NCBI RefSeq assembly: GCF_037081715.1
Contig: NZ_JAZDDH010000001.1
Coordinates: 1,178,001-1,242,000 of the forward strand
Length of the DNA stretch: 64,000 bases
Reading direction: 5' to 3'
Source: Halalkalicoccus sp. CG83
GTDB lineage: Archaea; Halobacteriota; Halobacteria; Halobacteriales; Halalkalicoccaceae
Under the pieces are notes generated by a model, which saw nothing but the letters and a program-made list of their open reading frames with translations, made no database searches and was not told the origin of the DNA. The position numbers and the translations under genes were made by a program. Positions 1 through 64,000 of this stretch are shown in pieces (the first letter of the stretch is position 1; every line of letters starts with the position of its first letter).

Positions 1-243
1 GCCAACGGCAACGAGGCCGCGGTCTTCTTCTGTGCGCCGTACTGGCCGGAGTTCTCGAAGATCGACTTCCTGCGGGCGGTCCGAACCTACCACAACCGCG
101 AGAGCTCCCGGCGCCAGACCAGAAGCCGGCGCGCGCTGACGCTCGTCCGCGCGCTCTCGGACGTCGACCTGCCGAAGGCACGGGACGTACTCGACGGGGA
201 GGCCGAGTCCCCCGCCGAACCGGCCACGCCCGTCGAGCGATGA
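1..243 (+). CDS. uppS: cis-prenyltransferase (undecaprenyl diphosphate synthase family), C-terminal part
   Basis: The 5' end lies outside the window; 80 codons remain before TGA at 241-243. The fragment contains the FFCAPYWPEFSKIDFLRAVRTY block. This matches the family's conserved 'xxYWPxFxxxDFxxAxxxY' segment, which follows the substrate-binding Arg/Ser residues. The enzyme condenses isopentenyl diphosphate in cis onto an allylic primer to make the polyprenyl (in archaea dolichyl-type) lipid carrier used in glycosylation. After this block comes an Arg-rich helix and a short acidic tail without the RxG ending of accessory subunits. A second family member without the catalytic loop lies at 2461-3084, so the two may act together (inference). 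Confidence 0.85.
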   Translation, partial: ANGNEAAVFFCAPYWPEFSKIDFLRAVRTYHNRESSRRQTRSRRALTLVRALSDVDLPKARDVLDGEAESPAEPATPVER

Positions 244-515
244 TACTCACGGAAGCGTCCCCGATACCGCCCGGAGATCACCGTCGCTACATGCGCATCC
301 GAAATCGAACGTCCGCTTGACGACGGCAGTCGGACCGCAGCCAGCGCGCCCACGACTCGTCGGGCGGTCGTCGGTCGCCGATACGGGGTCGCGGACGCCC
401 CCGTCCGTTCTCCCTGCCGATCGCAGCCGGTGACCGCCTTGCGGACGGTGCGGGACGAGCGCCCTCCGCACGGATCTCACTAGATGACTACATCTCCTCT
501 CGATCGGTAGGTACC

Positions 516-941
516 ATGGGTGAAGATACCATGACACGAACGTACGAGGAAACGGTGACGGATATCGAGGAGCATCTCGGTCTCCTGCCGGGCTATCTCG
601 AGGCCCTACCCGAGCAGACGCTGGTGAACGAATGGCCGAACCTGAAGCGATTCCTGTTCGGCGAGACCGCGATCGATCCGGAGACTCGCGAACTCGTCGG
701 GCTCGCGGTGGCGGCGGCGATCGGCTGTGAGTTCTGCAGGCACTTCCACAAGGGAGCGGCGCAGCTCCACGGCGTGAGCGAGGAGGAGCTCTCGGAGCTG
801 TTCTTCCTCGCGAGCTACACGCCACGCTACAGCGCCCTCATCCAGGCCCAGGACTACGACGTCGACGTCTTCAAAGAGGAGGTCGCCGAGAGCGCCGCGT
901 ACATCCAGAAGCAGGCGGCCGTGACTGACAGCGGACGGTGA
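516..941 (+). CDS. carboxymuconolactone decarboxylase / AhpD-like protein
   Basis: This 141-residue all-helical protein carries a CEFCRHFH motif at residues 71-78. Cys71, Cys74 and His78 match the CxxCxxxH redox centre of AhpD-like alkylhydroperoxidases in the carboxymuconolactone decarboxylase superfamily. A thiol-based peroxidase or related redox role is therefore likely; the substrate is unknown. An in-frame ATG at 531 is a possible alternative start. The gene is followed after 6 bp by a SAM methyltransferase whose end overlaps a secreted cupin gene, so the three probably form one operon. Confidence 0.85.
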   Translation: MGEDTMTRTYEETVTDIEEHLGLLPGYLEALPEQTLVNEWPNLKRFLFGETAIDPETRELVGLAVAAAIGCEFCRHFHKGAAQLHGVSEEELSELFFLASYTPRYSALIQAQDYDVDVFKEEVAESAAYIQKQAAVTDSGR

Positions 942-947
942 TCGAGG

Positions 948-1733
948 ATGGCTCAATCACTCGACGTCGATAAGCTCGAACGTGAGGTGAAGACGGTCTA
1001 CCGCGAGGTCGCCGAATCCCCGGACGAGGAGTTCCACTTCGAGATGGGACGACCGCTGGCCGAGCGTCTCGGCTATCGGCCCGAGGACCTCGATCGGGTT
1101 CCGAGCGACGCCATCGCCTCCTTCGCCGGCGTGGGCTACCACTTCGACCTCGCCGATCTGCAGCCGGGCGACGACGTGCTCGATCTGGGCAGCGGGTCGG
1201 GGACGGACGCGTTCATCGCGGCGCTGCACGTCGGCGAAACCGGCAGCGTGACCGGCCTCGACATGACCGACGAACAGCTGAGAAAGGCACGACAGCTCCG
1301 TGACGACGCGGGCTTCGAGAACGTCAGCTTCGAGAAGGGGTACATCGAGGCGGTGGCGTTCGACGACGCGACGTTCGACGCCGTGATCTCGAACGGCGTG
1401 ATCAACCTCTCGGCGGAGAAGAGCCGTGTCTTCACGGAGGCCCATCGCGTTCTCCGACCGGGCGGCCGACTGGCGCTCTCGGACGTCGTGAGCGAGGCGC
1501 GAATGCCCGCGAGCATCAAGGACGACGCGGATCTCTGGGCGGCGTGTATCGGCGGGGCCGAACAGATCGACGACTACACGACGACGGTCGAAGCGCCCGG
1601 ATTCGACGTCGCCGAACTCCGGGCGAACGACGCGTACGCGTTCACCTCGGAGCGGGCGCAGGGTGCGTGTGACAGATACGGCGTGAAGAGCGTCTCGTTC
1701 GGCGCCCGCAAGCGAGGAGGGGACGACGAATGA
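948..1733 (+). CDS. SAM-dependent methyltransferase, arsenite-methyltransferase-like
   Basis: A class I methyltransferase of 261 residues. The SAM-binding motif I VLDLGSGSGTDAF is at about residues 77-89, the acidic motif II (GLDMTDEQL) at 103-111, and the post-motif 'HRVLRPGGRLALSD' at 166-179. Overall layout and the LWAACIGGA segment (Cys200) resemble archaeal proteins annotated as ArsM-type arsenite methyltransferases. However, the Gly-Cys-Gly-Asn-Pro cysteine of true ArsM is replaced by GVGYHF, and only Cys200 and Cys241 remain. The substrate is thus uncertain. It sits between an AhpD-like gene (6 bp upstream) and a cupin gene that begins inside its last codons (ATGA overlap). Confidence 0.8.
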   Translation: MAQSLDVDKLEREVKTVYREVAESPDEEFHFEMGRPLAERLGYRPEDLDRVPSDAIASFAGVGYHFDLADLQPGDDVLDLGSGSGTDAFIAALHVGETGSVTGLDMTDEQLRKARQLRDDAGFENVSFEKGYIEAVAFDDATFDAVISNGVINLSAEKSRVFTEAHRVLRPGGRLALSDVVSEARMPASIKDDADLWAACIGGAEQIDDYTTTVEAPGFDVAELRANDAYAFTSERAQGACDRYGVKSVSFGARKRGGDDE

Positions 1734-2365
1734 CCGACGAGACCGAACCGATCGCTGGCGTACTGCGCCGAACGGTTCTGCGGGCGAGCGCGGTCGCGGT
1801 GGGCACGCTCGGCACGCTCGGCACGCTCGGCACGCTCGGGACCGCTGTTGCAGACGATCACGGGGGGACGGGCGGCGATGACGGAGGCAACGGGAACGGA
1901 ACGGACGAGGGCGAAGACGACGGCGACGAGACGGCCGAGGCCGTCGACGAGCCCGACGGGTTCGAGGTCGAGATACTCGCCCCGCACGCGCCGTTCGTAG
2001 ACGACGTCGCCGCGGAATTCACCCTCGAGTTCGCCGACAGCGAGGGGGAACCGATCGTCGTCGATCTGGACGACGCCTCGACGCTCGTCGTCGCCGAGGT
2101 GACCTGGACGCCGGGCGGTACCTCCGGCTGGCACCGCCACCCGGGGCCGGTGCTCGTCAACGTCGCCGAAGGGGAACTCGAACTCGTCTGGGAGCGCGAC
2201 TGCGTCCCGCGCACCTACACGGCGGGCGAGTCGTTCCTCGATCCAGGGGAGATCCACACCGCGAGGAACACGAGCGATACCGAGTGTGCCCGGGCGTACG
2301 CGATGTTCCTGGGCATCCCCGACGGCGAGCCGGCGACGGTGTGGGTCCCGCCGGTCGACTGTTGA
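1730..2365 (+). CDS. exported cupin-domain protein
   Basis: Residues 1-41 form an export signal with a twin Arg (RRTVLRAS) followed by a hydrophobic stretch made of four Gly-Thr-Leu repeats and an Ala-rich cleavage region, so Tat export is likely. A low-complexity acidic Gly/Asp/Glu linker follows (about residues 42-75). The C-terminal half is a single cupin barrel with GWHRHPGPVLVNVAEGELEL (metal-binding His pair) and a second motif near the end (FLDPGEIHTARN). Its ATG overlaps the stop of the methyltransferase gene, indicating coupled translation. The function may be binding or oxidation of a small molecule outside the cell; the substrate cannot be read from the sequence. Confidence 0.8.
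   Translation: MTDETEPIAGVLRRTVLRASAVAVGTLGTLGTLGTLGTAVADDHGGTGGDDGGNGNGTDEGEDDGDETAEAVDEPDGFEVEILAPHAPFVDDVAAEFTLEFADSEGEPIVVDLDDASTLVVAEVTWTPGGTSGWHRHPGPVLVNVAEGELELVWERDCVPRTYTAGESFLDPGEIHTARNTSDTECARAYAMFLGIPDGEPATVWVPPVDC
1802..1837 (+). repeat. four tandem copies of a 9-bp unit in a signal peptide
   Basis: The unit GGCACGCTC occurs four times without mismatch and encodes Gly-Thr-Leu repeats in the hydrophobic core of the cupin export signal. Being a multiple of three it can expand or contract without a frameshift, changing only the length of the hydrophobic segment. Confidence 0.9.
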
Positions 2366-2460
2366 GATCGGGCGACGTCCGTACCGCCGTCCGGCTCTGA
2401 CGACCCTCGAGTCGTCGACGGAGCCACGGCGAGACTCGTCATCGTCCGGGACGCGCTCGA

Positions 2461-3084
2461 CTACCGTCCGAACCGCCGGTTCCGTTCCTTGTAGTCGAGC
2501 ACCGCACGGAGGTAGTCGCGCTTGCGGAAGCGTCGCCAGTTGACGTCGGTGAAGTAGAGCTCAGCGTACACCGACTGCCAGATCATGAAGTCCGAGAGCC
2601 GCTCGGCACCGGTCTTGATCACGAGGTCGGGTTCGTCGGGAAACACCAGCCGGTCCTCGATGTCCTCCGCGACGATCCCGTCGGGGTCGCGGTCGTCCTC
2701 GTGAACCTCGTCCGCGAGCGCGCGAACCGCCCGAGCGAACTCCCGCTTTCCGCCGAGCCCGATGCTGATGCGGATCGGCTCGGCGGCCGGCTGGACGTCG
2801 TCGGGACCGCGAACGGCGACCGCCCGGGGGGCGTCGAGCTCGCCGAGTTCGGCCATCAGGGTGGGGGCAGCGGCGGGATCGAGCACGCTCACGTAGACGG
2901 TGACGCGCTCGGCGCCGTGCTCGAACGCCCACTCGAGGACGTCCTCGAGCGTCGCGTAGGCCCCCCGCTCGAGCAGGTCGCGTTCGGTGATCACGATGGC
3001 GACGTGCTCCGGCGGCGCGCCGTCGTGACGGCGAACCCGGGCGGCGAGATAGCGGTCGTAGAGGCCCACGGCCCCCCTTCTCAT
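2461..3084 (-). CDS. cis-prenyltransferase-like protein lacking the catalytic Asp loop
   Basis: The 207-residue protein aligns with undecaprenyl diphosphate synthase over its whole length. The late conserved block ERLSDFMIWQSVYAELYFTD (about 161-180) and the following VNW/F segment are clear. Near the N-terminus the catalytic HxxxMDGNxRWA loop is replaced by HVAIVITERDLLERG (27-41), so the Asp that binds Mg-diphosphate is missing. The C-terminus ends NRRFGR, containing an R-x-G motif like the one used by non-catalytic cis-prenyltransferase subunits such as NgBR. The gene is likely the partner of the catalytic UppS encoded just upstream. It is divergent from a DUF92 gene 66 bp away. Confidence 0.75.
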   Translation of the reverse strand: MRRGAVGLYDRYLAARVRRHDGAPPEHVAIVITERDLLERGAYATLEDVLEWAFEHGAERVTVYVSVLDPAAAPTLMAELGELDAPRAVAVRGPDDVQPAAEPIRISIGLGGKREFARAVRALADEVHEDDRDPDGIVAEDIEDRLVFPDEPDLVIKTGAERLSDFMIWQSVYAELYFTDVNWRRFRKRDYLRAVLDYKERNRRFGR

Positions 3085-3150
3085 CGAGGCGTCCTAAGCC
3101 TCACGGGCCTTCGGGACCGTTAAGTGCGCGTCCACGAAACGAGGTCGATA

Positions 3151-4461
3151 GTGATCCTGCGAGTCCGGCGTGCGGGGGCGTTCGCGCTCGTAGGAAGCCT
3201 CTCGCTCGCCGCACCCCTTCTCGGTCCGGCGACGTTCGCCCCCTTCGCCGTCGTCGGCGTGCTCGCCGCCGCGGTCGTCGACGACGGCCCGCTGTTCGAG
3301 CTGTTCGCCCGTCCCGGCGACCGAGAGGATCGCACCCTCTACGGGCTGGCGGGCTTCGCCTTCGCCGCGACCGGCCTCGCGCTGCTGGTCTCGTTCGGCC
3401 TTCCCGTAGAGCTGTTCGCCGCCGCGATCTGCCTGCTCGCCTACGGCAACCTCGCCGAGCAGGCCGTTCGGACCCGAAGCGACGACGATCTGGCGACGAC
3501 GGTGGGGTTCACCGCGGGGGCGTTTCTCGCCGGCCTCGGCGCCCAACTGGTCGTGACGCCGTTCGCGAACGGGTTCGTCCCGGCCAGCGCCGCGTACCTC
3601 GCGGCCTGCGGGGCGCTGATCGCCGCCCTCCTGCGAACGGTGCTGTATCGCCGTGACGACCCGCTCGTCATGCTCACCGCAGGGCTGGTCCTCTGGCTGT
3701 TCGCGGGGCTCGGGGTCGCGACGACGCCCGTCGAGATCGCCGTCGCGATCGCGGTCACGGCGCTTCTGGGATACGTCTCCTACGCGCTCGGGACGGCGTC
3801 GATCCCCGGGATGGTCACGGGAATGTTGCTCGCGCTCGTCACCATCGTCCTGGGCGGCTACGCGTGGTTCGTCCTGCTGATCGCCTTCTTCGCGATCGGC
3901 GGGCTCTCCTCGAAGTTCCGCTACGAGCGAAAACGAGAGCGCGGCGTCGCCGAGGACAACGAGGGCGCCCGCGGCAGCGGCAACGTGCTGGGTAACTCCG
4001 CGGTGGCGCTGCTCGCGGTGATCGGCTACGCCGCCACGCCCGAGGCGGTCGCCCTCCCCTCGGCGCTGTTCCTCTTCGCGTTCGTCGGCGCGGTCGCGAC
4101 CGCGATGGCCGATACGCTCTCGAGCGAGATCGGCGGCGTCTACGACCGTCCCCGACTGATCACGACGCTCAAACCCGTCGCTCCGGGGACCGACGGCGGC
4201 GTCACCTGGCAGGGCGAGGTCGCCGGCCTGACGGGCGCACTCGTCGTCGCGCTCCCCACGTGGCTGCTGTTCGAGGCGGTCGGCCCGTTCGGCGCGACGG
4301 CCGTCGTGCTCGCCGGAGTGGCGGGGATGACCGCCGACAGCCTGCTCGGGGCGACCGTCGAGAACCGGTGGCTCGACAACCAGGGCGTGAACTTCCTCGC
4401 GACGTTCGTCGGGGCGGTCGTCTGCGTCTCGGTCGCGCTCGCGTTCGGACTCCTGGCCTAG
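3151..4461 (+). CDS. DUF92 family integral membrane protein (TIGR00297; VTE6-like)
   Basis: A highly hydrophobic protein of about 436 residues with around ten predicted membrane segments. It has the family's conserved GxGNVLGNSAVAL stretch (about residues 272-284) and DTLSSEIGGVYDRPRLI region (about 317-333). The eukaryotic and cyanobacterial member VTE6 is a phytyl-phosphate kinase, so a polyprenyl-phosphate kinase role is reasonable, especially next to two cis-prenyltransferase genes. An in-frame GTG at 3124 would add nine residues. I prefer GTG 3151 because a TTAAG box at about 3119-3123 lies the usual distance upstream and the protein then begins ILRVRRAGAF. Confidence 0.75.
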   Translation: MILRVRRAGAFALVGSLSLAAPLLGPATFAPFAVVGVLAAAVVDDGPLFELFARPGDREDRTLYGLAGFAFAATGLALLVSFGLPVELFAAAICLLAYGNLAEQAVRTRSDDDLATTVGFTAGAFLAGLGAQLVVTPFANGFVPASAAYLAACGALIAALLRTVLYRRDDPLVMLTAGLVLWLFAGLGVATTPVEIAVAIAVTALLGYVSYALGTASIPGMVTGMLLALVTIVLGGYAWFVLLIAFFAIGGLSSKFRYERKRERGVAEDNEGARGSGNVLGNSAVALLAVIGYAATPEAVALPSALFLFAFVGAVATAMADTLSSEIGGVYDRPRLITTLKPVAPGTDGGVTWQGEVAGLTGALVVALPTWLLFEAVGPFGATAVVLAGVAGMTADSLLGATVENRWLDNQGVNFLATFVGAVVCVSVALAFGLLA

Positions 4462-4471
4462 CGCTCGCCGC

Positions 4472-5785
4472 TCAGTTCCGGAGCTCGTCGGCCGTCCGGA
4501 TCCGGACGCTCGTCGGCCGCTTCGTGAACTGTCCCCGCTCACGGGCGATCACCTGTTCGACCCCGCGTTGGGCCGCGACGTCGAGCACTCGCTGGCTGAG
4601 GGGGCCGTCGATCACGACCGCGTACGGCGGCTCGTCGGCCTCGGCGATCGCCTCGAACGTCTCCGAGACGGGCGCGCTGGCGACCTCGTGGAACGTGTCG
4701 TCGAGCAGCCGAACCGTCCCGGTCTCCTCGTCGATGACCGCCTGAACGTGGCCGTGGAGGGTCTGCGGTTCGTCGGGATCCGCCTCGGGCTCGGCCGTCG
4801 AGTCCGCCTCGACGGGCGGTTCCGCGTCCGACGCCGCGGCCGCCGGGATCGGGTCCGGGTCGCTCGCGTCGGGGCTACCGGCTCCCGACGGCTCTCGCGT
4901 CTCGCTCGAGGCGGCGTCGGGAGCGGGTATCGCGCTTCCGTCGGTCGCCGCGACGAACTGCCGTGGCGCGCTCGCGTCAGAGATGGCCGCGTAGGGCACC
5001 TTCTCGCGGAGCGCGGCGAACACCTCCTCGCGGCTGAGGTCCTCGACCGACCGTCCGGGCGGAGCGAAGGCGACGGCGTCGATCTCCGCGACCTGTTCGA
5101 GCTCCTTCATGATGAGCTCGCCGCCGCGGTCGCCGTCGAGAAAGGCCGTCGCCGTCCGTTCGCGGGTGAGGTCCGCGACCGCCTCGGGGACGTCCGTCCC
5201 CTCGACGGCGACCGCGTTCTTGATGCCGTACTTCAGCAGCTGGAGCACGTCCGAACGCCCCTCGACGATGATGATCGCGTCGCCCTCGGCGACGCGCGGC
5301 CCGGCCGGGTAGCCCTCGTACTCGGTGACGTCCTCGACGCGAACGCTCTCGCGGACCGACTCGAGCAGTTCGTCGCTCGACATCACGGTGTCGTCGAACG
5401 CCGTCGAGAGCAGGTCGCGTGCCCGATCGACGACCTCGCGGCGCGCCGCCGCCCGCACGTCCTCGATGCGGCTCACCTCGACGGTCGACCTGCAGGGGCC
5501 GATTCGATCGATCGTCTCGAGCGCCGCTCCGAGCACCGCGGTCTCGACCTTGTCCATGCTGGTCGCGACCGTGACCTCGCCGGCCGATCGACCGCCCTGG
5601 CTCGTCACCTCGACGTCGATCCGACCGACCTTCGAGGACTGTTGGAGATCGTGGATGTCGAGGTCGTCCCCGAGCAGCCCCTCGGTCTGGCCGAAGATCG
5701 CGCCGACTACGTCACTCCGCTCGACCACCCCGTCGACCGCGATGTCCGCGTGTATCAGGTATTTCGCAGTATCGTTGAGTGTCAT
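4472..5785 (-). CDS. dnaG: archaeal DnaG-type primase / exosome subunit
   Basis: A 437-residue protein. The N-terminal archaeal DnaG domain (1-165) begins MTLNDTAKYLIHADI. A TOPRIM domain covers about 169-245, with the catalytic Glu in VEGRSDV (174-180) and the metal-binding DGDRGG (217-222). A Pro/Ala/Asp/Glu-rich linker spans about 285-350 and a conserved C-terminal domain ends LRN. Archaeal DnaG is a bacterial-type primase homologue that also associates with the RNA exosome. The length is usual for haloarchaea, whose linker is longer than in other archaea. The gene is convergent with the DUF92 gene (10 bp apart). Confidence 0.95.
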   Translation of the reverse strand: MTLNDTAKYLIHADIAVDGVVERSDVVGAIFGQTEGLLGDDLDIHDLQQSSKVGRIDVEVTSQGGRSAGEVTVATSMDKVETAVLGAALETIDRIGPCRSTVEVSRIEDVRAAARREVVDRARDLLSTAFDDTVMSSDELLESVRESVRVEDVTEYEGYPAGPRVAEGDAIIIVEGRSDVLQLLKYGIKNAVAVEGTDVPEAVADLTRERTATAFLDGDRGGELIMKELEQVAEIDAVAFAPPGRSVEDLSREEVFAALREKVPYAAISDASAPRQFVAATDGSAIPAPDAASSETREPSGAGSPDASDPDPIPAAAASDAEPPVEADSTAEPEADPDEPQTLHGHVQAVIDEETGTVRLLDDTFHEVASAPVSETFEAIAEADEPPYAVVIDGPLSQRVLDVAAQRGVEQVIARERGQFTKRPTSVRIRTADELRN

Positions 5786-5845
5786 TGGTAACTGTCATGA
5801 CCGTCTCCATGACGCGACTAGTTAGGTGCCGTATCGGGAAAATGA

Positions 5846-6118
5846 TTACCGTCCGGAGCCGTCAGTGGTGCTACGGTGGCGAGTGATCCGGCCGGCGATC
5901 GGGACCTGTCCTCGATCCGGAACGTCCGTGAGTCGGGTCCGACGACGGCGGGCCGTCTCTGCCGAGACCACGACCTCCGGGGCGCAGCCGGTAAGCGCGT
6001 CGCGGTAGTCGGCGGCGAACGCCGCGAGAGCACGGGGCGGGCGTCCGAGCAGGCGTTCGACGTCGTCGCTCACCCGTCCCACGAACCGCGGTCGCGTCGG
6101 GATGGCCGCCGTCGGTAT
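5846..6118 (-). pseudogene. C-terminal remnant of an NmrA/SDR-type NAD(P)-binding protein
   Basis: Directly downstream of the DUF1405 gene, an open frame without a start encodes VGRVSDDVERLLGRPPRALA followed by AFAADYRDAL. This resembles the C-terminal signature of NmrA-like NAD(P)-binding proteins (T/SDDVExxxGRPPRxxxxFxxxY). The Rossmann-fold part is absent, and after the match the frame runs into an Arg-rich stretch to a stop at 5846. It looks like a truncated remnant. It fills most of the otherwise gene-free 5786-6120 stretch. Confidence 0.4.
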
Positions 6119-6120
6119 CG

Positions 6121-6792
6121 TCAGGCCGCCGAGAACCGGGCCTTCTCCGCCCGGGTCGCGAGCGCGAGGAAGGTGATCCAGATCGTCAGCAGCGTCGCGC
6201 CGAACGCGGCGACCTGGAACGCCGTCGCGTTGCCCACCATCTCGACCGCCGTCGGATCGGCGAAGGGCAGCGCCGTGTGGTGGGGGCCGCCGACGATCGG
6301 AACGAAGTAGTCCACCGTGAGGTCGAAGCTGTACCACGCGAGTGCCGCGGCGATCGCGGGTATCGAGAACTCGCTGTAGCGGTGGATCAGGAAGGCCTGT
6401 ACGACCATCCCCAGGTGGCTGACTACGAGGAAGGCGTACATCGGGGGTGAGTTGATCGCGAGGAAGGCGTCGTTGAACGCGAGGAGGACGAACGGCGTCC
6501 ACAGCCCGAGTTTGACGTTGCCGTAGAAGGCGAGCGCGTTCACCAGTTCGCTCGCTCGATCCAGCTTCCAGAGTGCGAGGCTGAGCGCCATGAACAGCGT
6601 CGCGAGCGGGCTATCGGGTACCCAGGGCCACATCACGAGAGGCGTGCCCGCGAACTGGAAGCGGTAGTACCAGAAGCCGAAGGCCGTCCCCGACAGGTTG
6701 ATCGCGACGATGGCCCACGCGTACCGAAGTGCGAGCTCCTCGATCCGGGAAGGTAGCGGCGCGAGCCAGTAGGGGAGGGCCGACCCGGTCAT
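6121..6792 (-). CDS. DUF1405 family membrane protein
   Basis: A 223-residue protein with six or seven hydrophobic segments. It contains the family's motif of NxxGxxFGxxxY near residue 33, WPWVPDSPLATLFMALSL at about 55-72 and an HLGMxxxAxLIHR stretch near 135. The biochemical role of DUF1405 is unknown. A second, diverged DUF1405 gene lies at 50736-51362. The start ATG overlaps nothing and the gene is divergent from the aminotransferase gene at 6883. Confidence 0.85.
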   Translation of the reverse strand: MTGSALPYWLAPLPSRIEELALRYAWAIVAINLSGTAFGFWYYRFQFAGTPLVMWPWVPDSPLATLFMALSLALWKLDRASELVNALAFYGNVKLGLWTPFVLLAFNDAFLAINSPPMYAFLVVSHLGMVVQAFLIHRYSEFSIPAIAAALAWYSFDLTVDYFVPIVGGPHHTALPFADPTAVEMVGNATAFQVAAFGATLLTIWITFLALATRAEKARFSAA

Positions 6793-6882
6793 CGTTCCGA
6801 TGGGAGAGGGACCGACCCAAAGAGGTGCCGGTTCGGTCCCGCGACCGCACCGGTTTAGGCCGCCGGGGCCGGAGACTTACGC

Positions 6883-7965
6883 ATGCGAGACCAGCGAGAC
6901 CGCCTCCTCATGACGCCCGGCCCGACCGCGCTCCCCCCGGCGGTCCGGGAGGCGATGACCCGCCCGATCCACAACCCCGACGTCGAGTCCGAGTTCACCG
7001 AGCGCTATCGCGAGCTCCTCGGGAAGCTCGCGTCGGTCTATCGGACCGACGACGATCTCGTGATCCTCGCGGGCGAGGGGATGCTCGGACTGGAGGCGAG
7101 CGTCTCCTCGCTGGTCGCACCCGGCGAGACGGTGCTCTGTCTCTCGAACGGACTCTTCGGCGCGGGCTTCGCCGACCTGGTCGAGACCCACGGCGGCGAG
7201 GCCGTCCTTCACGAGGTGCCCGGGAACGAGGGGTTCGACGTCGAGTCCGTAGAGGAGGCGATCGAGACTCACGAGCCCGCGGTGGCGACGATGGTCCACT
7301 GCGAGACGCCGACCGGCGTGTTGAACGATCTCGACGGCGTGCTCGCGGCGCTCGACGAGGCGGGCGTGCTCACGGTCGTCGACGCGGTCTCCTCGCTCGG
7401 AGGGACGCCGGTCCCCGAGGGGATCGACGTCTGTCTCGGAGCCTCACAGAAGTGTCTCAGTTCGCCACCGGGGCTCTCGCTGCTCTCGGTGAGCGACGCC
7501 GTCTGGACGAAGGTCGAGTCGACGGAGCAGGACTCCTTCTACGCGAGCCTCGAGCCCTGGCGCGAGCTCTCGTTCGACGACCCGCCTGCCGCGTTCCCCT
7601 ACACCCACTCGGTGTCGAACGTCTACGCGCTGGAGGCATCGGTCGATCGCCTGCTCGAGGAGGGGCTCGAGAGCGCCTTCGAGCGCCACGAGGCGGCCGC
7701 CGCCCGGTGTCGCGAGCGCGGTCGAGAGATCGATCTCGAGCCGTTCGCGCCCGACGGACTGGCCTCGCCGACCGTGACGGCCCTCTCGGTCGAGGGTCGG
7801 GCCGAGGAGCTGCAGAAACGGGTCGCCGAGGACCACGGCGTCGTGCTCTCGACGGGACTCGGCGAGCACGCCGACGACCTCCTGCGCGTGGGTCACATGG
7901 GCTATAACGCCGATCTCGAGCGGGTCGATCGGACGATGGACGCGCTCTCGGACGCGCTCGACTGA
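6883..7965 (+). CDS. class V pyridoxal-phosphate aminotransferase (alanine/serine-glyoxylate type)
   Basis: A 360-residue fold-type I PLP enzyme. It starts with the typical LLMTPGPTALPPAVREAM and has the cofactor Asp in VVDAVSSLGG (Asp167) and the Schiff-base Lys190 in SQKCLSSPPG. The C-terminal domain ends with the conserved LRVGHMGYN. It resembles archaeal alanine-glyoxylate and serine-pyruvate aminotransferases, which transfer an amino group from Ala or Ser to glyoxylate or a similar keto acid. A cggtttaggc box about 25 bp before the ATG suggests a leaderless transcript. The next gene downstream on this strand is a decayed fragment. Confidence 0.9.
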   Translation: MRDQRDRLLMTPGPTALPPAVREAMTRPIHNPDVESEFTERYRELLGKLASVYRTDDDLVILAGEGMLGLEASVSSLVAPGETVLCLSNGLFGAGFADLVETHGGEAVLHEVPGNEGFDVESVEEAIETHEPAVATMVHCETPTGVLNDLDGVLAALDEAGVLTVVDAVSSLGGTPVPEGIDVCLGASQKCLSSPPGLSLLSVSDAVWTKVESTEQDSFYASLEPWRELSFDDPPAAFPYTHSVSNVYALEASVDRLLEEGLESAFERHEAAAARCRERGREIDLEPFAPDGLASPTVTALSVEGRAEELQKRVAEDHGVVLSTGLGEHADDLLRVGHMGYNADLERVDRTMDALSDALD

Positions 7966-8022
7966 CTCGATTCGGTCCCCGCGATCGACGGCTCGATCCG
8001 GCAGTCGCGGTCGTCCCCGCTC

Positions 8023-8196
8023 GTGACCATTCCCACGTGCGCCAACAGCGAGCGGGCACGCCCCCGAGGAGAGCGGCCCGACGCCGAGCCCGGGATCGGT
8101 ATCGCGATCGGCATCGGTATCGCGGCGGGGCTGGCGACCGACGACCTCGGGCCGTAGCTGGCGATGGGAGTCGCGACCGGATCGAGATCGAGGTGA
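8023..8196 (+). pseudogene. remnant of a small glycine-zipper membrane protein interrupted by TAG
   Basis: A short frame with possible GTG start at 8023 has a charged N-terminus, then PGIGIAIGIGIAAGLATDDL and GP, a TAG at 8155-8157, and continues in frame as LAMGVATG to TGA at 8194-8196. Alternating Gly and Ile/Ala on both sides of the stop resembles the two short helices of small glycine-zipper proteins. A Trp codon (TGG) changed to TAG would restore one uninterrupted frame. No other gene is visible in 7966-8309. Confidence 0.35.
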
Positions 8197-8309
8197 CGGC
8201 GCCACGGAGACGGCGACCCGGTCGTTTCGACGACCGTCGTTCGATAGACGGCGAGTTCTCGACCATCGACTCCGCCCATCCGGCCGTGTGGAGTCGTACT
8301 ACCGACCCT

Positions 8310-9185
8310 TCACAGGAGCTCCGCGCCGCGGCCGACCCGCGTCTGGTAGGCGCGAGCCTCGACGTCGTGTTCCGCGAAGGCGTCGAGCATCGCGCTGGCG
8401 ATCGAGCGCCGACCGGCGTTCCGGCAGGCCGCGATCACGGCCGGCCCGGCACCGCTGACGGTGACGCCGGTCGCGCCCGCGGCCAGCGCGTACTCGTGGA
8501 CGGTGTCGTAGCCGTCGATCAGCGCCGCGCGTGCCGGCGTGACGATCTCGTCGGCCATCCCGCGCCCGACCAGCGCCGGATCGTCGCGACACATCCCCGC
8601 GGTGAGCGTCGCCGCCCGGCCGACGCAGTCGACGACCTCGCTCACCTCCGCCGAGTCCGGAACGACCCGCCGGGCGTCGCGCGTCGAGACCACGAGCTCG
8701 GGTAGACAGACCACCAGCGGGATCGAGGCGTCGATCTGCGTGACGCCGCCGTCGGTGGCGATGGTGAACCCGCCCATCAGCGCGGGGGCGACGTTGTCGG
8801 CGTGGGCCTCGCCGGAGACCAGCGCCTCGCCCTCGGCGGCGTAGGCCACGAGCGCCTCGCGGCCGTGATCGAGGTCGTAGAGCGCGTCGAGCGCGAGCGC
8901 GACCGCCGCGGAACTCGCCGCGGAGGAGCCGAGCCCCGAGGAGGGTCGCACGCCCTTGTCGATCCGGATGCGGGCGGATACGTCGAGCGCGTCGGCGACC
9001 GCGCCGGCGACGTTCTTCTCGGGGTCCTCGGGGATGTACTGGCTGCCCGCGCCGCTCATCTCGATCGACGTCTCGTCGGCGCGTTCGACCCGGACGATGT
9101 CGGCGGGCCGCGAGAGCGCCGCGCCGAACACGTCAAAGCCGCTCCCGAGGTTCGCGCTCGTCGCGGGCGCTCGCACGGTTATCAT
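8310..9185 (-). CDS. thrB: homoserine kinase (GHMP family)
   Basis: Phosphorylates L-homoserine with ATP in threonine synthesis. The 291-residue protein begins MITVRAPATSANLGSGFDVF and has the ATP-binding GHMP motif PSSGLGSSAASS at 81-92. The C-terminal motif GVTVSGAGPAVIAAC is near 250. A longer frame starts at 9212, but a TATA-like box (revcomp ACCTTTTTG, about 9209-9217) sits about 25 bp upstream of ATG 9185, favouring the shorter protein with a leaderless transcript. It is followed by the gene-free stretch holding the glycine-zipper remnant. Confidence 0.93.
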   Translation of the reverse strand: MITVRAPATSANLGSGFDVFGAALSRPADIVRVERADETSIEMSGAGSQYIPEDPEKNVAGAVADALDVSARIRIDKGVRPSSGLGSSAASSAAVALALDALYDLDHGREALVAYAAEGEALVSGEAHADNVAPALMGGFTIATDGGVTQIDASIPLVVCLPELVVSTRDARRVVPDSAEVSEVVDCVGRAATLTAGMCRDDPALVGRGMADEIVTPARAALIDGYDTVHEYALAAGATGVTVSGAGPAVIAACRNAGRRSIASAMLDAFAEHDVEARAYQTRVGRGAELL

Positions 9186-9256
9186 GCCCCTCGCTACCGG
9201 GAGGTCGGGCAAAAAGGTAGCGGAGACGCGTCTACTGCGTCTCTACGTCTCCGCGC

Positions 9257-9856
9257 CTACGCGTCGGCTTCGTCGTCCTCGCTGCCCACGCCCGGCGCGC
9301 TCGAGACGTCGATCTCCTCGGGTCTCTCGCCGCCGCCGACCCGGAGGTTGCCCTCCTCGTCCTCGACGTAGACGTCGTCGGCGAACCCGCCCTCCGCGTG
9401 GGGGTGCTCGGGCGCATCGAGGCGTTCGGGCGTCGAGGGTGCCTCGGGAATCCCGCCGGCGGGCCGAAAGCTTCCGAGCGGGTCGTCGATGGTGATCCCG
9501 TAGCGCTCGAAGAACTCCTCGTAGCGCTCGTAGTGGTCCTCGAGCTCGTCCGCGGGGATCTCCATCATCTCGGTCCAGCCGTGGTTGTAGAAGTCGAAGT
9601 TGGCCTGGACGTGGGTGATCTCGCGGGCGCCGGCCTCGTCGTAGCCGGACTGGAGGGCGGCGAGATAGGTGTCCATCGTCGCGTCGAAGAAGGCGTCGAG
9701 GTGCTCGCGGCGCTCCTCGCGGTGCTCGGCGTCGGCCTTCCCGAGGAAGATCCTCGTATGGAGCTTCACCAGCCCGTAGTTCGCGACCGACCGGATTCCG
9801 GGGGTCGAGAGCGCCTGCATCGCGGCCCAGTGGCGCGGGTTCTGTCGGATCTTCAT
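9257..9856 (-). CDS. conserved haloarchaeal hypothetical protein (DUF6149-like)
   Basis: A soluble 199-residue protein if started at ATG 9856; an in-frame TTG at 9886 would add ten residues. It has a helical basic/aromatic N-terminal half (MKIRQNPRHWAAMQALSTPG, LHTRIFLGKADAEHREER) and an acidic, Pro-rich C-terminal tail ending EDDEADA. I recall similar haloarchaeal proteins grouped under DUF6149, but that assignment is from memory. No catalytic motif is visible. It is divergent from the FAD oxidoreductase gene 90 bp away. Confidence 0.7.
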   Translation of the reverse strand: MKIRQNPRHWAAMQALSTPGIRSVANYGLVKLHTRIFLGKADAEHREERREHLDAFFDATMDTYLAALQSGYDEAGAREITHVQANFDFYNHGWTEMMEIPADELEDHYERYEEFFERYGITIDDPLGSFRPAGGIPEAPSTPERLDAPEHPHAEGGFADDVYVEDEEGNLRVGGGERPEEIDVSSAPGVGSEDDEADA

Positions 9857-9916
9857 GAGTTTCGGTAGGGTCGGGGGACTAATCAACGTCCCGCCGACTT
9901 CAGGAATAGCAACCGA

Positions 9917-9924
9917 CTTTAACC
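9917..9924 (+). promoter_or_regulatory. TATA box of the FAD oxidoreductase gene
   Basis: The box ctttaacc is centred about 25 bp before ATG 9946, the distance at which haloarchaeal transcription starts. The mRNA is thus probably leaderless. No purine-rich ribosome binding site is seen before the ATG. Confidence 0.6.
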
Positions 9925-9945
9925 CTCGAATCGAACCTCCCGGGC

Positions 9946-11187
9946 ATGAGCCAGTCGTACGTGATCATCGGTGACGGGATCTCGGGGAGTTCCGCCGCCG
10001 AGACCCTCCGTGAGAAGGACCCCGACGCGGACATCACCATCGTATCGGACGAGGGTGAACCCCTCTACAACCGGATCCTGATCAAGGAGTTCGCGAAGGG
10101 GAAGCTGCCCGAGGCTCCCATCTCCATTCACGACGAGGACTGGTACGCGGACCGCGACATCCAGCTCAGACTCAACACGCACGTCCTCCGGATCGACCCC
10201 GACGACCACGTCGTCCGCACTCACGAGGGCGACGACATCCCCTACGACAAGCTGCTGGTCGCCACCGGCGGCACGCCCACCCAGCTCCCCGTCCCCAACT
10301 CCGACGCCGAGGGGATCCACCACTTCTGGACGTTCCAGGACGCCCGCAAGATCCGCGAACACGCGGAGGAGGCCGACACCGGCGTCGTCGTCGGCGCAGG
10401 CCTGCTCGGGATCGACCTCGCGGCGATCTCGGGCGCCCAGGACGTCGACGCTCACTACCTGATGCGGGGCAACCGCTGGTGGCGCTACGCCCTCTCGCTC
10501 GACGGCGCGGAGATCATCCACGAGGGACTGCGCGAGAAGGGCGTTACCCCCGTCTTCAACAGCGGCGTCGATCACTTCGAGGTCGACGACGAGGGCCACG
10601 TGACGGGCGCGGTCGATCCCAACGGCGAGCACTACGACGCGGACTTCGTCGGCATCGCCATCGGGCTTGACTTCAACACCGAGTACCTGCGTGGGGCCGG
10701 CCTCGAACAGGACGAGGGGATCGTCGTCGACGAGTACATGCAGACGAACGTCGACGACATCTACGCCTCCGGCGACCTCACGCGCTTTTACGACACCATC
10801 CTCGGAGAGTACGCCCAGAACGGCTCGTGGGGCTCGGCGAAGGAACAGGGCAAGGTCGCCGGGACCAACATGGCCGCCGACGCCGAGAGCGAGGCGTTCC
10901 GCTGGGTCTCCTCCTACTCGATCACGCACTTCGACTTCCCCTTCCTCTCCTTCGGCCATCCCACGATCGGCGACGAGTACGTCGAGCGCAAGTACAGCGA
11001 CACCGAGTGGCGCCGGATCGCGCTCAAGGACGGCAAGGTGATCGGCGGCGTGCTGATCGGCGATCTGGCCCCCCAGACTCGACTGAAGAAGCTGATGCGC
11101 GAGGAGACGAGCGTCGAGGGACAGACCGACGTCCTGCTTGAGGAGGAGATCGACCTCGACGATCTGGCGGTCTCCCAGGAGCAGTAG
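9946..11187 (+). CDS. FAD/NAD(P)-dependent oxidoreductase (NirB/rubredoxin-reductase type)
   Basis: A 413-residue two-dinucleotide-binding-domain flavoprotein. The FAD-binding motif YVIIGDGISGSSAAETL is at 5-21. The NAD(P)-binding motif TGVVVGAGLLGIDLA is at about 145-159, and the second FAD contact motif VDDIYASGDLTRF at about 265-277. The C-terminal domain resembles that of NAD(P)H-nitrite reductase or rubredoxin-NAD reductase-like proteins. The electron acceptor cannot be told from the sequence, and no obvious partner gene is adjacent. The convergent neighbour encodes a universal stress protein. Confidence 0.85.
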   Translation: MSQSYVIIGDGISGSSAAETLREKDPDADITIVSDEGEPLYNRILIKEFAKGKLPEAPISIHDEDWYADRDIQLRLNTHVLRIDPDDHVVRTHEGDDIPYDKLLVATGGTPTQLPVPNSDAEGIHHFWTFQDARKIREHAEEADTGVVVGAGLLGIDLAAISGAQDVDAHYLMRGNRWWRYALSLDGAEIIHEGLREKGVTPVFNSGVDHFEVDDEGHVTGAVDPNGEHYDADFVGIAIGLDFNTEYLRGAGLEQDEGIVVDEYMQTNVDDIYASGDLTRFYDTILGEYAQNGSWGSAKEQGKVAGTNMAADAESEAFRWVSSYSITHFDFPFLSFGHPTIGDEYVERKYSDTEWRRIALKDGKVIGGVLIGDLAPQTRLKKLMREETSVEGQTDVLLEEEIDLDDLAVSQEQ

Positions 11188-11218
11188 ACGGCCGGGCGTC
11201 CCTCGGATCACCGACTCC

Positions 11219-11638
11219 TCACCGAACGACCGTCACCGGCACGGGCGACCGTCGGACGACCCGTTCCGCGACGTTCCCGATCAGTACTCGCGACGTCCGC
11301 TTGCGTCCGTGGCTTCCCATCACGACCAGATCCGCGTCCGCGGCGTGTTCGACGATCACCCGCGAGGGCTGGCCCACCCCGACGACGGTGTCGATCTCCG
11401 TTCCGTGCGCGGCGGCCAGTTCGCGAGCGCGTTCGAAGACCCCCTCGGCGCGTTCCTCGACCGCCCGTGGGAAGTCCTCCTCTAAGGCGAGTCGAACCGC
11501 CTCACCCATGAACGGCGTCGGGGCGCCCACGACGTGTAGTACGGTGACCTCGGCGTCGGGGTACGTCTCGAGCGCGAACTCGAGGGCGTGTTCGGCCATC
11601 TCGGAGCCGCCCATCGGGACGAGGATTCGGGAGATCAT
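11219..11638 (-). CDS. universal stress protein UspA family
   Basis: A single-domain UspA protein of 139 residues. It begins MISRILVPMGGSEMAEHAL and carries the ATP-binding loop VVMGSHGRKRTSRVLIGNVAERV near the C-terminus (G-2x-G-9x-G-S/T type). The start is set by homology and by a TATA-like box on this strand (revcomp CCTTTATGC, about 11662-11670) 25-30 bp upstream; longer in-frame starts are less likely. UspA proteins bind ATP/ADP and respond to stress. A second one is at 38235-38657. Confidence 0.88.
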   Translation of the reverse strand: MISRILVPMGGSEMAEHALEFALETYPDAEVTVLHVVGAPTPFMGEAVRLALEEDFPRAVEERAEGVFERARELAAAHGTEIDTVVGVGQPSRVIVEHAADADLVVMGSHGRKRTSRVLIGNVAERVVRRSPVPVTVVR

Positions 11639-11769
11639 CGGAGTGAATACGGCGCGAGCGTGCATAAAGGCCGATCGGTCGGGCACGCCCATCGTCCTCG
11701 TCGATACCGGGTAACGGAAGCGCCCGCCGTAAGGCAAGGGTCAAAGGACGTTGGCGGCGTCTCGCGGGT

Positions 11770-12618
11770 ATGGTCGAGAACCGAAGCGACACCTTCGATA
11801 TCGGCGGCGAACTGACGGTCCACCGGCTCGGGTTCGGCGCGATGCGGCTCACCGGCGACGACATCATCGGCCCGCCCGAGGACGAGGGCGAGGCCCGCAA
11901 GGTGCTCGAGCGCGCCCGCGAGATCGGCGTCGACTTCGTCGACACGGCCGACTCCTACGGCCCCTGCGTGAGCGAGCGCCTGATCGGCGAGACCTACGGC
12001 CCCGACTACGAGGACGTCGTCGTCGCCACCAAGGGCGGGCTCTGGCGCACGCTCGACGGCAGTTGGCCGCCGTGTGGCGATCCGCAGTACCTCCAGGACG
12101 CGCTGATGGGGAGCCTGGACCGACTCGGGGTGGACTCGATCGACCTCTACCAGTTCCACCGGCCCGATCCCGACACGCCGTTCGAGGAGTCGATCCAGCA
12201 GATGGCCGAGTTCAAGGACGAGGGCTACGTCGACCACGTCGGCGTGAGCAACGTCTCGGTCGAGCAGTTGGACACCGCACGCGACGTCGTCGAGATCGCG
12301 ACCGTCCAGAACGAGTTCAACGTCGGCGACCGATCCGACGCGGACGTCCTCGAGGCCTGTGAGGACGCCGGCATCGGCTTCATCCCGTGGTCGCCGATCG
12401 GCTCGGGAGAGGACGACCTCGGCGAGAAGGCCGACGCGGTCTCGGAGATCGCCGAGGAGCACGACGCGAGCGATTCCCAGATCGCGCTCGCGTGGCTGCT
12501 CCAGCGCTCGCCGGTGATCCTCCCCATTCCGGGCACCTCGAGCGTCGACCATCTCGAGGAGAACGTCGCCGCCTCGGAGATCGAGCTCTCGGACGACGAG
12601 ATGGAGCGACTCGAGTAA
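11770..12618 (+). CDS. aldo/keto reductase
   Basis: A 282-residue TIM-barrel NADPH-dependent reductase. It begins with the typical VHRLGFGAMRLTG. The catalytic Asp and Tyr are in VDTADSYGP (about 58-66), the Lys in VVVATKGG (about 84-91) and the His in YQFHRPDPDTP. The C-terminal cofactor-binding motif is PIPGTSSVDHLEEN. Substrates of such enzymes are carbonyl compounds such as aldehydes; the physiological one is not evident. Confidence 0.9.
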   Translation: MVENRSDTFDIGGELTVHRLGFGAMRLTGDDIIGPPEDEGEARKVLERAREIGVDFVDTADSYGPCVSERLIGETYGPDYEDVVVATKGGLWRTLDGSWPPCGDPQYLQDALMGSLDRLGVDSIDLYQFHRPDPDTPFEESIQQMAEFKDEGYVDHVGVSNVSVEQLDTARDVVEIATVQNEFNVGDRSDADVLEACEDAGIGFIPWSPIGSGEDDLGEKADAVSEIAEEHDASDSQIALAWLLQRSPVILPIPGTSSVDHLEENVAASEIELSDDEMERLE

Positions 12619-12677
12619 GTACGAACGAGCAGCGGCGGATCCGAAGCGGTTTTCGGCCGGGCCGGCCCACTGAGAGC

Positions 12678-13088
12678 ATGAACGGCAGCGGCGACATGAC
12701 CCTCGCGTTCGACCTGGCGGCGCTCCAGGCGCTCGCCGAGCCCGATCAGGTGTTCACCGACGCGCGCCAGTGGACCGAGTACGTGGGCGTCGTCAGCGAG
12801 AAGCCCACCTACGTCGTGACGAACTTCACGCGAAAACACCGGATCCGACAGGACTTCTTCTCCGGCCCGCGCGGGCGCGAGGAGAGCCTCGAGAGCGTCA
12901 AGGACCAGTTCGACACCGACCGGCACGTCTTCGTCGGCACGGGCGAGGAGGACCGAACGCTCGCCGAGTCGGTCGGCTGGGAGTACCTCCCGATCGAGGA
13001 CGCCGCCGAGGCGGCGGGCTGGACGCTCGCCACGGACGCGGAACCGGCCGCCGAGCCCGCGACCGAGGAGCGCGACGACTGGCCGTGA
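12678..13088 (+). CDS. conserved haloarchaeal hypothetical protein
   Basis: A 136-residue acidic soluble protein. The core contains WTEYVGVVSEKPTYVVTNFT, RKHRIRQDFFSGPRGREESL and DTDRHVFVGTGEEDRTLAESVGWEYLPIEDA. The C-terminal tail is Ala/Glu-rich. I recognise it as a family found throughout haloarchaea (possibly DUF7124, from memory) without known function. It follows the aldo/keto reductase gene by 59 bp on the same strand. Confidence 0.7.
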   Translation: MNGSGDMTLAFDLAALQALAEPDQVFTDARQWTEYVGVVSEKPTYVVTNFTRKHRIRQDFFSGPRGREESLESVKDQFDTDRHVFVGTGEEDRTLAESVGWEYLPIEDAAEAAGWTLATDAEPAAEPATEERDDWP

Positions 13089-13096
13089 TCGGGTGC

Positions 13097-13106
13097 GTTT
13101 ATTAAC
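13097..13106 (+). promoter_or_regulatory. TATA box of the membrane-protein gene at 13128
   Basis: The box gtttattaac lies 22-31 bp before ATG 13128, just after the preceding stop codon. This is typical of a leaderless haloarchaeal promoter. Confidence 0.6.
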
Positions 13107-13127
13107 GGGTCGTCCCTCGATCCCGCT

Positions 13128-13931
13128 ATGTCCCTGAACGTCTCGCGGGCGATCCGGGCGGCAGCCCATCGGACGGTCTCCCGGAACGGCGCGATCTTCG
13201 TGCTCGTCTTCGCGCTGCTCGGCACCCTCTCGACGGTCGTCACCGACAGTCTCCTCCTGTTCGTCGACTCGTTCGCCGGCGAGGTCGAGGGTGCACAGCC
13301 CGTCGACGTTCCGACTCCGCTCGGGCTCCCGCTGTCGGGATCGGTGATCGTCCTCCTGGGGCTGGCCTGGCTGCTCGCGAACGCCGCCGCGAGCGTCGTC
13401 GCCATGCGCGTACTCGTGAGCGAGCACGTCGATACGATCCCCGACGAGATGCTCTCACGGCGGCTCACGGGCGCGACGGTCAACGACGTGGCCGCCGAGG
13501 TCGTCGCCGCCGTGTTGATCGGAATCGGGCTGCTCCTCCTGGTCGTCCCCGGACTGTTCCTCGCGATCTGCTTCTACTTCAGCCGGCCGTTGATCGCCGT
13601 CGAGGACCGGAGCTTCGTCGACGCGCTGGCCGAGAGCTGGCGGCTCACGCGGGGCCATCGCCTCCGCGTGTTCGCGTTGCTCGTGATCGTCGCGCTCGTG
13701 GGGCTCGCGGTCTCGATCCCGGCGACGCTCGTCTCCGGGCTGTTCGCCGCCGCGCCCGCGGTCGGCGCGGTGATCGGGATCGTCCTCAGGGCGGTCACAA
13801 CTGTCTTCGGACTCGCGGTCGTCGCGCGGGCGTTCGTCCAGCTTCACGAGGTCGGGGACGAACCCGCGGCGGACGAGGGTCGGCCGGACGAGGCCGACGA
13901 GTGGAACGACCCCGCGGGCGTCGAGTGGTGA
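13128..13931 (+). CDS. multi-helix membrane protein, DUF7847/GPDP-membrane-domain-like
   Basis: A 267-residue protein with about six membrane segments (about 20-42, 64-90, 120-150, 180-205, 210-240). A conserved segment FYFSRPLIAVEDRSFVDALAESWRLTRGHRLRVF lies between helices (about 146-180). Similar 'AvxxESWRLTRGxR' segments occur in haloarchaeal membrane proteins related to the membrane domain of glycerophosphodiesterases. The tail is acidic. Function unknown. Confidence 0.75.
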   Translation: MSLNVSRAIRAAAHRTVSRNGAIFVLVFALLGTLSTVVTDSLLLFVDSFAGEVEGAQPVDVPTPLGLPLSGSVIVLLGLAWLLANAAASVVAMRVLVSEHVDTIPDEMLSRRLTGATVNDVAAEVVAAVLIGIGLLLLVVPGLFLAICFYFSRPLIAVEDRSFVDALAESWRLTRGHRLRVFALLVIVALVGLAVSIPATLVSGLFAAAPAVGAVIGIVLRAVTTVFGLAVVARAFVQLHEVGDEPAADEGRPDEADEWNDPAGVEW

Positions 13932-13983
13932 CCGATCCCGATCGGATCGGGGTGAACGCTCCACGCTCGAGTCGAGGGCGCGG

Positions 13984-13992
13984 AGTTTAACC
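13984..13992 (+). promoter_or_regulatory. TATA box of the DUF5815 gene
   Basis: The box agtttaacc lies about 26 bp before ATG 14016. It supports that ATG over the preceding GTG at 14013 and suggests a leaderless mRNA. Confidence 0.6.
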
Positions 13993-14015
13993 GCTCGAAC
14001 CCGCTATCGACGGTG

Positions 14016-14549
14016 ATGGCAACACCGCGGGTTCCCGGCGAGCGCGACGACGACATCACGCTCCCCTGTGGCGAGTCGGTCTCGCTCGGGGAGCTCGACA
14101 TGGGCATGCGCGAGTACGCCTGTTCGTGCGGCGAACGCCACGCCGTCGTGATGGACGTCCACCCGCCCGGTCGGTTCGTCCCCGAGGAGATCGTCGCCGT
14201 CCTCCGGGAGACCGTCGAGACCGACGACGATCACGGGGAGTTCGGCACGACCCATCTCATGGGCATCGTGCTGGAGGAGTTCCCCGACCAGGTCGTCGCG
14301 GAGGACGTCTCCGAGAACGGCCAGGTGGGCTACTCGCTGGTCTGGCTGACCGACTTCGATTCTCGAAGACTTCACGGGATCGTCGTCGAGCTGATCGTCG
14401 AGCTGATGGAGCACGCGATCAGCCACGCGGAGGACGACGACGCGGCCTCGTCGTTCGAGGAGCAGATGCTCGAGTTCGACGTCGACGCGTTCGTTGAGGC
14501 CTACCGCGTCGAGCGCGACTTCGAGGACGAGTACGACCGGCCGGCCTGA
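14016..14549 (+). CDS. DUF5815 family haloarchaeal protein
   Basis: A 177-residue acidic protein. Near the N-terminus is a possible metal site: Cys in LPCGESVSL and CSCGERHAVVMDVHPP. The rest is helical and rich in Glu/Asp (HLMGIVLEEFPDQVVAEDVS). The family is conserved in haloarchaea without a known role. The spacing to the TATA box fixes the start at 14016. Confidence 0.75.
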   Translation: MATPRVPGERDDDITLPCGESVSLGELDMGMREYACSCGERHAVVMDVHPPGRFVPEEIVAVLRETVETDDDHGEFGTTHLMGIVLEEFPDQVVAEDVSENGQVGYSLVWLTDFDSRRLHGIVVELIVELMEHAISHAEDDDAASSFEEQMLEFDVDAFVEAYRVERDFEDEYDRPA

Positions 14550-14595
14550 TCGCTCGAGGACGACCCGCCGCCGGGAAAACGGTTTGTACGCGAAC

Positions 14596-14603
14596 GATGA
14601 GGT
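14596..14603 (+). promoter_or_regulatory. Shine-Dalgarno-like site before the molybdopterin oxidoreductase gene
   Basis: The sequence gatgaggt lies 6 bp before ATG 14610 and can pair with the 3' end of 16S rRNA (core GAGGT). Most start codons here lack such a site, so this mRNA probably has a leader or is read through from the upstream gene. Confidence 0.5.
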
Positions 14604-14609
14604 AGGTAC

Positions 14610-15845
14610 ATGAGCACCGAGGACCGGTCACGCCAGCGCCACGAGGAGATCGAGGCGATCCTCGAGCGAAAGCCCGGCGTTCGGGAGGTCCGCGACGAGG
14701 CCGATCGCTACACGGTCGTCGGGGCGGCGAGCCGCGGCACGTACGCGAACTGGTTGACGCCGATCGAGGAACACTTCGTCTGTCACCGCAACGCGATCCC
14801 CGAGATCGATGACGACTCGTGGACGGTGACGTTCTCGGGCGGTCTCGCCGGCGAGGCCTCGGTGGCCGGCCTCGTCGAACGGTTCCCGACGGTCGCGGTC
14901 GCCCACACGATGGAGTGTGCGGGCAACGGTCGCGGCCAACACGACCCCGAGACGGCGAGCGTCCAGTGGGGATGGGAGGCCGCCGCCACCGCCGTCTGGA
15001 CGGGCGTCCCGCTGAGTTCGGTGCTGCGGGCGTACGCCGATGACGTCCCCGAGGACGGCTGGCTGACCGCCATCGGCGGCGATCCCGACGAGGAGGGTGT
15101 CTTCGCCCGCTCGATCCCCGTCGAGAAGGCGACCGACGACTGCATCCTCGCCGTCGGCGTCAACGGCCGGCCGATCCCCGCCGAGCACGGCTATCCCGTA
15201 CGTTTGCTCGTTCCGGGTTGGTACGGCGTCAACAGCGTGAAGTGGCTCGACGAACTGCGCCTCGCCGACTCGATGGTCACCGAGGGGTCGCTCGATCGTC
15301 CCGGTTCCCACGCGAGGTGGCAACAGGACGACTACCGAATCCATCCCGCGGGCGAGACGCCCGAACAGCGGGAGACGATCGGAACGTTCGACACGTGGGA
15401 CCAACTCGAGTCGGAGGAGATCGACCACCCCTACACGTTCGACCAGAACGTCATGTCGCTGATCGGCGCACCCGACGGCGAGGAGCCGATCCGCGCCGGA
15501 GAAGTCGACGTCTGCGGCGTCGCGTGGGCGGGCGACGACGCCGTCGAACGGGTCGAGGTCTCGACTGACGGCGGCGAGACCTGGAGGGATGCGGAACGCT
15601 TCGGGCCCGACTACTCGGGCGCCTGGCGGCTCTTTCGGACCTCGTGGGACGCGACGCCGGGGACCCATACGCTCGTCTCGCGGGCGACCGACGAGCGCGG
15701 CCGGACCCAGCCGACGACGATCGGCTCGCCCGAGGAGGGGTTCGGCGCCCTCGATTCCGATCGGTACCCCTGGAACGAGGGCGGCTACGCGGCGAACGCC
15801 TCCCTTCCGAACGCGCTCACCGTCGAGGTCGAACCGTCCGAGTAG
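14610..15845 (+). CDS. molybdopterin-dependent oxidoreductase, sulfite oxidase family
   Basis: A cytoplasmic 411-residue protein (no signal peptide). The molybdopterin-binding domain (about 50-255) has its Mo-ligating Cys in MECAGNGR (Cys103) and the cofactor-contact motif GYPVRLLVPGWYGVNSVKWL at about 198-217. The C-terminal Mo-co dimerisation domain (about 290-405) has the VEVSTDGGETW motif. It belongs with sulfite oxidase/YedY-type enzymes, which transfer oxygen atoms. No haem domain is present, so the electron acceptor is separate and the substrate uncertain. Confidence 0.88.
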   Translation: MSTEDRSRQRHEEIEAILERKPGVREVRDEADRYTVVGAASRGTYANWLTPIEEHFVCHRNAIPEIDDDSWTVTFSGGLAGEASVAGLVERFPTVAVAHTMECAGNGRGQHDPETASVQWGWEAAATAVWTGVPLSSVLRAYADDVPEDGWLTAIGGDPDEEGVFARSIPVEKATDDCILAVGVNGRPIPAEHGYPVRLLVPGWYGVNSVKWLDELRLADSMVTEGSLDRPGSHARWQQDDYRIHPAGETPEQRETIGTFDTWDQLESEEIDHPYTFDQNVMSLIGAPDGEEPIRAGEVDVCGVAWAGDDAVERVEVSTDGGETWRDAERFGPDYSGAWRLFRTSWDATPGTHTLVSRATDERGRTQPTTIGSPEEGFGALDSDRYPWNEGGYAANASLPNALTVEVEPSE

Positions 15846-15892
15846 GCTTCGAATCTCGAAACCCCTCTTCGCTTTTCGCATCATATCGTACC

Positions 15893-15902
15893 CCTTATTA
15901 CG
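15893..15902 (+). promoter_or_regulatory. TATA box of carB
   Basis: The box cttattacg, preceded by a C-rich stretch, lies 23-32 bp before ATG 15925. It indicates that carB has its own promoter with a leaderless or nearly leaderless transcript. Confidence 0.55.
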
Positions 15903-15924
15903 ATGTGCGAACTGGTTCGGGGTG

Positions 15925-19077
<3,153 letters not shown>

Positions 19078-19208
19078 CGGGGCGCAGGGCACTCGCCGGT
19101 CCGGCACTCCGATAGCCGATCCGGGTTCGGTTTGACTCGGGTTTTCCGACCAGCACTCGACTGCAGAACGGCAGTACTCGTTCGAACGACCGCCCTTCAC
19201 ACGGAAGC

Positions 19209-19386
19209 GCTACCGGCGTCCCGATCGCGAAGGTCGCCGCCCAGGCCCGAGCAGACCAGCGTCACGGAGGTCGTCCTGCCGTTCGATCGCCTGACGGGAA
19301 GCGACCCCTGGTTTGGCCCCGAGATATGGGTAGCCGACACGTTCGGCAAGGTCATCGGAAGGCCCTGTGGGGCCGCCGACCGGTCG
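19209..19386 (+). pseudogene. shrunken duplicate of the carB 3' end
   Basis: Starting 131 bp after the carB stop, this stretch is a clear copy of carB from about 18541. Matching blocks are ACCGGCG-CCGATCGCGAAG, then PEQTSV-EVVLPFDRL-GSDP (translated), then ADTFGK, and finally a piece like the last codons of carB (GTGGGGCCGC at both 19065 and about 19368). Between these blocks about 55, 25 and 290 bases of carB are missing, and there are base substitutions. No start codon or full frame is left. It is a remnant of a partial tandem duplication or recombination event. Confidence 0.8.
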
Positions 19387-19454
19387 GATCGACCGGAGTG
19401 CGTCACGTCCCGTCGTTCGATCGCCGCGAGTCGTGAGCCTCCGGCCTCACGTAG

Positions 19455-19808
19455 CTACCGGACGTCGAGTTCGTCGTCCTCCTCGACGTGGTCCTCGTTC
19501 CAGCGGAGGCTGAACGTCGCGCTGCGTTCCGTGCCTCCACCCTCGAGCAGCGACGAGTCGGTCGCGACCTCGACGTCGAACGTGAGCGTCTCGGGCGGGT
19601 TGATCGTCGCGCTCTCGTTCCCGGCGACGATCGTCACCTTCCCGCCGTCGTCGGTGCGCTCCGCCGGCGCCGAGTCGCCGGACCGCCCGGGCTCGTCGAT
19701 CCCCTTCGAGGAGCGCGCGTCGCCCGAGTCGAGTTCGTCCGCGAACTCCCGGAGGTACTCTGCGATCTCGGCGCGCGTCCGTTCCTGGGACGAACTGACG
19801 TCTCCCAT
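19455..19808 (-). CDS. amphi-Trp domain protein
   Basis: A small 117-residue acidic protein. The N-terminal helix SSSQERTRAEIAEYLREFAD is followed by a linker and a beta-rich part (KVTIVAGNESATINPPETLTFDVEVATD, then FSLRWNEDH). This matches the amphi-Trp domain of haloarchaea: a conserved short protein with helix, NPPE motif and a terminal Trp-containing strand. Function unknown. ATG 19808 is preferred because a longer upstream reading has unlike, Arg-rich composition. It is convergent with the carB remnant. Confidence 0.75.
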   Translation of the reverse strand: MGDVSSSQERTRAEIAEYLREFADELDSGDARSSKGIDEPGRSGDSAPAERTDDGGKVTIVAGNESATINPPETLTFDVEVATDSSLLEGGGTERSATFSLRWNEDHVEEDDELDVR

Positions 19809-19809
19809 G

Positions 19810-20167
19810 GCTACGTTCGTCCGCATTCCCGCATAAAACGTCCGGCCGCTGGATCGGACTCGTCGACCCGCCGGATCGCGGCGGTCCCCCCACCGGAGCG
19901 GTCGTCGTCGGCGAGGGCGGCGACTCGTCCTGGGACGCGTCCCGAGGGCGGACGTCGCCGGACCGATGACCGCGGCTCCCCTCACCCGGGAGGCCGAGAA
20001 CCGCACACGCGAGGTCGTGAGTCGCGAGGGACTGCGGGGTCCCCCGGGGAACGTCGTCTCGCTCACCTGGACGGAGCCGACGGCACTACGGAGTGATATA
20101 TAGAGTACCGACCGATCTATAGCGATATTAGCAAGGCTCATGCTGTAGCAAATGACAGCGTTCGGTA
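19810..20167 (+). other. gene-poor stretch before the glycerophosphodiesterase gene
   Basis: No convincing gene. A 45-codon open frame at 19966-20103 has a plausible composition but no recognisable match. From about 20096 to 20155 the sequence becomes A/T-rich with several TATA-like motifs (gatatata, ctatagcgatatta), the likely promoter region of the gene that starts at 20168. Confidence 0.4.
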
Positions 20168-20998
20168 ATGGGTTCGAGTCGAGACGTGGGCGGGACCCCG
20201 AGGACGGCCGATACCGGGACGCGCGCCGCCACGACGATCGGCGTCGGGGCCTCCGCCGCCAACGTCGACGTACCGTCGCTGATCGCCCACCGCGGTTTCG
20301 CGGGCGAGAACCCCGAAAACACCGTTTCGACGCTACGCACGGCCGCGACCGTCGCCGACTGGATCGAGATCGACTGCCGGCCGACCGCCGACGACGTCTG
20401 TGTGGTCTTTCACGACCCCGTGTTGGATCGCTGCACCGACCTCTCGGGAGCCGTCGCCGAGACGCCCGTCGCGACCGTCCTCTCCGCCGAGGTCGACGGC
20501 GGCGGGTCGATCCCCGCCTTCGAGGAGGTGCTCGACGCCGTCCCGTCGAACACGGGGCTCGTACTCGACCTGAAGGGACGCCACGCCGAGGACCCGGACG
20601 ACGAGTGCTGGGAGTGGCTCGCGGACCCACTCGCGGCCGCCGCCGGGGCGGCGAACCCGGTTCTCGTCTCGACGTTCTCCGAGGACGCGCTCGAGGCCGT
20701 CGAGGAACACGCGCCCGCCCTCCCGACCGCCTACCTCTGTAAGAGGGATATCGACCGCGCGCTGGACGTCGCTCGGCGACGCGGCTGTGCGGCGATCCAC
20801 CCGTCGACGGGGCTGCTTTTCGGCGGGTCGGACGGCGACCCCGAACGGAATCCCCTCGCTCGCGCTCACGAGGCGGGACTCGCGGTCCACGCCTGGACGG
20901 TGAGCGACACGAAGGAGGCCGCGGCGCTCGCGGCGCTCGGCGTCGACGGCCTCATCGCCGACTACGCGGACGTGCTGGATTCGGTAGAACGCCGCTGA
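20168..20998 (+). CDS. glycerophosphodiester phosphodiesterase family protein
   Basis: A 276-residue protein. After an N-terminal extension of about 43 residues comes a TIM-barrel GDPD domain with LIAHRGFAGENPENT (catalytic His/Arg and metal Glu), IEIDCRPTADDVCVVFHDP (metal Glu/Asp and second catalytic His) and the C-terminal AWTVSDTKEAAALAALGVDGLIADY. The enzyme hydrolyses glycerophosphodiesters to an alcohol and glycerol phosphate. The extension is Thr/Gly/Ala-rich and not a clear signal peptide, so the enzyme is probably cytoplasmic. It is convergent with carA (4 bp apart). Confidence 0.9.
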   Translation: MGSSRDVGGTPRTADTGTRAATTIGVGASAANVDVPSLIAHRGFAGENPENTVSTLRTAATVADWIEIDCRPTADDVCVVFHDPVLDRCTDLSGAVAETPVATVLSAEVDGGGSIPAFEEVLDAVPSNTGLVLDLKGRHAEDPDDECWEWLADPLAAAAGAANPVLVSTFSEDALEAVEEHAPALPTAYLCKRDIDRALDVARRRGCAAIHPSTGLLFGGSDGDPERNPLARAHEAGLAVHAWTVSDTKEAAALAALGVDGLIADYADVLDSVERR

Positions 20999-21002
20999 TT
21001 CG

Positions 21003-22073
21003 TTAGTCGGCGGTCGCGGCGGGCTTTTTCGCCATCTCGAGGACGCGATCGAAGAAGTCGAGCGAGTCGTGCGGGCCGGGGTTCGCCTCGGGGTGGTACT
21101 GGCGGGTGAGCACCTTCAGCTCCTCGCTGTCGAGCCCCTCGGGGGTGTCGTCGTTGACGTTCACCTGCGTGACCTCGAGCTCCCCGGGATCGGCGACGGT
21201 GTAGCCGTGGTTCTGGGTGGTCATCACGACCCGATCGGTGCGCAGGTCGAGAACCGGCTGGTTCACCCCACGGTGGCCGAACGCCATCTTTTCGGTCTCG
21301 CCGCCTAGCGACCGGGCGACGACCTGCTGGCCGAGACAGATGCCCGCGATCGGGGTCTCGCCGACGAACCGATCGACCAGCTCACCCGCGGCGGTGAAGT
21401 TCGCGGGGTCGCCGGGGCCGTTCGAGACGAACAGCACGTCCGGCGAGAGCGCCTCGACGTCCTCGGCTGTCGCGTCGTAGGGCAGCACGTGGACGGTCGC
21501 GCCGCGATCGGTCAGCGAGGAGACGATCGATCCCTTTGCGCCGCAGTCGATCAGCGCGACGTCCACCTCGACGTCGTCGGCGGCGGCGGGCTCGACCGTG
21601 TACGGTTCGTCGACGCTCACCTGTTCGCCGATGTCGGTATGCTCGCTCATCCCCTTGCAGGCGTCGAGCTCCGCGAGCGCCGCCTCGGGGGTGGCGTCGG
21701 GACCGGCGGCGATGCCGCACTTCATCGCACCCTCATCGCGGATCTCGGTGACCAGATCGCGCGTGTCGAGCCCCTCGACGGCCGGCACGCCCTCGCTCTC
21801 GAGCCACTCGGCCACGTCGTCGGTAAACTCCAGGGCGATCGCGGCCCGGGGGTGAACGCGGTCGGACTCGAATCGCTCGTCTCGGACACCGTAGTTGCCG
21901 ATCAGCGGGTACGAGAAGGTCAACACCTGTTCCTCGTATGAGGGATCGGTGAGGCTCTCCTCGTAGCCCGTGTAGGCGGTCGTGAACACTAGCTCTCCCC
22001 GGGCGGTGCCCGGCGAACGGGTACGCGCACTCAGCACGCGTCCGCCCTCCAGCGCGACGTAGGCGTCCGACAT
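21003..22073 (-). CDS. carA: carbamoyl-phosphate synthase small subunit
   Basis: A glutamine amidotransferase subunit of 356 residues. The N-terminal CarA domain (1-165) starts AYVALEGGRVL. The class I GATase domain has nucleophile Cys246 in GICLGQQ and the catalytic pair His327/Glu329 in QYHPEANPGP. It releases ammonia from glutamine for CarB. The start is fixed by homology and a TATA box at 22097-22107. It is divergent from an Lrp-type regulator, which may control it. Confidence 0.96.
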   Translation of the reverse strand: MSDAYVALEGGRVLSARTRSPGTARGELVFTTAYTGYEESLTDPSYEEQVLTFSYPLIGNYGVRDERFESDRVHPRAAIALEFTDDVAEWLESEGVPAVEGLDTRDLVTEIRDEGAMKCGIAAGPDATPEAALAELDACKGMSEHTDIGEQVSVDEPYTVEPAAADDVEVDVALIDCGAKGSIVSSLTDRGATVHVLPYDATAEDVEALSPDVLFVSNGPGDPANFTAAGELVDRFVGETPIAGICLGQQVVARSLGGETEKMAFGHRGVNQPVLDLRTDRVVMTTQNHGYTVADPGELEVTQVNVNDDTPEGLDSEELKVLTRQYHPEANPGPHDSLDFFDRVLEMAKKPAATAD

Positions 22074-22096
22074 TACGAGATCCGTACGTCCAGACC

Positions 22097-22107
22097 GTCT
22101 ATAAACC
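22097..22107 (-). promoter_or_regulatory. TATA box of carA
   Basis: On the minus strand this reads ggtttatagac and lies 24-34 bp before the carA ATG at 22073, giving a leaderless transcript. It sits beside the repeated TTTCGAA motifs. Confidence 0.6.
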
Positions 22108-22111
22108 TTGC

Positions 22112-22138
22112 TTTCGAAGCCAGATTTCGAATTTCGTA
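22112..22138. promoter_or_regulatory. repeated TTTCGAA motifs between carA and the Lrp-type gene
   Basis: Two exact copies of TTTCGAA (22112-22118, 22125-22131) and one near copy TTTCGTA (22132-22138) lie between the divergent genes, just upstream of the carA TATA box. They could be binding sites for the neighbouring regulator, but also part of the upstream promoter elements of either gene. Confidence 0.4.
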
Positions 22139-22173
22139 ATCGTGAAGTCCCGTCTCGTACAACGTCGATCCCG

Positions 22174-22584
22174 ATGGACGAGCTGGACCGGTCGATTCTC
22201 GACGTGCTTCGACGCGACGCGAGGACGCCGTACACGGAGATCGCCGAACGCGTTGGGACGAGCGAGGGCACGGTCCGCAACCGCGTCGAGCGCATGAACG
22301 AGGACGGCGTCATCGAGCGCTTCACCGTCGCCACCCGCACCGGCAACATCAAGGCGATGATCGAGGTCGGCGTCGACGTCGCCGTCGACACCACCGAGGT
22401 CGCGGACCGGATGGCCGAGTGGGACGAGGTCGACTTCGTCTGGCAGGTGAGCGGCGAGGAGGACATCGTCCTGGTGGTCGACGCCGCGGACACGCGCGGC
22501 GTGAACGCCCTCATCACCCAGGCCCGGGAGATGGACGAGATCGTGAGCACGACGACCCGGCTGATCCTCGACGAACGCCGCTAG
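22174..22584 (+). CDS. Lrp/AsnC family transcriptional regulator
   Basis: A 136-residue protein. The N-terminal winged helix-turn-helix (residues 1-60) begins MDELDRSILDVLRRDARTPY and has TEIAERVGTSEGTVRNRVERM. The ligand-binding RAM domain (about 65-136) contains VDVAVDTTEVADRMAEWDEV and the VWQVSGEEDIVLVV strand. Such regulators sense amino acids or other small molecules and often regulate themselves and a neighbour. Position and divergent orientation point to carA as a target (inference). An upstream in-frame start at 22108 is less likely because it would cover the repeat motifs. Confidence 0.92.
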   Translation: MDELDRSILDVLRRDARTPYTEIAERVGTSEGTVRNRVERMNEDGVIERFTVATRTGNIKAMIEVGVDVAVDTTEVADRMAEWDEVDFVWQVSGEEDIVLVVDAADTRGVNALITQAREMDEIVSTTTRLILDERR

Positions 22585-22601
22585 CCCGTGCCGTCCTCGC
22601 G

Positions 22602-23303
22602 TCAGTCCTCGCCCGGCGACTCGCCGACGCCGGGCGTCGGGTCGGTCAGGTGGCCCTTGTACTTGTGGATCCGTCGATACCCTCCCTGGACGAGCCGGGC
22701 GAACGGGCCGTCCGCGAGCGCCGGCTCGACCCGTCCCTCGCGGATCGCCTCGGCGATCGCCCTGGGGTTCGGCTCGGCGTCGATCCGCGTGTAGGCGCGC
22801 CCGACCTCGATCGGATAGTGGGCGTCGCTGCCGCCGACGAGCGGGAGGTCGCGCGCTTCGGCGATCTCACGGACCAGCGGCCACGTCCGGGGGTGTTTGC
22901 CGTTGAGCTCGATCGCGTCGAACTCGACGTCGGTCTCGCGGATGGTGCTGTTGCGAAACGGGTGGGCGATGATCGCGACGCAGCCCCGGTCGTGTGCGAG
23001 GTCGACTGCCTCCTGAGGGGTGAGCGTGTCGGGTGCGGTGCGCGTCGGCGGGTCGGGTCCCAGCACGACGACGTGGCCCTGCGTCGTCGAGATCTCGATT
23101 CCCGGCATCGAGAGCACGCCCCCCTCCCCCGTGGGATCGCCGAGCGGCCGGTAGTAGTCGTGGTTCGTCAGGGCGACGCCGTCGAGGCCGCGTCGACGGG
23201 CGGCCCCGACCAGTAGCCGGTGGCCGACGGGGTCGAACGCGCGTGCAGCCCGATCGCGGCCGTGGAAGAACCGCGTGTGAGCGTGGAGATCGAGTTCGAT
23301 CAC
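22602..23303 (-). CDS. PHP domain metal-dependent phosphoesterase
   Basis: A 233-residue protein starting at GTG 23303 with VIELDLHAHTRF. The PHP motifs are visible: HAH (residues 7-9), NHDYY, IIAHPF (about 122) and the GGSDAHYP segment near 167. They form a metal-binding site used in phosphoester hydrolysis. Related archaeal proteins act on nucleotides or nucleic acid ends, but this substrate cannot be assigned. The C-terminal tail is short and Pro/Glu-rich. It is divergent from the lipid kinase gene 42 bp away and convergent with the Lrp gene. Confidence 0.85.
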   Translation of the reverse strand: MIELDLHAHTRFFHGRDRAARAFDPVGHRLLVGAARRRGLDGVALTNHDYYRPLGDPTGEGGVLSMPGIEISTTQGHVVVLGPDPPTRTAPDTLTPQEAVDLAHDRGCVAIIAHPFRNSTIRETDVEFDAIELNGKHPRTWPLVREIAEARDLPLVGGSDAHYPIEVGRAYTRIDAEPNPRAIAEAIREGRVEPALADGPFARLVQGGYRRIHKYKGHLTDPTPGVGESPGED

Positions 23304-23345
23304 GCCCGAGATACGGGCCGCCAACCCTTTGCGATTGCGCCGTCT

Positions 23346-24302
23346 ATGCCGGCCATGACCGAGGACGTCGGGACGAGAGACTGTGTGCTCGTCGTCAATC
23401 CCCAGAGCGGCAACGGAAACCATATCGAGACCATCCGCGAACTCGCCGCGGAACACGGTTTCGAGGTCGCGGTCTCGGAGTCGGGCGACCACGCCGTCTC
23501 GCTCGCCCGCGAGGCGGCCGAGAGCGGCGCGACGCGAATCGGCGCCTGCGGCGGCGACGGCACGATAAACCAGGTCGTCCGCGGGATCGACGCCGCCGAC
23601 GCGTTCGACGAGGTGACGTTCGGCGTCGTCCCCGCGGGGACGGGTAACAACTTCGCGGGCAACGTCGGCGTCGAGAGCATCGAACACGGCATCGAGCTGC
23701 TCGCCGAGGGGGAGACACGCACGATCGACCTCGGCACCGCCGGTGACGAACTGTTCGTCAACTCCTGTATCTGCGGGCTGACCGCCAACGCCAGCGGGGA
23801 GACCTCCTCGGACCTGAAAGACCGCTTCGGTCCGCTCGCCTACGTCTTCAAGACGATCGAGACGATGACGGAGTTCGAGGCGATTCCGCTTCACGTCCAC
23901 GCCGAGGACGAGGGGGCCCTCTGGGACGGCGACGCGGTGTTCGTACTCATCGGCAACGCCCGGTCGTTCCCGGCCGGCGGGGACGGACAGGGGGACGCCG
24001 AGGACGGCCTGCTCGAGGTGACCATCGTCGAGGACGTCCCCACGAACCAGCTGCTGCGCGACGCGACCGTCAGCCACCTACTCGGCGGGGAGACCGCGAG
24101 CATCTCCCGGCTGCGGACCCCCTCGCTGACGGTCGACGTCCGGCGAGAGGAGCCGGTCTCGTTCAGCTTCGACGGCGAGATGGCGTCGTTTCAGTCGCTC
24201 TCCTGTCGCGTCCGACCCCGAACGCTCTCGGTCCGCGTCGGCGAGGGGTATCGAACCGAGTCCGACGCCGACGCCGACGACGCGGAGTCGAAGAGCGTTT
24301 GA
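23346..24302 (+). CDS. diacylglycerol/lipid kinase family protein (YegS-like)
   Basis: A protein of 318 residues; an alternative ATG at 23355 removes three. It has the family motifs LVVNPQSGNGN (about 16-26), GGDGTINQV (about 74-82) and VPAGTGNNFAGN (about 97-108), which form the nucleotide-binding site. The C-terminal domain has the SFDGEMAS motif. It probably phosphorylates a lipid hydroxyl, for example an archaeol-type diether alcohol, using ATP. It starts a run of three same-strand genes with idi and an MBL hydrolase. Confidence 0.88.
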   Translation: MPAMTEDVGTRDCVLVVNPQSGNGNHIETIRELAAEHGFEVAVSESGDHAVSLAREAAESGATRIGACGGDGTINQVVRGIDAADAFDEVTFGVVPAGTGNNFAGNVGVESIEHGIELLAEGETRTIDLGTAGDELFVNSCICGLTANASGETSSDLKDRFGPLAYVFKTIETMTEFEAIPLHVHAEDEGALWDGDAVFVLIGNARSFPAGGDGQGDAEDGLLEVTIVEDVPTNQLLRDATVSHLLGGETASISRLRTPSLTVDVRREEPVSFSFDGEMASFQSLSCRVRPRTLSVRVGEGYRTESDADADDAESKSV

Positions 24303-24325
24303 CCCCACCCCCCGATACCGGGGAT

Positions 24326-24892
24326 ATGAGTACCCAGGAGACGGCCGGGGACGCGACGCACGACAACGCCCGCCAGGAGGTCATCGCGGTCGACGCCGAC
24401 GACGAGGAACAGGGAGTGGTCAACCGTCTCGACGCCCACACCGGCGACGGCGTCCGCCACCGCGCGTTCACCGCGCTGCTGTTCGACCACGACGGGCGCA
24501 TCCTGCTGGCCCAGCGAAGCCCCGAGAAGCGCCTGTGGGACACCCACTGGGACGGCACCGTCGCCTCGCATCCCGTTCAGGGACAGAGCCAGGAGGAGGC
24601 CACCCGCGAGCGCCTCGAGGAGGAACTCGGGGTCAAGCCCACCCAGTACACCGATCTGCGGGTGACCGACAAGTTCGAGTACAAACGCTACTACCCCAAC
24701 GAGGGCGTCGAACACGAGGTGTGCTCCGTGCTCAAGTGCACGCTCGACGATACGGCGCTCGACCCCGACGAGGCGGAGGTCGGCGGTCTGCTGTGGGTGC
24801 CCTACGAACGGCTCTACGAACATCCGAAGTGGTACCGCCAGCTCCGGCTCTGTCCCTGGTTCGAGATCGCGATGCGTCGTGACTTCGACTGA
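24326..24892 (+). CDS. idi: isopentenyl-diphosphate delta-isomerase, type I
   Basis: A 188-residue Nudix-fold isomerase that interconverts isopentenyl and dimethylallyl diphosphate, feeding archaeal isoprenoid lipid synthesis. It shows VNRLDAHTGDGVRHRAFTAL, the WDTHWDGTVASHP segment, the Nudix-like GQSQEEATRERLEEELG and C-terminal KWYRQLRLCPWF. The first 25 residues are an acidic extension. It follows the lipid kinase gene by 23 bp. Confidence 0.93.
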   Translation: MSTQETAGDATHDNARQEVIAVDADDEEQGVVNRLDAHTGDGVRHRAFTALLFDHDGRILLAQRSPEKRLWDTHWDGTVASHPVQGQSQEEATRERLEEELGVKPTQYTDLRVTDKFEYKRYYPNEGVEHEVCSVLKCTLDDTALDPDEAEVGGLLWVPYERLYEHPKWYRQLRLCPWFEIAMRRDFD

Positions 24893-24926
24893 GGGTCTTT
24901 TTTGCCCCGGCGACCCAATCGCCCGT

Positions 24927-25595
24927 ATGACACGAGACGGCCGCGGTCGAGTCTACCGGCTGGTCGACGGCCCCGCCAACGTCTATCTGGTCGATGACGG
25001 CGAGCTGACGCTCGTCGACGGCGGCGTCCCGAAGGACGCGAAACGGATCCGCGACGGCATCCGCGCGCTCGGGTTCGCGGTCGCCGAGGTCGACCGCGTC
25101 CTCCTGACCCACTACGACTACGACCACGTCGGCGCGCTCGCCTCGCTGGGGCTCTCCGCCCCGGTCTACGCCGGCGAGCCCGACGCGACCTACCTGGTGG
25201 GGGCCGCGGAGCCGCCGCTCGTCAACCGGAAGGGGCTGCTCCAGCGTGCGCTCGGCCGGTCGCTCGATCATCCCGATCTCTACGCCTACCCGGTCGCCGA
25301 CGGCGACCGGATCGGCGGGTTCGTCGCCCACCACACGCCCGGCCACACGGCCGGCCACATGGCGTACTTCCACGAGGACAGCGGCGTCGCCTTCCTCGGC
25401 GACTGCGTTCGAAGCAAGGGTGGCACCCTCCACCCGATGCCGTCGGTCCTCTGTGCGGACGCCGAGGAGAACGCCCGGAGCATCCGGAAGCTCGAGGAAC
25501 GGCTTCCGACGTTCGACGTCGCTGCACCGGGCCACGGCGATCCGATCACGGCGGATGTGAGCGGCGTCCTCACCCGGCTCGCGGCGGAGTCGTGA
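24927..25595 (+). CDS. MBL-fold metallo-hydrolase
   Basis: A 222-residue metallo-beta-lactamase-fold protein. The zinc motif is THYDYDHVGA (HxHxDH-type with Tyr in place of the second His, about 61-70); it also has HTPGHTAGHMAYF (about 141-153), FLGDCV and the final APGHGDPI. It resembles glyoxalase II-like hydrolases. The Tyr in place of a zinc His means one site may be altered. The ATG lies 34 bp after the idi stop; an earlier in-frame start at 24879 would overlap idi. Confidence 0.88.
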   Translation: MTRDGRGRVYRLVDGPANVYLVDDGELTLVDGGVPKDAKRIRDGIRALGFAVAEVDRVLLTHYDYDHVGALASLGLSAPVYAGEPDATYLVGAAEPPLVNRKGLLQRALGRSLDHPDLYAYPVADGDRIGGFVAHHTPGHTAGHMAYFHEDSGVAFLGDCVRSKGGTLHPMPSVLCADAEENARSIRKLEERLPTFDVAAPGHGDPITADVSGVLTRLAAES

Positions 25596-25608
25596 GCGGG
25601 GGTCCCGA

Positions 25609-25857
25609 CTACGGCCGGACGGTCGCCCACACCGCGACGATCCCCAGGAGGACCGCGGGCGCGAGCGGCAACAGCAAGTAGGCGACGAAGAACGGCAACG
25701 CCTCCGGCGGGTGAAAGAGGATGATCGCCGGTGCGACGACGAAGGCGAGGACGACGGTGGCGACGAGCGTCCACCCGCGCCAGTCGAACTCCCGGTCGGC
25801 CGGTGCGGTCCGTTCGTTGACCCCCGGCTCGTAGACGTAGCCCTCGTCGTCGCTCAT
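25609..25857 (-). CDS. small two-helix membrane protein
   Basis: An 82-residue protein with a charged N-terminus (MSDDEGYVYEPGVNERTAPA) and two hydrophobic helices (about 29-49 and 56-80) separated by HPPEA. Its stop is 13 bp from the convergent MBL gene, and its ATG lies 3 bp after the stop of the oxidoreductase gene, so it is probably cotranscribed with it. Function unknown. Confidence 0.65.
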   Translation of the reverse strand: MSDDEGYVYEPGVNERTAPADREFDWRGWTLVATVVLAFVVAPAIILFHPPEALPFFVAYLLLPLAPAVLLGIVAVWATVRP

Positions 25858-25860
25858 CGG

Positions 25861-26886
25861 CTACAGTTCACTGTCCGGAACCACAACTACCTTTCCAAAG
25901 TCCTCGCGTTCCTCGATGATCTCGTGGGCGCGGGCGGCCTCGCTCATCGGCAGCACCTCGCTGATCTCCGGCTGGAAGGTACCGTCCCAGACGAGTTCGA
26001 GCACCTCCTCGGTCTGCTCGGGCGTGGCCATCGTCGAGCCGATCACCGAGAGCTGGTTCCAGAACATCCGGTTGAGGCCGGCGTCGGGGTTCGGTCCCGT
26101 GGTCGCCCCGCAGGTGACGATGCGTCCGCCCTTCGAGAGGCTCTTCAGCGACTCGTCCCACGTCTGGGCGCCGACGTGGTCGACCACCATGTCGACGCCG
26201 GCGCCGTCGGTCTCCTCGCGGATCGCCCTCGAGAAGTCCTTCTCCTCGTAGTTGATCGTGTGATCGGCGCCGATCTCCCTCGCGTACTCGAGCTTCTCCT
26301 CGCTGCTCGCGGTGGCGTAGACGGTCGCGCCGGCGTGGTTCGCGACCTGTACCGCGGCGTGACCCACGCCGCCGGAGGCGCCGAGGACGAGCACGTCCTC
26401 GCCGGCCTTGAGGTCGCCACGGTGGATCAGCATCCGCCAGGCGGTCTGGAAGACCAGCGGCGCGGCCGCCGCGACCTCCCAGTCGACGTCCTCGGGGACG
26501 GGGACGAGGTTGGCCTCGGGGATCGCGGCGTACTCGCTGTGGACGCCGCGGACGTGCTCGCCGATGATGTGGAAGTTCGGATCGAGCGTCGGGTCGTCCA
26601 TGCGTTCGTCGCCGACGCCAGCCGAGAGCGCCACGCGGTCGCCCGGCGAAAAGCGGGTGACGTCCTCGCCGACCTCCTCGACGACGCCCGCACAGTCGCT
26701 GCCAGGGATATGAGGCATCTCGAGGTCGATCCCCGGCAGCCCCTTTCGCGTCCAGATGTCGAGGTGGTTCAGTGCGCCGGCCTTGACGTCGACCAGCACC
26801 TCGTCGCGGTCGGGTTCGGGATCGGGGAACTCGCCGTACTCGATGACCTCGCGTCCGCCGTGCTCCGCGAACTGGACTGCGTCCAT
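25861..26886 (-). CDS. zinc-type alcohol dehydrogenase / quinone oxidoreductase (MDR family)
   Basis: A 341-residue medium-chain dehydrogenase/reductase. The GroES-like N-terminal domain includes LNHLDIWTRKGLPG and HIPGSDCAGVVEEVGEDV. The Rossmann domain has VLVLGASGGVGHAAVQVA (about 164-181). The four Cys of a structural zinc loop are absent, so it is closer to the quinone oxidoreductase/zinc-free branch, although such proteins may still bind one zinc. It uses NAD(P)H. The gene is divergent from moaB. Confidence 0.88.
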   Translation of the reverse strand: MDAVQFAEHGGREVIEYGEFPDPEPDRDEVLVDVKAGALNHLDIWTRKGLPGIDLEMPHIPGSDCAGVVEEVGEDVTRFSPGDRVALSAGVGDERMDDPTLDPNFHIIGEHVRGVHSEYAAIPEANLVPVPEDVDWEVAAAAPLVFQTAWRMLIHRGDLKAGEDVLVLGASGGVGHAAVQVANHAGATVYATASSEEKLEYAREIGADHTINYEEKDFSRAIREETDGAGVDMVVDHVGAQTWDESLKSLSKGGRIVTCGATTGPNPDAGLNRMFWNQLSVIGSTMATPEQTEEVLELVWDGTFQPEISEVLPMSEAARAHEIIEEREDFGKVVVVPDSEL

Positions 26887-26932
26887 GTCCCTGGCAACGA
26901 CCACCGCGTGGAAAACTGTACTGGTGGCGGGC

Positions 26933-26940
26933 GTTTTAGA
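26933..26940 (+). promoter_or_regulatory. TATA box of the moaB-like gene
   Basis: The box gttttaga lies 25-32 bp before ATG 26965, so the transcript is probably leaderless. Confidence 0.55.
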
Positions 26941-26964
26941 CGATAGGGCTCGAACGGATCGGAC

Positions 26965-27591
26965 ATGGGGGAGAACGCCCGCCACGACGATTCGAAGGAC
27001 GACCAGACGCATCAACGCCACCCGGATTCCGATGACGATCACGATCACGGGAACGATCACGAGCACGGCCCCGGTCACGACCACCACGACTTCGACCTCG
27101 AGAATCCGGGAGCCGCGGTCGTCACCGTCTCCTCGTCGCGGTCGCTCGACGACGACCCGTCGGGCGACGCGATCCGCGACGCCCTCGAGGAGAGCGGGTT
27201 CGAGCTCGCGACCCGCGAACTCGTCAACGACGACTTCGATACGATCCAGCACATCGTCAACAGGCTGACCGATCGCGACGACGTCGACGTCGTCGTCACG
27301 ACCGGCGGGACGGGCGTCACGCCCGACGACGTCACCGTCGAGGCGGTCCAGCCGCTGATCAGCAAGACCCTTCCGGGTTTCGGCGAGCTGTTTCGCACCC
27401 TCTCCTACGAGGAAGTCGGCACCCGAGTCGTCGGCACGCGGGCGGTCGCGGGGGTCGTTGAGAGCGTTCCCGTGTTCTGTCTGCCCGGCAGCGAGAACGC
27501 CGCCCGCCTCGGCTGCGAGGAGATCATCGTCGAGGAGGCACCCCACCTCATCGGGCTCGCCGCACGCGACTCGGACTCCTCGGAGGAGTAG
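26965..27591 (+). CDS. moaB: MoaB/MogA-type molybdopterin-binding protein with His/Asp-rich N-terminus
   Basis: A 208-residue protein. Residues 44-200 match the MoaB/MogA fold: AAVVTVSSSRSLDDDPSGDA, the DVVVTTGGTGVTPDDVT motif that binds molybdopterin, ISKTLPGFGELFR and VFCLPGSENAARLG. Such proteins adenylylate molybdopterin before metal insertion. The first 43 residues are unusual: ten His and many Asp, resembling the metal-binding tails of Ni/Zn handling proteins. This could store or sense metal, or bind molybdate partners (inference). Confidence 0.9.
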   Translation: MGENARHDDSKDDQTHQRHPDSDDDHDHGNDHEHGPGHDHHDFDLENPGAAVVTVSSSRSLDDDPSGDAIRDALEESGFELATRELVNDDFDTIQHIVNRLTDRDDVDVVVTTGGTGVTPDDVTVEAVQPLISKTLPGFGELFRTLSYEEVGTRVVGTRAVAGVVESVPVFCLPGSENAARLGCEEIIVEEAPHLIGLAARDSDSSEE

Positions 27592-27686
27592 GCCGCGCTC
27601 GTCCGTCCACGGCCGGACGGCTCGACGGTTCGGCGACCGTACACGTCCGTGGTGAGGAGGTCGACCGACGCCGTCGATCGGATCGG

Positions 27687-28004
27687 CTACGACGGCAGCG
27701 GACAGAGGCTCGCGGTGAACACCGCCACCTCGTCGGTGTCGTTTCGCGCGCCGTGGGCGACGCCGCGCTCGTGGAGGACGACGCCCGGCGCGTCGATCGT
27801 CTCCTCCTCGCCGTTCTGGATCACGGTCACCCGCCCCTCCAGCACGTGGAAGACGTTGGTCGAGTCGGCGTGTTCGTGGGGCGAGAGCTCCGCGCCGGGG
27901 CCGAGCGCGAACGCCTTTACCAGGACGTCCTCCTCCGCCACCAGCTCCTCGGTGCGCACCTCGCCCTCGTCGAGATCGAGGTCCGGATAGCGATCGAGCG
28001 TCAT
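27687..28004 (-). CDS. small cupin-domain protein
   Basis: A single-domain cupin of 105 residues. Motif 1 is SPHEHADSTNVFHVLEGRVTV (positions about 41-61, two His and one Glu for the metal) and motif 2 is LHERGVAHGARN. No signal sequence. The ATG at 28004 is preferred over an upstream start. The ligand is unknown; such proteins include small dioxygenases and isomerases. Confidence 0.8.
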   Translation of the reverse strand: MTLDRYPDLDLDEGEVRTEELVAEEDVLVKAFALGPGAELSPHEHADSTNVFHVLEGRVTVIQNGEEETIDAPGVVLHERGVAHGARNDTDEVAVFTASLCPLPS

Positions 28005-28108
28005 ACCCGGGTCGACGCGGGCGACGAACAAAACGCTCGGGGTCCGACGGTCGTGGTAGTACGAGTCTCGGAAGGGTTATCCGTGCAGGGGCGTTTGGTT
28101 CAGTTGCA

Positions 28109-28303
28109 ATGGCGAAAGGCAAGGTCGACTTCTTCAACGACACTGGCGGCTACGGATTTATCGAGACTGAGGACGCGGATGACGACGTTTTCTTCCACAT
28201 GGAAGACGTCGGCGGCCCGGACCTCGAGGAAGGACAGGAAGTGGAGTTCGACATCGATCAGGCCCCCAAGGGCCCCCGAGCGACGAACCTCACCCGGCTG
28301 TAA
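28109..28303 (+). CDS. cspA: cold shock protein (CSD fold)
   Basis: A 64-residue single-domain cold shock protein. RNA-binding motif RNP1 is in GGYGFIET and RNP2 in DVFFHMEDV. It is acidic, ends in ATNLTRL, and has the usual length. It binds single-stranded RNA/DNA and acts as an RNA chaperone. A gggttatcc box about 30 bp upstream is a possible promoter and T-tracts follow the stop. Confidence 0.95.
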   Translation: MAKGKVDFFNDTGGYGFIETEDADDDVFFHMEDVGGPDLEEGQEVEFDIDQAPKGPRATNLTRL

Positions 28304-28315
28304 AGCCGAACTACG

Positions 28316-28328
28316 TTTCTCCGTTTTT
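28316..28328 (+). terminator. T-rich transcription terminator after cspA
   Basis: Two T-tracts (TTT and TTTTT) lie 12-25 bp after the cspA stop without a strong hairpin, matching the T-run terminators of archaea. Confidence 0.5.
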
Positions 28329-28361
28329 CACGCCCGACCAGCGACGGCTCGGTTCCGACGC

Positions 28362-28736
28362 TCAGTCGACGAGCGCGTCGGCGACGGCCTCGGGGCCGAC
28401 CAGGTCGGGGCCGACGATCAGATCGGCCAGCGGCCGGGCGAACTCCGGCAGCGAGTCGGGCGCGTAGACGACGATCCGCAGCCGTTCGTTTCGTTCGCGA
28501 GCCACGGGGATCGAGGTCGCCTGTACGACGTCGGTGATCAGGTAGACCTCGGCGTCGTCGATCCCGGCCTCCTCGAGCGCCTCCCGGTCCGCCAGTCCGT
28601 CGATGCAGGCGACCTCGAACCCCTCCGCTTGGAGAGCGTCGCCGAGGGCGTCCGCGTCGTCGACGGAGTCCTCCGATTTCGACTGATCGGCCGAACTCCG
28701 TTCGGTGACGTCGCCGGCGATGACGGCACGGCTCAT
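28362..28736 (-). CDS. small conserved haloarchaeal protein of the pyrG-guaAb operon
   Basis: A 124-residue protein with an alternating beta/alpha pattern: [10 protein letters not shown], a Ser/Asp insert, [39 protein letters not shown] and [23 protein letters not shown]. This looks like a small receiver- or Rossmann-like fold without a recognisable active site. I recall such a family (DUF7126) beside GMP synthetase in haloarchaea. Its ATG overlaps the guaAb stop (ATGA), so it is translationally coupled. Confidence 0.7.
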
Positions 28737-29650
28737 TCGTACTCGATGGTCGCGGGCGGTTTGTGCGTGACGTCGTAGACGACCCGCGCGACGTTCTCGT
28801 TCTCCCCCGTGATCCGGCTCTGGATGCGCTGGAGGGTCCCCCAGTCGAGCTCCTGGGCGCGGGCGGTCATGCCGTCGCGCGATTCGACGCTTCGAACGGC
28901 GACCACCCAGCCGTGGACGCGGTTGTCGCCCTTCACGCCCGTCGCCTTTCCGATGACGGCGGCGAGCGCCTGCCAGGGTTCGTGCTCCTCGAGTTCGTCC
29001 TCGACGACGTGACACGCCTCGCGCGCGACCTCCAGCTTCTCCTTCGTGACCTCGCCGATGACGCGTACCGCGAGGCCCGGTCCGGGGAACGGCATCCGTT
29101 CGGCGACGACCTCCTCGAGGTCGAGCTCGCGGGCCACCTCGCGAACCTCGTCCTTGTAGAGGTCGCGAACGGGCTCGACGATCCCCTCGAAGTCGATTCT
29201 CTCAGGGAGGCCGCCGACGTTGTGATGGGACTTGATCCCGCCCTCGCTCTCGATGCGGTCGGGGTAGATCGTCCCCTGGACGAGGTAGTCGGCGTCAGCC
29301 TCGCGCGCCTCGCGCTCGAACTCGCGGATGAACGACTCGCCGATGACCGACCGTTTCTCCTCGGGGTCCGTCACGCCCGAGAGCGCCTCCAGAAACCGCT
29401 CCTCGGCGTCGACCACTCGAAGCGACTCCATGTAGGAGAACGTCTCGCGGAGTGCCTCGGTCTCGCCCTTTCGCATCAGTCCGGTGTCGACGTAGACGGG
29501 CGTGAGCCGCTCTCCGAGCGCCTCGTAGGCCAGCGCCGCCGCGACCGACGAGTCGACGCCGCCCGAGAGCGCGATCACCGCGTTCGCGTCGCCGACCTCC
29601 CGCTCGATCTCCGCGATCGCCTCCTCGACGAACGATTCGGGATCGACCAT
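28733..29650 (-). CDS. guaAb: GMP synthase ATP-pyrophosphatase subunit (subunit B)
   Basis: The 305-residue protein activates XMP with ATP and aminates it to GMP, using ammonia from a separate amidotransferase subunit as is usual in archaea. The N-type PP-loop [12 protein letters not shown] lies at about 29-40. Also visible are [17 protein letters not shown], the [10 protein letters not shown] segment and the dimerisation domain with [17 protein letters not shown]. It starts within the pyrG stop (one-base overlap) and is followed by an overlapping small gene. Confidence 0.95.
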
Positions 29651-31293
29651 CAGGCTTCGACCTCCGGAGCGGTCCGCTCGAGCACGGCGTCGACGAACCC
29701 GACGAACGGCGGGCTCGCGCGGCCCGGACGCGATCGGAACTCGGGGTGGAACTGCGTCCCGAGGAAGTAGGGGTGGTCGTCGAGTTCGAGGATCTCCATG
29801 CGGTTTCCGGCCCGGCCGGAGAACGTCATTCCCTCGCTCTCGAGCTCAGCGATGTACTCGGGGTTGACCTCGTAGCGGTGTCGGTGGCGCTCGGTGCAGG
29901 CGCTCGCGCCGCCGTAGACGTCGCTCGCGAGCGTTCCCGCCTCGATCTGGGTGTCGTGTGCGCCCAGGCGCATCGTGCCGCCCATGTCGGCCGTCTCGTA
30001 CTGTTCCGGCAGCAGGTCGATCACGGGGTGGGTCGTATCGGATTCGATCTCCGTCGAGTGTGCACCCTCGAGCCCGCAGACGTGGCGGGCGTAGTCGACG
30101 ACCGCCATCTGGAATCCCAGACAGAGCCCGAGGAACGGGACCGACTCCTCGCGGGCGTAACGGATCGCCTCGATCTTCCCCCGCGTTCCCCGGGAGCCGA
30201 ACCCGCCGGGGACGACGACGCCGTCGGCCTCACGGAGGCGCTCCTCGTGGGCGGCGGCCATCTCGTCGGAGTCGACCCAGTGGACGTTCACCTCGACGTT
30301 TCGCTCGAGACCCGCGTGTTTCAGCGCCTCGTGGATCGAGATGTAGGCGTCCTCGAGGGCGTACTTGCCGACGAGCGCGACGTCGATCTCGTGATCGGCC
30401 GTCTGGGTGACGAGCTCGCGCCACTCGTTCTTCCGTTCGCCCTCGGGGAGGGCCTCTCCCGCGAGGCCGAGGCGCTCCATCACGTACTCGTCGAGCCCCT
30501 CCTCCTCGACCATCAGCGGGACCTGGTAGATGTCCGCGACGTCGGGGTTCGAGAACACCGCCTCGGTGGGGACGTCGCCGAACAGCGCGATCTTCTCCTT
30601 GGTCTCGGGCTCGAGGTGATCGTCGGCACGCCCGACGACGATGTCGGGCTGGAGGCCGATCGACCGGAGCTCCTTGACGCTGTGCTGGGTGGGTTTGGTC
30701 TTCTGCTCGCCGTTCTTCGAGTAGGGGACGAGGGTGACGTGTGTGAAGAGGATGTCCCCCTCGTCCTGTTCGTGGGCGAACTGGCGAAGCGCCTCGAGAT
30801 AGGGCATCCCCTCGATGTCGCCGACGGTGCCGCCGACCTCGACGATGCAGACGTCAGTGCCCTCGGCGGCCTCGCGCACCCGCCGCTTGATGTCGTCGGT
30901 GACGTGGGGGATGATCTGGACCGTCTTGCCGAGGTAGTCGCCCGCGCGCTCCTTCTCGATGACGTTCTTGTAGACCTTCCCCGTGGTGACGTTGTGATCG
31001 AACGTCATGTCGATGTCGAGGAAGCGCTCGTAGTTGCCCAGGTCGAGGTCGACCTCGCCGCCGTCCTTCAGCACGTAGACCTCGCCGTGTTGGTAGGGGT
31101 TCATCGTTCCGGCGTCGACGTTCAGGTAGGGGTCGATCTTCACCGCGGTGACGTCGAACCCGGCGTTCTTCAACAGACGGCCGGTGCTCGCGGCGGTGAT
31201 CCCCTTACCGAGGCCGCTCATCACACCCCCGGTGACGAAGATGAACTTGCGTCCGAGAGAAGGGTCGTAGTCGGTCTCCGGTTCGGTCGGCAT
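29650..31293 (-). CDS. pyrG: CTP synthase
   Basis: A 547-residue enzyme that aminates UTP to CTP using glutamine and ATP. The N-terminal synthetase domain begins [20 protein letters not shown] (P-loop) and has the [21 protein letters not shown] segment. The GATase domain has nucleophile Cys in FLGLCLGFQ and catalytic His/Glu in [14 protein letters not shown] 31293 is preferred over one eight codons upstream. It heads the operon pyrG-guaAb-small protein, linking CTP and GMP synthesis; a T-rich box (revcomp gttttttgc) sits about 25 bp upstream. Confidence 0.97.
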
Positions 31294-31345
31294 ACTGACC
31301 CTGCGCGCAGGGAGCAAAAAACGATTTCGGAGGCCGTCGCTCGGG

Positions 31346-32407
31346 CTACGAGGTCTCCTCGTCGAGGAACCCCTCGGCCTCGTCGATCCCGAGGACGAAC
31401 CCCGGGCCGAACTCCCCGGCGGGCGTCCGGTAGCCCGGGGCGGTCTCGCCGTCGAGCACCCGTTCGGTCACCGCGAGCGCACACGCGCCGGTGACGACGT
31501 ACGGGTCGCTCATGCGGAGTCGCGAGACGGCCCGTTCTCCGTCCTCGGTACGGGCCTCGCCCCAGAAGTAGCTCGAGCCCCGCTCGCGTGCGCGCTTCGA
31601 GGGTCCCTCGCGGGCGACCTGCGCGACCCCTTTCAGCGTCTCACGGACCGGCTCCGCGGCGAGCAGCGGGGCGACGAACCGGTGAGCCCGGAGCAGGAGC
31701 CGCGTCGGCGGCGGCGCGAAGACGTACGTCTCGACGTTCGGGACGCCCGTCGTGTAGTAGCTCGTCGAAACGTCGCCGAGCGGCATCGTCACGGCCGGGC
31801 GCTCGCCCCGCCCGAAGTCGATCCGCCGGGACTTCCAGCCCGCGGGGACGTACTCGAGGCGCCCCTCGTTACGAACCGCCCCGCCGTCCTCGAGCCCCTC
31901 GAGCAGCGTCGTGATCGAACCCACGGAGGGCGGGCGGAACGTCTCCGCCCCGAGCGCGAGATGCGTCGCCTCGGGGAGACGTTCGACGAGGTGGGCGGCC
32001 AGGCAGTCCATCGGCACCGACGAGAGGCCGGCCGCTGGTAGGAGGGTGATCCCGGCCTCCTCGGCCTCCTCGCTTCGGCGTCCCACTCGCTCGATGACGG
32101 GGATCTCGCCGGTGATGTCGACGTAGTCCGTCCGGCTCCGTATGCAGGCCTCGACGAGCTCGTCCGCCGTGTTGGAGAACGGGCCGGCGCAGTTGAGCAC
32201 GCAGTCGACGTCGTCGAGCTCCTCTGCGACGGCCGCGGGCTCCGAGAGTCCGAACCGTCGGCTCTCGAGGCCGAGTTCGTTCGCCTGCTCCGAGAGCGCC
32301 CCGCCGTCGCGACCGGCGAGGATCGGCTCCATCCCCCGGTCGAACGCCTCCTCGCTCATCAGCCGCCCGTTGTAGCCGTACGACCCGTAGATCAGCAGTT
32401 CCGCCAT
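31346..32407 (-). CDS. saccharopine-dehydrogenase-like / trans-acting enoyl reductase family protein
   Basis: A 353-residue protein with an N-terminal Rossmann fold ([20 protein letters not shown]; the glycine motif is GSYGYNG). The [23 protein letters not shown] segment and [12 protein letters not shown] are typical of saccharopine dehydrogenase/trans-acting enoyl reductase-like proteins. These reduce lipid or polyketide intermediates or act on unknown substrates. Most lack lysine-pathway residues, so lysine metabolism is not implied. Confidence 0.82.
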
Positions 32408-32619
32408 GCACGTCGGTTCGGCAGTCCGGTGGTTAAACGGCGTGCCGGCAGACGCGCCGTCCTCCCCGGCTACTGTTCGACCGTCGGTCGGTGGGCTCGT
32501 CGTGCCCGTCGAACGGGGAGACAGGGGAGAGCCCGATGGCGGAGACGTGACGCGTTCGACACGCACCGACCGAAGTGCCATTGAGTGCCGGGGTCGTCCT
32601 CCCCCGCTATGGGTGAGTC

Positions 32620-33327
32620 CTAACGAGTCGTCGTGAGATGCGCGCGGGCGGCATCGACTAGCGACTCCCGCGAGGGACGGGCCTCGATCAGCGTGATGAT
32701 CCCGAGGGCGTGGGTACTGGCCTCGCGTACGGACAACCCGGCACGCAGGACGAGTTCCAACGGCCTCTGGTTCCACCGACAGCCGGCCGTCGAGTAGTGG
32801 GCGTCGGCGTACCAGTCCTGAAAGCGCGCGAGCGGCCCGACGTCGCTTCGACCGTGTTCGAGCAGCAGGATCCGTCCGCCGGGTTTACACACCCTGTCCA
32901 TCTCCTTTAGCGCCGCCGCCGGGTCGGGAAACGTACAGGTCGAGAGCGACGAGATCACGGTGTCGAAACCGTCGTCCTCGAACTCGAGCGCCTGTGCGTC
33001 CATCTCCCGGAGGGTTCCGTCCACCTCGAGTCGATCGAGCCGGTCCCGTGCCCTCGCCAGCATCTCCGGGCTGACGTCGATCCCGACGAGGTCGACCGTG
33101 GACGGGAGGTATCGGAAGTTCACGCCCGTCCCGCAGGCGACGTCGAGGACGCGTCCCTCCGCGCTCTCGAACAGCCGGCGGCGATATCGGCCGGTCAGCC
33201 GCCGGTCGAGCCAGTCGAGCCGATCCATCCAGGGTGCACACTCCGCGTACGACGCGCGGATCTCCTCGATCGACATCGGTCGACGTCCGGCCGGGTCGCG
33301 GACGTCCTCGTTCGAGTGGGAAGCCAT
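32620..33327 (-). CDS. class I SAM-dependent methyltransferase (UbiE/PMT2-like)
   Basis: A 235-residue protein. The SAM-binding motif I is VLDVACGTGVNFRYLP (about 61-76), motif II VGIDVSPEMLARARDRL and post-motif CKPGGRILLLEHGRSD. The region YADAHYSTAGCRWNQRPLELV resembles that of phospholipid or quinone methyltransferases, but the substrate is not certain. ATG 33327 is chosen because a longer reading overlaps the divergent promoter region. Confidence 0.82.
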   Translation of the reverse strand: MASHSNEDVRDPAGRRPMSIEEIRASYAECAPWMDRLDWLDRRLTGRYRRRLFESAEGRVLDVACGTGVNFRYLPSTVDLVGIDVSPEMLARARDRLDRLEVDGTLREMDAQALEFEDDGFDTVISSLSTCTFPDPAAALKEMDRVCKPGGRILLLEHGRSDVGPLARFQDWYADAHYSTAGCRWNQRPLELVLRAGLSVREASTHALGIITLIEARPSRESLVDAARAHLTTTR

Positions 33328-33522
33328 ACCACGGGGTTGGGACTCGAGAACGATAGTTCTCCAGGGACGAGAGCCACCGATGAACGAACGCTCGCCGGCG
33401 TCCGGCCGGGACCGCGATCGGAAGGCGACACGCCTTTCGTGGCCGCTCCGCACGGCATAAGCGATGACTCATGGAGACCGGACGGGCAATCCAGTACGAG
33501 ATCCCGACCCGGAGCCCGAGCG

Positions 33523-34737
33523 ATGAGTGACGGCGACGGACCGACGTCGCCGTCCGACCGCATCGTCGGGCTCGACGCGCTTCGGGGGTTCGCGCTGCTG
33601 GGAATCCTGGTGATCAACGTCCGGGCGTTCTCGATGCCCGAGGTGGTCCTGAGCAACCCGACGGCGTTCGGCGATCTGACCGGGGCGAACTACTGGGTCT
33701 GGCTGGTCGGACACGTCCTCGTCGAGGGGAAGTTCATCACGCTCTTTACGTTCCTGTTCGGCGGCGGGGTCGTGCTGTTCACCCGCAGCGCCGAGCGGAA
33801 GGGGCGCTCCGCGCTCGACTCGTACTTCCGGCGTTCGGGCTGGCTGGTCGCCTTCGGCCTCGCGCACGCCTATCTGCTGTGGTACGGCGACATCCTCGTC
33901 GCCTACGGCCTCTGCGCGTTCGTCGTCGTCTTCCTGCGAGGCTACGCGCCGCGGACGCTGGCACTGATCGGTCTCGCCCTGCTGGCGGTCCCCTCCGTCA
34001 TCGAGGTACTGGTGGGACTGGCCGTGGACCCGAGCGCGCTCGCAAGCACGTGGCACCCCTCCGAGGCGGCCCTCCGAAGCGAGATCGAGGCGTACCGCGG
34101 CGGCTGGCTCGAGCAGATGGACCACCGGGTTCCGACGTCGTTCGGACGACAGACGTCGGGCTTCCTCGGCTACACCGCCTGGCGCGTGAGCGGCTCGATG
34201 CTCCTGGGAATGGCGCTGTTCAAGCGGGGCGTGCTGACCAACGACCGTTCGTCGCGGTTCTACCGCCGGCTGATCGCGATCGGGGCGACGAGCGGGCTCG
34301 CCGCCGTCCTCGCCGGCGTCCTGTACGTCGAGGCGAACGACTGGGGCGCCGGCACGGCGCTGTTCTGGCGGCAGTTCAACTACTGGGGGAGCTTCCCCCT
34401 CGCCGGCGCGTACGTCGGGCTGGTGATGCTCTACTGCCGGTGGCGCCCCGAGGGGGCCGCGACCCGGGCGCTCGCCGCCGTCGGGCGGACCGCCTTCAGC
34501 AACTACGTCCTGCAGACGGTGCTCGCGACGTCGATCTTCTACGGCCACGGACTCGGCCTGTTCGCCCGGGTGAGCCGGGTCGAGGCGTTCGCGGTCGTCG
34601 TGGCGATCTGGGCGGTGCAGATCCCGCTGTCGGTGCTCTGGCTGCGCTATTTCCGGTTCGGTCCCCTGGAGTGGCTCTGGCGCGTGCTCACCTACGGATC
34701 GCGCCAACCCCTCCGCATCGACCGCTCCGAGAAGTGA
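33523..34737 (+). CDS. DUF418 family membrane protein
   Basis: A 404-residue protein with about ten membrane segments. It has the opening motif RIVGLDALRGFALLGILVINV (the DALRGFALLGIL motif is shared by the acyltransferase/DUF418 clan), FLFGGGVVLF, and the DUF418 C-terminal segment ALAAVGRTAFSNYVLQTVLATSIFYGHGLGLF. Members may modify surface lipids or polysaccharides, but the function is not established. The ATG at 33523 is supported by homology; upstream in-frame sequence is not conserved in character. Confidence 0.85.
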   Translation: MSDGDGPTSPSDRIVGLDALRGFALLGILVINVRAFSMPEVVLSNPTAFGDLTGANYWVWLVGHVLVEGKFITLFTFLFGGGVVLFTRSAERKGRSALDSYFRRSGWLVAFGLAHAYLLWYGDILVAYGLCAFVVVFLRGYAPRTLALIGLALLAVPSVIEVLVGLAVDPSALASTWHPSEAALRSEIEAYRGGWLEQMDHRVPTSFGRQTSGFLGYTAWRVSGSMLLGMALFKRGVLTNDRSSRFYRRLIAIGATSGLAAVLAGVLYVEANDWGAGTALFWRQFNYWGSFPLAGAYVGLVMLYCRWRPEGAATRALAAVGRTAFSNYVLQTVLATSIFYGHGLGLFARVSRVEAFAVVVAIWAVQIPLSVLWLRYFRFGPLEWLWRVLTYGSRQPLRIDRSEK

Positions 34738-34860
34738 GGTGGTGGACGTGACCCGTTGGTCGGTTCCGATCGTTCCGCGGCGGCAATGGTCCCGTCCGTG
34801 GACGCCGGAGCCGCTCTCCGGGCGGGAGCCGGGTGTTGCTCGATCCGACCGACGCATCGC

Positions 34861-35454
34861 TCAGAACCGTTCGGCGAAGAACTCGGCCACCGATGCGGCG
34901 ATCCGGTCGTGTTTACCGAGGAAGAAGTGGTCCGCGGGGAGTTCTTCGACGCGCGCGCCCGCCTCGCGCGCGGCCTCGACGACCGGCCTCCAGTCGACGG
35001 TCGTATCACGGGCACCGTAGAGCACCTGTAGCGGGGCGTCCAGTTCGGCGACGGCGCCCGCCGCATCCAGGTCCCCGTCGCCCAGGCTGGCGGCGGGGGC
35101 GAGCACGGACACGCCGCCGAGCGGCTCCTCGACGCTCGCTGCGGCCAGTAGCGCGACCGCCGCGCCGAAGCTGTAGCCGAAGACGCCCACCCGATCGTAG
35201 CGCTCCGCGGTCCAGCGGATCGCGTTGCGCGCGTCCTCGCGCTCGCCGTAGCCCTCGTCCCATTCCCCGTAGTCGAAGCGGAGACAGGCGACCCCCTCGT
35301 CCGAGAGCGCCCCGCCCACCGCCGTCAGCCTGGGGTCGCCGCGGTGGCCGCGCTGTCGGGGATGGGGCGGGCAGGCGACGACGATCGATTCGGCCTCCTC
35401 GCCGTCGAGGGTCGCGCGGACGTCCCTCGCCCCCGGTACCGCCACGTCGGTCAT
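34861..35454 (-). CDS. alpha/beta hydrolase
   Basis: A 197-residue small alpha/beta hydrolase with a predicted nucleophile Ser in VGVFGYSFGAAVALLAA (about 92-108), a late Asp in LYGARDTTVDW and His in LPADHFFLGKHDRI. It contains the VVACPPHPRQRGHRGDPRL start typical of KANL/dienelactone-hydrolase-like proteins in archaea. The substrate is unknown. It is divergent from pspA and could share control with it. Confidence 0.8.
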   Translation of the reverse strand: MTDVAVPGARDVRATLDGEEAESIVVACPPHPRQRGHRGDPRLTAVGGALSDEGVACLRFDYGEWDEGYGEREDARNAIRWTAERYDRVGVFGYSFGAAVALLAAASVEEPLGGVSVLAPAASLGDGDLDAAGAVAELDAPLQVLYGARDTTVDWRPVVEAAREAGARVEELPADHFFLGKHDRIAASVAEFFAERF

Positions 35455-35474
35455 GGTTCCCGTTCGTCGGTGAC

Positions 35475-35483
35475 GTTTTTAAG
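35475..35483 (+). promoter_or_regulatory. TATA box of the PspA-family gene
   Basis: The box gtttttaag lies 23-31 bp before ATG 35506. It sits in the 51-bp gap between the divergent hydrolase and pspA genes. Confidence 0.6.
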
Positions 35484-35505
35484 GACTCGGCCGCAAACGG
35501 ATGCC

Positions 35506-36348
35506 ATGGGAGTACTCTCGCGGATGTCGTACGTCATCCGGTCGAAGATCAACGCAATGCTCAACCGGAGCGAGGATCCCCGGGAGACGCTCGACTACTC
35601 GTACGAGCAGATGCGCGATCGACTGCAGGACGTAAAACAGGGGATCGCGGACCTCACCACGCAGAAGAAGCGCCTCGAGATGCAGAAGCGCCGCCTCGAG
35701 GAGAACGTCGAGAAACACAACGAGCAGGCCCGCGAGGCGGTGCGCCAGGACCGTGACGACCTCGCGCGCCAGGCGCTCGAGAAGAAGAAGTCGAAGATGA
35801 GCCAGATCGAGCAGCTCGAGGACCAGATCGCGGACCTCCAGAACAAACAGGACAAGCTCGTCGACCAGAAGGACCAGCTCCAGAGCCGCATCGAGCAGTT
35901 CCGCACGAAGAAGGAGACGATGAAGGCCCAGTACGAGGCCAGCGAGGCGAGCGTCCGCGTCTCGGAGGCGATGACCGGCGCGGGCGACGAGATGGCCGAC
36001 GTCTCGCGCGCGATCGAGCGCGCCGAGGAGGAGACCGAGGAGATGGAGGCGCGCTCGGCCGCGATGGACGAGCTCCAGGACACCGGCGCGTTCGACGACG
36101 CGCTCTCGGACGAGGACAGCATCGACCGCGAGCTCGCCGCCGGGCGGACCGACAGCGAGGTCGAGGCCGAGCTCGACACGCTGAAGGGCGAGATGGGCAA
36201 GGAGACCACGAGCGCGAGCGTCGAGGAGGACGACGAAGAGGAGCTCGAAGCCGACGTCGAGGCCGCCGCGGAGGTCGACGTCGACGAGGAGCTCGAGGCC
36301 GGCGAGATCGACGAGGAACTCGAGGACATCCGCGACGAACAGTCGTAG
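35506..36348 (+). CDS. pspA: PspA/IM30 (ESCRT-III-like) family protein
   Basis: A 280-residue protein that is almost all helix. It starts MGVLSRMSYVIRSKINAMLN (amphipathic membrane-binding helix), then a long coiled coil (about 25-175) rich in Lys/Glu/Gln with LTTQKKRLEMQKRRLEE. The last 60 residues are a highly acidic tail (VEEDDEEELEADVEAAAEVDVDEE). Members assemble on stressed membranes and help keep them intact. It sits at the head of the island of five paralogous membrane proteins, 121 bp before the first. This position suggests membrane-stress partners (inference). Confidence 0.93.
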   Translation: MGVLSRMSYVIRSKINAMLNRSEDPRETLDYSYEQMRDRLQDVKQGIADLTTQKKRLEMQKRRLEENVEKHNEQAREAVRQDRDDLARQALEKKKSKMSQIEQLEDQIADLQNKQDKLVDQKDQLQSRIEQFRTKKETMKAQYEASEASVRVSEAMTGAGDEMADVSRAIERAEEETEEMEARSAAMDELQDTGAFDDALSDEDSIDRELAAGRTDSEVEAELDTLKGEMGKETTSASVEEDDEEELEADVEAAAEVDVDEELEAGEIDEELEDIRDEQS

Positions 36349-36469
36349 CGTGTAGCGTCCTTTCGAGAAATGCCGCCGAATCAACGTCCTCATAGATCCA
36401 CGGACGTGTGATCAGGGTGTACCGAACGCGTAGTGATCGACGGATCGCGGTGCGACTTCGATAGACAGA

Positions 36470-37498
36470 ATGAGCCAGTCGGACGAGCTAACACAACCGG
36501 CGGATACGATGCGCGAGCGCACCGGCGAGAGCGCGGTGAAGATGTGGTTTCTGATCACCGCGAACCGGTGGATCGTCACCGGCGTCCTCTCGCTTGCGAT
36601 GTTCGGGATCTTCGTCCTGTTGAACGTCGCCGGCCCGAGCAACGTCCAGCGCATCCTGGGACCGCAGTCGGTCGGAAACGTCTTCGGGTCGGTGATCATC
36701 GCCGTCGTCACCGGCGTCTCGCTCATCCTGGCCATCGCCCAGCTGGTGCTCTCCGAACAGATGGGGCCGCTCGGCGAGAAGCGCGACGAGATGCGCAACC
36801 AGATCGAGTTCCGTGACAACGTCGAGAAGCGGATCGACGACGACGTGAGTCCGGCCGCTCCCTCGGCGTTCCTTCGAACGCTCATCGGAGCGGTAAGTTC
36901 GCAGGCACGGACGCTCAGGGCGGTCGTCGAGGACAACGGCACCGACGCCCCCGCGCTCGTCGACTATGCGGACTCCCTCATCGATCATGGAGAGACGGTC
37001 GGCGAAGAGCTGGAGAACACGACCTTCGGCTCCTTCGAGGTGATCATGCCCGTCCTGAACTACAACTACTCGTGGAAGATCGTCGCCGGTCGACGGCTCC
37101 AGGCGGAGTACGCCGAGTCGATCACCGAGGAGGCCGCGGACGCGCTCGAGGGACTGATCGGCTCGCTGCGCTTTTTCGCCCCGGCGCGTGAGTACTTCAA
37201 GATGTTGTACTTCCAGTGGGAGATCAACAACATCGCGCGGGGCGTGCTGTACGCCTCGATCCCCTCGCTCGCGATCGCCGCCTACATGATCCTCGCGTTC
37301 GATCCGAATCAAGTCACGGGGTACACGCTCACGCTGCACGACCGATATCTCTTCGTCGGTCTCGTATACACCGTTGCGCTCCTACCGTTTACCGTCGTGC
37401 TGGCGTACATCCTCAGGATCGTCACCGTCACGAAACGGACGCTCGCGATCGGACCGTTCATCCTCCGGGAGACCCAGCGCGAGAGCGGGTTCGACTAA
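36470..37498 (+). CDS. four-helix membrane protein, paralogue A of five
   Basis: A 342-residue protein of a family I cannot name. TM1 is at about 34-54, TM2 72-94, then a mostly helical cytoplasmic stretch of about 160 residues, TM3 258-277 and TM4 293-316. Shared motifs are IAQLVLSEQMGPLGEKR (89-105), DDVSPAAPSAFLR (124-136), APAREYFKMLYFQWE (237-251) and RTLAIGPFILRE (323-334). It is closest to paralogues D and E. It follows pspA directly on the same strand and is the first member of the island. Function unknown; a small-ion channel or membrane-tension sensor are only speculation. Confidence 0.75.
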   Translation: MSQSDELTQPADTMRERTGESAVKMWFLITANRWIVTGVLSLAMFGIFVLLNVAGPSNVQRILGPQSVGNVFGSVIIAVVTGVSLILAIAQLVLSEQMGPLGEKRDEMRNQIEFRDNVEKRIDDDVSPAAPSAFLRTLIGAVSSQARTLRAVVEDNGTDAPALVDYADSLIDHGETVGEELENTTFGSFEVIMPVLNYNYSWKIVAGRRLQAEYAESITEEAADALEGLIGSLRFFAPAREYFKMLYFQWEINNIARGVLYASIPSLAIAAYMILAFDPNQVTGYTLTLHDRYLFVGLVYTVALLPFTVVLAYILRIVTVTKRTLAIGPFILRETQRESGFD

Positions 37499-37644
37499 AC
37501 GCTCGCGAGTACCTCCGGTCGTCTCGGCATCCGGGTCGGGGTCGCCCCGTCCCAGTGTATCCCTCCATCGGTCCGTTCACCACGCGATCGATCCTGCCGC
37601 CGAGCGGCGGGAGAGCGGACGAGCCGTCGCGAGGAACGGTCAGA

Positions 37645-38136
37645 TCAGCTCACGAGCCGATCGAAGAGGACGAGCACGAGCTGGTGGACTTCGACGAGAA
37701 CGACGACGCTGACGACGATGATCGCGACCTGTACCGGCGTCGAGAGCAGTCCGAGCGAGACGATGAGCGTCGTCGCACACGCCGGCGCGTGGTTCGTGTC
37801 CGTCGCGATCATTCCCCAGCTCGTCAGGACGATGGAGATGACGCCGCTCGCGGCCAGCCGGAGTCCGTCGGGCGAGAACGCACCCGGGGTCGTCGTGATC
37901 GTCACACCGTTCGCGAGGAGGAGGTAGGCCGCGAGTCCGACGACCCCACCGATGAGATGGCCGCCGACGATCCGATAGATCCGCGTGCGCTCGCCCCGGC
38001 GGTCGAACGCGAGGATGAACGCGGAGGGACCGAGGCTCGGGAAGACGAACGGCTGCCCGCTCGCCCAGGAGACGAGTCCGAGAACGGTGAAGAGAAACCC
38101 CGCATACAGGCTGGTTCCCACCCTCCGTCGTACCAT
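37645..38136 (-). CDS. HPP family membrane protein
   Basis: A 163-residue protein with about four membrane helices. It contains YAGFLFTVLGLVSWASGQPFVFPSLGPSAF and the family motif region ATDTNHAPACATTLIVSLGL. In most members this reads HPPAxATxL; here it is HAP. Some HPP proteins are linked to nitrite transport, but haloarchaeal copies near UspA genes have no proven role. A ctttacggg box (minus strand) about 25 bp upstream of ATG 38136 supports the start. It is divergent from the uspA gene. Confidence 0.8.
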   Translation of the reverse strand: MVRRRVGTSLYAGFLFTVLGLVSWASGQPFVFPSLGPSAFILAFDRRGERTRIYRIVGGHLIGGVVGLAAYLLLANGVTITTTPGAFSPDGLRLAASGVISIVLTSWGMIATDTNHAPACATTLIVSLGLLSTPVQVAIIVVSVVVLVEVHQLVLVLFDRLVS

Positions 38137-38234
38137 ACACGCTCTCGGCTCGTCCGCCCGTAAAGCCCTGTTCAATCCGGTCCGTCGGGACGAGCGGCCC
38201 AAACCTATTCCGACCTCGGGACGAACCAGCGGGC

Positions 38235-38657
38235 ATGGACCAGCGGATCCTCGTGCCGTTCGACGGATCGGACTCGTCGAAGGCCGCGCTCGACCGCGCC
38301 CTAGAGGAGAACCCCGACGCCGAGACCACGGTGCTCAACGCCCTTGAGTCGACGGAACTGGCCTACGGCAGCGTCCAGGGTAGCGCGGCCGAGAGCCTGA
38401 CCGACGCCCAGCGCGAGGAGGCCGAGGAGCTGTTCGAGCAGGCGGAGAAGCGGGCCGCCGCCTACGACGCGAGCGTGCGGACCGCGCTCGAGGTCGGCCC
38501 GCCGGGCGAAGTGATCGTCGAGTACGCGGAGGAACACGACATCGATCACATCATCATGGGCAGCCACGGCCGCTCGGGGCTCTCCCGCATCGTCGTCGGC
38601 AGCGTCGCGGAGACGGTCGTCCGGAACGCGCCGATCACGGTGACGATCGCCCGATAG
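38235..38657 (+). CDS. universal stress protein UspA family
   Basis: A 140-residue single UspA domain starting MDQRILVPFDGSDSSKAALD. The ATP-binding loop IIMGSHGRSGLSRIVVGSVAETVV is near the end. It lies divergent from the HPP gene and within the island of five paralogous membrane proteins, next to a perfect 24-bp palindrome downstream. It probably acts as an ATP-dependent stress signal protein of the cytoplasm. Confidence 0.9.
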   Translation: MDQRILVPFDGSDSSKAALDRALEENPDAETTVLNALESTELAYGSVQGSAAESLTDAQREEAEELFEQAEKRAAAYDASVRTALEVGPPGEVIVEYAEEHDIDHIIMGSHGRSGLSRIVVGSVAETVVRNAPITVTIAR

Positions 38658-38692
38658 ACCGTCGCCGTCGATCGCCGGCCGTCCGCGAGAAC

Positions 38693-38716
38693 CGACACGA
38701 ACGCGCGTTCGTGTCG
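38693..38716. repeat. perfect 24-bp palindrome downstream of uspA
   Basis: The arms CGACACGAACGC and its exact complement meet without a spacer. It lies 35 bp after the uspA stop, in a 254-bp gap between uspA and paralogue B, which is convergent with it. It could be a binding site or a cruciform; without a T-tract it is not an obvious terminator. Confidence 0.8.
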
Positions 38717-38911
38717 CCGGTTCGTCGGTGTCGGTACATCGCCGACTCGTCCGCGGCCCCCGAGGCGTCGGGGCCGATGGCCTTCAGCGCGATCGAACCG
38801 TACCGATCCCGTCGCGTCTCTACCGGCCGGAGCGCGGGCGTCGCCCGTCTCGGAACGTCGACGGACGGGTTAGTACGTGACTCGCCGGACTCCGAGGTCG
38901 CGTGCGTCGGC

Positions 38912-39919
38912 TCACTCGTCGAGATCCACGCGCGGGACGAACGGGCCGAAGTCGGCCGTGCGGCTCGTGATCGTCGCGATGCGAAGCGTGTAGACGAGGA
39001 GGACGACGAACGGGAGGAACACGAACGTCACCGCGGCACCGACGACGACCACGAGCGCAGGCTCTGCGATCGCCTCGATGATCCGGTCGTAGGTCATCAT
39101 GAAGACGCCGCCGCCGAGCAGCGTCGGAAACCCGACGTACAGCAGGAGCTTCGAGAGGTACGCGAGCTCGTGTTGCATGTACAACGTCTTGAACGTCTGG
39201 CGGGCGACGGCCAGGTGGCCGAGCAGCTCGATGAGGTCGTCGAGTGCGTCGTGTGCCTCCTCGGAGAGTTCGTCGCCGTGATCCGCACGGATCGTGCGGG
39301 CGGCGTAGAGATGTGCGCCGTTGAAGTGTCCGAGAACCGACGACAGCGCGTTGAACGTTCCGAAATCAGCGCCTTCGAGCGCATCGTTCACCAGCTCCCC
39401 CTCGCTCTCGACCGCATCGACGAGGTTCTCGGTCAGGGAAACGAGCCGCGTGTCCTCGTTCGGATCGACCGTGGATCGGAACGCCCGGGCGCGGTCGACG
39501 ACGGCGTCCACGATGACCTGAAGGAAGTCGGCCGGCGAGGCCGGACTGATACCGGAGCCGGTCACCGTCTCCACCTGCCGTCGGAACGAGACCATCCCCT
39601 CGAATCGATCCTGGAGGTCGTTCGGCCACCCCATCTCCTGGGAGAGCACGAGCTGGTTGATCGCGAGTACGATCGTGATGAACGGCAGGGTCCCGCCGAC
39701 GATCGCCCCCACGAGCGTCGTCGCGGTCGCGGGATCGGTAACGGGGATGTAGCCGGCGAATCCGATCCCCGTACAGACGGAGAAGACGACGACCGAGAGC
39801 AACGTCGCGAGCGCGAACCGGTTCCCGTCCAGCAGAATCCAACGCTTGATCGGTGATTCACGCAGGCGTTCGTGGACGAGGTCGCTCTGGGGGACCTCCT
39901 CGTCGATGGCTTCGTCCAT
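38912..39919 (-). CDS. four-helix membrane protein, paralogue B of five
   Basis: A 335-residue member of the island family with the same layout: TM1 about 34-55, TM2 about 68-92, long helical cytoplasmic part, then TM3 and TM4 near the C-terminus. Shared motifs are INQLVLSQEMG (87-97), GISPASPADFLQ (123-134), RQTFKTLYMQHEL and the end signature RIATITSRTADFGPFVP. It is more diverged than A, D and E, as is C. A T-rich box (revcomp cattttccc, about 39940-39950) is a possible promoter. Function unknown. Confidence 0.72.
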   Translation of the reverse strand: MDEAIDEEVPQSDLVHERLRESPIKRWILLDGNRFALATLLSVVVFSVCTGIGFAGYIPVTDPATATTLVGAIVGGTLPFITIVLAINQLVLSQEMGWPNDLQDRFEGMVSFRRQVETVTGSGISPASPADFLQVIVDAVVDRARAFRSTVDPNEDTRLVSLTENLVDAVESEGELVNDALEGADFGTFNALSSVLGHFNGAHLYAARTIRADHGDELSEEAHDALDDLIELLGHLAVARQTFKTLYMQHELAYLSKLLLYVGFPTLLGGGVFMMTYDRIIEAIAEPALVVVVGAAVTFVFLPFVVLLVYTLRIATITSRTADFGPFVPRVDLDE

Positions 39920-40015
39920 ACACCGTCTATCGAACGCGGCGGGAAAAATGAGGCTGCCGTGGTTCGGAGGTCCGCCCGCCGATCGGAGCGGTAGTCCCGC
40001 GCTCCGGCGAGCCGC

Positions 40016-41056
40016 TCACTCCTCGCTTTCGCCGTAGGAGACGTCGAACGGCCCCTCCTCGGGATCCTTCTGGGGGAGCATCGGGCCGATCGAGGCCGTC
40101 CTGTGGGCCACCGTCGCCGTCCGGAGGATGTAGGCGGCGAGCAGCGCCAGCGGTGAAACGACGACCGTGATGAGCGCGACGGCGACGAACGGCAACAGGT
40201 CGGGAGCGAGCGAGGAGCCACTGATGTCGGCGTACACCAAGCCGAGCACTATCGCCGAGAGCACCGAGGGCACCCCGCAGTAGAGCGTCTGTCGGGAGAA
40301 CTGGGTGAGTTCGCGCTGGAGATACGTCGTCTTGAACTGTTCCCGGGCGACGTCGAACAGCCGGAGCGCGTCGAGGAGGCGCTCGAAGGCCTCGCTCGTC
40401 TCCTCGGAGAACGAGTCCTCGTATCGGCCGTAGAGATGCCTGCCGGCGTAGATCTGCCAGGCGTCGTTGTAGTTGATCGCGGCCGAAACCGCGTTGAACG
40501 TGCCGAACTCCGTCTCCTTGAGGGTCTCGTGGATCCGTTGGGTACTGTCGTCGATGCCGGCGACGTACTGCGAGACGGCGTCCCGACAGTCCGCGTCGCG
40601 GTTATCGGAGACGCTCTCCTCGAGGTCGTCCGCGCGTTCGTGGATCGTCACGACGATCAGATCGATCAGTCTCGACGGCGAGGCGGGGCTGGCCGGCACC
40701 TTCGCGAGCGACTCTACGTCCTCACGAAAGTCCATCACGCCGTCCAGCTGGTCGCGGGCCTCGCCCGCCGAGCTGAACTCCTGCGAGAGGATCATCTGGT
40801 TGATCGAGACCACCAGCGTGACGAGCGAGAACGTCCCGGCGATCATCCCGCTGGCGACGCGCGTGACCGAGTTGGCGTTCTGGAACGCGATGACGTCGAA
40901 CGCGTTCAGCCCGAGCAGGAGAACGGACACGGCCGCCGTGAGCAGGGCCGCGACGAGCAGCCGGTTGCCGTCGACGATCACCCATTCGAAGACACCGGTC
41001 GACGACTTCTGACCCATGTCGGCGCCGTACGACTCCAGCTCCTCGTCATCGGACAT
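40016..41056 (-). CDS. four-helix membrane protein, paralogue C of five
   Basis: A 346-residue member of the same family. The N-terminus is acidic (MSDDEELESYGAD). It has VVSINQMILSQEFSSAGEAR (TM2 end), VPASPASPSRLIDLI, the FGTFNAVSAAINYNDAWQIY segment, AREQFKTTYLQREL and RTATVAHRTASIGPMLPQ. A box tcttttttcc on the minus strand about 26 bp upstream of ATG 41056 supports the start; a longer frame is less likely. It lies in line with B (97 bp apart) and is divergent from D, with 251 bp between. Confidence 0.72.
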   Translation of the reverse strand: MSDDEELESYGADMGQKSSTGVFEWVIVDGNRLLVAALLTAAVSVLLLGLNAFDVIAFQNANSVTRVASGMIAGTFSLVTLVVSINQMILSQEFSSAGEARDQLDGVMDFREDVESLAKVPASPASPSRLIDLIVVTIHERADDLEESVSDNRDADCRDAVSQYVAGIDDSTQRIHETLKETEFGTFNAVSAAINYNDAWQIYAGRHLYGRYEDSFSEETSEAFERLLDALRLFDVAREQFKTTYLQRELTQFSRQTLYCGVPSVLSAIVLGLVYADISGSSLAPDLLPFVAVALITVVVSPLALLAAYILRTATVAHRTASIGPMLPQKDPEEGPFDVSYGESEE

Positions 41057-41307
41057 AAAAGGCGCTACAGCGGGCAGGCGGAAAAAAGACGGCGTTGCGC
41101 GTTCGTCCGACACGGCGTTCGGAAGCGCAACCCCTACCTCGATCCAGCGGCTGCCGTCTACATGGATAGCGTTCAGCTCCGACCGTGGAACCGCGTGCCG
41201 GCTCGCGGCTTCGCGGCGGGTCGACGCCACGGTAGAGGGATCGCTTCGCCGGCGGGTCGTCCGCATCACGCTCGTCCCCACCGCCTCATCTCGACGCCGG
41301 TGGGACG

Positions 41308-42345
41308 GTGATCGAACCGGATCCGACCGGCTCGACGCTCCAACGCCTCCGGGCGTTCGATCTCGGGCAGTGGACGCTCATGCGGCTCAACCGCTGGGTA
41401 CTCACGGGTGTGATCCTCGTCGTCGTCTTCGCGGGCCTCGTCGGCGGAGCCCGGCTCGGCCTCGATCCGTTCCGGGCGCTGGTCGCGAGCCACGACACGA
41501 TGTGGTGGATCTTCTCGAACTTCATCGGCGCCATCATCACGGGCGTCACGTTGGTCGTGACGCTCAACCAGCTCGTGCTCTCCCAGGAGCTGGGTGCGGT
41601 CGGCGAACAACGAAGCCGGATGAGCGCGTCGATGGACTTCCGACAGACCGTCGAGGACACCATCGACCTCGACGTCAGCCCGCCCGAGCCTGCCTCGTTC
41701 ATGAAGATGCTCGTCGAACGGTCCCGCGCGCAAGCCGAGGAGCTGCGGAACGTCATGGAGGACGAGCGCGACGAGGAGCTCAAGGAGAAGGTCGACGACT
41801 ACGTCGACGACCTCACCGACAACGCCGACACCGTCAGCGAGAAGCTCGACGGCGCGCAGTTCGGGACGTTCGACGTGATCTGGGCGATCTTCCGGTTCAA
41901 CTACTCCTGGAAGATCTTCAGCGCCCGCCAGATAAGAAACCAGCACAGGGACTCCTTCTCCGAGGAGGCCGACCAGAAGTTCGAGGACATGATCGACGTC
42001 CTGAAGCTGTTCGGCCCGGCGCGCGAGCACTTCAAGACGCTCTACTTCCAGTGGGAGCTCGTCAACCTCTCTCGCGCGCTGCTGTACATCTCGGTGCCCG
42101 CGCTGATCATCGTGGGGCTGGTGCTGATGTACCTCGGGCCGAACGCGATGCCCGGGACGTTCCTCGGGATCGATCACCTCGTCTGGGTGGCCGCGGCGGC
42201 CTACACGGTCGGCGTCGCCCCGTTCGTCGTCCTGCTCGCCTACATCCTGCGGATCGGCACGGTCGCCAAACGGACGCTCGCGATGGGGCCGTTCATCCTC
42301 CGGGAGAACGAGCGCGAGGACGACATCGAGTGGTCCGAGACCTGA
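41308..42345 (+). CDS. four-helix membrane protein, paralogue D of five
   Basis: A 345-residue member starting at GTG 41308. TM1 is near MRLNRWVLTGVILVVVFAGL, and TM2 is in GAIITGVTLVVTLNQLVLSQ. The following LGAVGEQRSRM and DVSPPEPASFMK motifs, the GTFDVIWAIFRFNYSWKI segment, AREHFKTLYFQWEL and RTLAMGPFILRENER are nearly identical to E. D and E are a recent tandem pair with A as the next closest relative. Most sequence variation is at the N-terminus and in the TM3-TM4 loop. Confidence 0.75.
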   Translation: MIEPDPTGSTLQRLRAFDLGQWTLMRLNRWVLTGVILVVVFAGLVGGARLGLDPFRALVASHDTMWWIFSNFIGAIITGVTLVVTLNQLVLSQELGAVGEQRSRMSASMDFRQTVEDTIDLDVSPPEPASFMKMLVERSRAQAEELRNVMEDERDEELKEKVDDYVDDLTDNADTVSEKLDGAQFGTFDVIWAIFRFNYSWKIFSARQIRNQHRDSFSEEADQKFEDMIDVLKLFGPAREHFKTLYFQWELVNLSRALLYISVPALIIVGLVLMYLGPNAMPGTFLGIDHLVWVAAAAYTVGVAPFVVLLAYILRIGTVAKRTLAMGPFILRENEREDDIEWSET

Positions 42346-42475
42346 TCGACCGGATCAGTTGACCGGATCGTAGCCGGTGAGCGCGCCGGCGAGCGACGGG
42401 AGGCGCGCTCGATCCCTCGCATCGGGCGGGATCGCGTATCCGCACCCTTTTCCGGGCCTCCTCCCTCCCTCAGTC

Positions 42476-43504
42476 ATGAGTAGCAGCCCCGACGATACGA
42501 TGAGCAAGCGAGCGGAGGGGAGCGGCCTTCGGCTGTGGGTGTTGATGCGGATGAACCGGTACGCCCTCGCGGGGCTGATCATGCTGTGGATGTTCGTCGC
42601 GATCGTGTTGCTCAGCTTCGTCGGGATGAGCCCGTTTCAGGTGCTCGTCCTCCAGGACCCCGACGCCATCCAGACGCTCTTCAGTTCGATGGTCGGGCCG
42701 ATCATCACGGGCGTGACGCTGGTCGCGACGATCGGCCAGCTGGTGCTCTCCCAGGAGCTGGGCGCGGTCGGCGAACAGCGCGAACGGATGGACGATGCCA
42801 TGGATTTCCGCCATGACCTCGAGTCCCGAACCGACATGGGGGTCAGCCCTCCCGAGCCGGCGGCGTTCTTGCGCGAGCTCGTCGCGGGGGTCGAGGACTA
42901 CGCCGAACGGCTTCGTGACGAGATGGAGGACGAACGCGACGAGGAGCTCAAAGAGCGGGTCAACGAGTACGTCGACGCCCTCGACGACCACGCGGAGACC
43001 GTCCGAGAGGAGATCGAGAACACCCAGTTCGGGACGTTCGACGTGATCTGGACCGCACTCGACTTCAACTACTCCTGGAAGATCTTCCAGGCGCGACAGA
43101 TCCGCGACGATCACGCCGACTCGCTGTCCGAGGAGGCCGACCAGGCGCTCGACGACATGATAGTGATGCTGAAGTTCTTCGGACCGGCGCGCGAGCACTT
43201 CAAGACGCTCTACTTCCAGTGGGAGCTGATCAACCTCTCGCGTTCGCTGTTGTACGCCGGCCCGCCGGCGCTCGTGGTCGTCGTCGGAATGCTCATCTAC
43301 CTCGATCCCACCGCGATCGTCGGCTCGATCCTCGGCGTCCAGAACCTCGTGTGGCTGGTGAGCGGGGCGTTCGTGCTCGCCCTCGCCCCGTTCGTGTTGC
43401 TGATCAGTTACGTCCTGCGGATCGCGACGGTCGCCCAGCGCACGCTCGCGATGGGGCCGTTCATCCTCCGGGAGTCGAGCCGGGACGCGGACAGCGACGT
43501 CTGA
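42476..43504 (+). CDS. four-helix membrane protein, paralogue E of five
   Basis: A 342-residue member starting at ATG 42476, 130 bp after D. Shared motifs are TIGQLVLSQELGAVGEQR, GVSPPEPAAFLRELV, MEDERDEELKERVNEYVD (also in D), FGTFDVIWTALDFNYSWKIF, AREHFKTLYFQWELINLSR and RTLAMGPFILRESSR. The conserved, charged cytoplasmic half probably carries the function. The next gene encodes a lipoprotein, not a family member. Confidence 0.75.
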   Translation: MSSSPDDTMSKRAEGSGLRLWVLMRMNRYALAGLIMLWMFVAIVLLSFVGMSPFQVLVLQDPDAIQTLFSSMVGPIITGVTLVATIGQLVLSQELGAVGEQRERMDDAMDFRHDLESRTDMGVSPPEPAAFLRELVAGVEDYAERLRDEMEDERDEELKERVNEYVDALDDHAETVREEIENTQFGTFDVIWTALDFNYSWKIFQARQIRDDHADSLSEEADQALDDMIVMLKFFGPAREHFKTLYFQWELINLSRSLLYAGPPALVVVVGMLIYLDPTAIVGSILGVQNLVWLVSGAFVLALAPFVLLISYVLRIATVAQRTLAMGPFILRESSRDADSDV

Positions 43505-43606
43505 TCCTCGGCGACCGGGCGTCGCCGGCGTCACACTGAAAGCGATAGGGCGTCGAATGATCGACGTGATGACCAGCGCAGTCGCCAACCACGGAGGCCT
43601 GCCGCG

Positions 43607-44110
43607 ATGACCGAGAACGTCCACCCGACCCGCCGCCGGTTTCTCGCGCTGACCGGAGCGGGGGCCACGACCGCGCTCGTGGGCTGTACCGGCAGCAGCG
43701 GCAGCGGGAGCAGCCCGGGGTACCGGAACGGCGAGGTCGACGTCCCGAGCGACGCGACCCCACGCAACGCCGAGGAGACGGCGGCCGCCCAGGCCGCCGC
43801 GGGGACCCAGGCGAACCAGAACGTCTCGGCGATGGACGACCTCGAGATCGCTGACCACGCCTTCGCCTACGAGGACGGCTACACCGGTTCGACCGTGCAA
43901 GGCGTGATCGAGAACACCGGAAACGATCGGATGGACACCGTCGAGGTCCGCGTGCGCGTCTACAACAGCGACGACCAGCAACTCGGCCGCTACGTCGCCA
44001 GCACCGGCGACCTCGGCGGTGGCTCGTCGTGGAGCTTCCAGGTGATCCTCCTCGAGTCACCCGCCGACATCGCGAGCTACGACGTCGCGGTGCTGGGCCT
44101 TCCCGCCTGA
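43607..44110 (+). CDS. FxLYD-domain lipoprotein (Tat-exported)
   Basis: A 167-residue protein. The signal has twin Arg (PTRRRFLALTGAG, residues 8-20) and a lipobox ALVGC with Cys27, so it is probably exported by Tat and lipid-anchored. A Ser/Gly/Ala/Gln linker follows. The C-terminal part (about 75-165) is an FxLYD domain with DLEIADHAFAYEDG, GVIENTGNDRMDTVEVRVRVYN and LGGGSSWSFQV. Its role outside the cell is unknown. Confidence 0.82.
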   Translation: MTENVHPTRRRFLALTGAGATTALVGCTGSSGSGSSPGYRNGEVDVPSDATPRNAEETAAAQAAAGTQANQNVSAMDDLEIADHAFAYEDGYTGSTVQGVIENTGNDRMDTVEVRVRVYNSDDQQLGRYVASTGDLGGGSSWSFQVILLESPADIASYDVAVLGLPA

Positions 44111-44291
44111 TCGTCGTGGCTCGGGAGCGCGCCGCCCGACCGTCGATCGGATCGCCGGCCGTCGTCGACCGGAACGCTTGCCGACACCGGTAGGATAAGA
44201 ACGCCGAGGGAGACAGGACACGCATGAACGTCCGACCGATCGACGACCGAGATCCCGCCGACCGTCCGACGCACCACGAGCGGACGACGGG

Positions 44292-44313
44292 CGGGCCCGG
44301 GTTTCCGGGCCCG
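44292..44313 (+). repeat. strong hairpin before the GCS2-family gene
   Basis: The arms CGGGCCCGG (44292-44300) and CCGGGCCCG (44305-44313) are perfect complements around a GTTT loop. The hairpin ends 13 bp before ATG 44327, so it may affect translation of this gene or end transcription from upstream. No T-tract follows it. Confidence 0.65.
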
Positions 44314-44326
44314 GAGCGCTGAGACG

Positions 44327-45859
44327 ATGGACGACGACTCCGAACTGGTCGAACTGGTTCGCCGAACGCTCGCCGAGACGACCAGACGCGAGTTCGACGA
44401 ACGCGTCGAGACGCAGGCGGCGCGCCTCCGCGAACGAATCGAATCGGGCGCGTTCGACAACCGCGACTTCGCGGTCGGGCTCGAACTCGAGGCGTACGTC
44501 ACCGACCGCCAGGGGAGGCTGGCGAACGCCCCGGAACGTCTCTTCGAGATCGATGGCTGTGCGGGGGAGCTCGGGCGCCACAACGTCGAGGTCAACACCC
44601 CGCCGAACGTCCTCGACGGCATGGGGCTCGACTCGCAACTGCGAGCGCTTCGGGACCGGGTCGACGCGGCACACGAGACGACGCGGGCCGAGGAGCGGAC
44701 GCTCGTCCTCGACGCGATGTGGACGATTCCGCCGGAGGAGGGGACGACGGCGTACCTCTCGGCCACCGAGGAGCACGACGGAGTGCGCATCGCGGCGAAC
44801 ATGAAACCGGCGGTCCGGTACTACGCGCTCGACAACGCCATCCTCGGAGAGCGCGGAGGAACCGTCGACGTCGATCTTCCCGGCGCGAGCGGCTCGTTCC
44901 CCTCGATCCTCGTCGAGTCGCTCACCAGCTCGATGCAGCCACACGTCCAGATCCCGAGCGCCGAACGGTTTCCCGCCCACTACAACGCCGCGATCCGGAC
45001 GATGGGACCGGTTCTCGCGCTCGCGACCAACTCGCCGTTCGCCCCGGCCGATCGCTATCCGGACTGTGACGGCGAGGAGGCGCGTGCGCTGGTCGAGCGA
45101 ACGTACCACGAGCTCCGGATCCCGGTCTTCGAGGGGTCGATCAACGTCGCCGACGAGGGGAAGGTCCGATTCCCGGGCGACGTCGCGTCGGCGGCCGACG
45201 TCGTCGACCGGATCGCCGCCGATCGAACGCAGGCACCGTTCCTCCGGGAGTGGGCCGAGGAGAGCGACGACGCGTACATGGATCGGTTCGCCGAGTTCGA
45301 GCACAAGCGCAGCACCTACTGGCGATGGCTCAGGGGGGTCGTCGGCGGCCGTCCGATCGACGCCGACAACGACGAGCGCTCGCTGCGGATCGAGTACCGC
45401 CCGCTCCCGACCCAACCGAGCGTCGAGGACACCGTCCGCCTGCAGGCGCTGACGGCCGGCCTGATCCGAGGGCTGGTCGCGACCGACCACCCGCTCGCGG
45501 AGCTCGGCTGGGAGGCGACGAAGGCGGGGTTCTACGACGTCGTCCGGGAGGGGCTCGACGCAGAGTTGGTCTGGCTGACCGCCGACGGCGAGCGAACCAG
45601 GGATCCGGAGACGGTCTACGAGGAGCTCTTCGAACTCGCCCGTGCCGGCCTGCGCGAGTCCGGCGTCCCCGAGGAACGTGTCGAACGCCATCTCGATCCC
45701 GTCGAGCGACGCTTCGAGGAGCGAACGACCCCGAGTCGCTGGAAGAAGGCACGAGTTCGCGAGCGGATCGACGACGGCGCGACCCTCCCCGAAGCGATCC
45801 GGGGGATGCAACGCGAGTACATGGAGCGCGCTGGACGGCCGTTCGAGGAGTGGGGATGA
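44327..45859 (+). CDS. glutamate-cysteine ligase family 2 (GCS2) protein, long form
   Basis: A 510-residue protein of the GCS2 family, longer than GshA at 58867 (371 residues). Visible are FAVGLELEAYVTDRQGRLAN (first substrate strand), GRHNVEVNTPPNVLDGMGL, MKPAVRYYALDNAIL, SMQPHVQIPSAERFPAHYNA and TNSPFAPADRYPD, then the LRIEYRPLPTQPSVEDT stretch. The family ligates an amino acid to glutamate's gamma-carboxyl using ATP, but the substrates here are unknown. It is convergent with the dgcA-like gene, only 5 bp apart. Confidence 0.8.
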   Translation: MDDDSELVELVRRTLAETTRREFDERVETQAARLRERIESGAFDNRDFAVGLELEAYVTDRQGRLANAPERLFEIDGCAGELGRHNVEVNTPPNVLDGMGLDSQLRALRDRVDAAHETTRAEERTLVLDAMWTIPPEEGTTAYLSATEEHDGVRIAANMKPAVRYYALDNAILGERGGTVDVDLPGASGSFPSILVESLTSSMQPHVQIPSAERFPAHYNAAIRTMGPVLALATNSPFAPADRYPDCDGEEARALVERTYHELRIPVFEGSINVADEGKVRFPGDVASAADVVDRIAADRTQAPFLREWAEESDDAYMDRFAEFEHKRSTYWRWLRGVVGGRPIDADNDERSLRIEYRPLPTQPSVEDTVRLQALTAGLIRGLVATDHPLAELGWEATKAGFYDVVREGLDAELVWLTADGERTRDPETVYEELFELARAGLRESGVPEERVERHLDPVERRFEERTTPSRWKKARVRERIDDGATLPEAIRGMQREYMERAGRPFEEWG

Positions 45860-45864
45860 ACGGC

Positions 45865-46905
45865 TTATCCATCCGCGTGCGCGCCCGTCCCTGATCGTGA
45901 GCGCTCCGCGAGGTCGATCCGGCCGCCGGGCATCGCGATTCCCTCGTAGGGATCGTCGGCGAGCAGCAACGAGCCGTCGAGGTCCGCGTAGTCAAGCAGC
46001 GGCGCGAGATGGCACGCCGCCGCGATCGAGGCGTTCGACTCGGTCATGCAGCCGAGCATCGTCTCGAGGCCGTGTGCGCGGGCGGTCTCGAGCATCCGCC
46101 GAGCCTCGCGGAGCGAGCCACACTTCATCAGCTTCACGTTCGCGATGTCGGCGATCTCGGCCACTCGGGGGACGTCGGCGAGCGTCACGCAGGACTCGTC
46201 GGCGGCGATCGGCAGCGCCGAGCGTTCGCGGACGAAGCGCATCCCCTCGGGGTTCTCCGCGGGAACGGGCTGTTCGACGAACTCGATTCCGTACTCCGCG
46301 AGTGCTTCGATCTTCCCGACCGCCTCGCGGGGGCTCCAGGCCTCGTTCGCGTCGACCCTAATGGTGGCCTCCGGTGTCTCCGCCCTGACGGCCTCGATGA
46401 TCTCCTCGTCGCGCTCCGTCCCCAGCTTCACCTTCAGCGTCCCGTAGCCGCGCTCTCGCGCGGTGGCGGTCTTCTCGCGCATCTCCTCGGTGTCGGCGAT
46501 CCCGATGGTGTAGGACGTCTCGAGCGTCCGCTCGGGGTCGAACCCCCAGTAGCGATACAGCGGAAGCTCCAGGCGTTTCGTGACGAGGTCGTGCAGCGCG
46601 ATCGAGACCGCACACCGCGCGGCGGGGTTTCGCTCGACCGTCCCGCGCATCCGGCGTTCGATCCGCTCTAAGGAATGGGGATCGCCGACCTCCTCGACCA
46701 CCGCGAGCAGCGACGGGAGCACCGCCTCGACCGTCTCGACGGTCTCGCCGTAGTGTGCGGAGGGTGCCGCCCCGCCGATCCCGACGTGCTCGCCGTCGTC
46801 GACCCGGACGATCACGTTCTCGGCGGTCTCGGTCGTTCCGCGCGCGATGGTGAACGGGAACTCGAGCGGAAGCGAGACGCGCTCGAAGTCCGTCTCGAGC
46901 GTCAC
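45865..46905 (-). CDS. enolase-superfamily racemase/epimerase (dipeptide epimerase / DgcA-like)
   Basis: A 346-residue muconate-lactonizing subgroup enzyme. The catalytic Lys pair is in LKVKLG (Lys158, Lys160), the metal ligands are Asp185 (RVDANEAW), Glu211 (FVEQPV) and Asp236 (AADESC), and the second base is Lys258 (NVKLMKCG). It would be annotated as L-Ala-D/L-Glu epimerase. It overlaps by 4 bp (GTGA) a DUF1611 gene, the same pairing as DgcA/DgcN. DgcA is an N-acetyl-D-glutamate racemase, so that activity is the better guess (inference from context). Confidence 0.82.
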   Translation of the reverse strand: MTLETDFERVSLPLEFPFTIARGTTETAENVIVRVDDGEHVGIGGAAPSAHYGETVETVEAVLPSLLAVVEEVGDPHSLERIERRMRGTVERNPAARCAVSIALHDLVTKRLELPLYRYWGFDPERTLETSYTIGIADTEEMREKTATARERGYGTLKVKLGTERDEEIIEAVRAETPEATIRVDANEAWSPREAVGKIEALAEYGIEFVEQPVPAENPEGMRFVRERSALPIAADESCVTLADVPRVAEIADIANVKLMKCGSLREARRMLETARAHGLETMLGCMTESNASIAAACHLAPLLDYADLDGSLLLADDPYEGIAMPGGRIDLAERSRSGTGAHADG

Positions 46906-47915
46906 AACACGCCCTCGAGGATCTCGTCGGCGTCGAACCGGACGGGGTCGGTCGCCGGCACGCCCAGGTCGTCGGCGTACTGCGAGACGGCGTCGCGGGC
47001 AGCGGGCTCCTCGTAGATCTCCCTCGTGTTCAGCGCGCCCGCCGCGACGCCGGCCTCGTTGACCGGTGCGGCCAGGCCCTCGTAGAGGTCGACGTAGCTC
47101 TCGATCGGCGGGATCGAGAACTCCTCGTAACCGTGGATCTCCTCGCGGCCCGCGGCGTGACAGAGCACCAGCGAGTCGGGCATCGCGCCGTGGAGGATGC
47201 CGCAGGTCACGGCGGAGTAGGCGGGGTGGACGATCGACCCCTGACCCTCGACGAACAGGTAGTCGTGTTCGTCGCCCTTCTCGACGATCATCTCCTCGAC
47301 CGCGCCAGCCGTGAAGTCGCTGATCACGCGATCGATCGGGTTGCCCCAGCCCTCGATCATGATTCCCGTCTGGCCTGTCGGGATCACGGCCGAGTCGATC
47401 CCGCGCTCCTCGGCGGCTCGCTGGAGTTCGAACGAGACGGTCATCTTCCCGACCGAACAGTCGGTCCCCACCGTCAGAACGACCTCGGCGTCGACCTCCC
47501 TCGCCACGCCCCGGCTCACCGCCAGGTCCTCATCGGGCTTGCGGACGTCCCACAGCTCGCAGTCGTTCTCCTCGGCGAGTTCGACGAACTCGGGATCGTC
47601 CTCGAGGAAGTAGTGTAGCCCCGAGATGACGTCACAGCCTCGCGAGAGGGCGTTCTCGACGTCCGCGCGCCAGCTCTCGTCGAGGCCGCCGCCGATGGGA
47701 GCGATCCCGATCAACAGCGCGTCGGCTTCCTCGACGTCCGCCATCCCCTCGACGATGGGGGCGTCGGGGACGTCGGGGACGTGTTCGGCGACGCGATCGC
47801 CGGCCCGATCGCGATCGAGCACGGCCGTCACGTCGTAGTCGCCGTAGCGCAGCACGCCGACGGCGGTCTTCGCGCGGTCCGGGAACTTCTCGTGGGCGAG
47901 GATGGCGACCTGCAT
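46902..47915 (-). CDS. DUF1611 family protein (DgcN-like D-glutamate N-acetyltransferase)
   Basis: A 337-residue protein with an N-terminal Rossmann-like part and a C-terminal P-loop-like domain: TVGTDCSVGKMTV (148-160), IPTGQTGIMIEGWG and DYLFVEGQGSIVHPAYSAVT. DUF1611 members include DgcN, which acetylates D-glutamate before racemisation by DgcA. Here it precedes and overlaps the racemase-like gene, so the two are cotranscribed and translationally coupled. A box gttaac(a) about 25 bp upstream gives a leaderless start at ATG 47915. Confidence 0.8.
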   Translation of the reverse strand: MQVAILAHEKFPDRAKTAVGVLRYGDYDVTAVLDRDRAGDRVAEHVPDVPDAPIVEGMADVEEADALLIGIAPIGGGLDESWRADVENALSRGCDVISGLHYFLEDDPEFVELAEENDCELWDVRKPDEDLAVSRGVAREVDAEVVLTVGTDCSVGKMTVSFELQRAAEERGIDSAVIPTGQTGIMIEGWGNPIDRVISDFTAGAVEEMIVEKGDEHDYLFVEGQGSIVHPAYSAVTCGILHGAMPDSLVLCHAAGREEIHGYEEFSIPPIESYVDLYEGLAAPVNEAGVAAGALNTREIYEEPAARDAVSQYADDLGVPATDPVRFDADEILEGVL

Positions 47916-48228
47916 GTCCGGAGGAATGGAGAAGACGGGTGTTAACGCTTTAGATCAGCGCCTGACGATCGCCCGGTTCGCCTCGCGGCGGGTCATCGGT
48001 CGCGCCGCATCGACGAGCTCCCCTTCGGGCCCTTCGCGCGACCCGATGTTTCGACCACGGCCCTCGAAACCCCCCGAATCCCCTCTTCCGAGACCGGGCT
48101 TCGCGACCACGACGACCCGCCGATAATCAATTGAAAACCCACAGATATCATACAAAAGGGTTTTTGCTATCTATCACGCCATCCTCACGTACGCCTGCTT
48201 CACCTCTCGAGAGCGCGAGAAACGCGGC
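47916..48228. other. gene-free stretch with divergent promoter signals
   Basis: No gene is visible. On the left is the promoter of the DUF1611 gene (ttaacgcttta, about 47941-47951). On the right the A/T-rich part at about 48125-48172 (aattgaaaac, gggtttttgctatct) probably served as promoter of the gshA-like pseudogene. The middle, about 47960-48120, shows nothing recognisable. Confidence 0.5.
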
Positions 48229-49527
48229 GTGCGTAGGGCCGTCGTGAGAATCGGAACGGAAGTCGAGTACTGGGTCGTCGACCGCGAGGGCCGCCTCGCG
48301 CCGGACGACGAGGTCGTCGACACTCACGAGTGCGTCGTTCCGGAGTTCGTCGACTCGCTCGTCGAGATCGTCCTTCCACCCGTGACAACGCCTGCGGCGC
48401 TCGAACGCACGTTCGAGGAGGTTCTGACGGCCGCACTCGACGCCGCGAGCGCGGCCGGAGTACGTCTCGTCCCGCTTGGAACGCCGCTGCTCGAGGAGTC
48501 GGCGCCGATCCGTTCGGAGCGCGGACGGATCCTCGAACGGCTTCACGGCGACCGGCTGCGGTTCGCGAAGAACTGTGCGGGGACGCACGTCCACTTCGAT
48601 CGGACGGATCCGATCGCCTAGGCGAACCTCCTGACCGCGCTCGATCCGGCGCTCGCGCTCGTCGCGACGGCCCCCTACTACGACGGGCGACGAACCATGA
48701 CGTCCGCGCGTGCTGCGGCCTACCGCCGCGGCATGAGCGAGCGTTTCCGCCGGTTCCGTGAACTGCGACCCTACGTCCGAAGCCACGAGAAACGAGAGAC
48801 GCGCTACCGCGAGCGACTCGAGGCGTTCGTGGGGCTCGCGGTCGAGACGGGAATCGATCCCGTGCTCGTCGCAGCGCAGTTCCGACCCGAGAACGTCTGT
48901 CACGGCCCGATCCGAATCCGGGACGACCTCGGAACCGTCGAGTGGCGCGCCCCCGACACCGCGCTACCGAGCGAGGTGGTCCGCCTCGCGTTCGACGTCG
49001 CCGGGGTCCTCGAGGAGTGTCTCACGAAGCCCGTCGTCGTCGGCAGCGACGTCGGCGTCCACCTCGACAGGATCGTCGTCCCGCCGTTCGAACTGCTCTC
49101 GTCGCTCTCGGACGAGGCCATCGACGAGGGACTCACGCCGCGTGTGGGGGAGTACCTGGCGGCGTTCGGGTTCGACGTCTCCGCGTACTCGCCGCTTACC
49201 GAGCGGTTTCCGACCGACGACCCCCTCCCCGAACCGGAAGTACGACGGCTCCGCCTCGCGGCCGCCGACGCGCTCGAGCGCGACGTCGCCGCGCTCGCCG
49301 CGAGGTCGACGTCCCCCCGAGACGGCGAAACGGCGAGGGGCCGGACCGCACCCGCGATCAGACCTGATACAGTCGAGTGGTCCAGAACTCGTGGAACGCC
49401 CGATCGAGCGCCGCCGCGGGCTTACCGGTCGCGTCGATCGGACGGGTTTCGATCGCCTCCTCCGCGAACCCCTTCAACAGCGTGCGCTGACCGACCACGA
49501 TCAGCCGGTCGGCTCCTCGATCGGTGA
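48229..49527 (+). pseudogene. gshA-like glutamate-cysteine ligase gene broken by one in-frame TAG
   Basis: This frame matches the intact gshA at 58867-59982 over nearly its full length. The start GTEVEYWVVDREGRLAPDDE corresponds to IEVEYWVVDGEGKLTPAGDL, and NCAGTHVHF, LTALDPALAL, FRPENV, TVEWRAPDTALPSEVVRLA and PPFELLSSLSDEAIDEGL all have counterparts. At 48619-48621 is TAG, exactly where the intact gene has Gln, a single CAG-to-TAG change. Around Tyr-Tyr (about 48676) some 40 residues are missing too. The frame then continues past the normal end into the convergent vms1-like gene. It was probably a real second enzyme recently lost. Confidence 0.75.
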
Positions 49528-50242
49528 TCGCCTCCTCGCAGCGCTCGAGGTGTTCGTCGATCTGGGCGTCGCGCCTGCGCTCGAAACGCCCCTGCGAGAA
49601 CCCGCCCTTCGAGTGATCGCCCTTGACGTCGCTCTCGAAGGTCGTCAGCGAGCGCCGCTCGCGGCCCTCGTACTCGCCCAGCGCGAACAGGTCCGAGCGT
49701 ACCAGCGCGAACGCGAACTCGCCCTCGGGGACGAACCACCCTCGCTCGAGTTCGACGGCGTCGCTCCAGATCACGAACGGCTCCGGACGGATCGGCGGGA
49801 CGAGCGCGCTACTCAGCAGGCCGGCGTCGTCGCGGGCGACGAGACAGGGGGCGGCCCGCGCGAGGAGCGCGGCGTGCTCGCCGAACGCCTCGGCCACCGC
49901 GTCCGGGAGTTCCTCCTCGACCATCGCCGTGAGGGTTCCCTCCTCCGCGGTTCGGAGGCTCCCGAGGCGGCGGAGCACTTCGCGGGTCCGCTCGCCCCGT
50001 AGGCTCTCTACGCCGCGGAACGCCGGTTCGGCCTCCTCGTCCGTGCGTTCGAGTCGCCCCTCGAGGTCGGCGATCCGGTCCTCGAGGCGGTTGACCCGCT
50101 CGTCGGCCGCCTGTCGGTCGCGCACCGCCTCACGACGACGCTCGCGCTCGCCCTCGAGACGGCCCTCGAGTCGCTCGCGCTCCTCCTCGAGTTCGTCGAT
50201 CCGCGCCCTCAGCCCGCTCCGGCCGAGCAGGTCGTCGAACAT
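49358..50242 (-). CDS. Vms1/Ankzf1-type peptidyl-tRNA hydrolase (eRF1-like VLRF1 domain)
   Basis: A 294-residue protein. The N-terminal part is a coiled coil (about 10-70) rich in Arg/Glu/Leu. A Vms1-like release-factor domain follows, with the key loop HSKGGFSQGRFERRRD (210-225) in which the Gln of GGFSQ would take the role of the eRF1 GGQ glutamine. The C-terminus continues with RLIVVGQRTLLKGFAEEA. In eukaryotes Vms1 frees nascent chains stalled on 60S subunits; an archaeal ribosome rescue role is plausible. Confidence 0.82.
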   Translation of the reverse strand: MFDDLLGRSGLRARIDELEEERERLEGRLEGERERRREAVRDRQAADERVNRLEDRIADLEGRLERTDEEAEPAFRGVESLRGERTREVLRRLGSLRTAEEGTLTAMVEEELPDAVAEAFGEHAALLARAAPCLVARDDAGLLSSALVPPIRPEPFVIWSDAVELERGWFVPEGEFAFALVRSDLFALGEYEGRERRSLTTFESDVKGDHSKGGFSQGRFERRRDAQIDEHLERCEEAITDRGADRLIVVGQRTLLKGFAEEAIETRPIDATGKPAAALDRAFHEFWTTRLYQV

Positions 50243-50269
50243 GCCCGAACCGGCGTCGGGCTGGTGCTT

Positions 50270-50623
50270 TTATCTTCCGGCAGCCTGCGTCGAAAAGATG
50301 CCGAGCAGCTGTCCGGCCTTCTCCGCCTTCGCGAGCAGCACCTCCCGCGGGGCTGGCAGCGAGTCGACGTCTCGCTTCGTGATCCGCGAACGGGGAAGCA
50401 CGAGCGTGTTCTCCGGCAGGCCGTCCTCGCCGTGGACGGCGAAGTGCTGCTGGTCGACCTTCATCACGAGGGGGTGATCGAGCCGCTCTACACCGTCGCC
50501 CGTGGCGTAGAGCTGTTCGTTCACCAGTTCGTGTTGGTCGCGGCGCATGGCTGCGTGCTCGCCGTCGTGCGGTTCGACGAGGAGACGCCCCACGTAGTAG
50601 CTCCGGGAGAACGGTTCGAACAT
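50270..50623 (-). CDS. conserved haloarchaeal protein (DUF5802-like)
   Basis: A 117-residue protein starting MFEPFSRSYYVGRLLVEPHD with the AMRRDQHELVNEQLYATGDGVERLDHPLVMK segment. I recall this as a DUF5802 family protein of haloarchaea; no function is known. It lies 27 bp downstream of a Vms1-like gene start and may be cotranscribed upstream of it. The N-terminal Met at 50623 fits the family better than one five codons earlier. Confidence 0.7.
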   Translation of the reverse strand: MFEPFSRSYYVGRLLVEPHDGEHAAMRRDQHELVNEQLYATGDGVERLDHPLVMKVDQQHFAVHGEDGLPENTLVLPRSRITKRDVDSLPAPREVLLAKAEKAGQLLGIFSTQAAGR

Positions 50624-50735
50624 GCTATTCGTTACCACGTTTGTCGTGGCCAGATATAACTATTTCGCAACATGTTTATGTGGGACCGCAACCCGAGCGG
50701 TACGCCTATACGAGTGGGGACCGCCACCACGCACG

Positions 50736-51362
50736 ATGATCGGCCGACGGCACGCGCGCTACTATCTCGAGAACGCGCCCAGCCTCGTCTGGCTCGTAGC
50801 CCTCAACGCCGCCGCCATGCTCGTCGGGGTTCGCTTCTACGTCGAGACGATGCCCGGGGTGTTCACCTTCCTCTGGCCCCTCTACGCCGACTCGCCGACG
50901 GCACTGTTCCTGGTGACGCTCTCGCTGGCGACGCTGTTCGCGAACCTCGGCCGCCCGCTCGAGGAGGTCGCACACAACCGCGTGCTCGCCTACCTCCACA
51001 CCCTGGCGTTCGTCTGGCTCGTCAAGTACGGACTCTGGACGGTCGTCGCGCTGCATCTCGGCTTCTGGCAGTACTTCCCCTCGCTCAACGACTACTGGTT
51101 CATCGTCCTCACGCATCTCGCGTTCGTACTGGAGGCCTACCTCATTCCGCACTACGGCCGGACGACCCCCGGCGCGCTCGTGCTCGCGCTCGTCCTCCTG
51201 CTCGCGAACGACCTCTACGACTACGGCTTCGGCTACCACCCGCCGCTGGAGTACGATCCCGGACTGACGCTGGCGCTCGCGACCGTCGCGCTCTCGGTCG
51301 CGTCGGTGGCGCTCGCCGCCCGGGCGTTCGATCGGCTCGGGCCGGCGGGCGCAAGCGACTGA
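50736..51362 (+). CDS. DUF1405 family membrane protein, second copy
   Basis: A 208-residue membrane protein with about six helices. It shows LVWLVALNAAAMLVGVRFYV, FLWPLYADSPTALFLVTLSLATLF and VLTHLAFVLEAYLIPHYG. These match the DUF1405 pattern of the protein at 6121-6792, with low overall identity. Another frame start at 50622 would extend the protein by 38 residues, but ATG 50736 fits the family. The A/T-rich stretch before (gatataactattt) probably holds the promoter. Confidence 0.82.
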   Translation: MIGRRHARYYLENAPSLVWLVALNAAAMLVGVRFYVETMPGVFTFLWPLYADSPTALFLVTLSLATLFANLGRPLEEVAHNRVLAYLHTLAFVWLVKYGLWTVVALHLGFWQYFPSLNDYWFIVLTHLAFVLEAYLIPHYGRTTPGALVLALVLLLANDLYDYGFGYHPPLEYDPGLTLALATVALSVASVALAARAFDRLGPAGASD

Positions 51363-51412
51363 GCGTCGATCGGAGACACCCTTTTCAGTACCCATCGCCA
51401 ACGGGCGACTAG

Positions 51413-52072
51413 ATGGACTCAGCGGCGCTGCTCGATCTCCTGGGCAACGAGAACCGCAGACGGATCCTGCGGCTGCTCTCGCAGAAGCCCTGTTACGTCA
51501 CGGAGATCTCCGACTACCTCGGCGTCAGCCCCAAGGCGGTGATCGACCACCTCCGAAAGCTCGAGAAGGCGGGGCTCGTCGAGAGCCGGACCGACGAGAA
51601 GCGCCGCAAGTACTTCCACATCGCCCGGCACCTCCGCCTCGAGGTCAACGTCTCTCCCTATGGCTTCGCCTCGAAGAGCGCCTACCCCACCAGCTCGGGC
51701 CTCGACATGTCCAGTTCCTGTCGGCATCTCTCGATCAACGTCACCTGCCAGGACGACGCCGACGTCTGTGAGCTGGCTGGCGAGCTACGGAAGCTCGAGG
51801 AGCTCGAGAACGAGCTCTCGCTCGCCCAGCGGCGCGTTCAGGGCCGCATCGGCGAGATCCACGAGCGGATCAGCGACACGATCGGCGACCCCGAGAACAG
51901 CCGGCTGTACGCCGCGGTGCTCTCGGCGATCGACAGCGGGGCGGCGGACCTCGAGACGATCGCCGAGGAGGCGCGGGTCCCCGAACCCGTCGCCGAGGAC
52001 GCGCTCTCGATCCTCGCCGACCACGGCGTCGTCCGCCGGGCCGACGACGGCTGGGCGCTCGATCCCGCCTAG
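51413..52072 (+). CDS. ArsR-type winged-helix transcriptional regulator
   Basis: A 219-residue regulator. The N-terminal ArsR-type winged helix (1-75) starts SAALLDLLGNENRRRILRLL and has DYLGVSPKAVIDHLRKLEKAGL. A C-terminal part with a coiled coil (about 122-155) and a second helix-turn-helix-like segment (SAIDSGAADLETIAEEARV) follows. Several Cys (residues 25, 103, 112, 118) could bind metal or sense redox. Targets are not known. It overlaps the last bases of a convergent membrane protein gene. Confidence 0.8.
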   Translation: MDSAALLDLLGNENRRRILRLLSQKPCYVTEISDYLGVSPKAVIDHLRKLEKAGLVESRTDEKRRKYFHIARHLRLEVNVSPYGFASKSAYPTSSGLDMSSSCRHLSINVTCQDDADVCELAGELRKLEELENELSLAQRRVQGRIGEIHERISDTIGDPENSRLYAAVLSAIDSGAADLETIAEEARVPEPVAEDALSILADHGVVRRADDGWALDPA

Positions 52073-52527
52073 AGCTCGCGGGTGAGCCCGTCGCGCAGGT
52101 CCGAACCGAGATATCCTCCAAGGACGCCGACCGCGAGACCGATCGCCGTGCCCACCGCGACGATCGGCAGGCCGACGCCGACGAGCGTCCAGACGAGGTA
52201 GTCGAACAGCGTGCTCGCGCCCAGCACCGCCGCGCCCGCGATGCCGGTCTCCGCGATCGGCCGCCGTTCGCTGGCGAGGCCTACGAGGAACGTCCCGACG
52301 AGCACGCCGACGAGGCCGCCCGCGATCGGTACGGTCGCTCCCCCGGCGAGCAGGCCGACCGTCGAGAGCGCGAGCGCGAGCAGGAACCGCGCCGGCGAGA
52401 AGAGCGCCCCGGCACGCTCGTGAAGCCTCGAATCCGCGTCCGATCCGGGCTCCTCGAGGCCGATATCGTGTTCGATTCCGCTCGTCCGGGAGCGGGTTCG
52501 CGTGAGCTGATCGTCGCGCTCGGCCAT
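52069..52527 (-). CDS. haloarchaeal membrane protein, DUF456-like
   Basis: A 152-residue protein: a charged N-terminal 48 residues (QLTRTRSRTSGIEHDIGLEE), then Gly/Val/Ala-rich helices (about 49-67, 70-86, 93-108, 112-136). The GGATVPIAGGLVGVLVGTFLVG segment resembles DUF456-type membrane proteins. Function unknown. The stop overlaps the end of the regulator gene on the other strand by 4 bp. Confidence 0.65.
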   Translation of the reverse strand: MAERDDQLTRTRSRTSGIEHDIGLEEPGSDADSRLHERAGALFSPARFLLALALSTVGLLAGGATVPIAGGLVGVLVGTFLVGLASERRPIAETGIAGAAVLGASTLFDYLVWTLVGVGLPIVAVGTAIGLAVGVLGGYLGSDLRDGLTREL

Positions 52528-52661
52528 GGTCGATCTGGGTCTCCGAGCGCCAAGGTCCTTTCCCCCCGCGCCCGTGCGTCCGGGTCGAATCCCGGTGGGC
52601 GTCGATCGGTCTCTCCGTATCGCGGACGGGACGTCCGGTACTACCGGGGAGCGACGAAGTC

Positions 52662-52669
52662 GATATATG
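52662..52669 (+). promoter_or_regulatory. TATA box of the YihY-family gene
   Basis: The box gatatatg lies 31-38 bp before ATG 52700. It gives a transcript with a very short leader. Confidence 0.5.
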
Positions 52670-52699
52670 CGTTCTGTTCGTTGCAATCATACGATCGAT

Positions 52700-53482
52700 A
52701 TGGCTCGCTTGTCCGACGCCCTCGAATTCGTCATGACCGTCGCCCGGGCAGCGGACGAGCACGACATCAAATACCCCGCGGCCACGTTCGCGTACTACGC
52801 GTTCGTTTCGTTCGTTCCGCTGCTCCTGCTCGTCCTCGTGATCGTCGGTGAGCGGTTCGCCGGTCGGGTCTACACTGCAGCACCTCGATTTCTCACGCCC
52901 GACGCCCAACGATTGGTCTACGAGGCGACGACGAACGCTTCGGGGCGGATCGGCGTAGCGGTGCTCGCGACCGTAGTGCTCGTCTGGAGCGGCGTGAACG
53001 TCGCCCTCGACTTCCAGACGGTGTTCGAGCGGATCGAGGGTACGGACGAGGATCGCCCCGCCGACCGGCTTCGTAACGGCGGTATCGCCCTCGGATCGCT
53101 CTGCTTGGCGATCCTCTCGATCGTCCTGATCAGCATCCTCTTCAGCCTGCCATCGTTCGGCCCGCTCGTCGCGATCACCGCCTCGATCGTCCTGTTCGGC
53201 GCGCTCGCGGCGGCGTTCCTCCCGCTCTACTACGCCCCCTCACGGCTGTTGACCTCACCCTCGGCGGCGCTACCCGGCGCGCTCACCGCCGCGTTCGGAT
53301 GGACGGTCCTGCACGGCGTCGTTCTGTTCTTCGCCAGGAACGCGGGCCGGTACGCGATTTACGGCGTCCTCAGCGGAATTCTCGTCATCCTCACGACCCT
53401 CTATATCGCCGCCTTCGTGCTCATGACGGGCATCATCGTCAACGCGATCCTCGCGGACGCCGAGGTCGAGCGTTCGTCGTAG
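52700..53482 (+). CDS. YihY/BrkB family membrane protein
   Basis: A 260-residue membrane protein with about six helices. The family's opening DHDIKYPAATFAYYAFVSFVPL (residues 19-40, here EHDIKYP) and the central LLTSPSAALPGALTAAFGWTV segment are clear. YihY proteins were once called ribonuclease BN by mistake. They are now treated as membrane proteins of uncertain role. The start ATG is favoured by the TATA box at 52662. Confidence 0.88.
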   Translation: MARLSDALEFVMTVARAADEHDIKYPAATFAYYAFVSFVPLLLLVLVIVGERFAGRVYTAAPRFLTPDAQRLVYEATTNASGRIGVAVLATVVLVWSGVNVALDFQTVFERIEGTDEDRPADRLRNGGIALGSLCLAILSIVLISILFSLPSFGPLVAITASIVLFGALAAAFLPLYYAPSRLLTSPSAALPGALTAAFGWTVLHGVVLFFARNAGRYAIYGVLSGILVILTTLYIAAFVLMTGIIVNAILADAEVERSS

Positions 53483-53616
53483 AATCGGATTCCGGCGGAG
53501 TCCCCGGTCGCCCGTTCCGCCGTCCGGCCGCCGATACGACCCGCGAGGTTCGGCCTCGGAACCCGGCGGATCGAGCTACCGTCGGGTTGAAGTCGGCCCG
53601 CCGGATACCCGGGTGC

Positions 53617-54864
53617 ATGAACGCGAACGCTGGCGACCGCGTCCGCGCCGAGCGCGCGGATCGACGCTACGAGGGCGTGGTGCTGCCCTCCTCGACGCCC
53701 GAGCACCTCGTGTTGAAGCTCGACGGCGGCTACAACGTGGGCATCGACCGCGAGGCGGCGACGGTCGAACGGCTCGAGGCCGACGTCCACGAGATCGGCG
53801 AGGAGAGCGAGAGCGAGGAGAGCGAGGTCGAGTTCGACGACGACCTCCCCACGATCGCGCTGATCAGTACGGGAGGAACGATCGCCTCCACCGTCGACTA
53901 CCGTACGGGCGCGGTCACGGCTCGGTTCGACGCCGAGGACGTCCTCAGAGCGGTGCCGGACCTCGCAGGGCTCGCGAACTACCGCGGGCGCGTGGTGGCG
54001 AACATCCTCTCGGAGAACATGACCCCCGACGTCTGGCGCGACCTCGCTCGGGCGGTGTACGAGGAGATCGAGTCCGGCGCCGACGGCGTCGTCGTGATGC
54101 ACGGCACCGACACGATGCAGTTCAGCGCCTCGGCGCTGGCGTTCATGCTCGAGACGCCCGTCCCGGTGGTCTTCACGGGCAGCCAGCGCTCCGCGGACCG
54201 GCCCTCCTCGGACAACGTGATGAACGCCGTCTGTGCGGTCGAGGCCGCGAAGGGCGACGTCGCGGAGGTGCTCGTCTGCATGCACGCCACGGAAAGCGAC
54301 GACCGGTGTGCGCTCCATCGCGGGACACGGGTTCGAAAAAACCACACCTCGCGTCGGAGCGCCTTCGAGACGGTCGGCGCGCGCCCGCTCGGCGAGGTCG
54401 ACTACGCCACTCGCGAGGTCACGGTCCGGCGCGAGCACGCCGAGCGGGACGAGCGACAGCTCTCGCTCTCGCCCGATCTCGAGCCCGACGTCGGACTCCT
54501 GAAGTACACCCCCGGGATGGGGCCGGAGGCGCTCGCGGTCTACGAGGGAAGTGCGGGCCTCGTGATCGAGGGCACGGGACTGGGCCACGTCCACACCGAC
54601 TGGATCCCGCGGATCGCCGAACTGGTCGAGTCGGGGACGCCGGTGGTGATGACCAGCCAGTGTCTCGAGGGGCGGGTCTGCGATCGGGTCTACGACACCG
54701 GTCGCGACCTGCTCGAGGCGGGCGTCGTCGAGGCGGGTAATACCCTGCCTGGAACGGCGAAGGTGAAGCTGATGTGGGTACTCGCGAACGCCGACGACCC
54801 CGAGGGGGCGATGCACGAGTCGATCGCGGGCGAGCTCACCGATCGCTCGGTGCCATGGATCTGA
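53617..54864 (+). CDS. gatD: Glu-tRNA(Gln) amidotransferase subunit D
   Basis: The glutaminase-type subunit of the archaeal GatDE complex, which converts Glu-tRNA(Gln) to Gln-tRNA(Gln). Of 415 residues, the first 75 are the GatD-specific beta domain and acidic linker. The asparaginase-like domain begins IALISTGGTIASTVDYRTGA (nucleophile Thr), with VVVMHGTDTMQFSA and VFTGSQRSADRPSSDN. The C-terminal part has ALHRGTRVRKNHTSRRSAF and the NTLPGTAKVKLMWVL. gatE is not in the window. Its end overlaps the GNAT gene by 10 bp. Confidence 0.95.
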   Translation: MNANAGDRVRAERADRRYEGVVLPSSTPEHLVLKLDGGYNVGIDREAATVERLEADVHEIGEESESEESEVEFDDDLPTIALISTGGTIASTVDYRTGAVTARFDAEDVLRAVPDLAGLANYRGRVVANILSENMTPDVWRDLARAVYEEIESGADGVVVMHGTDTMQFSASALAFMLETPVPVVFTGSQRSADRPSSDNVMNAVCAVEAAKGDVAEVLVCMHATESDDRCALHRGTRVRKNHTSRRSAFETVGARPLGEVDYATREVTVRREHAERDERQLSLSPDLEPDVGLLKYTPGMGPEALAVYEGSAGLVIEGTGLGHVHTDWIPRIAELVESGTPVVMTSQCLEGRVCDRVYDTGRDLLEAGVVEAGNTLPGTAKVKLMWVLANADDPEGAMHESIAGELTDRSVPWI

Positions 54865-55763
54865 CGCTCCGCGAGGCCCGCCCCGAGGATCACGAGGCCG
54901 TCACGGCGTTCACCCGCGAGACCTGGCCCGATCGGGAGATGGGTGACTACCTGCCGGACGTCTACCCCGAGTGGATCGAGGGCGAGGGGAAGTACACGCC
55001 CCTCGTCGAGATAGACGGCGACCTCGCGGGGATCGCCCAGTGTGTGTCCCTCTCCGAGCGCGAGGCGTGGTGTCAGGGGATGCGCGTCGCTCCCGACTAC
55101 CGCGGCGAGGGGGTCGCCCGCCGGCTCACGCGCGCGCTGTTCGAGTGGGCGCGCGAGCGTGGCGCGCTCGTCGCGCGCAACATGGTGTTCTCGTGGAACA
55201 CGCCCAGTTTGAGTCTCTCGCGGACGGTCGGGTTCGATCCGGCGGCCGAGTTTCGGTGGGCACGTCCCGAGCCCGACCCCGATGCCGAACCCGACCTCGC
55301 GGTCACCGACGACCCGGACACCACCTGGCAGGCGTGGACCGCGAGCGACGCCCGCGGCCATCTGGAGGGACTCGCGCTCGATCTCGACGAGTCGTGGGCG
55401 CTCTCGGAGCTCTCTCTAGGGGATCTCCGACGGGCGGCCGACGAGACGAGCGTCTTCGCCGTCCGCGGCGACGGGCTCCGGGCGATGAGCTATCGGGCAC
55501 GCGACTACGAGCGCGACGGGGAGAACGGAACCGAGCGCTGGGCGGTCTACGGCGTCGGCGCCTGGGACGACCTCCCGGCTGGCCGCGCGCTGTTCGACGC
55601 GATCCGGCGGGACGCCGCGGCGATCGGCGCGGATCGGACGCGGGTGTTGATCCCCGAGACTCCCCGGTTCGTCACGGACGCGGCCGTCGCCCGGACGGGT
55701 GTCTCGGAGGAGCCCGATTTCGTCTTCGCCGCGGACCTCACCGCCGATCGGACCCGCCGCTGA
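54855..55763 (+). CDS. GNAT family N-acetyltransferase
   Basis: A 302-residue protein. The N-terminal GNAT domain (1-145) has the acetyl-CoA binding motif QGMRVAPDYRGEGVARRLTRALFEW (about 74-98, Q/RxxGxG/A type). The C-terminal half is less conserved and may be a second, degenerate GNAT-like domain. It overlaps gatD by 10 bp, so the two are cotranscribed. Its substrate cannot be told. The 3' end overlaps the convergent SAMP1-like gene by 26 bp. Confidence 0.82.
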   Translation: MDLTLREARPEDHEAVTAFTRETWPDREMGDYLPDVYPEWIEGEGKYTPLVEIDGDLAGIAQCVSLSEREAWCQGMRVAPDYRGEGVARRLTRALFEWARERGALVARNMVFSWNTPSLSLSRTVGFDPAAEFRWARPEPDPDAEPDLAVTDDPDTTWQAWTASDARGHLEGLALDLDESWALSELSLGDLRRAADETSVFAVRGDGLRAMSYRARDYERDGENGTERWAVYGVGAWDDLPAGRALFDAIRRDAAAIGADRTRVLIPETPRFVTDAAVARTGVSEEPDFVFAADLTADRTRR

Positions 55764-56028
55764 CCGGAGGGAACAGCGCGAGCTCGTCGCCCTCCTCGAG
55801 TTCGGTCCCGAGACCTTCCTCCTGCGTGAAGACGTTTCTCCCGTTTCTGAGCAGGTTGACGTGCTCCTCGAGGTCGCCCTGCTCGTCGAGGACGCGCTCC
55901 TCCAGCGCCGGCCGTGTCGCGAGGAGCGCCTCGAGCGCGTCGCCGACGGTGTCTCCCGGCCCGGCGTCGACGGCGATACGTTTCCCGTCGGCCAGCTCCG
56001 CCAGGTCGGCGAACAGCTTCCACTCCAT
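55738..56028 (-). CDS. samp1: ubiquitin-like small archaeal modifier protein (SAMP1/MoaD type) with extended C-terminus
   Basis: A 96-residue beta-grasp protein. MEWKLFADLAELADGKRIAV, EEHVNLLRNGRNVF and DELALFPPVSGG are typical of SAMP1/MoaD. SAMPs are activated by the E1-like UbaA at the C-terminal Gly-Gly and joined to lysines, or donate sulfur to molybdopterin. Here Gly91-Gly92 is followed by Ser-Asp-Arg-Arg, so a protease such as a JAMM enzyme would have to remove four residues before activation. The extension lies within the 26 bp that overlap the GNAT gene. Confidence 0.88.
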   Translation of the reverse strand: MEWKLFADLAELADGKRIAVDAGPGDTVGDALEALLATRPALEERVLDEQGDLEEHVNLLRNGRNVFTQEEGLGTELEEGDELALFPPVSGGSDRR

Positions 56029-56093
56029 ACCCGCCCTGGACGCCCGGACCGAATGAGCGTTCCGCCTCGAGGGTCCGTGGCGCGGTACCACGC

Positions 56094-56160
56094 TACATTA
56101 TGCGATTATATACCATACCTATTATATTCTCTATATACCCATTAGGCTTATACAGGTCGC
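56094..56160 (+). promoter_or_regulatory. A/T-rich promoter region of the small winged-helix gene
   Basis: This is the most A/T-rich stretch near here, with ttatatac, ttatattc, tatatac and cttataca motifs in a GC-rich genome. The box cttataca (56148-56155) lies about 25 bp before ATG 56177. The extra upstream boxes may bind a regulator, possibly the gene's own product. Confidence 0.5.
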
Positions 56161-56176
56161 TGGAGTCGGTTGAGAC

Positions 56177-56419
56177 ATGAGCACATCAGAACTCACATTC
56201 GAGCAAACGTCCGCTGCCGAACGCACCCTGCCCGACGAGATCGACTCGACCGGATCGAAGCTGGTCTACCTCTACCTCCACACCACCGACGAGGCGACGA
56301 TCGACGAGCTTCAGAGCTCGCTCCGCATGAGGCAGCTCGCGCTGTTCCCCTACCTCGAGACGCTGACGAACGAGGGCCTCGTCGAGCGCGACGGCGAGCG
56401 GTACGTCTGCTGCGCCTGA
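56177..56419 (+). CDS. small winged-helix DNA-binding protein (TrmB/MarR-like)
   Basis: An 80-residue protein. After a charged N-terminus of 20 residues comes a compact winged helix: SKLVYLYLHTTDEATIDELQ, SLRMRQLALFPYLETLTNEG, LVERDGERYVCCA. This resembles a MarR/TrmB-type domain with no other part. The small size suggests a DNA-binding subunit of a dimer. Its targets may be its own AT-rich promoter. It is convergent with the RCK_C protein gene by 16 bp. Confidence 0.75.
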   Translation: MSTSELTFEQTSAAERTLPDEIDSTGSKLVYLYLHTTDEATIDELQSSLRMRQLALFPYLETLTNEGLVERDGERYVCCA

Positions 56420-56435
56420 ACGGTTCCGTCCTCTT

Positions 56436-57569
56436 CTACACGGCTTCGGTACTGGCCCTCGACTCGAGCCGTCGAAGTGCTTCCGGTCGTCCGATCACGT
56501 GGATCGTCTCCCCCGCCGCGAGCGACCGCGTCGGCGCGGGGAGCGCCTCCAGATCGCCATCGGCCGTGCGGATCGCGGCGACCGTTGCTCCGATCGATCC
56601 GACGTCGCGTCCGACGAGCACGCTTCCGGCCTGCACGGTACTGATCCCGACCGTCTCGTCGGCTGTGCGAAGCAGCGTCGCGAACGTCCGGTCGGGGCGT
56701 CGGGCGGCCGAGCGCGTCACGATCCGGTACGGGCGCTCTCGATCGAGTCCGGCGTCGTCCTCCCTGACTGCAACGGTCGCCACGCCCTCCGTCACGCCGC
56801 GGAGCTCGCCCCTCGCGACGCGTTCGGGGGGGTCGTCGATCCAGAGCTCCACGGCGTCGCCCGGGCTCGCCTCCGGCGCCGGATCGGCCCGCAGCGCGAC
56901 CGCCACGTGTCCCGGCGGGAGCGTCGGCCCCACGCCCGCCGCCCGACGCCCGAGCGCCAGGTACTCGACGCGCCCGTCGGCGGAGAGGTCGACGTCAACG
57001 CGGCCGACGTCGTAGTCCTCCCGCAGCCGCGCGGCCAGACGCTCCTCGAGTTCGGCGACCGTCAGCCCGCGCGGGAAGAGCATGGTCGTGCCGGCGAGCG
57101 ACTCGCGGAGCTCCTCGCGGACGGGGTCGTAGCCCTCGACGTCGTTGATGGTCACGGGGAGTTCGAGGGCGATCACGCGTCCGACGGCGCGGACGAGCGG
57201 GCTTACATCTCCCTCGACCGAACGCGAACCCGCGAGCACGCTCGATTCGCGCGCGAGCCGATCGCCGAGGTACCGGCCACCCCCGGCGGCCACGCCGGCG
57301 ACGACGAACGTCGTGACGGTCACCAGCGCCGCGCTCGCGTCGAACGGGTCGGTCGCGGGGTCCAGGTACTGGCGCAGCGCGACGAGCGTGTTCAGCCACG
57401 CCGCGACCGCCGACAGCCCGATCAGGACCGCGAGCCGCCTCGGGATCCGATCGCGGGCGTACCACCGGTAGCCGACGGCCGCCCCCGCTGCGACCGCCCC
57501 CGAGAGCGCCGCAGGACCGAGAATCCGGGCCGCGTCCACGACGAGTTCGGCGAGCGCGACGTCGGTCAC
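56436..57569 (-). CDS. membrane protein with TrkA-C (RCK_C) domain, downstream member of a pair
   Basis: A 377-residue protein starting at GTG 57569. The N-terminus has three hydrophobic helices (about 15-38, 45-65, 78-103). A cytoplasmic part follows with IALELPVTINDVEGYDPVRE and a C-terminal RCK_C domain (VLVGRDVGSIGATVAAIRTA ... LAAGETIHVIGRPEALRRLE). RCK_C domains bind ligands and gate K+ transporters or channels. The start overlaps the stop of the upstream homologous gene (GTGA). The protein is probably a regulatory or transport subunit of a K+ system. Confidence 0.75.
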   Translation of the reverse strand: MTDVALAELVVDAARILGPAALSGAVAAGAAVGYRWYARDRIPRRLAVLIGLSAVAAWLNTLVALRQYLDPATDPFDASAALVTVTTFVVAGVAAGGGRYLGDRLARESSVLAGSRSVEGDVSPLVRAVGRVIALELPVTINDVEGYDPVREELRESLAGTTMLFPRGLTVAELEERLAARLREDYDVGRVDVDLSADGRVEYLALGRRAAGVGPTLPPGHVAVALRADPAPEASPGDAVELWIDDPPERVARGELRGVTEGVATVAVREDDAGLDRERPYRIVTRSAARRPDRTFATLLRTADETVGISTVQAGSVLVGRDVGSIGATVAAIRTADGDLEALPAPTRSLAAGETIHVIGRPEALRRLESRASTEAV

Positions 57570-58777
57570 GCAACCACCTCCTCGAACGTTCGAAGCGCCT
57601 TCACGGGTCCCGCGACCAGCAGTTCGTCGCCCGCCGCGAGCGCCACGTCGCCCCGAGGGGCGATCCGCCACCCGTCCGCATGGCGTACCCCGAGCAGGGC
57701 GACGCCGTGGCGCTCGCGTGTCTCCCGATCCTCGAGGGCCGTGCCGGCGAGCCCCGCGGAGCCGACCTGGAGCGACGCGAACCGGACGCCCGCCCGCCCG
57801 AGCAGCGCCACGAGGTCGAACTCCCGGCGCGTCCCTCGGGGGTACGCCGTCAGCCGCGGCTGGGTCGACTCGAGCACGTCCGCGACCGCGCCCGACGGAA
57901 CGGTGACCGTCACGCGGCCCTCGCCGCCGGCCGCGACCGCCGCACGCCGCTCAGGCTCCTCCTTTTCGGCCGTGTCGTCCGTCGCGTCCGACTCGCTCGC
58001 CTCCGCGTGTCCTTCCGTCCCCTCGGTCACGCTGAGCACCGTCGCCTCGACCGTTCGTTCGGGCAGCGAGATCCGCACTCGATCGCCGCGGGCGAGCCCC
58101 GTCGGGACGAGCGTCTCGATCGAGACGCCCCGTTTCCCCTCGGGGACGCGCCGCGAGAGCCCGCCGGGGGCGGGGGCGGCCGCGACCGTCGCCATCCCCT
58201 CGTCGTCGATCGAGACGGTGACGTCCGCGAGGTCGTACTCGCGGCGCAGGCGCGTCGCGAGCCGGCTCTCGAGCGCCGGAATCGGGAGGTCGGCCGGAAA
58301 CGTCCACGCGTCGGCCCGCAGTCGTCGCCGGACGTCGTCGGGGAGCGACGGGTAGCCCTCGACGTCGCCGATGGGTGCGCGGATCCGTACCCGGACCTGC
58401 CCGAACCGGCCGACGCGCTCGACGACGTCGCGCGGGAGGGTGTGATCGCGGAGCGTTCCGAGCGTCAGCCGTCGGGGAAACTCCGCGCCCATCTCATCGC
58501 CCTGATCGTGCGCCCAGAGACAGCCCATCATCACGACCAGCAGCGCGACGACGCTGACCCACGTCTCGGCGACGGCGGGATCGAGCAGTCCCATCAGCCC
58601 GCCGGAGATGCCCGCGAGCGCGGTCCCGAGGACGACCACCGCCAGCCCCGGCACGGTGACGCCGGTGACGTATCGAAAGGAGAAGCCGAGCGCCCACGAG
58701 ACGAGCGCCGGGAGCACGCCGGTCAGCACGCCGAGGTAGACGCCCAGAAGCAGTTGTACCGGCAGCGATTCGGCCAT
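57566..58777 (-). CDS. membrane protein with TrkA-C (RCK_C) domain, upstream member of a pair
   Basis: A 403-residue homologue of the next gene. It has three hydrophobic helices (LLLGVYLGVLTGVLPALVSWALGF, VTVPGLAVVVLGTALAGISG, VSVVALLVVMMGCLWAHD). A middle part has RVRIRAPIGDVEGYPSLPDD (matching IALELPVTINDVEGYD in the partner). The C-terminal RCK_C end reads ERHGVALLGVRHADGWRIAP ... LAAGDELLVAGPVKALRTFE. A low-complexity Ala/Glu/Asp insert lies at about 255-285. The two genes overlap and probably encode two subunits of one complex. Confidence 0.75.
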   Translation of the reverse strand: MAESLPVQLLLGVYLGVLTGVLPALVSWALGFSFRYVTGVTVPGLAVVVLGTALAGISGGLMGLLDPAVAETWVSVVALLVVMMGCLWAHDQGDEMGAEFPRRLTLGTLRDHTLPRDVVERVGRFGQVRVRIRAPIGDVEGYPSLPDDVRRRLRADAWTFPADLPIPALESRLATRLRREYDLADVTVSIDDEGMATVAAAPAPGGLSRRVPEGKRGVSIETLVPTGLARGDRVRISLPERTVEATVLSVTEGTEGHAEASESDATDDTAEKEEPERRAAVAAGGEGRVTVTVPSGAVADVLESTQPRLTAYPRGTRREFDLVALLGRAGVRFASLQVGSAGLAGTALEDRETRERHGVALLGVRHADGWRIAPRGDVALAAGDELLVAGPVKALRTFEEVVA

Positions 58778-58866
58778 GGGAACGGGTTTCGATCCTCACC
58801 TATAGCCGTACCGGCTCCGATTCGACCCCGGACGCCGTAGAACGGCCGCGTAGCGCGAGCGACGCG

Positions 58867-59982
58867 TCAGATCGTCGCGTTCGGCTTCGCGGTTCTCGTC
58901 GTGCGACGACCGGCGATCGAGAGGCGTTCGACGTCGCGTTCGAGCCGCCTCGCGTATCGGAGCCGGAGCCGACGGGCGGTCCGCGGCGAGACCTCCGAGC
59001 GGCCGTCGATCTCCGGGCCGATCGGCCGATACCGCGACGGGGTGAGCCCCATCCGCTCGAGGTAGCCGGTCACCTCGGGCGACTCCAGTCCCTGGGCCAT
59101 CGCCCGATCGACGTATCGCTCGAGCGTCTCGAACTCCGGCAGCGTGATGCCGTCGGCGCCGACGCCGATCTCCCCGTCGTCGATCGAGACCGGCGCCTCT
59201 CCCGTCGCTCGGACGATCGGCGTCATCTCCGAGACGAGCCGGAGGATCTCGCTGGGGAGCGCGGCGTCGGGCGAGCGCCACTCCACCGTCGGGAACGACT
59301 GTCGCAGTCGGACGGGCGTCCACACCGTATCGTCGGGCTCGAACAGCGTCTCGACCCGCTCCTCGGAGACGCCGCCCTCGGCCGCCAACCGTTTGAAGGC
59401 CTCGAACCGCCCGTCGAGCCATCGTTCGCGCTCCTCGACGCTCTCGGCGTACCCGCTGAGCTGGCCGTGCTCCGGGTGGTCCGCGTAGCAGGTCTTCCTG
59501 TAGACGTACGGACGGGCGCACGCGCCGACCCGCTCGCCCCGATAGTACGGCGAGCTGTTGAGCAGCGCGAACGCCGGATCGAGCGCCGTGAGCGCGTTCA
59601 CCTGTCCGACGGCGTTCTCCCGTTCGAAGTGGACGTGTGTCCCCGCACAGTGTTTCGCGTGGTCGAACGACTCGCCCAGCACCCGTCGCTGGATCTGCGT
59701 TCGCTCGTCGGACCGGTACTCGATCGCCTCGTCCGAGAGCGGCGTCCCGAGCGGGACGAGATGCTTACCTCGCGCCCGCGTTGCTCCGATGGTCGATCGT
59801 AGCCGCTCGACGAACTCGTTTCGGAGCTCCTCTACCGTCCGACAGGGCGTGGTCTTGATCTCGAAGAGGGGTTTGACGAACTCCCCTTCTACGTGTTCTG
59901 AGAGGTCGACGAGATCGCCGGCGGGCGTGAGTTTCCCCTCCCCGTCGACGACCCAGTACTCGACCTCGATGCTGGTTTTCAT
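58867..59982 (-). CDS. gshA: glutamate-cysteine ligase (gamma-glutamylcysteine synthetase), GCS2 family
   Basis: A 371-residue enzyme that makes gamma-glutamylcysteine, the main low-molecular-weight thiol of haloarchaea in place of glutathione. It has IEVEYWVVDGEGKLTP, FEIKTTPCRTVEELR, HLVPLGTPLS, the conserved HCAGTHVHFER, ALTALDPAFALLNSSPYYRGER and TVEWRSPDAALPSEILRLV, in the usual order for the family. Between K+ transport genes, it lies downstream of khtT (303 bp) and upstream of the RCK_C pair (89 bp), all on the minus strand. In bacteria KefC is gated by glutathione, so the placement may be meaningful. Confidence 0.9.
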   Translation of the reverse strand: MKTSIEVEYWVVDGEGKLTPAGDLVDLSEHVEGEFVKPLFEIKTTPCRTVEELRNEFVERLRSTIGATRARGKHLVPLGTPLSDEAIEYRSDERTQIQRRVLGESFDHAKHCAGTHVHFERENAVGQVNALTALDPAFALLNSSPYYRGERVGACARPYVYRKTCYADHPEHGQLSGYAESVEERERWLDGRFEAFKRLAAEGGVSEERVETLFEPDDTVWTPVRLRQSFPTVEWRSPDAALPSEILRLVSEMTPIVRATGEAPVSIDDGEIGVGADGITLPEFETLERYVDRAMAQGLESPEVTGYLERMGLTPSRYRPIGPEIDGRSEVSPRTARRLRLRYARRLERDVERLSIAGRRTTRTAKPNATI

Positions 59983-60285
59983 TGTGGTCAGTGTTTCGAA
60001 CGCACGTTGGTTCCCACACGGTCCACCGGGTCAGCCTCGGATGACTGACGTACCCATCGTTTGCCCCGATCGAGCCATCCCCCTTTGCCTTGCAGACGCA
60101 GGGTACTAAGAACCCCTTATGGATCCATTAGAACGGATTCGTGGCGAAAAACGGCGTTCAGTCCGGCGATTAGTGATCACCGAGGACGGCGTACGGATCG
60201 GTCGATGAGGGACGTGTTAGTCAGTAGCTAGACCGGTCGGACGTCCCTCTCACCGAACGGTCCTTCGGGGCGGCGGAAGTGTTGC
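59983..60285. other. 303-bp gap before gshA
   Basis: No gene is visible. It lies between the end of khtT and the start of gshA. The part at about 60102-60128 is A/T-rich (actaagaaccccttatgg). The rest shows no gene or clear repeat. It could carry the promoter of gshA and the leader of its mRNA. Confidence 0.4.
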
Positions 60286-60765
60286 TCAGCCGAGCAGCTC
60301 CTCGAATTCGGCCTGGTTCTCGCGGGTGCCGACGGTGACGAGGGTGTCCTCCTCCTGCATTCGGAAGTCCGCCTCCGGGCTCGCGATGCACTCCTCGCCA
60401 CGCTCGACGGCCATGACGGTGACGCCGGTTCGCTCACGGATGTTCGCCTCCTCGAGCGTCGCGTCGACGAACGGGTCGTCCGTTCCGAGGGTGTACCACT
60501 CGATGATGACGTCGTCGCCCAGTAGCGTCTCCGGGTTCTCGGTCCTGACGGGCTGGAAGTACGCTCCCTCGAGGATCGAGCCGACGACGCGTGACTCCTG
60601 GTCTGTGAGGTCGAGCAGTTCCTCGCTGTCGGCGTCGGGGCTCTCCCGGTAGAACAGTTCGCGCCGACCGCTGTTGTGGATGACGACCACCGCCACGCCG
60701 CCCTCCTGAAGGGTCACCTCGAACCGTTTGCCGACGCCGGGAAGGTCCGTTTCCGAGACGTCCAT
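60286..60765 (-). CDS. khtT: KhtT-like regulatory subunit of a K+/H+ antiporter (TrkA-C domain)
   Basis: A 159-residue cytoplasmic protein: MDVSETDLPGVGKRFEVTLQEGG at the start is typical of KhtT, followed by a middle region ending QESRVVGSILEGAYFQP and a C-terminal RCK_C domain (LEEANIRERTGVTVMAVER ... DTLVTVGTRENQAEFEELLG). In Bacillus KhtT binds to KhtU and controls K+ efflux. A cgtttaagcg box on the minus strand about 25 bp upstream indicates a leaderless start. It is divergent from khtU. Confidence 0.9.
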   Translation of the reverse strand: MDVSETDLPGVGKRFEVTLQEGGVAVVVIHNSGRRELFYRESPDADSEELLDLTDQESRVVGSILEGAYFQPVRTENPETLLGDDVIIEWYTLGTDDPFVDATLEEANIRERTGVTVMAVERGEECIASPEADFRMQEEDTLVTVGTRENQAEFEELLG

Positions 60766-60903
60766 ACCCCCCGTTTCGCCGTCCCACGCTTAAACGTTGA
60801 GCCCTCGTGATGGCTCGAGGATGGAAAGGCTATTCCCCCGCCTCTCACATCGGTCAGATATGCATCGCAGGCCCACCGAGCCTCGCCCGAGGAGCCGCCG
60901 GCC

Positions 60904-62118
60904 GTGGCCGTAGAGAACCACCTCCTCGACGTGGGGATCATGTTCGCCGCGGTCGCCGCCGCGGGCGTGCTGGCCGACCGGCTCGACCAGTCGGTCATCC
61001 CCTTCTACATCGTCATCGGCATGCTGCTCGGTCCGCACGTTCTCGGGGCGGCCGGCCTCCCGTTCGTCGAGGAGACCACGTTCGTCGAAGTGGGCGCGGA
61101 GCTCGGGATCGTCTTCCTCCTCTTCTTCCTCGGTCTGGAGTTCAACCTCGATCGGCTGATCGAGAACCGCGAACGCATCACCCACGCGGGCACGATCGAC
61201 CTCGGGATCAACTTCGGCGCGGGGCTCATCCTCGGCTACGTCGTCTTCGGCGCGCTCCTGCCGGCGCTGTTGATCGCCGGGATCGTCTACATCTCCTCAT
61301 CGGCGATCATCACCAAGTCGCTGATCGATCTGGGCTGGATCGCCAACCGCGAGAGCGATCCCATGCTGGGGACGCTCGTCTATGAGGACCTCTTCATCGC
61401 CGTCTACCTCGCGGTCGTCTCCGCGCTCGTCCTCGGCGGGGGCGACGTGATCGAGGCGGTCCGGTCGGTGGGGCTCGCGCTCGGGTTCATCCTCGTGCTC
61501 CTCCTGCTGGTCTCCTTCGGCACCGCCTGGTTCGAACGCGCGCTCCACACCCAGTCAAACGAGTTCTTCGTCCTCCGGACGATCGGGATCACCGTCCTCG
61601 TCGCCGGAGCGGCGCTGGCCGCCGGCGTCAGCGAGGCCGTCGCCGCCTTCTTCATCGGGATGGCGTTCAGCTCCACGGAGTACGTCGACGAGCTCGAACA
61701 CAACCTCGAGGCGATCCGCGACACCTTCGCCGCCGTCTTCTTCTTCTGGATCGGGCTGGTCACCGATCCGCTGCTGTTTCCGGCGGTCGCCGGCCTGGTC
61801 GTGCTCGCGGTGATCGTCACCACGCCCACGAAGCTCGCGAGCGGCTTCCTCGGCGGGCGGGTCTACGACCTCGACGAACGCCGTTCGATCCGCGTCGGAC
61901 TGGGGATGGTCACCCGCGGGGAGTTCTCGCTGATCATCGCGACCGTCGCCGCCGGCGGTGCGGGCGTGACGATCCCCGAGGCGACCGCGAGCACCATCCA
62001 GGCGTTCGCGGTGGGCTACGTCCTCGTGATGAGCATCCTCGGGACGACCCTGATGCGCTACTCCGGCGTGTTCGAGAAGCGCGTCGTCACCCGGCTGGTG
62101 GACGAGTCCGGGGCGTGA
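60904..62118 (+). CDS. khtU: KhtU-like K+/H+ antiporter (CPA2 family)
   Basis: A 404-residue protein with about 12-13 membrane helices of the CPA2 family, starting at GTG 60904. It has FYIVIGMLLGPHVLG, the family motif FLLFFLGLEFNLDRLIENR, VYISSSAIITKSLIDLGW and the AFFIGMAFSSTEYVDELEHNL segment. No cytoplasmic RCK domain is attached; this fits a partner supplied by KhtT next door. The two are divergently transcribed instead of cotranscribed. Confidence 0.9.
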   Translation: MAVENHLLDVGIMFAAVAAAGVLADRLDQSVIPFYIVIGMLLGPHVLGAAGLPFVEETTFVEVGAELGIVFLLFFLGLEFNLDRLIENRERITHAGTIDLGINFGAGLILGYVVFGALLPALLIAGIVYISSSAIITKSLIDLGWIANRESDPMLGTLVYEDLFIAVYLAVVSALVLGGGDVIEAVRSVGLALGFILVLLLLVSFGTAWFERALHTQSNEFFVLRTIGITVLVAGAALAAGVSEAVAAFFIGMAFSSTEYVDELEHNLEAIRDTFAAVFFFWIGLVTDPLLFPAVAGLVVLAVIVTTPTKLASGFLGGRVYDLDERRSIRVGLGMVTRGEFSLIIATVAAGGAGVTIPEATASTIQAFAVGYVLVMSILGTTLMRYSGVFEKRVVTRLVDESGA

Positions 62119-62148
62119 GCCACGGGTTCTCCCGCTCGAACACGAGGG

Positions 62149-62156
62149 TCTATAAC
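62149..62156 (+). promoter_or_regulatory. TATA box of the K+ channel gene
   Basis: The box tctataac lies 22-29 bp before ATG 62178, supporting that start and a leaderless mRNA. Confidence 0.6.
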
Positions 62157-62177
62157 GTCGAGCGAGCGAGAGTGGGT

Positions 62178-63347
62178 ATGGAGTGGGGCGAACGCTGGGG
62201 ATGGGTCGGCACGCGCCTGACGGTCGCGCTGACGGGGATCGTCGCCGTGCTCTCGATCGTCACCGGCATCGCCAACATCACCGCGACGGGGTTCATCGGG
62301 CCGCTCGCGGAGTTCATCCCGCCCGCGGTCCAGCGCACTGCCGGCTTCACCGGCGCGATGACCGGCTTCCTGATGCTGCTCTCGGCGTACGGGCTGCGGC
62401 GGGGGCTGGAGACGGCGTGGTGGTCGACGCTCGTGTTGCTGCCGCTGACGGCCGTTCAGGGGCTGGTCCAGTCGAGCCCGCTGTCGATTCCGCTGGTGGT
62501 CGTCTCGCTGCTGGCGATGCCGAACCTGCTCGCGAACCGGAGTCGCTTCGACCGCGAGGTCGAACTCACGAACACGCAGATCGCCGCGGGACTCGCGCTC
62601 GTGGGCGCACAGGCCTACGGCACGCTCGGGACCTACGCGCTGCGCGAGGAGTTCGGCGAGGTCGAGACGATCCTCGACGCCTTCTACTTCACGATCGTCA
62701 CCGCGAGCACCGTCGGCTACGGCGACGCGACGCCGCTGACCCAGGAGGCCCGGCTGTTCGGCATCTCCGTGCTGCTGGTCGGCACCGCGAGCTTCGCGGT
62801 CGCACTCGGTGCGCTTTTGAGCCCCCTCATCGAAGCCCGGTTCGCTGCGGCCCTCGGGAAGATGACCGAACGAGAACTCGAATCGCTCGAGGACCACGTG
62901 CTGGTGCTCGGCTACGGCGAACTCACCGAACCGATACTCGGGGAACTCGACGGGCGCGCGCCGTTCGTCGTGGTGACCGACTCCGAGAAGCGCGCCGACC
63001 GGCTCGCGGACCGCGACGTGCTCGTCCTCCGGGCGGACCCGAGCGACGAGGAGTCGATCGAGCGCGCCGGCCTCGATCGGGCGCGCGCGGTCGTCGTCGC
63101 GACCAACACCGACGCCGAGGACGCGCTGACGGTGCTCACCGTCCGCCAGCTCCGCCCCGATATCCGCATCGTCTCCGCGGCGACCGACCGCGAGAACGTC
63201 GTCAAGCTCAGGCGGGCGGGGGCGGACGCGGTGATCAGTCCGGCGACGATCGGCGGCCGTCTCATGGTCCAGTCCGCGCTCGGACGCGAGGACACCGAGG
63301 ACGTCGCCGACCGGCTGCTCGGTGATCGTGATCGGAGCCGGGATTAG
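62178..63347 (+). CDS. K+ channel with TrkA-N (RCK) domain
   Basis: A 389-residue protein. Four N-terminal helices (about 13-33, 55-72, 82-100, 103-120) are followed by a pore unit (TM about 133-153, pore helix, filter TVGYGD at 178-183, TM about 190-215). A cytoplasmic TrkA-N domain (about 225-340) begins HVLVLGYGELTEPIL and includes VVVTDSEKRADRLADRDV and VVVATNTDAEDALTVL. It conducts K+ and probably senses a nucleotide. The gene is next to khtU on the same strand, with its own promoter. Confidence 0.92.
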   Translation: MEWGERWGWVGTRLTVALTGIVAVLSIVTGIANITATGFIGPLAEFIPPAVQRTAGFTGAMTGFLMLLSAYGLRRGLETAWWSTLVLLPLTAVQGLVQSSPLSIPLVVVSLLAMPNLLANRSRFDREVELTNTQIAAGLALVGAQAYGTLGTYALREEFGEVETILDAFYFTIVTASTVGYGDATPLTQEARLFGISVLLVGTASFAVALGALLSPLIEARFAAALGKMTERELESLEDHVLVLGYGELTEPILGELDGRAPFVVVTDSEKRADRLADRDVLVLRADPSDEESIERAGLDRARAVVVATNTDAEDALTVLTVRQLRPDIRIVSAATDRENVVKLRRAGADAVISPATIGGRLMVQSALGREDTEDVADRLLGDRDRSRD

Positions 63348-64000
63348 AGCTCGGCGTAGTACTCGTCGAAGATCTCGAGGACGACCTTCAGCGCACCGAC
63401 GAGTATCGGGCCGATGAACAGCCCCATGAACCCGAGCAGGTAGACGCCGCCGATCACGCCGACGATGATGATGCTCGGGTTGAGCTCAGCGTGACGATCG
63501 ACGAGAATCGGTCGGAGGAAGTCGTCGGTGGCGCTCACCACGACCAGCCCCCAGATGGCCAGCGCGACCCCCGCGACCATCTGGCCGTTCGTGACGAGGT
63601 AGATCGCTGCGGGCCCCCAGATCAGGATGGAGCCGACGACCGGAATCAGCGACAGGACGATCATGATGAACGTCCAAAAAACGGCGTTGGGAATGCCGGT
63701 GACGATCAGGCCGAGCCCCGCGATGCCCCCCTGTACGATCGCGACAAGCACGTGGCCGAGTAGCACCGCCCACGTGATGTCGTTGAGGCTCGTATAGAGG
63801 TCGTCCTGGACCGTCGCCGGCAGCGGCGTGACGTTCCGAATCCACGCGTAGAGCTTCTCGCCGTCCTTCAGCAGGAAGAAGACGAGAAAGACCATGAGAC
63901 CGAGCCCCACGAGCAGGTGGGTGATCGTCGAGAACACGCCGGGCGCGCTCGAGGCGACGGTCTCGGCGGCCCCGCTCGCATAGGAGCTCAGCCGGGAGGC
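63344..64000 (-). CDS. AI-2E family transporter (PerM-like), C-terminal part
   Basis: The start is beyond the window; about 218 codons remain. Membrane helices include LVGLGLMVFLVFFLLKDGE, and the family's signature region AVLLGHVLVAIVQGGIAGLG, FWTFIMIVLSLIPVVGSILIW, GLVVVSATDDFLRPILVDRH and LLGFMGLFIGPILVGALKVV is complete. Members export small molecules or Na+ in bacteria; the archaeal role is not known. The stop overlaps the stop of the K+ channel gene on the other strand by 4 bp. Confidence 0.88.
   Translation of the reverse strand, partial: ASRLSSYASGAAETVASSAPGVFSTITHLLVGLGLMVFLVFFLLKDGEKLYAWIRNVTPLPATVQDDLYTSLNDITWAVLLGHVLVAIVQGGIAGLGLIVTGIPNAVFWTFIMIVLSLIPVVGSILIWGPAAIYLVTNGQMVAGVALAIWGLVVVSATDDFLRPILVDRHAELNPSIIIVGVIGGVYLLGFMGLFIGPILVGALKVVLEIFDEYYAEL

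Follow-up and report, generated by a model that had tools for sequence, protein, structure and literature searches.

As reviewed in two surveys of Psp systems, the membrane partners of bacterial PspA are encoded with or near pspA and are lineage-specific (PMC9239133, PMC11237479). The 2022 survey describes archaeal Psp networks as largely unknown and annotates neighbourhood genes via their protein domains (PMC9239133), an approach that we infer would overlook any family lacking a domain model; the family reported here is not described in the available parts of either survey. Like PspB/PspC, LiaI-LiaF-TM and YdjG/YdjH, the five proteins considered here (A to E) are membrane proteins encoded near pspA. 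They differ from these bacterial partners in placing four transmembrane (TM) helices around a cytosolic bundle, in their length (335-346 amino acids) and in occurring in 1-12 copies, and comparison with Pfam and NCBIfam at E-values up to 1 gave no PspB, PspC, LiaI or LiaF-TM match.

Bestrophin and MotA have a layout of two plus two TM helices. The bestrophin (PF01062) and bestrophin-like (PF14023) families resemble A-E in the succession of two TM helices, cytosolic helices and two further TM helices, yet A-E have no Pfam match to either at E-values up to 1, and hhalign probabilities against seven bacterial bestrophins were 0.2-0.5%; by sequence profile both families were rejected as relatives. 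Fold comparison with bestrophin-2 gave a Foldseek TMq of 0.20 and an E-value of 1.0, VIA-align scored bestrophin at Z 7.2 over a partial chain with generic helical overlap, and a profile search of the order for bestrophin or bestrophin-like genes returned no match, its positive controls being silent too. MotA/TolQ/ExbB proteins share long TM helices that extend into the cytosol; they gave no Pfam match and an hhalign probability of 0.2% at a depth at which the positive control was itself weak (3%), and ExbB and PomA appeared as weak Foldseek listings for the model of E. DUF2254 (PF10011), whose likeness to A-E is a superficial one in a TM segment bearing a conserved Q, was set aside with no Pfam match and an hhalign probability of 2%.

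Profile comparison with Pfam, NCBIfam, PHROGs and PADLOC assigned A-E to no credible family, a PDB sequence-profile search yielded nothing below an E-value of 0.16, and Foldseek searches gave best E-values of 0.17 in PDB and 0.059 in a viral library, none of them meaningful. The top rows of the VIA fold comparison were TTYH2, at 12-15 Å rmsd, and generic four-helix bundles. The original prediction had recognized no described family with these motifs; the profile, sequence and fold searches agree, with no match of all five proteins to a characterized family, and these libraries hold no description of the A-E family, which has neither a name nor an assigned function. The nearest named relative, from Halalkalicoccus paucihalophilus, is 74% identical to A, and plasmid-borne members, where annotated, are nearly all named 'hypothetical protein', with one row labelled cytochrome oxidase.

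The five genes lie within C1:1178001-1242000 of the 3.64 Mb genome of the haloarchaeon Halalkalicoccus sp. CG83, the whole 64-kb stretch of DNA analysed here and referred to as the window. Their island has a G+C content of ~65-67%, a slight dip compared with 66-71% in the rest of the window, and no tRNA genes were found in the 64 kb. At its head stands a PspA/IM30 homologue (35506-36348, plus strand; PF04012, 1.2e-28), the sole match in the genome, followed by member A (36470-37498, plus), an HPP family membrane protein (37645-38202, minus; PF04982, 8.5e-13; its start likely lies inside the listed ORF), the universal stress protein UspA (38235-38657, plus; PF00582, 3.4e-36) and members B (38912-39919, minus), C (40016-41056, minus, with its ATG at 41056), D (41308-42345, plus) and E (42476-43504, plus), all five members being assigned from ORF and alignment. 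The arrangement had been predicted from the letters, and ORFs for all five members together with the three Pfam matches bear it out. HPP genes are recurrent in pspA islands and adjoin pspA in those of Natrialbaceae. An alpha/beta hydrolase gene (34861-35454, minus; PF02129, 9.4e-06), which adjoins pspA and is divergent from it, is possibly part of one stress unit with pspA. After E, at 43607-44110, lies a gene for an FxLYD-domain protein with a Tat-type signal, which recurs in 13 of 79 loci.

Members A-E align over their full length with 41 invariant columns. Pairwise identity is 57% for D/E, 43% for A/E, 39% for A/D and 31-36% for all other pairs, matching the proposed division into a close set (A, D, E) and two diverged members (B, C). 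The profile of C matches that of the wider family with an hhalign probability of 100% (E 2.9e-96), and A-E are therefore true homologues. The motifs said to be shared do exist, with drift, A reading AQLVLSEQ and FKMLYFQWEI and C reading NQMILSQE and FKTTYLQREL.

In a quick FastTree phylogeny with local support only, in which long branches leave the deepest joins unsure, A, B, C and D/E were placed in separate clades, and for every one of them orthologues lie close to pspA in Natrialbaceae. Orthologues of A occur in the Natrialbaceae pspA islands L063, L074 and L119 and those of B in loci L050, L087 and L119, whilst Halopiger djelfimassiliensis carries D/E, B, A, C and PspA within ~6 kb and the Natronorubrum and Natrarchaeobius islands hold PspA, HPP, C, D/E and a further subfamily, N. 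Because these separate, old subfamilies recur in the pspA islands of other families, the island is not mainly the product of local expansion, and the earlier suggestion that the family expanded in place more than once was not upheld; thus the multi-member island is either old or has been exchanged as a unit. D and E are the only pair resembling a within-subfamily duplication, and even so their nearest relatives are separate, those of D including a Halalkalicoccus plasmid copy (L146). The notion that C needs an obligate hetero-partner was weakened by 4 of 23 genomes in which C adjoins pspA with no other listed member nearby.

The AlphaFold model of E (pLDDT 84.5, pTM 0.79) predicts TM1 at residues ~28-48, TM2 within a helix spanning 62-95, cytosolic helices at 98-233, a long helix at 235-275 that runs into TM3, and a helix at 290-325 containing TM4 (~304-325). 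The layout of C is the same at low confidence (pLDDT 65.6), and the predicted arrangement of two plus two TM helices around a charged helical middle is thus modelled well for E and weakly for C. In the C-terminal tail K+R exceeds D+E despite the acidic proteome, and the loops between TM helices contain little K+R, a distribution that fits a cytosolic location of both ends and the bundle; both termini are accordingly predicted to lie in the cytosol with the central bundle. Mean column entropy across 167 sequences was 0.90 in the C-tail (313-332), 1.01 in the juxtamembrane helix (231-256) and 1.27 in TM2, with the bundle well above these at 2.05. The strongest conservation therefore falls on the TM2 polar face, the juxtamembrane helix and the C-tail, which together form the mouth of the membrane domain on its cytosolic side. 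At the end of TM2 (residues 78-94 of E; 42707-42757, plus), T78, T81, T85, Q88 and S92 form a stripe along one face, accompanied by E94, and the stripe is polar in 92-100% of the 167 sequences and in all subfamilies. The juxtamembrane helix leading into TM3 (43166-43243, plus) carries the conserved residues R239, K243, Y246, E250, S255 and R256.

The family is real, is nearly universal in haloarchaea and has a conserved tie to pspA. Among near-complete genomes from the order, 96 of 106 carry it, representing 38 of 42 genera, and in a wider sample of the phylum nearly all matches fell within this order. The genome of strain CG83 encodes 12 full-length copies and one fragment, compared with one pspA; the fragment (L020:1456-1761; G000:C1:842245-842424) retains only the last TM helix and the C-tail and is apparently a decayed copy. 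PspA was present in 101 of the 106 genomes, with both genes in 92, pspA alone in nine, the family alone in four and neither in one. Given so widespread a PspA and such frequent joint presence, presence and absence alone say little.

In at least 58 of the 92 genomes with both genes (25 of 36 genera, eight of nine families), no more than 6 kb separates pspA from a family member, a lower bound for which some coordinates were added from other searches and one genome (G114) was counted as unlinked. Chance would link ~1.3 genomes, a naive expectation that gives no clean probability because the genomes share ancestry. Conservation of the link in other haloarchaea, on which the original prediction had staked its proposal, thus extends far beyond chance. 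Both genes share a strand with pspA upstream in at least 48 genomes and lie on opposite strands in at least 10, with no case among the matches listed of a family gene upstream of pspA on the same strand. In Haladaptatus, Halorientalis, Halarchaeum, Halegenticoccus, Haloprofundus, Halorarius, Halogeometricum and Halolamina, pspA and a member are 18-102 nt apart (18-54 nt in Haladaptatus and Halarchaeum), a spacing suggestive of co-transcription. Neighbour clustering showed pspA near the family more often than any other gene (51 of 79 loci, 25 genera), and by subfamily the pspA-linked fractions were 12/12 for N, 15/17 for C, 18/25 for H33, 11/14 for D/E and 8/10 for Had. Subfamily C was found in 23 of the 106 genomes, and in 19 of these its distance from pspA is at most 5.3 kb. 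The Haloarcula species sampled carry a single member, 1-6 kb from pspA. A Haloarcula locus (L055:9118-11034) has a CitMHS/TrkA_C transporter gene between the family gene and pspA.

On these grounds the family is a strong candidate for the membrane partner that is still missing from the archaeal envelope-stress response. We favour, at a little short of an even chance, the reading that the pspA-linked subfamilies provide PspA with a membrane partner or anchor within an archaeal Psp system, as lineage-specific, membrane-embedded counterparts of bacterial PspB/PspC, LiaI or YdjGH that would contact PspA directly. The cytosolic bundle and juxtamembrane surface would dock PspA, which might be kept ready there or have its polymer nucleated at membrane damage, with the member relaying membrane or osmotic state to it. 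Members may oligomerize and sense stress, and the several subfamilies of one island could serve as differently triggered anchors or as mixed subunits. The conserved linkage and orientation, the large cytosolic helical domain in the model of E and the K+R-rich C-tail speak for such a partnership. Against it, conservation is highest in TM2 and at the membrane-cytosol interface rather than in the bundle, where docking of PspA would be expected; a single pspA faces 12 copies of the family, four genomes have only the family and nine only pspA, and one subfamily, P4177, is never linked to pspA. If true, a membrane partner of this kind would be a testable component of envelope stress in most haloarchaea and would bear on the way archaea position ESCRT-III-like proteins on their membranes.

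The conservation pattern would suit an oligomeric channel for ions or osmolytes, a reading we consider unlikely overall but the most serious rival. The Thr/Thr/Thr/Gln/Ser stripe of TM2 would line the pore and a conserved charged ring at its cytosolic end would gate it, with PspA, the DUF4177 protein and Usp as regulators and paralogues differing in gating. Retention of the stripe in every subfamily, the concentration of conservation in TM2, the juxtamembrane helix and the C-tail, the pairing of copies with different soluble partners and the bestrophin- and MotA-like layout are all consistent with conduction. However, neither the profile comparison with bestrophins nor the PDB fold search gave a confident match, a polar TM face would equally fit helix packing or subunit contacts, and the polar moment of TM2 reached only p ~0.02 as one of four helices tested.

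Other genomic partners widen the picture beyond PspA. All 15 members of the P4177 subfamily lie directly 3' of a DUF4177 gene, mostly with a 4-nt overlap or a 6-nt gap, and 0 of 11 were pspA-linked. This uncharacterized two-gene unit, often plasmid-borne, is seen at L144:5774-6996, L145:5681-6987 and L147:7756-8996, with further DUF4177-paired loci at L006, L069, L092 and L099-L125 and an annotated case on Haloterrigena turkmenica pHTUR02. Two other Halalkalicoccus islands (L021, L051) likewise have a DUF4177 gene next to a D/E member, an arrangement absent from the 64-kb window. In the CG83 genome, two diverged members lie directly downstream of genes for DUF389 membrane proteins (L014:1489-3931, L019:1486-3776). 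Pairing with DUF4177 and DUF389 as well as pspA indicates that the membrane part probably has an activity of its own, which it exerts with one partner or another. The proposal of a membrane-stress complex with PspA therefore stands as regards the conserved pspA link but is too narrow, since 12 copies against one pspA and subfamilies coupled to DUF4177 or DUF389 mean that a PspA complex cannot describe the whole family. One broader model, which we hold to be speculative and improbable, is a four-helix pore or sensor family with exchangeable coupled partners (PspA, DUF4177 and DUF389 proteins), of which up to five subfamilies would assemble around a single PspA into a mixed membrane-stress complex. 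Equally doubtful is that the family is a generic scaffold or lipid-binding module of the membrane, one that would hold varied soluble proteins there without sensing or conducting, perhaps as a lipid-domain organizer or a receptor for polar lipid headgroups. Varying partners, dispersal of copies on plasmids and charged residues conserved at the membrane-cytosol boundary would suit a scaffold, but the near-invariant polar and charged residues within and at the ends of TM2 and TM3 exceed the needs of a plain anchor.

Slightly less probable again is that the pspA link reflects inherited gene order only and that the family works independently of PspA. Unrelated genes do recur in the neighbourhood, almost always with pspA, which sits in an old syntenic block with the alpha/beta hydrolase, DUF1611 and others; the hydrolase is kept in ~35-36 of 79 loci, usually <200 nt from pspA and as close to it as the family, so inherited order may account for some of the linkage, and the four genomes with the family alone are in keeping with independence. 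Order alone is harder to reconcile with the short same-strand gaps in several families, the strongly constrained orientation, the rank of pspA as commonest neighbour and the separate link of the diverged C subfamily (19/23).

A mobile or viral origin was rejected, with no phage record or viral contig found and all plasmid copies residing in haloarchaea. A member carried by a nanohaloarchaeon (L067:7980-9023) branches among Halorussus copies and was probably acquired from a haloarchaeon.
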